Under the pieces are notes generated by a model. The model ran no database searches. It was given only the letters and a program-made list of their open reading frames with translations, and was not told the origin of the DNA. A stretch of 34,445 bases of DNA from Erythrobacteraceae bacterium (GTDB lineage: Bacteria; Pseudomonadota; Alphaproteobacteria; Sphingomonadales; Sphingomonadaceae). Positions 1 to 34,445 of the stretch are shown here, one piece after another. The translations under genes and the position numbers were made by a program. Numbering within the stretch: position 1 is the stretch's first letter; every line of letters begins with the position of its first letter. The stretch is taken from NCBI GenBank assembly GCA_024642545.1, contig JAHEAW010000013.1:1-34445 (forward strand). The letters are read 5' to 3'.

Positions 1-233
1 CTTGCCGAAAGGCTGCCGTCATTGTTGAAAGTGATGGTGTATTTGTCCGGGTCATCGGGCCGGGTTGTGCCTTGCGCATCGTCCATCGACCGGATTTCAA
101 CGAGGCGCCAGTTCGTTCCTGCCAGTCCGGCAAAGGGCAGGTTTCCGGCGGGCGGCTCTGGTGCCGCAGTCTGGCAGGCAGGAAGCATGGCAAAGGCCGG
201 CAAAACAAGCGCCAGCGATATCCACTTCTTCAT
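1..233 (-). CDS. META-domain (HslJ-like) lipoprotein, C-terminus beyond window
   Basis: The reading frame starts at ATG 233 and runs off the window edge, leaving 77 codons. The N-terminus MKKWISLALVLPAFAMLPAC is a lipoprotein signal with Cys20 as the likely lipidated residue; the Pro at -2 makes the lipobox slightly atypical. After a short Pro/Ala-rich linker, the segment GTNWRLVEI followed by YTITFNNDGSLS matches the start of a META domain (HslJ family), which opens with a G-x-x-W-x-L strand and later an F-x-x-DG turn. A GGAG sequence lies 7 nt before the ATG. Family members are envelope proteins, some linked to motility or heat and antibiotic resistance; no specific role can be assigned here. 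It is the downstream neighbour of another lipoprotein gene on the same strand. Confidence 0.75.
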   Translation of the reverse strand, partial: MKKWISLALVLPAFAMLPACQTAAPEPPAGNLPFAGLAGTNWRLVEIRSMDDAQGTTRPDDPDKYTITFNNDGSLSA

Positions 234-261
234 TGGCATTCTCCAGTTGGGTCGCAATAAA

Positions 262-696
262 TCAAAGTGCGCCTTCGCTTCCAGTGTACATCACCTCGTC
301 GATCGAACCATCGCTATAGCCATGGCACTTCCAAGGAGCCTCGGCACCTTCGACGTTGACATAGACTTCGATCGCCGCCTCGGACTCGTCCATTCGATTG
401 AGGCCTTCCACCTTGGCACCTGTCTGCGCCGCCACGCGGGCAATGCACTTGTCTACCATACCGCCCTTGCCGCGGATCGGGTCCTTCGGCGTGGCGACTG
501 GACTGGTCATGGCCGTAGTCGCCTCGGCAGCGGGTGCAGAACCTTCCTCTGGGGTGATCGCCGCAGCGTCCTCAATCGGCGCAGTTTCCGGCTGTGAGGT
601 TTCGTTTGCAGTCTTCGATGCGCCTGATCCGCAAGCGGCGAGCACCAAGGAAGCAGAGAGGGCAAGCGCCGCTGCGAAATATCGGGTAGAGGCCAT
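262..696 (-). CDS. Small hypothetical lipoprotein
   Basis: This 144-residue protein has a clear lipoprotein signal, with the lipobox LAAC around residues 19-22 after a hydrophobic stretch. A low-complexity linker rich in Ala, Thr, Glu and Pro (about 25-70) follows, as is common for lipoproteins that reach across the periplasm. The C-terminal half holds two cysteines (in DKC and WKC) and a predicted alpha-beta module with the segment IEVYVNVEGAEAPWKC; I do not recognise the family. The start is supported by AGGAG 9 nt upstream of ATG 696. It lies 28 bp upstream of the META-domain lipoprotein on the same strand, so the two may be co-transcribed. Function unknown. Confidence 0.75.
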   Translation of the reverse strand: MASTRYFAAALALSASLVLAACGSGASKTANETSQPETAPIEDAAAITPEEGSAPAAEATTAMTSPVATPKDPIRGKGGMVDKCIARVAAQTGAKVEGLNRMDESEAAIEVYVNVEGAEAPWKCHGYSDGSIDEVMYTGSEGAL

Positions 697-751
697 CGCG
701 GTTACTCCTGAGTAGACAGATTCACGAATTACGCATCAAACTGGAACCAGT

Positions 752-781
752 GGGGCCTCGCAATGGCGATTACGAGACCCC
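752..781 (-). terminator. Possible hairpin terminator after the 794-1522 gene
   Basis: The arms GGGGCCTCG and CGAGACCCC form a nine-pair stem with one mismatch around a 12-nt loop, just past the stop codon of the minus-strand gene at 794. No clear T-run follows on the minus strand, so it may be an attenuating or processing hairpin instead of an intrinsic terminator. Confidence 0.35.
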
Positions 782-793
782 GGACCAGAAACT

Positions 794-1522
794 TTATTGC
801 GGCAGGAAATCGCTGACCACACCGCGTGCGTTGACCGAGCACTTGCCCCGAAGGTGCCCTGAGGCAGTGGTCAGTTCATAATTGCCCTGTCCATAATCGA
901 ACACGCTCACGGTAACGCTGCTGCCCTTGGGGACGCCCCACATTTCATCGCTTCTTGCATTGCAGGCATACTGTGCGGCCGCAGGCGCACCGCGGACCAG
1001 CTTGCTGTTAGCGTGCCGGCGATTGTTCTGTTCTGCTTCTCCGGCCATATATCCAGAGTGATAGGCTTCGGAATCGTTATTGTTGTAATGTCCGCCATAC
1101 ATGGCATCATTGTAGCCCTGTTGGTAAACTGTGTTGTAATCGCTGGTATTGCGCGAGGCGTCTTTCTTGTGGTGTCCGGCCAGCGCGGCGATGAGGCCAA
1201 TTGCTGCGGCACCCGCCACGATTCCAGCTGCCGTCGATCCACCGCTTGAATGACCGCAATCCGAAGCTGCCGTCGATTCGATACTGGAGACCCGGCCGTT
1301 GTCAAATGCGGCGGAAACACAGGTCTTCGTGTTCGCGTTCCACCAGAACTGCGCAATCCCGACTTTCTTGATGAACTCATATCCTCGGCGCTCTATTTCG
1401 CCTTCGAATGACGAGCCGCGCATGCTGACGAGGTCTGATATGTCGCCGGGCGTCTTGGCGAAGCCTGCCATCGGTGTGGCCAACACGGCTGCGGCAGCCA
1501 GAAGCGTAGTCATTTTGCGCAT
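794..1522 (-). CDS. Exported protein with internal hydrophobic segment, unknown function
   Basis: I place the start at ATG 1522, which follows GAGGGG at a suitable distance and begins a classical signal peptide (MRKMTTLLAAAAVLATPMAGFA, likely cleaved after Ala22). Longer in-frame starts lack a signal. The 242-residue product has an N-terminal domain with a Cys pair (TKTC, SDC), then a glycine/alanine-rich hydrophobic segment AAGIVAGAAAIGLIAALAG near residues 97-115. After that come Tyr/Gly/Asn-rich repeats of the type Y-x-x-GY (YQQGYNDAM, YHSGYMAGE) and a C-terminal domain with a second Cys pair (YAC, GKC). This layout suggests a periplasmic or membrane-associated envelope protein. I do not recognise a named family. 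It appears monocistronic. Confidence 0.7.
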   Translation of the reverse strand: MRKMTTLLAAAAVLATPMAGFAKTPGDISDLVSMRGSSFEGEIERRGYEFIKKVGIAQFWWNANTKTCVSAAFDNGRVSSIESTAASDCGHSSGGSTAAGIVAGAAAIGLIAALAGHHKKDASRNTSDYNTVYQQGYNDAMYGGHYNNNDSEAYHSGYMAGEAEQNNRRHANSKLVRGAPAAAQYACNARSDEMWGVPKGSSVTVSVFDYGQGNYELTTASGHLRGKCSVNARGVVSDFLPQ

Positions 1523-1696
1523 TGTAGTTCCCCTCAGTGGTTTGTGCCTTAAATCTCTGCGAACTCGGTATGGCTTCCCCGACAAGTGTTTGATCGCGAT
1601 GTCCGTGGGCATTGCAAAACTCGGATTCCACAGTATCTGCAATGTTCAAATTCACAATTGCACTTAAGTGCAGAGCGCGGTCGAGCCTGCCTGCCA

Positions 1697-2887
1697 TTAT
1701 GGTGCAGCGTTGGCTTGCTCGAGGCTGCTGAGGAAGCTTTGCGCCAGTGCGATAGCGGTAGCGCCTGTAGGGCCAGGGTCTGCGCGGTCAGAGACTTCGT
1801 AAGTATAGGCAGGAATGGCATAATGCTGGTGGAACCAGTTCTTCGCAGTGCCCGATCCTGGGTTGGCATTGCGCCGTTCAATCGTGAAGCTGTAACCAGG
1901 ATTGGTCTTTTCCTTGCCCGCCAGCCAAAGCTTCAGGAAACGCTGCTGGGCCGGGCTGGCCTCCTCCCCCTGAACATAAAAGAGGTTCTGCCGGGTCGAA
2001 TGAAAATCGATCATGGCTGCCAGCCTGATCGAGGGATCCAGCAGGTTGAGCCAATCGCGCACCGCCCTCGTCTCGGGCTGAGAAAATGCGCCCCAGTCGC
2101 GGTTGAGATCGATGCCGCCACGGTTGGTGCGCCAGTACCCCAGCGCTGCGCCGTCTGGGTTCAGCAGCGGTACCACCAGAACCTGATATTGCCGGGCAAG
2201 ACCCGGTTCCTGCTGTAGCTGGCTGGCAATCTCAGTTACGAAGGGTTCCATCGCATAAGCGCCGGTAACTTCCGGCGGGTGCTGCCGGCCAAGCAAGACA
2301 ATCAGCTTGGATGCATGCGGACTTCCCAGCCGGACTGCTTCGATTGTGCGGCCATCAAGCGAATGGCCCAAAACCACACGGCGTCCGTCAGCGGTTGAAA
2401 CAAGGCTGCTGAGCATTTTGCCATAATGGTCGGCACCGATGATTGGCTGCGCGCTGACCAGCCCACTTCCAGGATAAAGCTTGAAGCTGGCCCGCGCGCC
2501 ATCTCGGCCAAGAATGACCGGTAGCTCTCTTATTGCGCCGCCGCTTGCAAGTTTGGGCGCATAGCGGTGCTTTGCACCAAGATAATCGAGGTGGATATGC
2601 ACCGGACCGCTGCCTGTTGCGGTGAAGCGAAAGGCATACCACGGGCTGGGATTGATGGGCTGCGCGTGCTCGGGCGTGATCAGCAGAGAAAATTCGCGTG
2701 GCCCGTTGATCACGCAATGCGATTGGGGCGCACCGGCAAAGTCAAAGCTGATCGAAACCTGCGCGGTCGCACACGCTGGCGCCGTATCTGCTCTAACGAC
2801 TTTGGGCGGAGCCATGGTTGCACATGCCCCCGCCCCCAGTGCTGCTGCACAAGCGAGCCAGCGCAGCGCATGAAATGCACCGGTCAA
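1697..2887 (-). CDS. M14-type zinc carboxypeptidase, exported
   Basis: This 396-residue exported peptidase is predicted to remove C-terminal residues from peptides, or to cleave related amides, in the periplasm. The metallocarboxypeptidase signature is visible: the zinc ligands His203 and Glu206 in RQHPPEV, the third ligand His296 in IDFHSTRQ, substrate-binding Asn/Arg in GGIDLNRDW (about 258-265), and the catalytic Glu364 in TYEVSDR. An N-terminal beta-rich domain (about 40-150) precedes the catalytic domain, as in cytosolic-carboxypeptidase-like M14 proteins. The N-terminus is hydrophobic and ends in GAGAC (Cys22), which may be a lipobox. The only sensible start is TTG 2887, two bases after the receptor stop codon, so translation is probably coupled. 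It is the last gene of the dctA-esterase-receptor-peptidase operon. Confidence 0.85.
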   Translation of the reverse strand: MTGAFHALRWLACAAALGAGACATMAPPKVVRADTAPACATAQVSISFDFAGAPQSHCVINGPREFSLLITPEHAQPINPSPWYAFRFTATGSGPVHIHLDYLGAKHRYAPKLASGGAIRELPVILGRDGARASFKLYPGSGLVSAQPIIGADHYGKMLSSLVSTADGRRVVLGHSLDGRTIEAVRLGSPHASKLIVLLGRQHPPEVTGAYAMEPFVTEIASQLQQEPGLARQYQVLVVPLLNPDGAALGYWRTNRGGIDLNRDWGAFSQPETRAVRDWLNLLDPSIRLAAMIDFHSTRQNLFYVQGEEASPAQQRFLKLWLAGKEKTNPGYSFTIERRNANPGSGTAKNWFHQHYAIPAYTYEVSDRADPGPTGATAIALAQSFLSSLEQANAAP

Positions 2888-2889
2888 GC

Positions 2890-5800
2890 CTAGAACTTCT
2901 TGCGCAGTTCGATGTGAAACACCCGTCCCCGCGCGGTGTAAAGTTCGCTGAAGAAGCCGTAGTTCTCATCAGCCAGCGGGGGGTCCTTGTCGAACACATT
3001 ATTGATCGCAAAGCGCAGTCTGGTGCCATTGAGCGCTGTGTTATTCTTGATTGTGTAAGAGATTGAGAAGTTGACCGTGAATTGGTCGTGGACCGGATAA
3101 TAATTCGCGTTCGGATCGTCCGATACAATCAGTACGTCTCGGATCACGCTCGTGTCGTAAACCTTGCCGGTATACTGTCCGAACAGGCCGATATCTACCG
3201 GGCCACTACCCCAGTTGATCGCCCCGGTGGCGCGCCATTTTGGACGGCCTTCGATCTGAACCAGTTCGCCAAGGCCGCCAACAGTGACATCGAGCGGCAA
3301 GACCCCGGCTGCAATCGCGTCGAGAATCTCCTGCCCGTCGGGTCCGGCGGACTGCACGAAGCTGACAAGGCGCGCGGCATTCAGGCTGAGGCGGAATTTG
3401 CCTAGGCCGAAGTCAGGCACCTTGTAGAACAGGCCAAAGTCCCATCCTTTCGATACGCGACTGTCGAGATTGAGGTAAGGATCGAGGACCTGGACAATCT
3501 TCCCTGCCGGGGCGAGGCTGGTCCCGGTGAAGAGGGCAATGTCCTCAGCGGTCGGGTCAGCGCGGATGACGTTTGGGTTGGTGCTGCCATTGAGGCGGCG
3601 CAGCAAATCGAGCGCGATGGCGTTATCGTCACCGAAGGTCCCGACAAGGCCGGTCTGCTTTACGCGCCAGTAATCCGCCGTCAGTGTCAAACCCGGCAGG
3701 AACCTGGGCTCGAGTACCACGCCCAGATTGATGCTGGTGCTATCTTCCGGTTTCAATGTTCTTGCCCCCGAACGGTAGCTGATTGTGCCCGCACCGGTGC
3801 AACCGCCAAGGCTGGTGATCAGCCCTTTTTCCAGCTGTGCCTGGCAATTCACAAAGTCGTCGCGGGTGTTCGAGCGCGTCGTCCCTTCATCGTTTACCTG
3901 CACCAGATTTGGTGCGCGGAACCCGCGCGACCATGCCCCGCGCAGAGTAACGCCGTCCACTACCGACCACGACGCTGCGACGCGCGGCACGAAGGTGGTT
4001 GCGTCAATGTCGTTGAAGTGTTCCGTGCGGCCAGCGAGCTGAAGGTTCAGCTCGCGAATTAGCGGGATGTTCATGTCACGATTGACCAACGGCACAAACA
4101 GTTCGGCGAAAGCTGAATAGACGTCGCGGTGTCCGCTGGTGTCTGGCGAGGGGCTGGTCCCCGCCACGTCGCTGCCGTTGAAAACACCGGTGATGCTGTC
4201 AGTAAAGGTGATAGTCCCGTCGAGCCGCGGATCGCGGTCATCATAGAATGTCTCACGGCGCCATTCGACACCTGCGGCTATGCCCAGATCGCCGCCTGGC
4301 AGCGCGAACAGATCGGAGCGGCTGATCTTGAAGTCGCCCAGGGCCAGGCTGGTGCCGCCTTTGCGGTATACATCGATGCGGAATGGGTCGATTGATGCCT
4401 GCGGGTTGGGAGTGCAGTCGCCAATACCCGGATCGGAATCGACGCAACCGCCGTTGAACGGGTTATAGGCGTCTGGCGTCGTCAAATTGATCTGGTTCTG
4501 CATCTGCGTGAGCGACACGCGGTTTCTGGTAAGATCGTTCAGCTTGGCTTCGGAATAGACAAAGCCAGTGTCAAAATCCCACTTGCCAATATTTCCGCGC
4601 AGACCGGTGACAAAGCGATAAACATTCTTGTCGACCGATATGTCGCGGTTGCCAACGTCCACGAAACGGTAACGCTCCATGATGACATCCGCCCCGCCAT
4701 CGGCAATCGTGGTGCCGGGCAAGCGATTGGGGCTGCCGATCGGACCAAATGGGTTCCAGTAAGCGGTTTTCGAAATGCCCACCGGTACTGCACTCAGGAT
4801 CGCTGAGGCGTCCAGCGTACGGCGATTTTCCGAACGGTAGTAACTGCCTTCGAAGTAAGCTTCGACATTCTCGGTCAGATGGTAGCTAAGCAGCGCCATC
4901 GCGTTGTAGCGGTGCTTCTGGCTGATCAGGCTGTTCCCGAAGATCGTGTTGTAACGCACTGCTGTGGTGGGAGTGGTACCGTTGCGCGCGCACAGCCCAG
5001 CACCAAAGTCCAACCGGCAGCCTGGAAAGCTGCTTGGCTGGAGATAGAAATCATCATCGCGGATCGGGGTTTTGCTCGATGGTGATGGCCCCTGAATGTC
5101 AAACTGGCCGAATGGGCCAAAAGTGTTGCGGTTGTTGAACTGCGAATCCCCTTCGAAGTCGGTACCGACAACCAGCGGCAGTCTATTGTCATCCGCAGAA
5201 TAGGCGCGAGCGGCATTCGATAACCCGTTTTCATAATAGTAGCCGCCATAGACCGTCAGGTTGCCGCGGCCGCCGCCAAAGTCGAATCCAAGCCCGCCCG
5301 AAAGCCGGTAACTGTACAGGCTGGTGCCGTCTGATGCGCGCCAGTCGCCTTCAAGAAACCCGCCGTTCATGTCGCCCTTGAGCACGGTGTTGATGACGCC
5401 CGCGACTGCATCTGCGCCATAGATTGCCGATGCACCGTCTCGCAGGACTTCGATCCGCTTTACGCTGCCCGGGGCAATTTCATTGGTATCGGAGCTAACC
5501 ACGGGCACCAGCAGTTCGGTCTGGAAGCCGGGGTGAAGTGTCATACGGCGGCCGTTGATCAGCAGCAAGGTGTTGCCAGTGCCGAGATCGCGCAAATTGA
5601 TCGACCCGACATCGCCGCGCGCATTGTTCACTGTGTCGGAGTTCTGTTCGTTGAACGCGACCGAACCCGCTTGCGGGATCGACCGGAACAGCTCGTCACC
5701 AGATGATGCGCCGGTGTTTTCGATCGCCTGTTCGTCCAGTACTGTCACGGGCAGCACGTCATTGATCTTTGCGCCTTTGATCTGAGTGCCGGTAACGACA

Positions 5801-5931
5801 ATGATATTGTCTGCGGTTGTCTGCGATGCTGAGCTTGCGCTTTGCTGATCTTGCGCCTGCGCGGTGCCTGAAAAAGCCAACAGGCTGCCGCTCGCCAGTA
5901 AGGCGAATTTGCTTATGGTCCTGGTTCTCAT
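2890..5931 (-). CDS. TonB-dependent outer-membrane receptor
   Basis: This 1013-residue TonB-dependent receptor imports a ligand across the outer membrane using TonB energy. It has a signal peptide ending in AQA, then a TonB-box-like VTGTQI segment and a plug domain. The plug includes DVLPVTVLDEQAIENTGASSGDELFRSIP, split here as DVLPVTVLDEQAIEN and TGASSGDELFRSIP, and LLLINGRRM. It ends with a 22-strand-type barrel finishing in the aromatic residue of FHIELRKKF. AAGGGGA lies 6 nt before ATG 5931, which I prefer. An ATG at 5964, overlapping the esterase stop as ATGA, would add 11 residues in front of the signal peptide. The length and style match the large receptors of sphingomonads and Caulobacter. 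Its ligand is unknown, but the operon places it with an exported esterase, an exported peptidase and a dicarboxylate symporter. Confidence 0.93.
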   Translation of the reverse strand: MRTRTISKFALLASGSLLAFSGTAQAQDQQSASSASQTTADNIIVVTGTQIKGAKINDVLPVTVLDEQAIENTGASSGDELFRSIPQAGSVAFNEQNSDTVNNARGDVGSINLRDLGTGNTLLLINGRRMTLHPGFQTELLVPVVSSDTNEIAPGSVKRIEVLRDGASAIYGADAVAGVINTVLKGDMNGGFLEGDWRASDGTSLYSYRLSGGLGFDFGGGRGNLTVYGGYYYENGLSNAARAYSADDNRLPLVVGTDFEGDSQFNNRNTFGPFGQFDIQGPSPSSKTPIRDDDFYLQPSSFPGCRLDFGAGLCARNGTTPTTAVRYNTIFGNSLISQKHRYNAMALLSYHLTENVEAYFEGSYYRSENRRTLDASAILSAVPVGISKTAYWNPFGPIGSPNRLPGTTIADGGADVIMERYRFVDVGNRDISVDKNVYRFVTGLRGNIGKWDFDTGFVYSEAKLNDLTRNRVSLTQMQNQINLTTPDAYNPFNGGCVDSDPGIGDCTPNPQASIDPFRIDVYRKGGTSLALGDFKISRSDLFALPGGDLGIAAGVEWRRETFYDDRDPRLDGTITFTDSITGVFNGSDVAGTSPSPDTSGHRDVYSAFAELFVPLVNRDMNIPLIRELNLQLAGRTEHFNDIDATTFVPRVAASWSVVDGVTLRGAWSRGFRAPNLVQVNDEGTTRSNTRDDFVNCQAQLEKGLITSLGGCTGAGTISYRSGARTLKPEDSTSINLGVVLEPRFLPGLTLTADYWRVKQTGLVGTFGDDNAIALDLLRRLNGSTNPNVIRADPTAEDIALFTGTSLAPAGKIVQVLDPYLNLDSRVSKGWDFGLFYKVPDFGLGKFRLSLNAARLVSFVQSAGPDGQEILDAIAAGVLPLDVTVGGLGELVQIEGRPKWRATGAINWGSGPVDIGLFGQYTGKVYDTSVIRDVLIVSDDPNANYYPVHDQFTVNFSISYTIKNNTALNGTRLRFAINNVFDKDPPLADENYGFFSELYTARGRVFHIELRKKF

Positions 5932-5960
5932 GGGATCCCCTTTCCGGTTATTGTCCGTCT

Positions 5961-6902
5961 TCATGCAAAAGTTCGCCTGCTGATCCAGGCGTCAAAAATC
6001 TCTGGCCACTGGCCCAATATTTCTGCGCTGGTGCCGAGCCCCCAACCGTGGCCGCCGCTTTCGAAAATATGCAGTTCGGCAGGCACGTCGTTGGCGCGCA
6101 GCGCCTCGAACAAGGCGATATTATGGGCGGGCGGTGCGATGGGATCGTCAGCCGATGAGAACAGGATCATTGGCGGTGCGCCCGTGTGCGCTTGCGTATC
6201 CAGTGACCATGCGTCTTCCTGCGCGCGCGTCGGGTTGGTCCCGATCAGCTCGCGCCGGGTGCGGGTGGTATCCAATGGCTTACGCAGCGAGACGACGGGA
6301 AACAGCAGCGCTGCAAAATCGGGTCGGGCGCTTGCCTCGTCATATGTGTCACGACCTGCGTAGAATGCGTGATCCGGGCGCAGCGCGGTATAGCCTGCCA
6401 GATGCCCGCCAGCCGACATGCCCATAACCCCGATCCGGTCAGACTCGATGCCAAAGCCTGCAGCCCGACTGCGGATGATCTTCATCGCGCGCTGGGCATC
6501 CATGAACGGGGCGGCCGGTTCCCAGCCATCGTTGGGCAGCCGGTAAATGAGTTCAAAAACGGTGTAGCCCCTCAACTGCAGCCACTGCGCGGCAGGGGTG
6601 CTCTCCTTCCACAGCTGGATCCGGTAATATCCGCCGCCGCCGCATACCATCACTGCCCTGCCATTGGAGAGATTGGGGCGATAGACTCGCAAACGCGGCG
6701 TACTGATGTTGGAAACAGCGCCATACCCCTTGCCCGGACCACCAATTTTCTCAGGGCCGGTCGGGCCGCCGGTGCCGGGGGGCTTGCCTGGCCACAGCAG
6801 AATTTCCTCGCATGGGCAGGCCACAAGTGGATGCGCCTGAACCAGCGCCAGCGCGCTGGCTGCGCTTGTGGCACCGCGCAGGAAGGAGCGGCGCGCCAGC
6901 AT
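5961..6902 (-). CDS. Tat-exported alpha/beta-hydrolase, acetyl-xylan-esterase/BD-FAE-like
   Basis: This 313-residue serine hydrolase is predicted to cleave carboxylic esters in the periplasm. The N-terminus carries a twin-arginine motif, ARRSFLRG (Arg4-Arg5), followed by a hydrophobic stretch. The catalytic machinery is visible: oxyanion-hole segment VCGGGGYYR (about 87-94), nucleophile Ser163 in GMSAGGH, acid Asp252 or Asp253 in SSADDPIAP, and His285 in GGHGWG. The opening EILLWPGKPPG is typical of esterases of the acetyl-xylan-esterase/BD-FAE group. ATG 6902 shares its A with the TGA stop of dctA (TGATG), a strong sign of coupled translation. The first ORF codon at 6905 is TTG and is less likely. 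Its true substrate is unknown; its place between dctA and the receptor suggests it processes the imported ligand. Confidence 0.88.
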   Translation of the reverse strand: MLARRSFLRGATSAASALALVQAHPLVACPCEEILLWPGKPPGTGGPTGPEKIGGPGKGYGAVSNISTPRLRVYRPNLSNGRAVMVCGGGGYYRIQLWKESTPAAQWLQLRGYTVFELIYRLPNDGWEPAAPFMDAQRAMKIIRSRAAGFGIESDRIGVMGMSAGGHLAGYTALRPDHAFYAGRDTYDEASARPDFAALLFPVVSLRKPLDTTRTRRELIGTNPTRAQEDAWSLDTQAHTGAPPMILFSSADDPIAPPAHNIALFEALRANDVPAELHIFESGGHGWGLGTSAEILGQWPEIFDAWISRRTFA

Positions 6903-8284
6903 CAATTGCCCCCCGCTGTATCGGCCAGCATATCGCTATGCGGACCGCTGCGTTCGTGCCGTTCAATATCTTCTTCGGGCAAGGCCATTGGCGTGCCGCC
7001 CAGCGCCGCGCGGAGCCTTTCCTGATCGAGTGCACCTTCCCATTTGGCGACCACGATTGTGGCAACCGCATTGCCGGTGAAATTGGTCAGCGCCCGGCAT
7101 TCGCTCATGAAGCGGTCAATCCCCAGGATCAGCGTCATCCCTGCAACTGGCACTGACGGCACGACTGAGAGCGTGGCAGCAAGAATCACGAAGCCTGCAC
7201 CGGTCACGCCAGCTGCGCCCTTCGAACTGACCATGGCAACCAGCACCAGCGTGAGTTGTTCGCTCAGGCTGAGATCAATCCCGACCGCTTGCGCAATAAA
7301 CAGGGCAGCAAGCGTCATATAGATGTTCGTGCCATCAAGGTTGAAGGAATAACCGGTTGGCACGACCAGCCCGACAACGGCCTTGCGGCAGCCGGCGATT
7401 TCCATCTTTTCCATCAGGCTGGGCAGGGCCGCTTCGGAGGAGGATGTGCCCAGCACCAGCAGCAGCTCCTCGCGCAGATATCTGATCAGTGCCAAGATTG
7501 AAAAACCTGCCAGACGTGCCACTGTCCCCAGAACAAGGATCACAAACAGCAGCGACGTGAGGTAAAAGGTGCCAACCAGTGCTGCCAAACTGGCAAGCGA
7601 ACCAATGCCATATTCGCCAATCGTAAAGGCAATCGCCCCAAACGCGCCGATCGGAGCCAGTTTCATCAGCAGATGGACAATCTTGAACACAACTTCGCTG
7701 AGCGACCCCAGCACATCAAGCACCAGGTCGCTGTGCGGACGGGTAGTTGCCAATGCAAAGCCGGCCAGGACTGCGACCAGCAGCACTTGCAGGATCTTCC
7801 CATCAGTCAGCGCGCTCAATAAGGTGGTTGGAATAATGTCGAGTATGAAACCGGTGATGGACTGGTGCTCCGCTGCAATGGCGTAGCTGGCCACCGCGTT
7901 GGCATCGAGTTTTGCCGGATCGATGTGCAGTCCGGCACCGGGTTTGACCAGATTGGCAATGATCAGCCCGACAATCAGCGCAAAGGTTGAAAGGCAGAAG
8001 AAATAGATCAGCGCCTTGGCAGCCACGCTGCCAACCTTGTTCATATCGCGCATTCCGGCAATGCCGGTGGCAACGGTCAGGAAGATGACCGGAGCGATGA
8101 TCATTTTGACCAGAGCGATGAAACCATCACCAAGTGGCTTCAGCGATGCCCCGAAGCCGGGCGAGAGATGCCCGATCAGCGCACCCAGGACAATGGCGGC
8201 AAGGACCTGCACGTAAAGCAGCCGGTAAAACGGCTGCTTGCCGGACGAGCCGATCTGCGCCTGGTTGGCATTAATCCCCGACAT
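6902..8284 (-). CDS. dctA: DctA-type dicarboxylate/cation symporter
   Basis: This 460-residue inner-membrane protein of the dicarboxylate/amino acid:cation symporter family (DAACS) imports C4-dicarboxylates or acidic amino acids with protons or sodium. The sequence runs through the expected hydrophobic helices. Diagnostic segments include [18 protein letters not shown], the serine-rich hairpin loop [16 protein letters not shown], the helix-7 segment [16 protein letters not shown], the second hairpin [20 protein letters not shown], and the [20 protein letters not shown] motif of the substrate site. These features are conserved in DctA and GltP. ATG 8284 follows a G-rich Shine-Dalgarno sequence. 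It is first in a four-gene operon and divergent from dctB-dctD, the arrangement known for rhizobial dctA, which supports DctA over GltP. The exact substrate cannot be fixed from sequence. Confidence 0.92.
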
Positions 8285-8377
8285 TCATCCCCCCCAACCC
8301 ACTTCTTGCAGGTATGATGAGGCAGATTAGCGCAGGTTCTAGAGCGAAGATTGCAAAAACTGATATTTTAGAAAGCT

Positions 8378-8383
8378 CTTATA
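8378..8383 (-). promoter_or_regulatory. Candidate -10 element of the dctA operon
   Basis: TATAAG on the minus strand (five of six matches to TATAAT) lies about 95 nt before the dctA start. The -35 position (GCGAGT at 8401-8406) is poor, as expected for an activator-dependent promoter. The inverted repeat at 8415-8434 would then be centred near -53 of the predicted transcription start. Inference only. Confidence 0.35.
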
Positions 8384-8385
8384 AT
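8380..8385 (+). promoter_or_regulatory. Candidate -10 element of dctBD
   Basis: A perfect TATAAT lies on the plus strand 88 nt before the dctB start and overlaps the minus-strand -10 candidate. No good -35 box sits at 16-18 bp. Transcription from here would pass through both inverted repeats before dctB. Confidence 0.35.
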
Positions 8386-8414
8386 CAGATGTTTGGAGAG
8401 ACTCGCGGACTATT

Positions 8415-8434
8415 TTGGCTGAAAAACCGCACAT
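8415..8434. promoter_or_regulatory. Imperfect inverted repeat, candidate DctD site 2
   Basis: This 20-bp segment aligns with the stronger repeat at 8447-8466: it shares the TTG start, the GAAA centre and the right arm with GCACA, while its left arm is degenerate. Its centre is 32 bp, about three helical turns, from the other centre, so two bound dimers would lie on the same face of the DNA. It lies between the dctA and dctB promoter candidates. Confidence 0.4.
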
Positions 8435-8446
8435 TATTTTTGACAA

Positions 8447-8466
8447 TTGTGCGAAATTCGGCACAA
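8447..8466. promoter_or_regulatory. Inverted repeat, candidate DctD site 1
   Basis: The arms TTGTGC and GCACAA are perfect inverted copies around GAAATTCG, with a palindromic AATT centre. The repeat ends 7 bp before the dctB ATG, so a bound protein would cover the dctB ribosome-binding region of the DNA. From memory, rhizobial DctD sites are also GTGCG/CGCAC inverted repeats with an A/T centre; this resemblance needs checking. Confidence 0.5.
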
Positions 8467-8473
8467 AAAGGTA

Positions 8474-10159
8474 ATGCCCAGGGAAAATACCATATCCAGT
8501 GCACGCCTGAAGCTTGCCTTGGCTGTGCTGACATATGCAGTTGCAATTGGGCTGGCCCTATGGGTGGTTGACACAAGCGTACGCGGCGCTGCGCGCAAAT
8601 CAGCCTCCGCTGCAGCGCGCGATGATGCCGCGATCATGGCCACCGGGCTGAAAAGCGAGCTCGACAAGTTTAGTCTTGTCCCGCTGGTGCTGGCCCAGGA
8701 TCCTCAGGTTCAGGCTGCCTTGTCGGGTAGGGCAGGCGACATACGTGATCTCGACCGCCGGTTGGAAACGCTCGCGCGTCAGACTGATGCCTCGGCGATC
8801 TATCTGATGAACGCCAAGGGGGACACGCTCGCCGCCAGCAACTGGCAGTTGGAAACCAGTTTCGTCGGCTCCAATTACAGCTTCCGGCGCTATTTCAAGG
8901 CAGCTCTGGTCACCGGCACATCGACCCAGTTCGCCTTGGGCACAGTGAGCCGCAAGCCAGGGCTGTATATTGCGCACCGTGTAATGGCCGGCGGGCGACC
9001 GGCTGGAATAGTTGCGGTCAAGGTCGAATTTGACGCGCTTGAAGCGCATTGGCGCTCTGCCAGCGACGGGGTCTTCGTAACCGACAGGAACGGGGTGGTC
9101 CTGCTCACCAGCAACAGCGCCTGGCGTTTTCATGTGGCGAAAGGCTCAGCCGCTGCCCAGCGCGATCCAACGCTCGACCGACAACAATTCGGCGCCGATC
9201 GGCTGCCGCCGCTTGAATTGGGCCTTACTGGCAGCAGCGACCGTCTGGTGGAAGCGCCGCTACTTGATACACAGCAGCCGATCCCGCTTGATGGCTGGGT
9301 GTTGCACTTGCTGGTCGATCCGTCTTCGCAGATTAGTGCATCGGTCGCCAATGCGCGTTTTTATTCGCTGCTTGCGCTGGCCCTGCTAGCAGCCCTGATC
9401 GGTACTGCTGTGTTTTTACGTCGCCGCCGAAAGGTGCAAGCTGAGCAGGTTCTTGCGCGCCGTACGCAAACCTTGCGGGACCAATTGCATCAGGCCAATC
9501 GGCTGGCAACGCTGGGTCAGGTATCCGCCGGGGTGGGGCATGAAATAAGCCAACCAGTCGCTGCAGCGCGCCTGTTTGCAGAAAATGGTGAGGCCTTGCT
9601 GGCGGCGGGGAAGCTGGATGATGCCCGCACCAATTTTGACCGGATCGTGGGTTTGATGGACAAGATCGGCAAGATCACAGCAGAACTTCGGCGCTTCAGC
9701 CGCCGCGATGCACCTGAACCTGAAGAAATGCCGCTTGCCACCGCAATAGACGGTGCTGTGCTTTTGCTCCGCGACCGAATGAGAAGTATGGATGTTACCG
9801 TCACTACGCCTTCTGCTGAACAGGCGGCGATCAGGGTCCGCGCCGAGCCTGTTCGGCTGGAGCAGGTTTTGGTCAACTTGCTGCAGAATGCGCTCGATGC
9901 CTCGGATCGTAATGGCCGGCTGGATATCGCGCTTGCCGCAGACGCTGGCCGGTGTTTTCTAACCGTCAGTGATAGCGGGCCGGGGATCAATCCCGATGTT
10001 GCCGAACGACTGTTCCAGCCCTTTGCCACCACCAAAGCCGACGGTCTTGGTCTTGGGCTGGTTATCTCGCGGGATATCATGCGAGATCTGGGCGGCGATC
10101 TGACCGTTCAACCAAGGCAATCGGGCGCACAATTCGTCATGGAAATTCCTCGCGCATGA
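8474..10159 (+). CDS. dctB: DctB-type sensor histidine kinase
   Basis: This 561-residue membrane sensor kinase pairs with the following DctD. It has an N-terminal transmembrane helix (about 10-35), a periplasmic double-Cache-type ligand domain (about 40-285) with the FRRYFKAAL and GTVSRKPGLYIAHRV segments typical of DctB, and a second transmembrane helix near 295-315. A short coiled segment leads to the dimerisation helix with phospho-accepting His356 in GHEISQPVAA. The ATPase domain shows the N-box LVNLLQNALDAS, G1 box DSGPGI and G2 box GLGLGLVIS. I choose ATG 8474 over TTG 8447, because TTG 8447 falls inside the inverted repeat and adds an unneeded leader; AAGG lies close upstream. It overlaps dctD by ATGA. 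The Cache domain should sense dicarboxylates, probably with DctA. Confidence 0.9.
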   Translation: MPRENTISSARLKLALAVLTYAVAIGLALWVVDTSVRGAARKSASAAARDDAAIMATGLKSELDKFSLVPLVLAQDPQVQAALSGRAGDIRDLDRRLETLARQTDASAIYLMNAKGDTLAASNWQLETSFVGSNYSFRRYFKAALVTGTSTQFALGTVSRKPGLYIAHRVMAGGRPAGIVAVKVEFDALEAHWRSASDGVFVTDRNGVVLLTSNSAWRFHVAKGSAAAQRDPTLDRQQFGADRLPPLELGLTGSSDRLVEAPLLDTQQPIPLDGWVLHLLVDPSSQISASVANARFYSLLALALLAALIGTAVFLRRRRKVQAEQVLARRTQTLRDQLHQANRLATLGQVSAGVGHEISQPVAAARLFAENGEALLAAGKLDDARTNFDRIVGLMDKIGKITAELRRFSRRDAPEPEEMPLATAIDGAVLLLRDRMRSMDVTVTTPSAEQAAIRVRAEPVRLEQVLVNLLQNALDASDRNGRLDIALAADAGRCFLTVSDSGPGINPDVAERLFQPFATTKADGLGLGLVISRDIMRDLGGDLTVQPRQSGAQFVMEIPRA

Positions 10160-11511
10160 CAGCAGACCGGCCCCTCAACGTAATCTTTGTCGAAGATGAC
10201 GATTTGCTGCGCCAAGCCATGATCCAGGGGCTGGAGCTGGAAGGCGCTTGCGTTGGGGCCTTCGACCGCGCTGCGCCGGCACTGCGCCAACTATCGCCTG
10301 ACTATAGCGGCGTGATTGTGAGTGATATTCGCTTGCCAGGAATGGATGGGCTCGAATTCTTCGGTGCGCTGCGCGCTATCGATGACACTTTGCCGGTCAT
10401 CTTCACTACCGGCCATGGCGATGTTGCGATGGCGGTGGAAGCCATGAAGAACGGGGCTGCGGATTTCCTGACCAAGCCCTATTCGCTCTCCGCTTTGCTC
10501 GACGCGATTCGCCGCAGCGCACAGACCAGAGAACTGGTTTTGGAAAACCGGAAATTGCGCGAAGCCTTGCGCAGCCGGGATGGGCCTGCGCTGCTTGGCA
10601 GTTCAGAAACGGTTCGGCGGCTCAGCCAGCTGGTCAAGGAAATCGCGCAGGCCGACGTCGACCTGCTGATCACAGGGGAGAGCGGAACTGGCAAAAGCTT
10701 TCTCGCGCGGCAAATCCATGACCTCAGCCGCCGCAGCGAGCGGCCATTTGTTACCATCGATGCTGGAAGCTGGGCCCATCAGGACGCAGAGCTGATTATT
10801 TTTGGCCGCGATCCTGGTAGCGGGCTGTCGCGTGCCGGACTGATCGAACGGGCCGCAGGCGGGACGCTGTTCCTCGATGATATAGAGACGATGCCGGAAC
10901 AGTTCCAGGCCCGCATGCTGAGCGTGGTCGAGCAGCGGGCGTATCAGCCGCTAGGAGCGGAGCGGCCGCGCCCGGCCAATATCCGGATCATCTCAGCTGC
11001 CCGAAACCAGCCGCTGGCAGATGCCTTGCATTCCCGCGCTGCTCAGCCGCTGTTTCACCGCCTTAACAGCGTCAATGTCGCGCTGCCGACGCTCAGATCG
11101 CACCGCGAGGATATCCCTGAAATCTTCCGCTATTTTGTGGCCCGCTTCGAGCAGGAATTTCAAAAGTCTGCCCGCTCCATCAGCGAAGCCCAATGGCACT
11201 ATCTGATCAATCACGCTTGGGAAGGTAACTTGCACGAACTGCGCAGCTTTGCCCGCAACTTCACACTTGAACTGGCCGGCAACATGCCCGGACAGATGGC
11301 AGGAAAGGCAGCTGCCGACACATTAAAGCACCGTGTTGCCGGTTTTGAACGCACAGTGATCGAAGACGCGCTGCGCCAATTCAAGGGCAAGATACCGGCA
11401 GTGGCGCGCTTCCTCGGCACACCGCGAAAAACGCTTTACGACAAGCTTGCCCGGCACAGTCTTGATCCGGATAATTTCCGGGAGCCTGCACGCTCTGCAG
11501 AACGCGATTGA
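10156..11511 (+). CDS. dctD: DctD-type response regulator lacking the GAFTGA loop
   Basis: This 451-residue response regulator has the NtrC/DctD domain order. The receiver domain (1-120) carries phospho-acceptor Asp57 (VSDIRLPGMDG), Thr84/Thr85 and Lys107 (TKPYS). The AAA+ domain has Walker A GESGTGKS at 174-181, Walker B GGTLFLDD at 235-242 and the arginine-finger region FHRLN near 300-304. A Fis-type helix-turn-helix lies near 395-440 (VARFLGTPRKTLYDKL). The odd point is residues 217-228: where sigma-54 activators have GAFTGA, this protein has GRDPGSGLSRAG. Without that loop it should not remodel sigma-54 holoenzyme, so it may act on sigma-70 promoters, as described for Rhodobacter capsulatus NtrC. 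ATG 10156 overlaps the dctB stop by four bases. It probably controls the divergent dctA operon. Confidence 0.9.
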   Translation: MTADRPLNVIFVEDDDLLRQAMIQGLELEGACVGAFDRAAPALRQLSPDYSGVIVSDIRLPGMDGLEFFGALRAIDDTLPVIFTTGHGDVAMAVEAMKNGAADFLTKPYSLSALLDAIRRSAQTRELVLENRKLREALRSRDGPALLGSSETVRRLSQLVKEIAQADVDLLITGESGTGKSFLARQIHDLSRRSERPFVTIDAGSWAHQDAELIIFGRDPGSGLSRAGLIERAAGGTLFLDDIETMPEQFQARMLSVVEQRAYQPLGAERPRPANIRIISAARNQPLADALHSRAAQPLFHRLNSVNVALPTLRSHREDIPEIFRYFVARFEQEFQKSARSISEAQWHYLINHAWEGNLHELRSFARNFTLELAGNMPGQMAGKAAADTLKHRVAGFERTVIEDALRQFKGKIPAVARFLGTPRKTLYDKLARHSLDPDNFREPARSAERD

Positions 11512-11647
11512 CCAGATGCAGAAATTCCAATCCATCCGCGAATTCGTATTCCCTTTGGATTTTTCGGCCAATATGCCACAAGCTGGACAAAAGAATGAAC
11601 GTTCACATGCCCGTTTGTGTGGACCTGGTCTGGGGAGAGAATAGACA

Positions 11648-12940
11648 ATGGCACTGGTACCTGATCTTGCATCGAGCACCGATTCCGAAACGATTGAAGA
11701 TGACGGCCAGCATATCAATGCGCCGGGCCTGCAGTTTTTCGTGTTCGGCCTGTTCTTCATTTTTGGCGGGATCACTTCGCTTAACGATGTCATTATTCCC
11801 AAGCTGAAAGAGCTGTTCACGCTCAATTATACGCAGGCCATGCTGGTGCAGTTCTGTTTCTTCGCCGCATACGCGCTGATCGGTATTCCTGGTGCGCAGC
11901 TGGTCAAGAAGATCGGCTATATGCGCGGCGCAGTCGCGGGGCTGCTGACCATGATGGTTGGCTGCCTGCTGTTCATTCCGGCGAGCGAGACAGCGACTTA
12001 CGGCCTGTTCCTGCTCGCCCTGTTTGTGCTCGCCAGCGGAATCGTGGTGGTGCAAGTGGTGGCCAATCCGCTGATCAGCCTGCTTGGCCCGGCCAAGACC
12101 ACGCACAGCCGCCTGACCTTTGCGCAAGCGTTCAATTCTTTCGGTACGACCATTTTCCCGCCCATCGGCGCCATCCTGATTTTAGGCAGCCTGACCAAGG
12201 TCGCTGCCGATACTTTGTCCGGCGTTGAACTGGATGCTTATCGCACAGCGGAAAGCCAGGCGATTGTGCATGGCTATATCGGACTGGCGGTTGCGCTGGC
12301 GATTGTCGCCTTTGCGGTGTGGATGTTCCGCAACCGGCTGCAGGGTGAAAAGCATGAAGCGAGTAGTGTTCTGGCAGGCTTTTCCTTGCTGCGGCGGCCA
12401 CGCTTCGGGTACGGCGCGCTGTGCATTTTCCTGTATGTTGGTGCGGAAGTCTCGATTGGCTCGCTGATCGTCAATTATCTGATGCAGTCGCATGTACTGG
12501 GGCTGCAGGAACAAGCGGCTGGTAAATTGATCGGCCTGTATTGGGGCGGCGCAATGGTGGGCCGGTTCATTGGTTCAGCAGTGCTGCGCTATGTCAGCCC
12601 GGGTCTGGTGCTGAGCAGTGTGACTGCAGGGGCGATCACGCTGATTGCAATTTCAGCCAACACCACGGGCGAAGTTGCCGGATACAGCCTGCTGGCAATT
12701 GGCCTGATGAATTCGATCATGTTCCCCACCATTTTTTCGCTTGCGTGCGAAAAGCTGGGTTCGAGCGCCGCAGATGGCTCAGGCATCATCAATGTCGCGA
12801 TTTGCGGCGGGGCGATTATTCCGCTGGCGACAGGTGCATTGGCGGATGCCAGCGGCAGCCTGTCGCTCGCACTGACCTTGCCGGCGATCTGCTATGCAAT
12901 CATCGGCGGTTTCGGCATCTTCGCCAGAAAACCTGCCTGA
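11648..12940 (+). CDS. FHS-family sugar MFS transporter (FucP/GluP-like)
   Basis: This 430-residue major facilitator protein has about 12 hydrophobic helices and is predicted to import a sugar with protons. The first helix segment FFIFGGITSLNDVIIPKLK and the motif VVQVVANPLISLLGP, followed by LTFAQAFNSFGTTIFPPIGA, are characteristic of the fucose:H+ symporter (FHS) family, which includes L-fucose and glucose/galactose permeases. The central loop (about 195-235) and the second-half helices with YVGAEVSIGSLIVNYL fit as well. ATG 11648 follows GGGGAGAG at good spacing. It lies 136 bp after dctD on the same strand and has its own leader, so it may be separately transcribed. No sugar-catabolic gene sits beside it, so its substrate is open. 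Confidence 0.88.
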   Translation: MALVPDLASSTDSETIEDDGQHINAPGLQFFVFGLFFIFGGITSLNDVIIPKLKELFTLNYTQAMLVQFCFFAAYALIGIPGAQLVKKIGYMRGAVAGLLTMMVGCLLFIPASETATYGLFLLALFVLASGIVVVQVVANPLISLLGPAKTTHSRLTFAQAFNSFGTTIFPPIGAILILGSLTKVAADTLSGVELDAYRTAESQAIVHGYIGLAVALAIVAFAVWMFRNRLQGEKHEASSVLAGFSLLRRPRFGYGALCIFLYVGAEVSIGSLIVNYLMQSHVLGLQEQAAGKLIGLYWGGAMVGRFIGSAVLRYVSPGLVLSSVTAGAITLIAISANTTGEVAGYSLLAIGLMNSIMFPTIFSLACEKLGSSAADGSGIINVAICGGAIIPLATGALADASGSLSLALTLPAICYAIIGGFGIFARKPA

Positions 12941-13028
12941 TGCTGATGTAGCTACCCAAAGTGTGAATTGCACAGCGCCGGATGCTCTCTAGGAAAAACC
13001 GCCAAGTCATTCCAACGGGAGAAGTCCG

Positions 13029-14039
13029 ATCGCTATTCATAATCGCAAGGCCGTCATTCATCAGCGCCCGTCCGGTATGCCCACCGATGCTGATTTTGCG
13101 ATTCTTGACGAGGACCTGCCGGCGCCCGCAGTTGGTCAGGTTATCGCCAAGGTCGATACATTGTCAGTTGATGCTTGGATTCGCACGACGCTGAGCGATG
13201 CAGGGATGCATACGACAGAGCCGCTGGGGTCAACTATTCGGGCCTTTGGCGTGGGTCAGGTGATCGAAAGTGCCAGTGAGAAGCTGGCCGTGGGCGACTG
13301 GGTTTATGGCCAGCTCAAGGCCCAGACTTTCGCGCTGGCGGCAGATGAAGAATTGACCAAGGTCGAGCCGGAAGAGGGTATCGAACCCTCGGCCTTTGTG
13401 GGCGCGCTGGGTATTACCACCGGTCTCACTGCCTGGGTCGGGCTGATCGCCGTGGGCGAAGTACAGAAGGGGGATGTGGTGGTGGTTTCAGGTGCTGCCG
13501 GGGCGGTTGGGTCCTGCGTGGTGCAGCTGGCCAAGGCGCGCGGAGCCTATGTCATCGGGATTGCGGGCGGGCCACATAAATGCTCTTATCTGATCGACGA
13601 ACTGGGGGCCGATGCCGCGATTGATTACAAGCAGGGCGGCGTCAAGGAACAGCTTGCCAAGGCAGCGCCCAACGGAATCGATGTATTCTTTGACAATGTC
13701 GGGGGAGACATCCTCGACAGCGTGCTCGACAATCTGCGCCCCACGGGCGGAGCGCGGGTGGTCATCTGCGGAGCGATTTCACAGTACCAGCACCTCGATG
13801 ATGTGCAGGGCCCCAAACTTTATCTGCGGCTCGCAGAGCGCAACGCATCGATGCGTGGTTTTGTGGTAAGCCATCATGCCAATCGCTGGCCTGAGGCGAG
13901 CAGCGAAATTTCACAATTGCTCCGATCAGGCGCGATGAAACTGCCAGAACATGTCGTCTCGACAGTCGATCAGTTTCCTGAAGCCTTGATGATGCTGTTC
14001 AACGGTAAGCATATCGGCAATCTGGTGGTGAAACCGTAA
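13029..14039 (+). CDS. Zinc-free MDR reductase (PTGR/CurA type), non-canonical start
   Basis: This protein of about 336 residues belongs to the zinc-independent medium-chain reductases that reduce activated C=C bonds with NADPH (prostaglandin/curcumin/2-alkenal reductase group). The nucleotide motif is VSGAAGAVGS, followed by GIAGGPHKC and VFFDNVGGDILD; catalytic-zinc ligands are absent. The first ATG is 13077, but the conserved N-terminal strand lies upstream in frame: NRKAVIHQRPSGMPTDADF aligns with the N-termini of the MDR genes at 31268 and 17999. The frame is open back to a TAG at 12990 and contains no ATG, GTG, TTG or CTG before 13077. GGGAG at 13017-13021 sits 7 nt before ATC 13029, which gives a 336-residue protein like its paralogues; ATT 13035 is the alternative. 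If neither is used, the protein starts truncated at 13077. Confidence 0.8.
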   Translation: MAIHNRKAVIHQRPSGMPTDADFAILDEDLPAPAVGQVIAKVDTLSVDAWIRTTLSDAGMHTTEPLGSTIRAFGVGQVIESASEKLAVGDWVYGQLKAQTFALAADEELTKVEPEEGIEPSAFVGALGITTGLTAWVGLIAVGEVQKGDVVVVSGAAGAVGSCVVQLAKARGAYVIGIAGGPHKCSYLIDELGADAAIDYKQGGVKEQLAKAAPNGIDVFFDNVGGDILDSVLDNLRPTGGARVVICGAISQYQHLDDVQGPKLYLRLAERNASMRGFVVSHHANRWPEASSEISQLLRSGAMKLPEHVVSTVDQFPEALMMLFNGKHIGNLVVKP

Positions 14040-14052
14040 GCACATCGATGCC

Positions 14053-14823
14053 TCAGAGAGCCTGTCCATCATCGATGGTGATGGTCGATCCGGTGACGTG
14101 GCGGGAAGCTTCGGAACACAGATAGAGAATGATGTCGTCCAGCGCATCGATCTCCAAAAGCCTTTGGCGATGCCAACTTGAAATCTGTGCCTTGCCACCG
14201 TCAGTATCGAACCAGTCGCCATTGATCTCGGTCCGGATATAGCCGGGCTGGACTGTGTTGACATTGATCCCCTTGCGGACCCATTCGCGGGCGAACTGCC
14301 TGCCCAGATGAGCGACCGCAGCCTTGCTTGCGGCATAGGCGGCATCGCCTTGGCCGGTCATTTCGGCAGTGATCGATCCGATCAGGACCACGCGCCCGTT
14401 TTCCTGGGCCGCGGACCCAGTTTCGATCAGCCGCCGGGCACCCTCCCGTACAGTCAGATAGAGACCCGTCAAATTAGTATCGATCACGCTGCGGATCAGC
14501 CGATGTGACACATCGGCCGAACGGCCACCGGTTGCCAGCCCGGCATTGGCAATGATCGTATCAACCGTTCCAAACTCTGCTTCTGCTGCGTCATAGGCGG
14601 CGGCGATTGACGCTTCATCGGTAACATCAAGCGGCACAGGCAGAGCCTTTCCCCCGGTGGCCCGGATCGCGTTCGCCAGCTTCTCCACCCGGTCCATGCG
14701 GCGGGCGCCCAGCACCATACACCCGCCGGCAGCGGCAAGGGTAGTGGCAAGGTGGGCGCCAATTCCGGAGGATGCACCGCTCAACAGGATTGTGCGGTCG
14801 GCTAGAGAGAATGGTTTGGTCAT
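14053..14823 (-). CDS. SDR-family oxidoreductase
   Basis: This 256-residue classical short-chain dehydrogenase/reductase is predicted to interconvert an alcohol and a ketone with NAD(P). The cofactor motif is GASSGIG at residues 16-22, followed by DV (66-67), NAG (93-95), the structural Asn117, catalytic Ser150 (IGSITA), Tyr163 and Lys167 (YAASK). The Arg-Arg pair after the second strand (GARRMDR) suggests NADP(H) preference. ATG 14823 has AAGG 8 nt upstream. It converges on the MDR gene at 13029-14039 with a 13-bp gap and diverges from mobA. Substrate unknown; the island context suggests a ring or side-chain hydroxyl of the compound being degraded. Confidence 0.88.
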   Translation of the reverse strand: MTKPFSLADRTILLSGASSGIGAHLATTLAAAGGCMVLGARRMDRVEKLANAIRATGGKALPVPLDVTDEASIAAAYDAAEAEFGTVDTIIANAGLATGGRSADVSHRLIRSVIDTNLTGLYLTVREGARRLIETGSAAQENGRVVLIGSITAEMTGQGDAAYAASKAAVAHLGRQFAREWVRKGINVNTVQPGYIRTEINGDWFDTDGGKAQISSWHRQRLLEIDALDDIILYLCSEASRHVTGSTITIDDGQAL

Positions 14824-14954
14824 GAAATACCTTGCGCGTCTGGGTGTGTGGGCCTTTCCAACTGCAAAGCAGGTTTAGGGTCGATTGGCAAAACCGCTAA
14901 CCGCTCGGAGCGCAGCTGATTGAATAGCGCCGATAGCACGCCTATCCTGGATCA

Positions 14955-15539
14955 ATGACCAAGCTGAAAAACAATCTGCAAGGTAATATTCTGGGCGTGG
15001 TACTGGCAGGCGGAAATTCGCGCCGGTTCGGCAGCGACAAGGCGCTGGCAAAGCTGGGTGATCAGACATTGATGGAACGCGCTATCGCCGCGCTTGGCCG
15101 CTATTGCGGCAAAGTTATCGTGGTTGGACGGGAAAGCGCTCCTGTCCAAACGATTGGCGACTGGCCGCGACCGGGATGCGGACCATTGGGCGGCCTGGCA
15201 GCGGCGCTGCGCCACGGCGCGGGCGCGGGCTTTACCAGTGTGCTGAGCTGCGGGGTGGATACAGTTGAACTGCCCGGCGATTGCCTGAATCTGCTCTGTC
15301 CCGCCCCTGCCTTTCTGGAAAGCCAGCCGGTTATTGGCCACTGGCCAGTCGCAGCCGCCAGCCAGATTGAAGCAATCTTGCTGGGGGGCGGCAAGCATTC
15401 GGTGTGGCGCTTTGCTACCGAGATTGGCGCGTGCGCAGTGCACTGCGAGACCCCGCCCAGCAACATAAACCATCCGGAAGATCTGGCTGCCTTGCACCTT
15501 GGCAAGGGCGCGCTAATCCGCCCAGCTAGACAAAAATGA
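14955..15539 (+). CDS. mobA: Molybdenum cofactor guanylyltransferase MobA
   Basis: This 194-residue protein matches MobA, which joins GMP to molybdopterin to make the guanine dinucleotide form of the cofactor for DMSO-reductase-family enzymes. The N-terminal signature LAGGNSRRFGSDKAL (residues 17-31) contains the nucleotide-binding LAGG-x-S-x-R-x-G-x-DK motif. Further features are GCGPLGGLAAAL and CGVDTVELPGDCL, in place of the usual C-D-x-P metal-binding region. The C-terminal INHPEDLA matches the N-x-x-T/E-D-L ending of the family. No strong Shine-Dalgarno precedes ATG 14955. It stands alone, divergent from an SDR and upstream of the Rieske gene. The obvious client in this window is the molybdopterin oxidoreductase at 29107-31230. 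Confidence 0.85.
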   Translation: MTKLKNNLQGNILGVVLAGGNSRRFGSDKALAKLGDQTLMERAIAALGRYCGKVIVVGRESAPVQTIGDWPRPGCGPLGGLAAALRHGAGAGFTSVLSCGVDTVELPGDCLNLLCPAPAFLESQPVIGHWPVAAASQIEAILLGGGKHSVWRFATEIGACAVHCETPPSNINHPEDLAALHLGKGALIRPARQK

Positions 15540-15637
15540 CAATTGCGGCAGGTAGCGATTGGCACGATGTAAGGACATCTTGGCAGGATTTGCCGATGCT
15601 CGGTGCCCACAGACCTGTCTGAACCAGAGGATACATC

Positions 15638-16864
15638 ATGTCGCGCGACCAGCTTCTCGAAATGACCCGTTCGCTCATTGAACATGGTCGTGCAAATACA
15701 ATGGAACTGGCCGAGGCAGTGGTCAGCATTCCGGCTTCAAGCTATACCGATCCAGATCTTTACGAGCTTGAAAAAGAAAAGATTTTCAAGCGTCTTCCGC
15801 TCATGCTGGCCCCATCCTGCGAATTGCCAGAGCCTGGTTCCTACAAGGCGATGGATGTCGCTGGGGTGCCTGTATTGCTGACCCGCCAAAAGGATGGCAG
15901 CGTGGCGGCCTTTCTCAACATGTGTACGCACCGGGGCAATCCGGTGGCGCAAGGTCACGGCACGGCATCGCGCTTCATGTGCGGGTATCATGGGTGGACT
16001 TTCAAGAGTGACGGCAGCCTGATGGGTGTCGCATCGCCGGGCGATTTTGGCGCGATCGACAAGGCCGCGCACTGCCTGAAACGGTTTCCCTCGCTCGAGC
16101 GGGCCGGGTTGATCTGGGTGACGCTGGATCTCAATTCCAGGCTCGATATTGCCGATTATCTATGCGGCTATGATGCCTTGCTCGAACATTTTGGATTCAA
16201 GGACTGGTATTTGTTCGACAGTCGCCAGATCAAGGGGCCGAACTGGAAGACAGCCTATGATGGCTATCTTGATTTCTACCATTTGCCGGTGCTCCATGCG
16301 GCCACCTTTGGGCCGGATTTCTTCAATCGGGCCAACTATTTCAGCTGGGGGCCGCACCAGCGACTTGGCTCGCCATCGACTACTGCGCAGAAGACCGGCA
16401 GCGACGAAGTGGTCGATCTTGCGTCAATGCCGGAAGCGGACTGGCCGATCGATGCATTGTTGCAGGGCGTGTGGACAATCTATCCGCATATTTCAATTGC
16501 CAGCTTCTATGGCGGCGGGGGCCGCGGCGCGCTGATTTCGCAGCTTTTGCCGGGCGAAACAGTTGGCGAAAGTGTGACCACGCAGTTCTATGTGATGGAA
16601 TTTGAACCGACCGACGATGCAGTTCGTCAGGGCGCGCGCGAGCAGTTCGACTTTCTCAAAGTGGTGGTCGAACAGGAAGATTACACCACGGGAAAGCGGC
16701 AGCATGAGGCGCTGCAATCGGGCATGATGGATTCCGTGCTGTTTGGCCGGAATGAAGGCGGCGGCCAAGTGTTCCACCAGTGGACACGCCGACTGGTGGA
16801 AGCCAGCGATGATGAACTGCTCGATATTTTCGCCCGGCAGAGTATCGCCGAAGCTGCCGAATAG
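15638..16864 (+). CDS. Rieske non-heme iron oxygenase, alpha subunit
   Basis: This 408-residue catalytic subunit of a Rieske-type ring-hydroxylating or demethylating oxygenase uses electrons to activate O2 at a mononuclear iron. The Rieske cluster ligands are Cys96-x-His98 (NMCTHRGN) and Cys115-x2-His118 (MCGYHGWTF). The mononuclear iron motif is Asp212-x2-His215-x4-His220 in YLDFYHLPVLH, with the bridging Asp at the correct spacing. The third iron ligand is probably an acidic residue in the EQEDY segment near residue 346. ATG 15638 follows GAGG. No beta subunit, ferredoxin or reductase gene is adjacent, so the protein probably works as a homo-oligomer with partners encoded elsewhere. A strong hairpin follows the stop codon. 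Substrate unknown. Confidence 0.92.
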   Translation: MSRDQLLEMTRSLIEHGRANTMELAEAVVSIPASSYTDPDLYELEKEKIFKRLPLMLAPSCELPEPGSYKAMDVAGVPVLLTRQKDGSVAAFLNMCTHRGNPVAQGHGTASRFMCGYHGWTFKSDGSLMGVASPGDFGAIDKAAHCLKRFPSLERAGLIWVTLDLNSRLDIADYLCGYDALLEHFGFKDWYLFDSRQIKGPNWKTAYDGYLDFYHLPVLHAATFGPDFFNRANYFSWGPHQRLGSPSTTAQKTGSDEVVDLASMPEADWPIDALLQGVWTIYPHISIASFYGGGGRGALISQLLPGETVGESVTTQFYVMEFEPTDDAVRQGAREQFDFLKVVVEQEDYTTGKRQHEALQSGMMDSVLFGRNEGGGQVFHQWTRRLVEASDDELLDIFARQSIAEAAE

Positions 16865-16900
16865 CAGGCGCCGCCGCGCCATTTTGACGGCGCGCCTGCT
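16863..16900. terminator. Bidirectional hairpin between convergent genes
   Basis: The arms AGCAGGCGC (16863-16871) and GCGCCTGCT (16892-16900) pair perfectly over nine bases, with more GC pairing possible inside. The hairpin overlaps the Rieske stop codon and lies between it and the end of the convergent NmrA-like gene, so it could serve both. The T-runs are weak. Confidence 0.6.
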
Positions 16901-16915
16901 GTTGTGCATACGCCC

Positions 16916-17863
16916 TTAGCCGAACGCTGGCCTGTGGTTGCTGTCGGTCCAATCCTGCCGCCCGACCCAGTCTCGCATTGGTTCCAACTCACCTTCGAGT
17001 TCGGGAAACCGTTCGTAAACATGGTCCATATCGACCGCAAAGGGTCTGGTCGGGGCGGTGTTATTATAGTCATAGAAGGCGGCAATACCGGCGGAGAAAG
17101 CTTCTCGCTCAGCTTCGGGCATTGAATCGCCCGCCGCACCGACCAGATAATCGCCGAATTCCTTGGGGGTGCAGGGATCATATTTGATCTTGCGCCCGAA
17201 ATTGTCGGATAGAATATCGGCCACTTGCTTTCCGATCAGCCGCTCTGGCCCGCCAATATTGACCCATGCACCTTCCATGTCGGGCCGTTCGAGTGAAGCT
17301 AGCATAAATTTCGCGACATCATCGAGGCTGATCCAGTTGGCTTCCAGTTCCGGGTTGTGCGGATAGACATAGCGGTCTTCGTTGACGATAAAGGGCCGTG
17401 CCCAATTGGTCAGCAGATTGTCCATGAACAGGACCGATCCGAATACCGTGCCGGGTGCACCTGACCGCCAAAGCGCATTGATCCCCGCGGTATTGCCGGC
17501 ATAAGTATGGGCATCACCCGGCTTGTCGGGAATCCAGCTGGATGTGTTCCACACCGTGCGTTTGACGCCCAGATTGGCTGCAACCGCTCCGATCTGCCCC
17601 ACCAGCACAGCGCGGTCCGCGCGGGCCTGAAGCGGATGAGTGTAGAAAACATAATCACTTCCTTCGAGCGCCGGGCGGTAGCTGTCTGTGTCATACAGAT
17701 CGATCGGCCTGACCTCGACCGTGTCGATCCCGTCAATATCGAAACCGGCAAACGGATCAGGCTGCCGCGATAGCGCGCGCACCTTGTATCCAGCCTTCAG
17801 CGCCTGCCTGACCTGCGCCATGCCCTGACGTCCACTCGCCCCGATCACTGTGACTAATGCCAT
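16916..17863 (-). CDS. NmrA-like NAD(P)-binding protein
   Basis: This 315-residue atypical SDR of the NmrA/HSCARG type has the dinucleotide motif GASGRQG at residues 8-14 after a hydrophobic strand, followed by KVRALSRQPDPF and YVFYTHPLQARAD, which match the NmrA pattern. The classical catalytic Tyr-x3-Lys is not obvious, so it may be a redox sensor or an isoflavone-reductase-like enzyme. ATG 17863 is chosen because GGGAGAG lies about 6 nt upstream; the ORF codon at 17878 would overlap that ribosome-binding site. It converges with the Rieske gene and diverges from the MDR gene at 17999. Family members in catabolic clusters often have unassigned roles. Confidence 0.82.
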   Translation of the reverse strand: MALVTVIGASGRQGMAQVRQALKAGYKVRALSRQPDPFAGFDIDGIDTVEVRPIDLYDTDSYRPALEGSDYVFYTHPLQARADRAVLVGQIGAVAANLGVKRTVWNTSSWIPDKPGDAHTYAGNTAGINALWRSGAPGTVFGSVLFMDNLLTNWARPFIVNEDRYVYPHNPELEANWISLDDVAKFMLASLERPDMEGAWVNIGGPERLIGKQVADILSDNFGRKIKYDPCTPKEFGDYLVGAAGDSMPEAEREAFSAGIAAFYDYNNTAPTRPFAVDMDHVYERFPELEGELEPMRDWVGRQDWTDSNHRPAFG

Positions 17864-17998
17864 CTTTCGCTCTCCCATTCTGAATCTTGGTTTTGACCCT
17901 ACGGCATGCGCGCTGCGGGCGCGCTGGACGAATTTGATAGCCGAGCCATTTGCCGATCTGGACTATGCTGCGACAGTGCAAAGGGAGCGAACAACACA

Positions 17999-19003
17999 AT
18001 GAAGAACCGATATTGGCGCCTGGACGCCCGCCCGGACGGCACCGATTTTGCCTCTGCCCTTTCATTGCAGAACAGTGAACTTCGCGGCGCTGGCGCAGGC
18101 GAAATTACGACTCGCAATCATTATCTGTCGATGGACGCGGGCACCCGCATGTGGATGACCGACCGGACCGATGGCTATCAGCCGCCCCTTGATCTGGGTA
18201 CGCCTATGTCAGGGCTGGTGATGGGCGAAATCATTGAGTCGAATGCACATGGTTTTGCGGTGGGCGACTGGGTCCGGGCGTTCGGCAGCTGGAGTGATTT
18301 CAGCGTCATGGACTCGGTGATGTCAGGCGCAGTCAAGCTTGACCGCAATGTCAATGATATGCGTGATCATCTTGGCCCTCTGGGCATGAACGGCTGGACG
18401 GCGCTGTGGGGAGTTGAACGCACCGGGGCGGCGAAAGCAGGCGAGAATGTGCTGGTTTCAGCAGCGGGCGGCTCGACCGGCCTGCTGGCGTGCCAGATCG
18501 CGAAGATACTTGGCGCTAATGCTTACGGCATTGCTGGCGGGGCGCAGAAATGCCGCTTGCTCGCCGATCAATATGGGCTCGATCAATGCTTCGATTATCG
18601 GTCGAGCGACCTGACGGCGGGCTTGGCGGGCATTCAAGGCGGCATTGATGTTTATTTTGACAATGTTGGCGGTCCGATATTGGAATCCGTAATCGCCAAT
18701 ATGGCGCTTTACGGCCGCATCGCCGTGTGCGGCCTGATTGCCGAATATGCTGATGGCACCAGGCGGGGGCCAGCCAATTTCGACCAGGTGCTGATGAAGC
18801 GGCTGCGCGTTGAAGGGTTCTTCTCCCCCGATTTCATGGATCAGGGGCCAATGCTGACTGCGCGGCTGAAAACATGGGTTGATGCTGGCCAATTATCGCT
18901 GCCATATGACATGACACTGGGCCTGGAAAATACGCTGATAGCTTATACGAAGCTGTTTACGGGCGGCAATATTGGCAAGGTTTTGGTGGAGCTGGAGACA
19001 TGA
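17999..19003 (+). CDS. Zinc-free MDR reductase (PTGR/CurA type)
   Basis: This 334-residue protein has the layout of NADPH-dependent alkenal/enone reductases without zinc. The N-terminal strand KNRYWRLDARPDGTDF aligns with its paralogues in the window, followed by NHYLSMDAGTRMWMTD, the dinucleotide motif VSAAGGSTGLLACQIAK, GIAGGAQKC and VYFDNVGGPILES. The loop AAGGSTG differs from the usual GAAGAVG of the other three copies. ATG 17999 is chosen over an ORF codon at 17906, because family homology starts here and GGGAG lies upstream. It overlaps the following SnoaL-like gene by four bases (ATGA), so the two are probably translated together. Likely role: reduction of an alpha,beta-unsaturated ketone or acyl intermediate. 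Confidence 0.88.
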   Translation: MKNRYWRLDARPDGTDFASALSLQNSELRGAGAGEITTRNHYLSMDAGTRMWMTDRTDGYQPPLDLGTPMSGLVMGEIIESNAHGFAVGDWVRAFGSWSDFSVMDSVMSGAVKLDRNVNDMRDHLGPLGMNGWTALWGVERTGAAKAGENVLVSAAGGSTGLLACQIAKILGANAYGIAGGAQKCRLLADQYGLDQCFDYRSSDLTAGLAGIQGGIDVYFDNVGGPILESVIANMALYGRIAVCGLIAEYADGTRRGPANFDQVLMKRLRVEGFFSPDFMDQGPMLTARLKTWVDAGQLSLPYDMTLGLENTLIAYTKLFTGGNIGKVLVELET

Positions 19004-19542
19004 ACCTGACGCGTGACGACAAGGATGACATTCGCGATATCATCGCTGGCTATGCTCATGCCGTTGATCGCCGCCGGTGGGATATGATGCAGAATATGTT
19101 TCACGGTGATGCCACTTTTGGCTTTGGCCCGGTACAGGGCGGCTGGCGCGATTTTGTCGATCAGGCCAGGATGATCATCAACAGCTGCGTCGCCACCCAT
19201 CACCAGTTGGGGCAGATGCTGATTTCAGATGGCGGCAAGAATGTGGCGCATGCCGAAACTTATATGACCGCAATGCATATCGTTCCGCCCGGCTATCCTG
19301 TGCCGGAGGTCTTTCCGTCCCGCAGCGAAGATTATTCTGCAATCATCGCGGGGCGTTATGTCGATCGCTTTGAAAAACGGGCCGGGGAATGGCGGATCGC
19401 GCATCGCACCGGGATTTATGACTGGCGCGAATATCGCACGATCGGTGAAGCAAACCTCTCGGATGTGCCGCCTGAGGCGCGCGGCCTGCATGATGATTCC
19501 GACCCCTCTACTCCGGTGTCGCGGCACTGGCGCGGCATTTAG
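19000..19542 (+). CDS. SnoaL-like / NTF2-fold protein
   Basis: This 180-residue protein has the SnoaL_4 pattern. It opens with an N-terminal helix (DKDDIRDIIAGYAHAVDRRRW), then DMMQNMFHGDATFGFG, the His pair of ATHHQLGQM, and a C-terminal sheet with RYVDRFEKRAGEWRIAHRTGIYDWRE. Members with this ending resemble ring-hydroxylating-dioxygenase beta-like or dehydratase-like folds (scytalone dehydratase, steroid isomerase relatives). The reaction is not known; the Asp/His-lined cone is often used for isomerisation or dehydration. The start overlaps the MDR stop (ATGA), giving a two-gene operon. Its 3' end overlaps the convergent thioesterase gene by four bases. Confidence 0.85.
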   Translation: MNLTRDDKDDIRDIIAGYAHAVDRRRWDMMQNMFHGDATFGFGPVQGGWRDFVDQARMIINSCVATHHQLGQMLISDGGKNVAHAETYMTAMHIVPPGYPVPEVFPSRSEDYSAIIAGRYVDRFEKRAGEWRIAHRTGIYDWREYRTIGEANLSDVPPEARGLHDDSDPSTPVSRHWRGI

Positions 19543-19964
19543 ACAGGTGATTCTGGGTATTTGCGCAGGACTGCGAACACGCCGGTCATGGTCATGATCA
19601 CGTCTGCCCCGCGTCTGATTTCGCCGCTGGTATAAGCTGTCCGCTTGCCGATCCGATCGATCCGTGCATGCGCCTCCAGCCAGTCACCCAGCTTGGCACC
19701 TGCAAGAAAATTGGTCGTCAGCGAATTGGTAACGATTGCGAGTCGCGGGCGCTCGGCAACGTGCAACTGATACGACATCGCCACATCGGCAAAGCTGGTC
19801 ATCACTCCGCCATGAGCAACACCGACATAGTTGATATGGTCAGCACCGATCAGCAGTCCAATCCGTGTCGCGCCCCCGTCAGGCCCCAAATAATAGGGGC
19901 CTGAGTGATCAAGAAAACCTTTGTAGAAGTCAGCCCTGGTGAAGTCTGCCGGGATTTCTGCCAC
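19539..19964 (-). CDS. PaaI-family hotdog thioesterase
   Basis: This 141-residue hotdog-fold protein of the PaaI group is predicted to hydrolyse acyl-CoA thioesters in the cytoplasm. The signature INYVGVAHGGVMTSFADVAM (about 45-64) contains the H-G-G-x-x-x-x-x-x-D pattern, in which the Asp serves as the catalytic acid on the hotdog helix. VTNSLTTNFLAGAKLGDWLEAHA follows, as expected for the second strand pair. The start codon is GTG 19964, supported by GGAG 8 nt upstream. It is divergent from the acyl-CoA ligase gene. Together they could set or release CoA esters of a catabolic intermediate. Confidence 0.88.
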   Translation of the reverse strand: MAEIPADFTRADFYKGFLDHSGPYYLGPDGGATRIGLLIGADHINYVGVAHGGVMTSFADVAMSYQLHVAERPRLAIVTNSLTTNFLAGAKLGDWLEAHARIDRIGKRTAYTSGEIRRGADVIMTMTGVFAVLRKYPESPV

Positions 19965-20080
19965 TCTATTTCTCCTCTGGCATCAATCATGCAGCAAGCT
20001 GGCGGCACACTGCACTATGATTTCTGCCAATGGCCGGAACGTGCAGGAATTCTAGAAATCAGCCGATAAAGGAGAGGGCG

Positions 20081-21682
20081 ATGACCCAGCTAGAGGCGGA
20101 GCTTATCGAACAGGCGCAGACCATTGCGGAGGTTGTGCGGATCCATGCCCGTAATCAGCCGGACCAGATGGCCTTCACCTTTGGCGATGAGGTGATGAGT
20201 TTCGCCGATCTGGACCAGGGCAGCAATCGGGTGGCCAATGGCCTGATCGCGCTGGGTGTTGGCCGCGGAGACCGGATCGCCTATCTTGGCAAGAATATTC
20301 ACCTTTATTTTGAACTGCTGATTGGCGCGCTCAAGATCGGTGCGGTGATGACCCCCATCAACTGGCGCCTCGCCCCACCCGAGGTGACCTATATTCTCAA
20401 CAATTGTCAGGCACAGATGCTGTTCGTGGGCGATGGATTTGCCCCGCTTATCGAAACGGTTCGCCCGGGCCTCGACTATGTCGGCACCATTATCGGCGTC
20501 GATGCAGCGGACGCAGACTGGCCCGATTACCGGAGCTGGCGGGACCAGTATTCCGGTGCTGATCCAGCGCGCGATGGCGAGGGTCAGGAGGATGCAATCC
20601 AGCTCTATACTTCGGGCACCACCGGGCATCCCAAAGGGGCAGTGATGACCAACAATTCGGTTTTTTCATCGCGCAACAAGGATGGATCGAAGGCTGAGCA
20701 GCTTGATTGGCAAGTGGCGGAGCCGGGCGAAGTGACCTTGCTGGCCATGCCATGTTTCCATATCAGCGGCACCGGAACCGGGCTGAGTACGATGTATAAT
20801 GGCCGTGGGGCGATTGTGCTGCCCGAATATGATCCGACCAAGGCGCTGGAGATGATCGAGCGCTATAATATTTCAAAGATCTTCATGGTCCCTGCTGCAA
20901 TCCAGATCATGCTCAATCACCCGCGCGTGAGCGAGGTTGATTTTAGCCGCCTGAAATATATCACTTATGGAGCATCTCCGATCCCGCTTGATCTGATGCG
21001 CGCAGCGATGGACCGGTTCGGCTGCGGCTTTGTGCAGATGTATGGGATGACCGAAACAAGCGGGACGATCGTCACGCTCAATCCGGAAGACCATGATCCG
21101 GCAGGTACGCCCAAGATGCGGTCAGTCGGGACGCCGCTGCCCGGAGTTGAAATCAGGATCATCGATGACAAGGGCCGCACATTGGGGCCCAATCAAGTGG
21201 GTGAAATTGCCACGCGCAGCAGCAAGAATATGAAAGGTTACTGGAGCAATCCGGAAGCGACCGCTTCGACCATCGATTCGCGCGGCTGGTTGCGCACCGG
21301 TGATGCAGGCTATCTCGACGAGGATGGCTATCTCTACATTCACGACCGGGTGAAGGACATGATCATCTCTGGCGGCGAAAACGTCTATCCTGCCGAAGTT
21401 GAGAATGCGATCTATTCGCACCCTGATGTTGCCGATATTGCGGTGATTGGCGTGCCCGATGAAAAATGGGGTGAGGCGGTCAAGGCCTGCGTGGTCGTCA
21501 AGGAAGGCAAACGCTTGAGTGAGGCGGAGATCATCACTTTCGCTCGCAGTCATATCGCTGGATATAAATGCCCCAAATCGGTCGACTTCATCGACCATCT
21601 GCCACGCAACCCTTCGGGCAAGGTACTGCGCCGCGAATTGCGCGCGCCCTATTGGGAAGGCAAGGATCGCGCAGTCAACTAA
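20081..21682 (+). CDS. AMP-forming acyl-CoA ligase
   Basis: This 533-residue enzyme of the ANL superfamily activates a carboxylic acid to its CoA thioester through an acyl-adenylate. Motifs seen are the P-loop YTSGTTGHPKGAV (about 176-188), YGMTETSG (A5), TGDAGYLDEDGYLYIHDR (A7-A8), DMIISGGENVYPAEVEN (hinge), and the catalytic lysine near residue 514 in NPSGKVLRREL (A10). The length suits medium- or long-chain and aryl or alicyclic acid CoA ligases. ATG 20081 has GGAGAGG directly upstream; an ORF codon at 20030 adds a leader without homology. It is divergent from the PaaI thioesterase. It is the only CoA ligase seen and so the likely entry of the substrate or a side chain into CoA-linked breakdown. 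Confidence 0.92.
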   Translation: MTQLEAELIEQAQTIAEVVRIHARNQPDQMAFTFGDEVMSFADLDQGSNRVANGLIALGVGRGDRIAYLGKNIHLYFELLIGALKIGAVMTPINWRLAPPEVTYILNNCQAQMLFVGDGFAPLIETVRPGLDYVGTIIGVDAADADWPDYRSWRDQYSGADPARDGEGQEDAIQLYTSGTTGHPKGAVMTNNSVFSSRNKDGSKAEQLDWQVAEPGEVTLLAMPCFHISGTGTGLSTMYNGRGAIVLPEYDPTKALEMIERYNISKIFMVPAAIQIMLNHPRVSEVDFSRLKYITYGASPIPLDLMRAAMDRFGCGFVQMYGMTETSGTIVTLNPEDHDPAGTPKMRSVGTPLPGVEIRIIDDKGRTLGPNQVGEIATRSSKNMKGYWSNPEATASTIDSRGWLRTGDAGYLDEDGYLYIHDRVKDMIISGGENVYPAEVENAIYSHPDVADIAVIGVPDEKWGEAVKACVVVKEGKRLSEAEIITFARSHIAGYKCPKSVDFIDHLPRNPSGKVLRRELRAPYWEGKDRAVN

Positions 21683-21792
21683 GGTGGCGACTGGGCCAAT
21701 CCTGCCCCCGCGCCAGAGTTCCTGTTTTGACGTGCGGCACGGGACTGGGACAGAAGCAGGCCTGCTCCGCGAATCGGGCTGATGTTACAGCG

Positions 21793-22308
21793 CTACATTG
21801 GGCGATAAAGCGGATGCCCGCTTTGGGCGATTTGCGCAGTGGGAAGCGGAAAGATCGGGTCGGGTGTAAAGGCGGGCTGGTTTTCGAGCGGCTGGTGCCA
21901 ATCGACGAGATAGGTCCGTGCACTGATACGCCATTCGCCGTCCCGCTTTTCCCACTCGTCGAGATAACGCCCGCCATACAGATTGCCGCAAAGCGTCCCA
22001 TCGCCTTGCCGGTTTGCCCCGGCAAAAATGCCGTAACATTCGCTGCTGGCACTGCAGGGCGAGAGGAATTTCACAATGAGCCCTGAAAGCATGTGCCAGC
22101 GCCGATCAGATCGGCGCTCGATCTCCATCACGACTGGCAGAAAATCGGCTGCCTTGCCTTTGAAGAAACCATAATCGATGTCTGCATCGGGCCAATAGCA
22201 GCTTGCTTGCCCTGCATCGTCAAGCCAGTCGAGCGTTCGCGCATAGCGCGCAATGACATCGTCAATTGCTTGCCGGTCAACCAGACGTTGCAGCACCGCA
22301 TCCATCAT
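21793..22308 (-). CDS. SnoaL-like / NTF2-fold protein
   Basis: This SnoaL_4-like protein of about 171 residues shows the pattern LVDRQAIDDVIARYARTLDWLDD, then CYWPDADIDYGFFKG, HMLSGLIVKFLS and the C-terminal GGRYLDEWEKRDGEWRISARTYLVDW, which aligns with the corresponding part of the gene at 19000. The start is ATG 22308 (or the adjacent ATG 22305), placed after GGAG; the earlier TTG/ATG codons overlap that site. It is divergent from the P450 gene, with a perfect inverted repeat in between, and converges on the acyl-CoA ligase. The reaction is unknown. Confidence 0.83.
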   Translation of the reverse strand: MMDAVLQRLVDRQAIDDVIARYARTLDWLDDAGQASCYWPDADIDYGFFKGKAADFLPVVMEIERRSDRRWHMLSGLIVKFLSPCSASSECYGIFAGANRQGDGTLCGNLYGGRYLDEWEKRDGEWRISARTYLVDWHQPLENQPAFTPDPIFPLPTAQIAQSGHPLYRPM

Positions 22309-22328
22309 GCCTCTCCAATTCATCAATT

Positions 22329-22348
22329 GCTGATAGCAGACTATCAGC
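22329..22348. promoter_or_regulatory. Perfect inverted repeat, candidate operator
   Basis: The arms GCTGATAG and CTATCAGC are exact inverted copies with a 4-bp spacer, placed centrally in the 86-bp region between the divergent SnoaL-like gene and the P450 gene. The size and position fit a dimeric repressor operator (TetR-, GntR- or MarR-like). No regulator gene is seen nearby. Confidence 0.5.
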
Positions 22349-22394
22349 CGACGAATGCCGTTCTGGCCACGCGCAATTTGGGGAGGGTGACGGG

Positions 22395-23675
22395 GTGCCT
22401 CAGGACAGTTCCACTGCTTTGCCGCAGGTCAATCTACTCGATCCTGCCGTGCAGCAATGCCCCTATGATGCGTATCGCACCCTCCGCGACCAAGCCCCCG
22501 TCCACAATATTGCGGGCACCGATATCTACGTCGTGACCCGCTATGACGATGTCCGCCGGGTGCTGATGGACCCGCACACATTTCCAAGTTCTTCGGCGGG
22601 TACACCGTTTCGGGCAAGCGCCGGCAATATCGAGCGCGGCAAGATGGTGGCGGACCGGTTTGCGGCGCAAGGATGGGTGCCTGCGCCAACACTTAACGGC
22701 CGCGATGATCCTGAGCATGCGCAAATGCGCCGGATGTTCAACGACGCCTTTCGGCCAAGCAGGATCAAGGAAATCGACCCCAAGGTAAAGCACCTGGCGT
22801 TCGAACTGATTGATGGTTTTCTGGGTGACGGCCAGTGCGACTGGGTTCAGCAATTCTGCATTCCGCTGCCACTGTTCATTATTGGCGAGCAGATGGGCGC
22901 AAGGCGCGAAGATATGTGGCAGATCAAGCGCTGGACCGAGGCATTCTTCCAGCGAATTTCCTTCATGCTGCCAGAGGACCGGCATATGGAAATGGTCGAC
23001 CGGGAAATCGAAGCGCAGCATTATTTTCAACCGATCTTCGAGCGGCTGAGAGAGAACCCGGACGATTCGTTGATCAGTGTGCTCGTCAATACGATGATCG
23101 AGGAATGGGGCCGCCCCCTGAGTGATAACGAGCTGCATGCCGAAATGATGGCGGATACCTTTGTTGGCGGCAGCGAAACCACCAGCAATGCGCTTGCAGC
23201 TGGTATGAAACTTCTGATCGAGAACAAGGATGTGTGGCACCAGCTCAAGCGCGATCCGGATAAACATATGCGCACCTTCGTCGAAGAAGTCGTGCGGCTC
23301 GAATCTCCGGTGCAGAGCCTGATGCGGTTTGTAGCTGAAGATGTACAGATCGGTGGTGCAACCGTTCCTGCAGGGGCCATGATCAACGTCCGCTTTGCCG
23401 CTGCCAATCGGGACGAGCGCCAATTTGAATGCCCAGAGAAACTAGATCTGGACCGATCGAAGGCGGGCAGCCACATGGGTTTTGGGTCAGGGGTGCATCA
23501 CTGTTTGGGTGCGCCGCTGGCCCGGCGCGAGCTGGTGTGGGGCTTTACCGCGGTAACGCAGCAGTTTGAGGATATGTGGTTTGCTGATGGCAAGAATGAC
23601 TTCACTTATCATCCGCATTTCCTGCTGCGCAGCTTGAAGGCGCTGCATATCGAATTTGAGCCAAGGAAAGCCTGA
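22395..23675 (+). CDS. Cytochrome P450
   Basis: This 426-residue soluble bacterial class I-type P450 catalyses hydroxylation of a hydrophobic substrate using O2 and electrons from a ferredoxin. The I-helix motif GGSETTSN contains the conserved acid/Thr pair, the K-helix ExxR occurs in VEEVVRLESP, and the heme-binding loop GFGSGVHHCLG has Cys370 as the iron ligand. PFAM-style C-terminal features are complete. The start is GTG 22395 after GGGGAGG; an upstream in-frame ATG would place 43 unrelated residues before the conserved NLLDPAVQQCPYDAYRTLR. It is divergent from a SnoaL-like gene and converges on the flavoprotein gene. No ferredoxin or reductase is adjacent. Confidence 0.92.
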   Translation: MPQDSSTALPQVNLLDPAVQQCPYDAYRTLRDQAPVHNIAGTDIYVVTRYDDVRRVLMDPHTFPSSSAGTPFRASAGNIERGKMVADRFAAQGWVPAPTLNGRDDPEHAQMRRMFNDAFRPSRIKEIDPKVKHLAFELIDGFLGDGQCDWVQQFCIPLPLFIIGEQMGARREDMWQIKRWTEAFFQRISFMLPEDRHMEMVDREIEAQHYFQPIFERLRENPDDSLISVLVNTMIEEWGRPLSDNELHAEMMADTFVGGSETTSNALAAGMKLLIENKDVWHQLKRDPDKHMRTFVEEVVRLESPVQSLMRFVAEDVQIGGATVPAGAMINVRFAAANRDERQFECPEKLDLDRSKAGSHMGFGSGVHHCLGAPLARRELVWGFTAVTQQFEDMWFADGKNDFTYHPHFLLRSLKALHIEFEPRKA

Positions 23676-23676
23676 T

Positions 23677-25293
23677 CTAACCGCCCTGCGCGGCGCTGCG
23701 GCCAGCAATGAAGCCGAAGGTAATAGCGGGGCCGAGTGTTCCGCCCGCACCGGCATAGACGCCGCCAGTGGGTGAGGCGATGGCATTGCCTGCGCCAAAG
23801 AGCCCCGGAATCGGAGTTCCCGCATGGTCCAGAATGCGCGCCGCGCCATCTGTTTGCGGTCCGCCATTGGTGCCGAGCATACCCATATGCACTTGCACTG
23901 CAAAATATGGCCCTTCGGTGAGCGGCCCGAGTGTCATGAAAGCGCCTTGGCGGCTGCGGTCGCCGTAGAAATGGTCATAAGGGCTGGTGCCGCGTGCAAA
24001 ATCCGGATCAAAGCCTTGCTCGGCAAGCTGGTTGAACCGCGCGATGGTGGCGGCAAGCGTGCCGGCAGGGACATCGATCTTCTCCGCCAGTTCTGACAGG
24101 GTAGGCCCCGTTTTGATCCATGCGGGCAGCGGGTCCCCCGGCATGACCGTATCGATCGGATAACGGGCGCGATATTGTCCATCAAACACCAGCCAGGCAG
24201 GCAGATTGAGGTAATCATAGCTTTGCGGATCGAACTGGTGAAACGCCCCTGCCAGCGCAGAGTAATTGGCCGCTTCGTTGCAGAACCGTTCGCCCTTGCG
24301 GTTGACCATTAACGAATGCGGCACTGTCCGTTCGATCAGCAACGGAGAGGCGCGCTGCTCGCCGCCTGCCCATTTGCTGGTTGTAGGCGCGAGCGTGGGC
24401 GCCCACCATGCGCTGGTCATATTGCCAAGCTTTGCCCCGGCGCGCATCGCAAGCGACAAGCCCTCACCGCGCGCGGTGGGCGGGGATGCTGGCGCGTCGA
24501 CCGGGCCGCGCAGGAATGTCTGTCGCAGGTCTGCGTCCCATTCGAACCCGCCCGTAGCGATAATGACCCCGCGCCGCGCCCGCAGCGCAAACGGCGCGCC
24601 GCTGTGGGTTCCGGCAATGCCTGCGACGCGGCCGTCTTCGATCACTAGCCGCTCCGTCGCAACGTCGAACAGCGGTTCGATACCGCGATCTAGGCACGCT
24701 TTGAGCAAGCGGCCGACCATTGCCTGGCCAAAGCCGCGTTCATCATTGGCGATCCGGCGCTGCATTTCCTCCGGCGGAACCACGCCCGTGCCCCCGCCAA
24801 GCGGGGTTTCGCGCAGCATCATCGGCTTGAGCTCGTCGCCTGCATAAATGCGGCTGGCCCAATTGCCGAGCTCGTGAAAGCTGAACAGATCATGGTCAAG
24901 TGCCCGTCCGCCATCAGGCCTGGCCCCGGGCCGGTCGAGATAATAGTCGGGATAGCCGGCCAGGCACGACAGCTTGATTGCGCCTTGACGATCAAGAAAG
25001 GCGAGCGCTTCCGGCCCGTTATCGATAAAGGCCGTAAGCGTTTCTGCCTTTAGGTCGCCGTGGTCCAATGCGTAAAAATAAGCGAGCGCATCTTCTCGGC
25101 TATCCGCCATACCGGCGGCCCGCATCGCTAGGTTGTCGGCAATCCAGATCACCCCGCCCGAGACTGCACTGGTGCCACCAATCCGCTCGCCCCGTTCGAG
25201 CAAGGTGACTTGCGCCCCAGCATCATGTGCTGCCAGCGCTGCCGTCATGCCCGCTGCGCCCGTTCCCAGAATTATGACATCGCTGTGTTCCAT
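23677..25293 (-). CDS. FAD-dependent oxidoreductase, 3-ketosteroid-dehydrogenase-like
   Basis: This 538-residue flavoprotein of the fumarate-reductase/3-ketosteroid-Delta1-dehydrogenase family is predicted to introduce or reduce a C=C bond next to a ring ketone. The FAD-binding motif GTGAAGMTAA lies at residues 10-19, followed by the diagnostic GGTSAVSGGVIWIADN. The C-terminal GGVYAGAGGTLGPAITFGF contains Tyr513 and Gly517, spaced like the catalytic Tyr and oxyanion Gly of KstD. NEAANYSAL resembles the segment carrying another active-site Tyr in KstD. ATG 25293 is chosen because homology begins there; the upstream ORF extension is not family-like, and no clear Shine-Dalgarno is visible. It is divergent from the SDR gene at 25424. 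The substrate could be a steroid, terpenoid or other cyclic ketone. Confidence 0.87.
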   Translation of the reverse strand: MEHSDVIILGTGAAGMTAALAAHDAGAQVTLLERGERIGGTSAVSGGVIWIADNLAMRAAGMADSREDALAYFYALDHGDLKAETLTAFIDNGPEALAFLDRQGAIKLSCLAGYPDYYLDRPGARPDGGRALDHDLFSFHELGNWASRIYAGDELKPMMLRETPLGGGTGVVPPEEMQRRIANDERGFGQAMVGRLLKACLDRGIEPLFDVATERLVIEDGRVAGIAGTHSGAPFALRARRGVIIATGGFEWDADLRQTFLRGPVDAPASPPTARGEGLSLAMRAGAKLGNMTSAWWAPTLAPTTSKWAGGEQRASPLLIERTVPHSLMVNRKGERFCNEAANYSALAGAFHQFDPQSYDYLNLPAWLVFDGQYRARYPIDTVMPGDPLPAWIKTGPTLSELAEKIDVPAGTLAATIARFNQLAEQGFDPDFARGTSPYDHFYGDRSRQGAFMTLGPLTEGPYFAVQVHMGMLGTNGGPQTDGAARILDHAGTPIPGLFGAGNAIASPTGGVYAGAGGTLGPAITFGFIAGRSAAQGG

Positions 25294-25423
25294 GCAGAGA
25301 CATAGGAAGCGGACAGCCGCTGCGCGCAACTCTTCATTTTGGCGCATCCGCGGCCGCCCCATCATTTGGCGAGGTGAGCGTAATGGTGAGCCGCGCTATC
25401 GCGGACCACACAGAAGGAGAGTG

Positions 25424-26203
25424 ATGATGCGACTCGAAGGCAAGATTGCAGCGATTACCGGAGGCACTGCAGGCATAGGCCGCGGTATTGCCGAGGCCTT
25501 TTTGAACGAAGGGGCCAAGGTAGCGCTGATGGCGCGCAGTGCCGACAAGGCGCAGAAAACGCTTGATGAAATTGGCGCCGGGGACCGTGCGATTTTCTTT
25601 GCCGGAGATGCGATGAATCAAGCAGATGTCGAAGGCTTCATCGATTCTGCTATTCAGCATTTTGGAACTCTCGATATTCTGGTTAACAATGCAGGCGGGG
25701 CTGGCGATCTGCAGCCGCTGGTCAATCTCAGCGACCAGACATTTGACGATGCGATGAAGTGGAATGTTTACGCCACGTTCTGGTCATCGCGCCGCGCCCT
25801 GCCGACGCTGCTGGCCAAGGGCGATGGTCGGATCATCAACATCAGTTCGATGGAAGGCAAGCACGGAAAGCCAGTGCTTACGGCCTATTCGGCAGCCAAG
25901 CATGCCGTCAATGGACTGACCAAGTCGCTCGCTCGCGAAGTTGGCGCGCAAGGGGTCACCGTCAACGCTATCTGCCCAGGTTTGGTGATTACCGATATCA
26001 TTCGCAGCAATGGTCCAGCCACCGCCAAGGCAATGGGTATGGAATTTGAGCAGATGATCGACGCCTTTGCGCAGGAGGCGGCGATCAAGCGCCCCAACAC
26101 GGTCGAGGAGATTGCTGCCATGGCACTGTTGCTGGCATCAAAAGAGGGCGCTGGGATAACGGGCGCAACGCTCAGCGTGGATGGCGGAACCGCGCAATAT
26201 TGA
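25424..26203 (+). CDS. SDR-family oxidoreductase
   Basis: This 259-residue classical SDR has the cofactor motif GGTAGIG (residues 13-19), NNAG (88-91), structural Asn114, catalytic Ser141/Ser142, Tyr155 and Lys159 (YSAAK), and PG near 188. It should oxidise a secondary alcohol or reduce a ketone with NAD(P); the Arg in MARSADK suggests NADP(H). AAGGAGA precedes the ATG pair at 25424 and 25427, and either could be used. A much longer in-frame ORF reaching back to 25133 is antisense to the flavoprotein gene and is not credible. It is divergent from the KstD-like flavoprotein, which suggests the two may act on the same ring position. It converges on the next SDR with a 6-bp gap. Confidence 0.9.
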   Translation: MMRLEGKIAAITGGTAGIGRGIAEAFLNEGAKVALMARSADKAQKTLDEIGAGDRAIFFAGDAMNQADVEGFIDSAIQHFGTLDILVNNAGGAGDLQPLVNLSDQTFDDAMKWNVYATFWSSRRALPTLLAKGDGRIINISSMEGKHGKPVLTAYSAAKHAVNGLTKSLAREVGAQGVTVNAICPGLVITDIIRSNGPATAKAMGMEFEQMIDAFAQEAAIKRPNTVEEIAAMALLLASKEGAGITGATLSVDGGTAQY

Positions 26204-26209
26204 GCGGGC

Positions 26210-27025
26210 TTATTCTACGGCAGATAATTTGGCCATTGCAGCACCTACTGCTGCTTCGATATCGTGCGCTTGCGGATTGCCGCGCAACTGCAAGCCGCCA
26301 TTGGGCTGCAAATTCTCGCCAGTCATGAAGCATTCGTCGCTGCATAGCCAGGCAGCCGCATGAGCGACATCTTCACAAGTGTTGAGCCGCCCCAGCGGAT
26401 AGCGTGGCAGGAAGGCATCAACCAGACCGGGCGTTGCAAAAGCGCCTTCGGTCATCGGTGATTGGGTGAAGGCGGGAGAGATGGTGTTCGCCTTGATCCC
26501 ATACTGGCCATAATCATTGGCAACGCAGCGGATTAGTGCTTCCGACCCGGTCTTGGTACCAATGTATGCAGCATGATTGTTGATCAGCGCCTTGGTAGTG
26601 GCTGAGGATAGCGAAATGATTGACCCTCCTTGCGGGGCCTGCTGCAACATTTGCCCCACAAACGCCTGCAGAAAATAGTGCACTCCTTTGAACTGCAGAT
26701 CGACGATTGTATCAAGTTCATCGTCAGTGGTTTCAGTGAGCGGCTTCAGCAGACCCCAGCCAGTGGTGTTAATGGCCGCATCAATCCGGCCCATTTTTGC
26801 GGCGGCCGTATCAGCCAGTGCCTGGACCTGTGTATGGTCGGTTATGTCGCACAGGGCATAATGGCCGCCGATCTCCTTTGCGCAGTCGCTCAGAACATCT
26901 TCCTTGCGGCCAGCGACAAGCACTTCTGCCCCTTCGGCGGTGAACTGCCGGGCAATGATCTGCCCCATATTATCCTTCGATGCTGCGCCCAGAATTACTG
27001 CTTTCTTGCCGTCCAGCCGTGCCAT
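26210..27025 (-). CDS. SDR-family oxidoreductase with divergent glycine motif
   Basis: This 271-residue SDR has an altered cofactor loop: GAASKDNMGQ around residues 13-22 replaces the usual GxxxGIG, a spacing seen in divergent and FabI-like SDRs. NTTG replaces NNAG (86-89). The catalytic set is kept, with Ser140/Ser141, Tyr154 and Lys158 (YIGTKTG). The end FMTGENLQPNGGLQLRG corresponds to the usual SDR finish, where a Gly-Gly turn follows the last strand. ATG 27025 has GGAG 6 nt upstream; an ORF codon at 27049 overlaps that site. It is divergent from the small SnoaL/ABM gene pair. It probably reduces or oxidises a pathway ketone or alcohol. Confidence 0.86.
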   Translation of the reverse strand: MARLDGKKAVILGAASKDNMGQIIARQFTAEGAEVLVAGRKEDVLSDCAKEIGGHYALCDITDHTQVQALADTAAAKMGRIDAAINTTGWGLLKPLTETTDDELDTIVDLQFKGVHYFLQAFVGQMLQQAPQGGSIISLSSATTKALINNHAAYIGTKTGSEALIRCVANDYGQYGIKANTISPAFTQSPMTEGAFATPGLVDAFLPRYPLGRLNTCEDVAHAAAWLCSDECFMTGENLQPNGGLQLRGNPQAHDIEAAVGAAMAKLSAVE

Positions 27026-27157
27026 TGCCTGCTCCCATGTCAAAATCATCGATTGGTTTCACTCTAGGCGCATGATGCCCACCGTGCCCTTGCCAAAAGT
27101 GATCATTGTCCGCCGCTGCGGTGATGGCCGATAAAGCAGGTTGAAGAGGAGGTGCTG

Positions 27158-27571
27158 ATGTTTAGTGGACCGATTGAAGACAGGCTGGCAATTCGCGAAC
27201 TCAGTGAAACCTATGGGCTGGGCGTGGTCCTGAACGATCCTGAAATCTGGGGTTCCGTGTGGGCCGAAGATGCGCATTGGGATTTCATGGGGACCCAGCT
27301 TGACGGGCGCGAGGCGATTGTCGGCCTATGGAATCAGGCGATGTCGGGTCTGGCTGCGGTCAGCTTTCAGTGCCTTCCAGCCGCGATTGAAATTGACGGC
27401 GATACCGCTACGGGGATCGTGCAGACCCAGGAAGTGCTCAAGTTCAAGGATGGCACCACCCGAATGGTTGGCGGCCTTTATACCGATATGCTGGTCAAGC
27501 GCAGTGGACGCTGGGTCTATTCCAGCAGAGCGTTCAAGATCATCGCTGAGTATAACCCACAGGAGGGATAA
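27158..27571 (+). CDS. SnoaL-like / NTF2-fold protein
   Basis: This 137-residue protein has the SnoaL fold pattern: PIEDRLAIRELSETYGLGVVLND, then WGSVWAEDAHWDFMG, the mid-region sheet, and GGLYTDMLVKRSGRWVYSSRAFKII at the C-terminus. ATG 27158 has a near-perfect AGGAGG 5 nt upstream, and the GTG codon at 27152 overlaps that site. One base separates its stop from the next gene, whose own AGGAGGG lies inside this gene's last codons. The two small proteins are thus made from one transcript. Function unknown; possible isomerase, dehydratase or hydrolase. Confidence 0.85.
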   Translation: MFSGPIEDRLAIRELSETYGLGVVLNDPEIWGSVWAEDAHWDFMGTQLDGREAIVGLWNQAMSGLAAVSFQCLPAAIEIDGDTATGIVQTQEVLKFKDGTTRMVGGLYTDMLVKRSGRWVYSSRAFKIIAEYNPQEG

Positions 27572-27572
27572 G

Positions 27573-27911
27573 ATGGCCAAGATTGTTATCGCGGCGCAGA
27601 TCGATGTTGATCCGGCTCAGCGTGAGGCGGCTCTGAAATCGGGCAGGAAATGGATCGATGGTGCACTGACACAGGACGGGTGCCTGCGTTATGACTGGAG
27701 TGCAGATGGTAATGACCCGGCACGTATAAATGTGTTCGAGGAATGGTCGAGCGAACAGGCTTTGGCAAACCATTTTGCCGGCCCGCAATATGCCGGAATG
27801 CGCGATCATATCGGGCAGTTTGGCATAACCGGTGCGGTCAGCGCCAAATACCGTGTCGCCGCCGAAGCGCCGGTCTATGGACCAGACGGTAACGCAACGC
27901 ATCAATTCTAG
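27573..27911 (+). CDS. Antibiotic biosynthesis monooxygenase (ABM) domain protein
   Basis: This 112-residue single-domain protein matches the ABM/YgiN ferredoxin-like fold: a first strand KIVIAAQIDVDP, helix REAALKSGRKWIDGALTQ, then DGCLRYDWSAD and INVFEEWSSEQALANHFAG, with the typical E-x-W and H-F positions. Family members act as cofactor-free monooxygenases on quinols or anthrones, or as heme and small-aromatic enzymes; others have no known activity. AGGAGGG lies 5 nt before ATG 27573. It pairs with the SnoaL-like gene just upstream. A strong hairpin follows the stop. Confidence 0.83.
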   Translation: MAKIVIAAQIDVDPAQREAALKSGRKWIDGALTQDGCLRYDWSADGNDPARINVFEEWSSEQALANHFAGPQYAGMRDHIGQFGITGAVSAKYRVAAEAPVYGPDGNATHQF

Positions 27912-27941
27912 AATGTGTGGCTAGGCTGAATAGGGTGGTCA

Positions 27942-27973
27942 GGCGGCACAGGCTGGCGGGCAGCTGTGCCGCC
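27942..27973. terminator. Bidirectional hairpin terminator
   Basis: The arms GGCGGCACAG (27942-27951) and CTGTGCCGCC (27964-27973) pair perfectly over ten bases around a 12-nt loop, followed on the plus strand by TTCTCCCTT. It lies between the convergent ABM gene and the MDR gene ending at 27981, and can serve both. Confidence 0.75.
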
Positions 27974-27980
27974 TTCTCCC

Positions 27981-28982
27981 TTAAAGTTGCAGCAACTGCT
28001 TGCCCTTGTTCGCGCCGCTGAAAAGGCGTTTCAGCGTGGCTGGTGCATTCTCGAAGCCGTGCTGAATATCCTCACGATAGGCCAACCGGCCATCCTGAGC
28101 GAAACCTGCGAGCCGTTTGCGGATGGCTGGAAACTCATTGGCCCAGTCGAGCACGATGAAGCCCGCCATTGTGCCGCGGCGAAATATGAGGTTGAAATAG
28201 TTTTGCGGCCCGGCTGGTAGATTGCCCGTTTCATAGCGGCTGATGCCGCCGCAGATTACAACCCGTGCACCAGTGGCGATATTGGCGAGCATATTGTCGA
28301 GAATGCCGCCACCGACATTGTCGAAGATGACATCCACTCCGCGCGGACAATGTTCCTTGATCTGGCTGCGGACATTATCTGCCTTATAATCGATCGCCGC
28401 GTCATAACCAGCTTCCTTGACCAGCCATTCGCATTTTTCCGGCCCGCCTGCGATGCCGACAGCGCGGCATCCGGCGATCTTCGCCAGTTGGCCCACCACA
28501 GATCCGGTTGCCCCTGCTGCCCCTGATACCAGCACAGTATCGCCTGCGACCGGTTTGCCGACCTTGAACAAGCCGCAATAGGCGGTGACGCCGGTGGTAC
28601 CGAGCACGGATAACATCGCAGTAGGCGGCAGGTCTTTGTCCACTTTGGTGAGATCGCTACCGTCGGACAAATGATATTCGCTCCAGCCGGTGGTCCCCAT
28701 CACCAGATCGCCTGTCGCATAGCCAGCATTCTTCGATTCTACCACTTCGCTGATCCCGCTGCCGCGCATGACGTCGCCTATCGCCATCGGGGTGACGTAA
28801 TCGGCAATGTTCTCCATCCAGCCCTTCTGCGCCGGATCAAACCCCAGCCAGCGCGTCTTGAGCAGCACCTCCCCAATGCCCGGATCGGCGATTTGGGTTT
28901 CGACCAATTTGAAGTCGCTGTCTTCTATACCGCGCCCGCGCGGGTGACCATTGAGCAGAAATTGACGGGCGGTAACGGGCAT
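27981..28982 (-). CDS. Zinc-free MDR reductase (PTGR/CurA type)
   Basis: This 333-residue NADPH-dependent reductase of the alkenal/enone type shows the N-terminal strand ARQFLLNGHPRG, then WLGFDPAQKGWMEN, VMRGSGISEVVESKN, the dinucleotide motif VSGAAGATGSVVGQLAKIAG, GIAGGPEKCEW and VIFDNVGGGILDNMLANI. No zinc ligands are present. ATG 28982 has AGGAGA 7 nt upstream; the much longer in-frame ORF up to 29387 runs antisense to the molybdoenzyme gene and is rejected. It is divergent from that molybdoenzyme and is closely similar in motif detail to the MDR at 31268. Confidence 0.9.
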   Translation of the reverse strand: MPVTARQFLLNGHPRGRGIEDSDFKLVETQIADPGIGEVLLKTRWLGFDPAQKGWMENIADYVTPMAIGDVMRGSGISEVVESKNAGYATGDLVMGTTGWSEYHLSDGSDLTKVDKDLPPTAMLSVLGTTGVTAYCGLFKVGKPVAGDTVLVSGAAGATGSVVGQLAKIAGCRAVGIAGGPEKCEWLVKEAGYDAAIDYKADNVRSQIKEHCPRGVDVIFDNVGGGILDNMLANIATGARVVICGGISRYETGNLPAGPQNYFNLIFRRGTMAGFIVLDWANEFPAIRKRLAGFAQDGRLAYREDIQHGFENAPATLKRLFSGANKGKQLLQL

Positions 28983-29106
28983 GATCGAATCTCCTGATGT
29001 GCAGTGCGGGTTTATGCCCTTGATCACGGCACTGCTGCTACGAACAAAAGTGCCAGTCGCATGGCCGCTGTGCAGTGTTACATAGAAGGTAAGGAGAACT
29101 GCGATT

Positions 29107-31230
29107 ATGGGCGTCCAGACACACAAGACATTCTGCCGCTTCTGCCATGCCAATTGTGCGATGCTGGTGGATGTTGAAGATGGCAAGGTTACCGGTGTCA
29201 GGGGCGATCCTGAAGATCCCGAATTTGGCGGGTATACTTGCATCAAGGGACGGCAATTGCCCGAATCGCACAACAGCCCCGACCGGCTGATCCATTCGCT
29301 GGTGCGCCGCGACGGTGAATTTGTCGAAACACCGATGATGGATGCGCTTGGCCATGTCGGCGACCGGCTAAAAGACATCATCGCCAAGCACGGACCGCAT
29401 TCGGTGGCGGTGTTTTTCGGGTCCGGCGGGTTTCAGAACAGTTCGGGCATGGCCGCTGCGCTGGCGCTGTGTCAGGCAATTGGGACCCGCAATTTCTACA
29501 CCAGTGTTACGCTCGACCAACCGGCGAAGGTCTATACCACCGCCCGCTATGGCAAGTGGATGGGCGGCCCCAACACTTTCCGAGAAGCTGATGTTACCTT
29601 TCTGATCGGCAATAATCCGGTGGTGTCACATTATTCGCCAACCGGCGGGATACCGCCCTTTTCCCCGTCCCGCCGCTTGCGTGACCGGCAACGCGAAGGG
29701 ATGAAGCTGATCGTGGCTGACCCGCGTGAGAGCGATGTCGCCTTGCTGGCTGATATCTACTTGCCAGTGAAACCGGGTGAAGACCCGGCATTGCTGGCCG
29801 GGATGCTCAATATCATCCTCGAAGAGGAGCTGTATGATCGCAATTTCGTCTCTGCGCATGTCGATGGGTTGGAGGAGCTGAAGCTGGCAGTCGCGCATTT
29901 CACTCCCGATGTCGCTGCCGAGCGGGCCGGGGTGGACAAAGACCAGCTGGTTGCCGCCGCGCGCATGTTCGCAAAGGCTGGCAAGGGCTGCGCGGTGACC
30001 GGCACTGGCCCGGAAATGGCGGGCAATGGTACACTGACTGAATATCTTGCCAATTCGCTTAATATTCTGTGCGCGCGCTTCGAGCAGGAAGGGGAAAAGG
30101 CTGCAATTCCCGGCGTGTTTACGGTCCAGACTCCGCGCCGCGCGCAAGTTGCACCGCCGACTCCTATGTTTGGCGAAGGCTTCCCCAAATCGCGCTTTCG
30201 TGGGTTGGGCGCGCTTGGCTTTGAAATGCCGTGCAATGTGCTTGCCGATGAAATACTTACGCCGGGCGACGGGCAGGTCCGTGCGCTCATATCGATTGGC
30301 GGCAATCCCGAGATTGCCTTCCCCAACCAGCTCAAGATGCGCCGCGCACTCGATGATCTGGACCTGTTCGTGCAAGTTGATCCGTGGATGTCTGCCAGCG
30401 CCAAGCGGGCCAATGTTGTACTTGCGCCCAAGCAATGCCTGGAGCGCGAAGACATTACCAGCCTGTCAGAATGGTGGCATGAAACGCCCTATGCCCGCTA
30501 CACCGAAGCCCTGGCGGAAGCGCCGGGCGACACGATCGATGAATACGAAATGATGTGGCATCTCGCCAAACACCTCGGCTTGACCTTGACGTTGGCGGGC
30601 GGGCCAGTGCCGATGGACTCATGCCCCGACAAGCAGACATTCCTTGATCTTATGGTGACCGGGTGCCTGGTGCCGCCAAGCCAGGTACGCAAGGATTCCA
30701 AGGCTGGCGAAGCGGTGGTTTATCATGATTTGCACCCACTGGTGCAGCCTGCCGATCCTGCAACAGAGTATCGGTTCAATCTGGCGGAAGGTGCCATGCC
30801 GGCTGAATTGGTTGGCTATGCGGATAACCGACCCGTTAAGGAAGGATATGCCTTCAAGCTGATTTCGCGCAGGTCAAAAACCCGGTTCAATTCGATTGGG
30901 CACCCGCTCAAGGCCTTGCAGGCCAAGACCACGACTAACCCGGCCTATATCCATCCCGATGATATGGCCCAATTGTCGCTCAAGGAAGGGGATATCGTCG
31001 AGATTACCTCGCCTAATGCGACTATCCACGGCGTCGTCAAACCGAGCGACCGGGTCCGCCGCGGGATTGTATCCATGGCGCACGCTTATGGTGACAGCGA
31101 AGCGGGCAAACACAATGTTCGCGAGATTGGCGGATCGACCAACAGGCTGACCAGCGATGAGCGTGATTATGATCCGATTACCGGGCAAGCATTGCAAAGT
31201 GCGATTCCGGTCAAGCTTATGCCGGCCTGA
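29107..31230 (+). CDS. Molybdopterin oxidoreductase, DMSO-reductase family
   Basis: This 707-residue enzyme has an N-terminal [4Fe-4S] site formed by Cys10, Cys13, Cys17 and Cys45 (CRFCHANC and YTCIKG), the bis-MGD binding domains (for example FLIGNNPVVSH, VADPRESDVALLAD and ISIGGNPEIAFPNQ), and a C-terminal dinucleotide-binding domain (NPAYIHPDDMAQLSLKEGDIVEI). No Tat signal precedes the cluster, so it should be cytoplasmic. By hand alignment with formate dehydrogenase, Asp137 in TLDQPAK falls at the Mo-ligand position; this is an inference. No small iron-sulfur or membrane subunit is adjacent. AAGGAG lies upstream of ATG 29107. It is first in a run with an MDR, a ThuA-like protein, an epoxide hydrolase and a P450. 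The reaction could be hydration, hydroxylation or dehydrogenation without O2. mobA at 14955 could supply its cofactor. Confidence 0.88.
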   Translation: MGVQTHKTFCRFCHANCAMLVDVEDGKVTGVRGDPEDPEFGGYTCIKGRQLPESHNSPDRLIHSLVRRDGEFVETPMMDALGHVGDRLKDIIAKHGPHSVAVFFGSGGFQNSSGMAAALALCQAIGTRNFYTSVTLDQPAKVYTTARYGKWMGGPNTFREADVTFLIGNNPVVSHYSPTGGIPPFSPSRRLRDRQREGMKLIVADPRESDVALLADIYLPVKPGEDPALLAGMLNIILEEELYDRNFVSAHVDGLEELKLAVAHFTPDVAAERAGVDKDQLVAAARMFAKAGKGCAVTGTGPEMAGNGTLTEYLANSLNILCARFEQEGEKAAIPGVFTVQTPRRAQVAPPTPMFGEGFPKSRFRGLGALGFEMPCNVLADEILTPGDGQVRALISIGGNPEIAFPNQLKMRRALDDLDLFVQVDPWMSASAKRANVVLAPKQCLEREDITSLSEWWHETPYARYTEALAEAPGDTIDEYEMMWHLAKHLGLTLTLAGGPVPMDSCPDKQTFLDLMVTGCLVPPSQVRKDSKAGEAVVYHDLHPLVQPADPATEYRFNLAEGAMPAELVGYADNRPVKEGYAFKLISRRSKTRFNSIGHPLKALQAKTTTNPAYIHPDDMAQLSLKEGDIVEITSPNATIHGVVKPSDRVRRGIVSMAHAYGDSEAGKHNVREIGGSTNRLTSDERDYDPITGQALQSAIPVKLMPA

Positions 31231-31267
31231 TTTGCGCTGACCAGATCAATTGTACAAGGAAGACTGA

Positions 31268-32278
31268 ATGCCTGAAAATCGCCGGTTCCTGCTGCGCCGC
31301 CGCCCTGATGGCGAGCCGGTTCGCGAAGACTTCGCGCTTGTCACTCAGCAGACCCCCGTTCTGGCTGACGGGCAGTTCCTGATCCGCAATCATTATGCCT
31401 CGCTTGATCCGGCGATGCGCGGCTGGATGGATGATGCGGAAAGCTATATGCCGCCTATCCCTCTCGATAACCCCGTGCGGGCGAGCACAATTGGCATGGT
31501 TGAGGAAAGCCGGGCTGAAGGCTTCGCACCGGGCCAGTGGGTGATGGGTCTCAATGGGATTGAGGATTATTCGGTCGGGATGGTGGGCGGTTTTACTCAG
31601 CCAATTGATCCGGCCATGGTCCCGCAAGTGACCAATTATCTGTCACTGTTCGGGGCTGTCGGGATGACTGCCTATTTCGGCTTTTTCGATGTCTGCGAAC
31701 CCCAAAAGGGTGAAACCGTATTGGTCACCGGCGCAGCGGGCGCGGTCGGTTCAATTGTCGGGCAATTAGCCAAGATCGCCGGTTGCCGCGCAATCGGGAT
31801 TGCCGGCGGACCGGAAAAATGCGCGCGGTTGACCGGCCGTTACGGTTTTGATGCGGCGATCGATTATCGCGGCAAGGACGAGGCTGCGCTGACGCACGCG
31901 ATTGCGCAGGCTGCACCTGACGGGGTCGATATTATCTTTGAGAATGTGGGCGGCATTATTCTTGACGCCGGACTTACCAACCTAAACCTGCATGCCCGCG
32001 TTGGGCTGTGTGGGCTGATCAGTGAATATAACACACCGCCGCGCGGCGCGCGCAACCTGTGGCAATTGATCGTCAATCGTGCATCCATTCGCGGCCTGCT
32101 GGTAGCCGACTATGTCGCACGTTTCGGCGAGGGGGCTGCCAAGATGGCGCCTTGGGCTGCAAGCGGGCAGATCGTGATTGATGAGCATATCGATGAGGGG
32201 ATCGAAAATGCCTATGATGCCTTCATGCGGCTGTTTGCAGGCACCAATCAGGGCAAGATGATCCTGAAGTTGACTTGA
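31268..32278 (+). CDS. Zinc-free MDR reductase (PTGR/CurA type)
   Basis: This 336-residue member of the zinc-independent MDR group has the N-terminus NRRFLLRRRPDGEPVREDF, then NHYASLDPAMRGWMDD, VRASTIGMVEESRAEGF, the dinucleotide motif VTGAAGAVGSIVGQLAKIAG, GIAGGPEKCARL and IIFENVGGIILDAGL. It should reduce the C=C of an enone or enal with NADPH. AAGGA precedes ATG 31268, 37 bp after the molybdoenzyme, and its TGA overlaps the next ATG (TGATG). Its place inside the epoxide hydrolase/P450 operon suggests a direct pathway role. Confidence 0.9.
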   Translation: MPENRRFLLRRRPDGEPVREDFALVTQQTPVLADGQFLIRNHYASLDPAMRGWMDDAESYMPPIPLDNPVRASTIGMVEESRAEGFAPGQWVMGLNGIEDYSVGMVGGFTQPIDPAMVPQVTNYLSLFGAVGMTAYFGFFDVCEPQKGETVLVTGAAGAVGSIVGQLAKIAGCRAIGIAGGPEKCARLTGRYGFDAAIDYRGKDEAALTHAIAQAAPDGVDIIFENVGGIILDAGLTNLNLHARVGLCGLISEYNTPPRGARNLWQLIVNRASIRGLLVADYVARFGEGAAKMAPWAASGQIVIDEHIDEGIENAYDAFMRLFAGTNQGKMILKLT

Positions 32279-33072
32279 TGGCGCGGCGGCTGACGGTTCT
32301 GACAGGCGGTCATCCATTCGAGGAAGAGCCATTTGCTGCGCTCCTCGCCAGCCTTGGCGATTGGAACGTTACCCATTTGCGCCATCCTGAGGCTGAGCAG
32401 GCGGTGGCAGACGGCGCGCTGGATGCTGCCGACACGGTGCTGTTCTACGATATGCCCGGTTATGACTTTACCAGCGGCGCGGCGGTTTCACGGCCCCCTT
32501 GCGAAGGTTTCAAGGAAAAGCTGCGCGCACGTTTCAGCGCAGGCAAAGGCGCAGTGGCGATGCATCACGCCATCGCCGGATGGGCCGCTTGGGACCAGTG
32601 GGGCGAATGGCTGGGAGGACGCTTTCTCTATCGACCGGGCAAAGTGCGCGGCGCAGCAAAGCCGGATTCTGGTTATCGCCATGATGTTGACTATCAGGCT
32701 CATGTACTGGCCGACCATCCAGTGACTGCCGGAATTCCGGGCGAGTTTCATGTGTGTGACGAACTTTATCTGGCTGAAGTCTTCACACTGAATGTAGAGC
32801 CGCTGCTTCGATCGGGTTACCGCTTCATACAGGACCATTTCTATTCCGCCGAACAGGCCGTGGCAGGAGCCATGTTTTCCAATGCAGGGTGGGAGCACGC
32901 ACCCGGTTCCGATTTGATTGGCTGGGTCAGCCGCGCGATTAATGCGCCGCTGGTCTATCTCCAGTTTGGCGATGGGCCGGCTGCATATACCAACCCGCAT
33001 TTACGCCGCATTCTGGCCAATGCGCTGGAATTTGCCGCTACGAACAACGGAGATCAGGCATGGATCCCATAA
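32278..33072 (+). CDS. ThuA-like domain protein
   Basis: This 264-residue protein has a ThuA-like class I glutamine-amidotransferase-type fold. It starts with RRLTVLTGGHPFEEEPFAALL, contains DTVLFYDMPGYDF, KGAVAMHHAIAGWAAWDQWGEWLGGRF and DHPVTAGIPGEFHVCDELYL, and ends with PLVYLQFGDGPAAYTNPHLRRIL; these blocks are typical of ThuA-domain proteins. ThuA is tied to trehalose or disaccharide use in rhizobia, but many relatives have no known reaction. The A of ATG 32278 is shared with the MDR stop (TGATG). The ORF codon TTG at 32275 is not needed. The 3' end overlaps the epoxide hydrolase gene by 13 bp. Confidence 0.85.
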   Translation: MARRLTVLTGGHPFEEEPFAALLASLGDWNVTHLRHPEAEQAVADGALDAADTVLFYDMPGYDFTSGAAVSRPPCEGFKEKLRARFSAGKGAVAMHHAIAGWAAWDQWGEWLGGRFLYRPGKVRGAAKPDSGYRHDVDYQAHVLADHPVTAGIPGEFHVCDELYLAEVFTLNVEPLLRSGYRFIQDHFYSAEQAVAGAMFSNAGWEHAPGSDLIGWVSRAINAPLVYLQFGDGPAAYTNPHLRRILANALEFAATNNGDQAWIP

Positions 33073-33461
33073 AGCAGGTAGAAGCGTTCATCAGCGCCTG
33101 GAACCGGTGCGATATCGCTCAAATCGAAGCGGCACTGGATGAAGCGGTCATATATCACAACATTCCACTAGAGCCGGTTTCAGGGAAAGCTGCGGTGGCA
33201 GAGGTTATTCGCGACTTTCTTGCTGGGGCGGCTGCCTGCAACTGGGAGACCCACCATATTGCGGCAAATGGGCCGGTGGTGCTGACCGAGCGGACGGACC
33301 GCTTCACGCTAGCAAATGGGCGCGAGGCCGCCGTGCGAGTGATGGGGACATTCGAAATTGCCGCAGACGGGCTGATCACCTATTGGCGAGATTACTTTGA
33401 TAGCGTTGAAATGATGCGAGAATTTGGCATGGATGGCGGTGATGGCGCTGCTCTCACCTAA
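33060..33461 (+). CDS. Limonene-1,2-epoxide hydrolase family protein
   Basis: This 133-residue protein matches the small limonene-1,2-epoxide hydrolase (LEH) family, which opens epoxides in one step by acid-base catalysis without a covalent intermediate. All five catalytic positions of the Rhodococcus enzyme (Tyr53, Asn55, Arg99, Asp101, Asp132) are found at identical spacing as Tyr32, Asn34 (YHNIPLEPV), Arg78, Asp80 (ERTDRF) and Asp111 (YWRDYFD). It lacks the N-terminal extension of the Rhodococcus protein. GGAG precedes ATG 33060, inside the end of the ThuA-like gene. The P450 gene begins 72 bp downstream, suggesting oxidation followed by epoxide hydrolysis. The substrate may be a terpenoid or another cyclic epoxide. 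Confidence 0.9.
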   Translation: MDPIKQVEAFISAWNRCDIAQIEAALDEAVIYHNIPLEPVSGKAAVAEVIRDFLAGAAACNWETHHIAANGPVVLTERTDRFTLANGREAAVRVMGTFEIAADGLITYWRDYFDSVEMMREFGMDGGDGAALT

Positions 33462-33533
33462 CAAATTCACGCATCGCTTTGCCAGGCTGCGAGGGGTTAA
33501 GGTCATGCTGCAAATACCAACGGGAGCGGTGCG

Positions 33534-34445
33534 TTGAACAAACCAGTCGAACAATCCAATTTTTTCGCGCCGGAGACGCTGACCGATCCGTTCGACTATT
33601 ATCGCCGGATGCATGAGGCTGGCACCAGGATCGAGCATTTTCCTGAAATGAATACCTACGTAGTTTATAGCTACGACCTATGTTCCGAAGCGACCACGCG
33701 AACCGAGGAGTTTTCAAACGACTTTGGCGGATTGATGGGCGCCGAAGATGCCGAGATTGAGGCCATTCTGGCGGAAGGCTGGGATAATCCGCCCACTTTG
33801 TTGACTGCTGATCACCCGGTCCACACGCGCAATCGCAAGCTGGTCAATCTGGCTTTCTCCGCTCCGCGCGTAAACGCAATCGAGCAGGACATGCGGGTCA
33901 AATCGGTCGAACTGATCGAAGCGATGGCCGACAAGGGCGGATGCGAATTTGTCGATGCCTTTGCCATCCCGCTGCCAGTCGCCATGATTGCGCAGCAGAT
34001 TGGCCTCGATAATGACCCCAAGCAGGTCAAATACTGGTCCGATGCGGCGGTCGACAGGTTCAGCCAGATGGTTGGTCGCGAGCGCGAGCTCGAATGCGCG
34101 CGGTCGTTCGTCGAATATCAGAAATACATGAAGTCGAAGATTGATGATCGCCGGGCCAATGGCGGGGACGATCTGCTGACCGATCTGGTCGAGGCCCGGA
34201 TCGAGGGGGAAACTCCGCTGACGGACGAAGAAATCATCTCGATCATGCAGCAATTCATGGTCGCGGGAAATGAAACCACTACTTCCACCTTGGCGGGCGG
34301 ATTGTTGCAACTGATCCGTAACCCAGAGCAGATGGAAAAGGCCAGGGCAGCTGCTGGTGGACGCAATCCCAAGCTGATCCAGAATATGGTCGAAGAGGCG
34401 CTACGGTATGAAACGCCCACTGCAGGCATGTGGCGTGTGGTCAAG
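33534..34445 (+). CDS. Cytochrome P450, C-terminus beyond window
   Basis: The frame opens at TTG 33534, 7 nt after GGGAG, and stays open to the window end, giving 304 residues without the heme-binding loop. The start MNKPVEQSNFFAPETLTDPF leads into DYYRRMHEAG, typical of bacterial P450s. The I-helix motif AGNETT lies at residues 244-249 and the K-helix ExxR is Glu288 to Arg291. The segments PTLLTADHPVHTRNRKLVNLAFSAPRV and FVDAFAIPLPVAMIAQQIG match the C-helix and following regions. No ATG start exists near the conserved N-terminus. It is the fifth gene of the molybdoenzyme-MDR-ThuA-LEH-P450 run and is distinct from the P450 at 22395. Confidence 0.88.
   Translation, partial: MNKPVEQSNFFAPETLTDPFDYYRRMHEAGTRIEHFPEMNTYVVYSYDLCSEATTRTEEFSNDFGGLMGAEDAEIEAILAEGWDNPPTLLTADHPVHTRNRKLVNLAFSAPRVNAIEQDMRVKSVELIEAMADKGGCEFVDAFAIPLPVAMIAQQIGLDNDPKQVKYWSDAAVDRFSQMVGRERELECARSFVEYQKYMKSKIDDRRANGGDDLLTDLVEARIEGETPLTDEEIISIMQQFMVAGNETTTSTLAGGLLQLIRNPEQMEKARAAAGGRNPKLIQNMVEEALRYETPTAGMWRVVK

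Follow-up and report, generated by a model that had tools for sequence, protein, structure and literature searches.

The C4-dicarboxylate transporter gene dctA classically stands with divergent dctB and dctD, in rhizobia and in other proteobacteria. What might such a transporter do at the head of a run of genes for an outer-membrane receptor and exported hydrolases, as it stands in an Erythrobacteraceae bacterium? We analyzed a stretch of 34,445 nucleotides from this organism (herein the window, meaning the whole stretch) together with related loci, and we consider it rather probable that dctA and the three genes after it form one DctBD-controlled operon for the import and periplasmic digestion of an acidic oligomer. 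The features concerned are as follows.

6902..8284, minus strand: dctA, C4-dicarboxylate:cation symporter (NF002461, SDF family)
5961..6905, minus strand: EST, exported serine alpha/beta hydrolase, BD-FAE/PaeX-like, with an RR-signal (Tat-like); overlaps the dctA stop
2890..5964, minus strand: TonB-dependent receptor (Plug and TonB_dep_Rec_b-barrel, both above the Pfam cut-offs)
1697..2887, minus strand: M14 zinc carboxypeptidase with an export signal (Peptidase_M14, zinc site)
8447..10159, plus strand: dctB, sensor kinase (dCache, HisKA, HATPase)
10156..11511, plus strand: dctD-like response regulator (receiver, AAA+, Fis HTH; GAFTGA loop absent)
8447..8466, no strand: palindrome TTGTGC-N8-GCACAA, 20 bp, first of a pair; probable DctD operator (predicted)
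8415..8434, no strand: second, degenerate copy of the palindrome, with 6 mismatches to the consensus
11648-12940: GluP-type MFS gene, downstream of dctD

Profile matches place the four minus-strand genes where the preliminary description had put them, and in the families that it gave. DctA scores 653.5 bits (NF002461 cut-off 513) and is the single DctA match in its own genome at E ≤ 1e-60; M14 scores 79.6 bits against Peptidase_M14 (cut-off 21.6). The packing is likewise as described: the dctA/EST junction is a TGATG overlap, the receptor/M14 junction a 2-bp gap, and the EST/receptor junction either an ATGA overlap (receptor start at 5964) or a 29-bp gap (start ATG at 5931). The start at 5931 is probably the true one, as many of the matches to orthologues start only at residue 12. 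dctBD is divergent from these four genes, and the likelier start of dctB is the ATG at 8474.

Gene order in relatives had been set beforehand as a refutation test, and the order proved to be conserved. Among 49 loci with a close relative of EST, dctA lies directly upstream of EST in all 49, the receptor is kept in 48 (the contig ends in the remaining one), and M14 is kept in 42. Across the 50 regions made up of these loci and the window, the median dctA-EST gap is −4 bp; the dctA stop shares bases with an ATG in 38 (35 ATGA, 3 TGATG or TAATG), inspection by eye adds 10 regions with GTGA and one with TTGA, and in the last, L074, the dctA frame is broken. Where 4 kb or more of upstream sequence is available (42 regions, the window included), divergent DctBD is found in 37 and is absent from the adjacent position in five; where 1.5 kb or more lies downstream (45 regions, again including the window), M14 comes next in 41 and is absent in four. 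No other gene family is widely repeated beside the operon. These counts strongly support an order dctA-EST-receptor-M14 that is conserved over many genera, beyond chance. Of 199 family genomes, 106 have a DctA relative, mostly with neither an EST orthologue nor M14, as would suit mere co-housing, with dctBD-dctA as an ordinary Dct system and the genes behind it as independent cargo sharing no route with it. This is extremely improbable in our view: the stop/start overlap and the order persist over many genera, three different sets of hydrolases accompany dctA-receptor pairs, and the M14 relatives (22 of the 199 genomes, one each) all lie directly downstream of a receptor of the window receptor's family.

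DctBD control of the operon is supported by its position and by a conserved palindrome pair. DctB combines a Cache domain with HisKA and HATPase domains and DctD a receiver with AAA+ and Fis HTH domains, the composition of a DctBD pair. The dctA-dctB gap contains two palindromes of 20 bp each, set as a rule 32 bp apart (32 bp start to start in the window); in 35 of 43 regions the best pair has this spacing. In the organism's own genome the only 0-mismatch site lies between dctA and dctB; at ≤1 mismatch there are 6 sites vs. 5 for a control pattern, so that no wider palindrome regulon can be claimed. The GAFTGA motif is missing from the window DctD and from all 38 DctD orthologue ORFs read past residue 300; it is present in three of four other activators read in the same genome (five exist), which also has an rpoN gene. 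A strict −24/−12 (sigma-54) promoter was found upstream of dctA in none of 43 regions; the much looser pattern TGG-N9-TGC occurs in seven, the window not among them. Classical sigma-54 control was rejected on account of the missing GAFTGA and the failure to find a strict promoter, and DctBD probably acts here by a route other than sigma-54, unlike in classical Dct systems. The GluP-type MFS gene was rejected as a part of the operon, as it does not lie beside it in the 49 loci; a 60% homologue of this gene was found in L190.

The M14 enzyme gives an indication of the substrate. It has an HxxE...H zinc site, a general base at Glu364 and Lys349 at the position of residue 255 of bovine CPA, placed by its distance of 15 residues from the catalytic Glu; the labeling follows the bovine CPA sequence and the catalytic roles of its residues. 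In an alignment of 55 M14 rows, His203, Glu206, Arg253, Asn262, Arg263, His296 and Glu364 are invariant, and Lys349 is present in all 55. Passages of PMC9925722 infer acidic specificity from a basic residue at this place. Because an invariant Lys occupies this specificity position, M14 is predicted to act on acidic C-terminal residues. Its fold is nearest to bacterial CCP-like enzymes, with CCP5 next; PDB sequence searches with M14 and with the receptor returned no relative with a telling substrate. An acid-type pocket in a CCP-like fold would also suit a general scavenging of peptides, whether acidic alpha-peptides of usual protein origin or acidic ones from the cell wall, with M14 freeing C-terminal Asp or Glu, DctA importing aspartate and EST playing a minor part; M14 also scores 18.9 bits (threshold 157) against the murein tripeptide amidase model, a weak likeness below threshold that points the same way. 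We hold such scavenging to be quite improbable, as it leaves unexplained an obligate EST with an esterase/S9-like fold whose gene overlaps dctA; furthermore, PahZ1, which has homologues in sister operons (below), cuts beta- but not alpha-amide bonds of Asp according to passages of PMC4456602. As to the receptor, a siderophore function was rejected: FepA, CirA and BtuB matches are far under their cut-offs, and no other gene family recurs widely alongside.

EST matches BD-FAE/Abhydrolase_3, carries an N-terminal RR signal and has the catalytic triad Ser164-Asp254-His286. Its nearest named relatives are carbohydrate acetyl esterases, its PDB neighbors being acetyl-ester and xylan esterases and its best NCBIfam matches PaeX and AxeA1. 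With the MFS gene downstream of dctD, these likenesses would fit plant cell-wall glycans as the substrate, EST deacetylating pectin or xylan, the receptor taking oligosaccharides and the GluP-type transporter sugars. We nevertheless regard a glycan substrate as very improbable and rejected a carbohydrate role of EST as first choice: the scores are well below the family cut-offs (PaeX, 209.7 bits vs. 550; AxeA1, 137.2 bits vs. 700), inspection by eye of the 13 recurring neighbor families listed showed none of glycan type, the MFS gene is no neighbor in the 49 loci, and dctA, dctBD and M14 would be left unexplained. Arg73 and Arg215 are present in all 48 EST orthologue rows; among 16 nearer relatives Arg73 occurs once and Arg215 never, and neither occurs in 10 remote relatives. 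Arg208 was discarded as a mark of the operon type, since Arg is also found there in 5 of the 10 remote relatives, and a lipoprotein assignment was dropped because orthologues do not keep the Cys that the window EST has in its signal.

The poly(aspartic acid) hydrolases PahZ1 and PahZ2 supply a second line of evidence. PahZ1 homologues follow M14 in seven Sphingorhabdus-type loci and dctD in five Erythrobacter-type loci; two further loci read dctA-receptor-M14-PahZ1, without EST (L145, L135), and two read receptor-M14-PahZ1 (L134, L143). A PahZ1 homologue matches PDB 6ve6 with E 4.1e-63. In four loci (L046, L048, L050, L051) the PahZ1 homologue runs in frame into a PahZ2 homologue, and the PahZ2 copy of L046 matches PDB 7ljh with E 1.4e-85. 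Sister loci also carry N-acyl-D-amino-acid-deacylase-like and D-amino-acid dehydrogenase genes. A strict replacement of PahZ1 by EST was rejected, 12 loci carrying both. The association has limits: PahZ1 lies outside such a cluster in 7 of the 14 PahZ1 genomes in the family, 8 of 9 PahZ1 regions from outside the family have no receptor-M14 match, and 31 of the 33 genomes with PahZ2 relatives (among 199) have no EST orthologue. The window genome has no match to PahZ1 at E ≤ 1e-25, for which reason PahZ1 was rejected as the window's own enzyme, nor to PahZ2 at E ≤ 1e-30; the link to poly(aspartic acid) is therefore one by association. Since related operons carry homologues of these digesters of poly(aspartic acid), the chain digested is probably aspartate-like (or malate-like) and feeds the cell.

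Chemically, beta-polymalate has beta-poly(Asp) as its amide counterpart; EST belongs to an esterase family, and DUF4886/GDSL-like hydrolases stand at the end of three further dctBD-dctA-receptor operons. By family, DctA and DctB are malate-type proteins. Passages of PMC4456602 liken PahZ1 to PHB depolymerases, and polymalate-grown bacteria are mentioned in passages of PMC9210645. The substrate might on these grounds be a malyl ester, either fungal poly(beta-L-malate) or acyl-malates; EST would then be the depolymerase, L-malate would enter via DctA and induce DctB, and M14 would act on an amide-linked part or end group. We regard this as unlikely, given that an acid-pocket M14 is present in 41 of 45 regions, that the PahZ1, PahZ2, deacylase-like and dehydrogenase genes in sister loci point to amino acids, and that the characterized bacterial polymalate hydrolase is described, in passages of PMC9210645, as having no serine-esterase activity.

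We thus return to an acidic, most likely aspartate-containing substrate and propose the following route, in which the four genes would be co-transcribed and material would pass inward. The TonB-dependent receptor would bring an acidic oligomer or polymer through the outer membrane; EST would make internal cuts in the periplasm, or remove ester- or amide-linked groups; M14 would trim acidic residues from the chain end; and DctA would import the released C4 unit, most likely aspartate and possibly malate. DctB would sense C4-dicarboxylate, and DctD, bound to the paired palindromes between dctB and dctA, would switch the operon on via a non-sigma-54 promoter. A single route of receptor import, periplasmic hydrolysis and uptake of a dicarboxylate or acidic amino acid had been suggested for these genes at the outset; it survives the gene-order test and is supported, on a comparative basis, by two independent lines, the PahZ homologues in sister operons and the invariant basic specificity residue of M14. 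More tentatively, and with less than even confidence, we suggest a widespread sphingomonad system, DctBD-controlled and sigma-54-independent, for feeding on natural beta-aspartyl polymers or peptides (isoaspartyl, partly D-aspartyl). Its fixed core would be the receptor, usually M14, and the dicarboxylate transporter; its exchangeable front enzyme would be EST, PahZ1, a PahZ1-PahZ2 fusion or a GDSL-type hydrolase.

Many Sphingomonas relatives keep this tightly packed import-and-digest operon with dctA. Poly(aspartic acid) has been put forward, in PMC4456602, as a dispersant and scale inhibitor that is benign to the environment. The operon offers a testable genetic route, covering entry at the outer membrane, uptake at the inner one and regulation, for possible sphingomonad digestion of acidic polymers such as this one; if the beta-aspartyl reading is true, degradation of the synthetic polymer would be a by-product of a natural pathway. 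It would also extend Dct regulation from the uptake of small dicarboxylates to the digestion of dicarboxylate polymers, and its DctD is a clear case of a regulator that has lost the sigma-54 contact motif and retained its place beside dctA. We found no description of an operon with this gene combination in titles and abstract starts of the literature, a search outside which most subscription journals lie, nor any in the DctD/GAFTGA literature at the same level; titles and abstracts likewise held no description of PahZ genes with a receptor, DctA or DctBD.

TonB-dependent nutrient loci, such as the CUT loci of Xanthomonas and the PULs of Bacteroidetes, combine a receptor, exported hydrolases, an inner-membrane transporter and one regulator. 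The window operon has the same elements; it differs in its dicarboxylate transporter, its acid-type peptidase and a SusC score far under the cut-off (TIGR04056, 27.6 bits vs. 368.25). With classical DctABD it shares dctA with divergent dctB and dctD, but here dctA heads an envelope operon, GAFTGA is absent from DctD and a strict −24/−12 promoter was not found. EST has the fold and triad of the pectin/xylan acetyl esterases PaeX, AxeA1 and BTAxe1, yet falls under the family cut-offs and carries the orthologue-specific Arg73 and Arg215. M14 has the catalytic set and CCP-like fold of the acid-specific metallocarboxypeptidases (CPO, cytosolic CCPs) and, like CPO, a basic residue at position 255; unlike these enzymes it is bacterial and exported, with Lys instead of Arg at that position, where aligned Pseudomonas and Shewanella relatives have Cys. 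The PahZ1/PahZ2 system of Sphingomonas sp. KT-1 and Pedobacter sp. KP-2 similarly pairs an exported serine alpha/beta hydrolase with a metallo-exopeptidase for acidic chains; sister operons contain homologues of these enzymes, joined in frame into a single PahZ1-PahZ2 protein in four loci, whereas the window operon has EST and M14 instead.

In the window, the sensor/regulator genes dctB and dctD are divergent from a tight operon encoding DctA, an exported BD-FAE/PaeX-like α/β serine hydrolase (EST), a TonB-dependent receptor and an exported zinc carboxypeptidase (M14):

8284 to 1697, minus strand: dctA, EST, TonB-dependent receptor and M14, in that order
start at 8447, opposite strand: dctB and dctD

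The close junctions claimed in the preliminary description were borne out: the EST start overlaps the dctA stop (TGATG), the receptor starts either at an ATG overlapping the EST stop (5964) or at one 29 bp past EST with a purine-rich stretch ahead (5931), and M14 follows the receptor after a 2-bp gap. The second receptor start corresponds to residue 12, the point at which many matches to orthologues begin. The EST signal contains two arginines and is unchanged in all 31 rows long enough to include it; M14 has an export signal, with Cys at a lipobox-like position (judged by eye) in many but not all orthologues. The window genome holds a single DctA match at E ≤ 1e-60.

Scanning genome contigs with EST gave 70 loci, 49 close (L034 through L081 and L083; Sphingomonadales or Alphaproteobacteria, 62 to 73% identity over the best segment) and 21 remote. 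Conservation of the gene order in sphingomonads, proposed earlier as a check on the operon, was found: dctA precedes EST in 49/49 close loci, the receptor comes after EST in 48/49 (the exception, L077, is a contig ending in EST), and M14 is next in 42/49; of the seven loci lacking M14, three have contigs that end too early (L040, L071, L077). The only families widely common to ORFs around the 49 loci are those of the six genes; the next most recurrent are ORFs for the poly(aspartic acid) hydrolase homologue PahZ1 (6 and 4 loci) and antisense or scattered ORFs. No operon partner was found at the 21 remote loci (≤40% identity, other phyla among them), where L091 gave one generic DctD-domain match and six loci (L098 through L103) gave zero matches at threshold. 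Among 199 genomes of the window's family, an EST orthologue with 60% identity or more turns up in 13 besides the window's own, each time with dctA and receptor adjacent by position. Of the 199, 22 (the window's counted) have an M14 relative at E ≤ 1e-30, one per genome, and in every case it sits immediately downstream of a receptor of the window receptor's family, including G020 and G173, whose receptors are 34 to 36% identical. Alongside this conservation, we find it hardly credible that the genes lack a shared route.

The flanks of the operon were also inspected. Downstream, 794 to 1642 and 262 to 696 encode two probably exported proteins with no Pfam match, and after dctD there is a GluP-type MFS sugar transporter gene (11648 to 12940; 261.8 bits, cut-off 202.55); no counterpart of any of the three was found beside the operon in the 49 loci. 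From 13077 to 34445 runs a dense set of catabolic ORFs (four medium-chain reductase-like, two P450-like, one Rieske-like oxygenase, and acyl-CoA-synthetase-like, SDR-like, SnoaL-like and molybdopterin oxidoreductase-like ORFs; labels assigned by eye except for 31268 to 32278 and the MobA-like ORF at 14955 to 15539), possibly an island for degrading terpenoids or steroids.

In seven Sphingorhabdus-type loci (L046 through L051, L078) a PahZ1 homologue begins within about 75 bp past M14; the L078 copy matches PDB 6ve6 at E 4.1e-63. PahZ1 stands by itself in L047 and L078, and in four loci its open frame runs on into a second domain to form a PahZ1-PahZ2 fusion:

L046, 6328 to 8469: fused PahZ1 and PahZ2 homologues in a single open frame (also in L048, L050 and L051)

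In L046 the second domain hits PDB 7ljh (E 1.4e-85), which is the other poly(aspartic acid) hydrolase; those of L048, L050 and L051 are 94 to 96% identical to it, and in L049 only some of the second part was found. A PahZ1 homologue of 40 to 50% identity follows dctD in five Erythrobacter-type loci (L058, L059, L066, L069 and L074, split into two pieces in the last). Receptor-M14-PahZ1 occurs in the absence of EST in four family genomes (L134, L135, L143, L145); dctA is the first gene in L135 and L145 (63 to 64% identity), and dctBD is divergent in L145. Overall, PahZ1 is beside M14 in 6 of 14 family genomes that have it, in the same cluster in 1 and neither in 7. Of nine PahZ1 regions fetched from beyond the family, L160 has receptor-M14 about 3.4 kb off and the other eight have none. 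Because the window genome lacks PahZ1 (E ≤ 1e-25) and PahZ2 (E ≤ 1e-30) at these thresholds, the PahZ link is, for the window, evidence by association. Passages of PMC4456602 state that Pedobacter PahZ1 cuts β-amide, not α-amide, bonds joining Asp units and that PHB depolymerases are its relatives. We allow a malyl ester a small but real chance of being the substrate.

Further receptor-M14 clusters (L075, L136, L139, L140, L141, L190) contain an extra amidohydrolase, which we label N-acyl-D-amino-acid deacylase type (the models assign amidohydrolase only), and a D-amino-acid dehydrogenase, whose models score below cut-off. In one of these clusters PahZ1 is present as well:

L136, 5812 to 18084: receptor-M14 cluster with PahZ1 at its far end

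A GltP-like transporter occurs in L136, L140, L141 and L190, and a fumarase/adenylosuccinate-lyase-type enzyme with a DASS transporter in L136 and L139, the enzyme having a signal-like N terminus in L136. All but the L075 cluster possibly represent a D-aspartyl or N-substituted aspartate pathway. In L178, L179 and L180, dctA is divergent from dctBD and followed by a receptor of 35 to 42% identity and a DUF4886/GDSL-like exported hydrolase (DUF4886 over cut-off in 2/3, weak GDSL match in 2/3), with neither an M14 nor an EST match. Across part of the family, then, dctA with a receptor forms a broader theme in which the exported hydrolases vary. Nine more receptor regions (L181 through L189, 38 to 44% identity) have no dctA and no M14; two have a GltP-like gene.

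The predicted M14 model (pLDDT 78.7) has bacterial CCP-like carboxypeptidases as its closest structural relatives (4b6z, E 2.0e-21), with the deglutamylase CCP5 coming next. Its general base, zinc ligands and substrate-carboxylate residues are invariant in 55 rows (the window plus 54 matches, with L046/L151 and L051/L152 being the same contigs). Lys349, 15 residues ahead of Glu364, is present in 55/55 rows, even at 32% identity; profile alignment places Cys there in 4a37 and 3l2n. We take it to equate with position 255 of bovine carboxypeptidase A, where Ile255 lies at the same distance before Glu270. According to PMC9925722, residue 255, at the base of the pocket, determines carboxypeptidase specificity, and CPO owes its preference for acidic residues to Arg255. 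M14 differs from CPO in having Lys at the corresponding position. From this placement and the role of residue 255, M14 is predicted to release C-terminal acidic residues. Ordinary acidic peptides are an unlikely substrate in our judgement.

The EST model (pLDDT 81.7) is nearest to acetyl-xylan-esterase-type enzymes. We rate plant glycans as a very unlikely substrate. Ser164, Asp254 and His286 are invariant. Arg73 and Arg215 occur in 48/48 operon-type rows, in 1/16 and 0/16 related esterases from other genomes (38 to 43% identity; Gly at position 215 in 15/16) and in 0/10 remote esterases each; Arg208 occurs in 46/48, 0/16 and 5/10, respectively. These arginines are compatible with an acidic substrate and do not prove one.

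We examined 43 dctA-dctB gaps, from the window and 42 loci with divergent dctB (L145 among them). In 32 gaps the best match to the palindrome TTGTGCGGAWWTCCGCACAA shows 3 mismatches or fewer (shuffles averaged 8.1 to 9.3, lowest single one 5), and the best pair is 32 bp apart in 35/43, the window among them, a few of these being weak (14 to 16 mismatches). The window pair, a putative operator, has 9 mismatches in all:

8447 to 8466: palindrome site
8415 to 8434: palindrome site

The distant L145 and also L178 show the pair again; a single good site is present in L179, none was found in L135 or L180, and the masked gap of L191 is uninformative. A TTG-started dctB would overlap a site, and the ATG at 8474 is the likelier start. 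A strict -24/-12 sequence is absent from all 43 gaps; a looser TGG-N9-TGC pattern occurs in 7, the window not among them, and L178 has a near match. The GAFTGA loop is absent from the window DctD (10156 to 11511) and from 38/38 DctD orthologue ORFs read far enough; the window genome has rpoN, and 3/4 other activators read there have GAFTGA. A passage in PMC7175178 states that most GAFTGA mutants cannot activate. Taken with the missing loop and promoter sequence, this suggests that DctD probably uses a sigma factor other than sigma-54, as a plain activator or a repressor.

On balance we favor, with somewhat better than even confidence, a shared route of import, digestion and uptake for an acidic, probably aspartyl, substrate. 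The receptor would import an acidic oligomer, EST would cut it, M14 would trim its acidic ends and DctA would move the unit across the inner membrane, with the C4 unit inducing the operon via DctBD. Searches of the open-licence PMC literature for the gene combination, for PahZ and for DctD with GAFTGA yielded, judged by titles and the starts of abstracts, no description of the operon. Taken singly, the parts belong to known kinds; what appears to be new is their combination, the breadth of that combination and the PahZ link.
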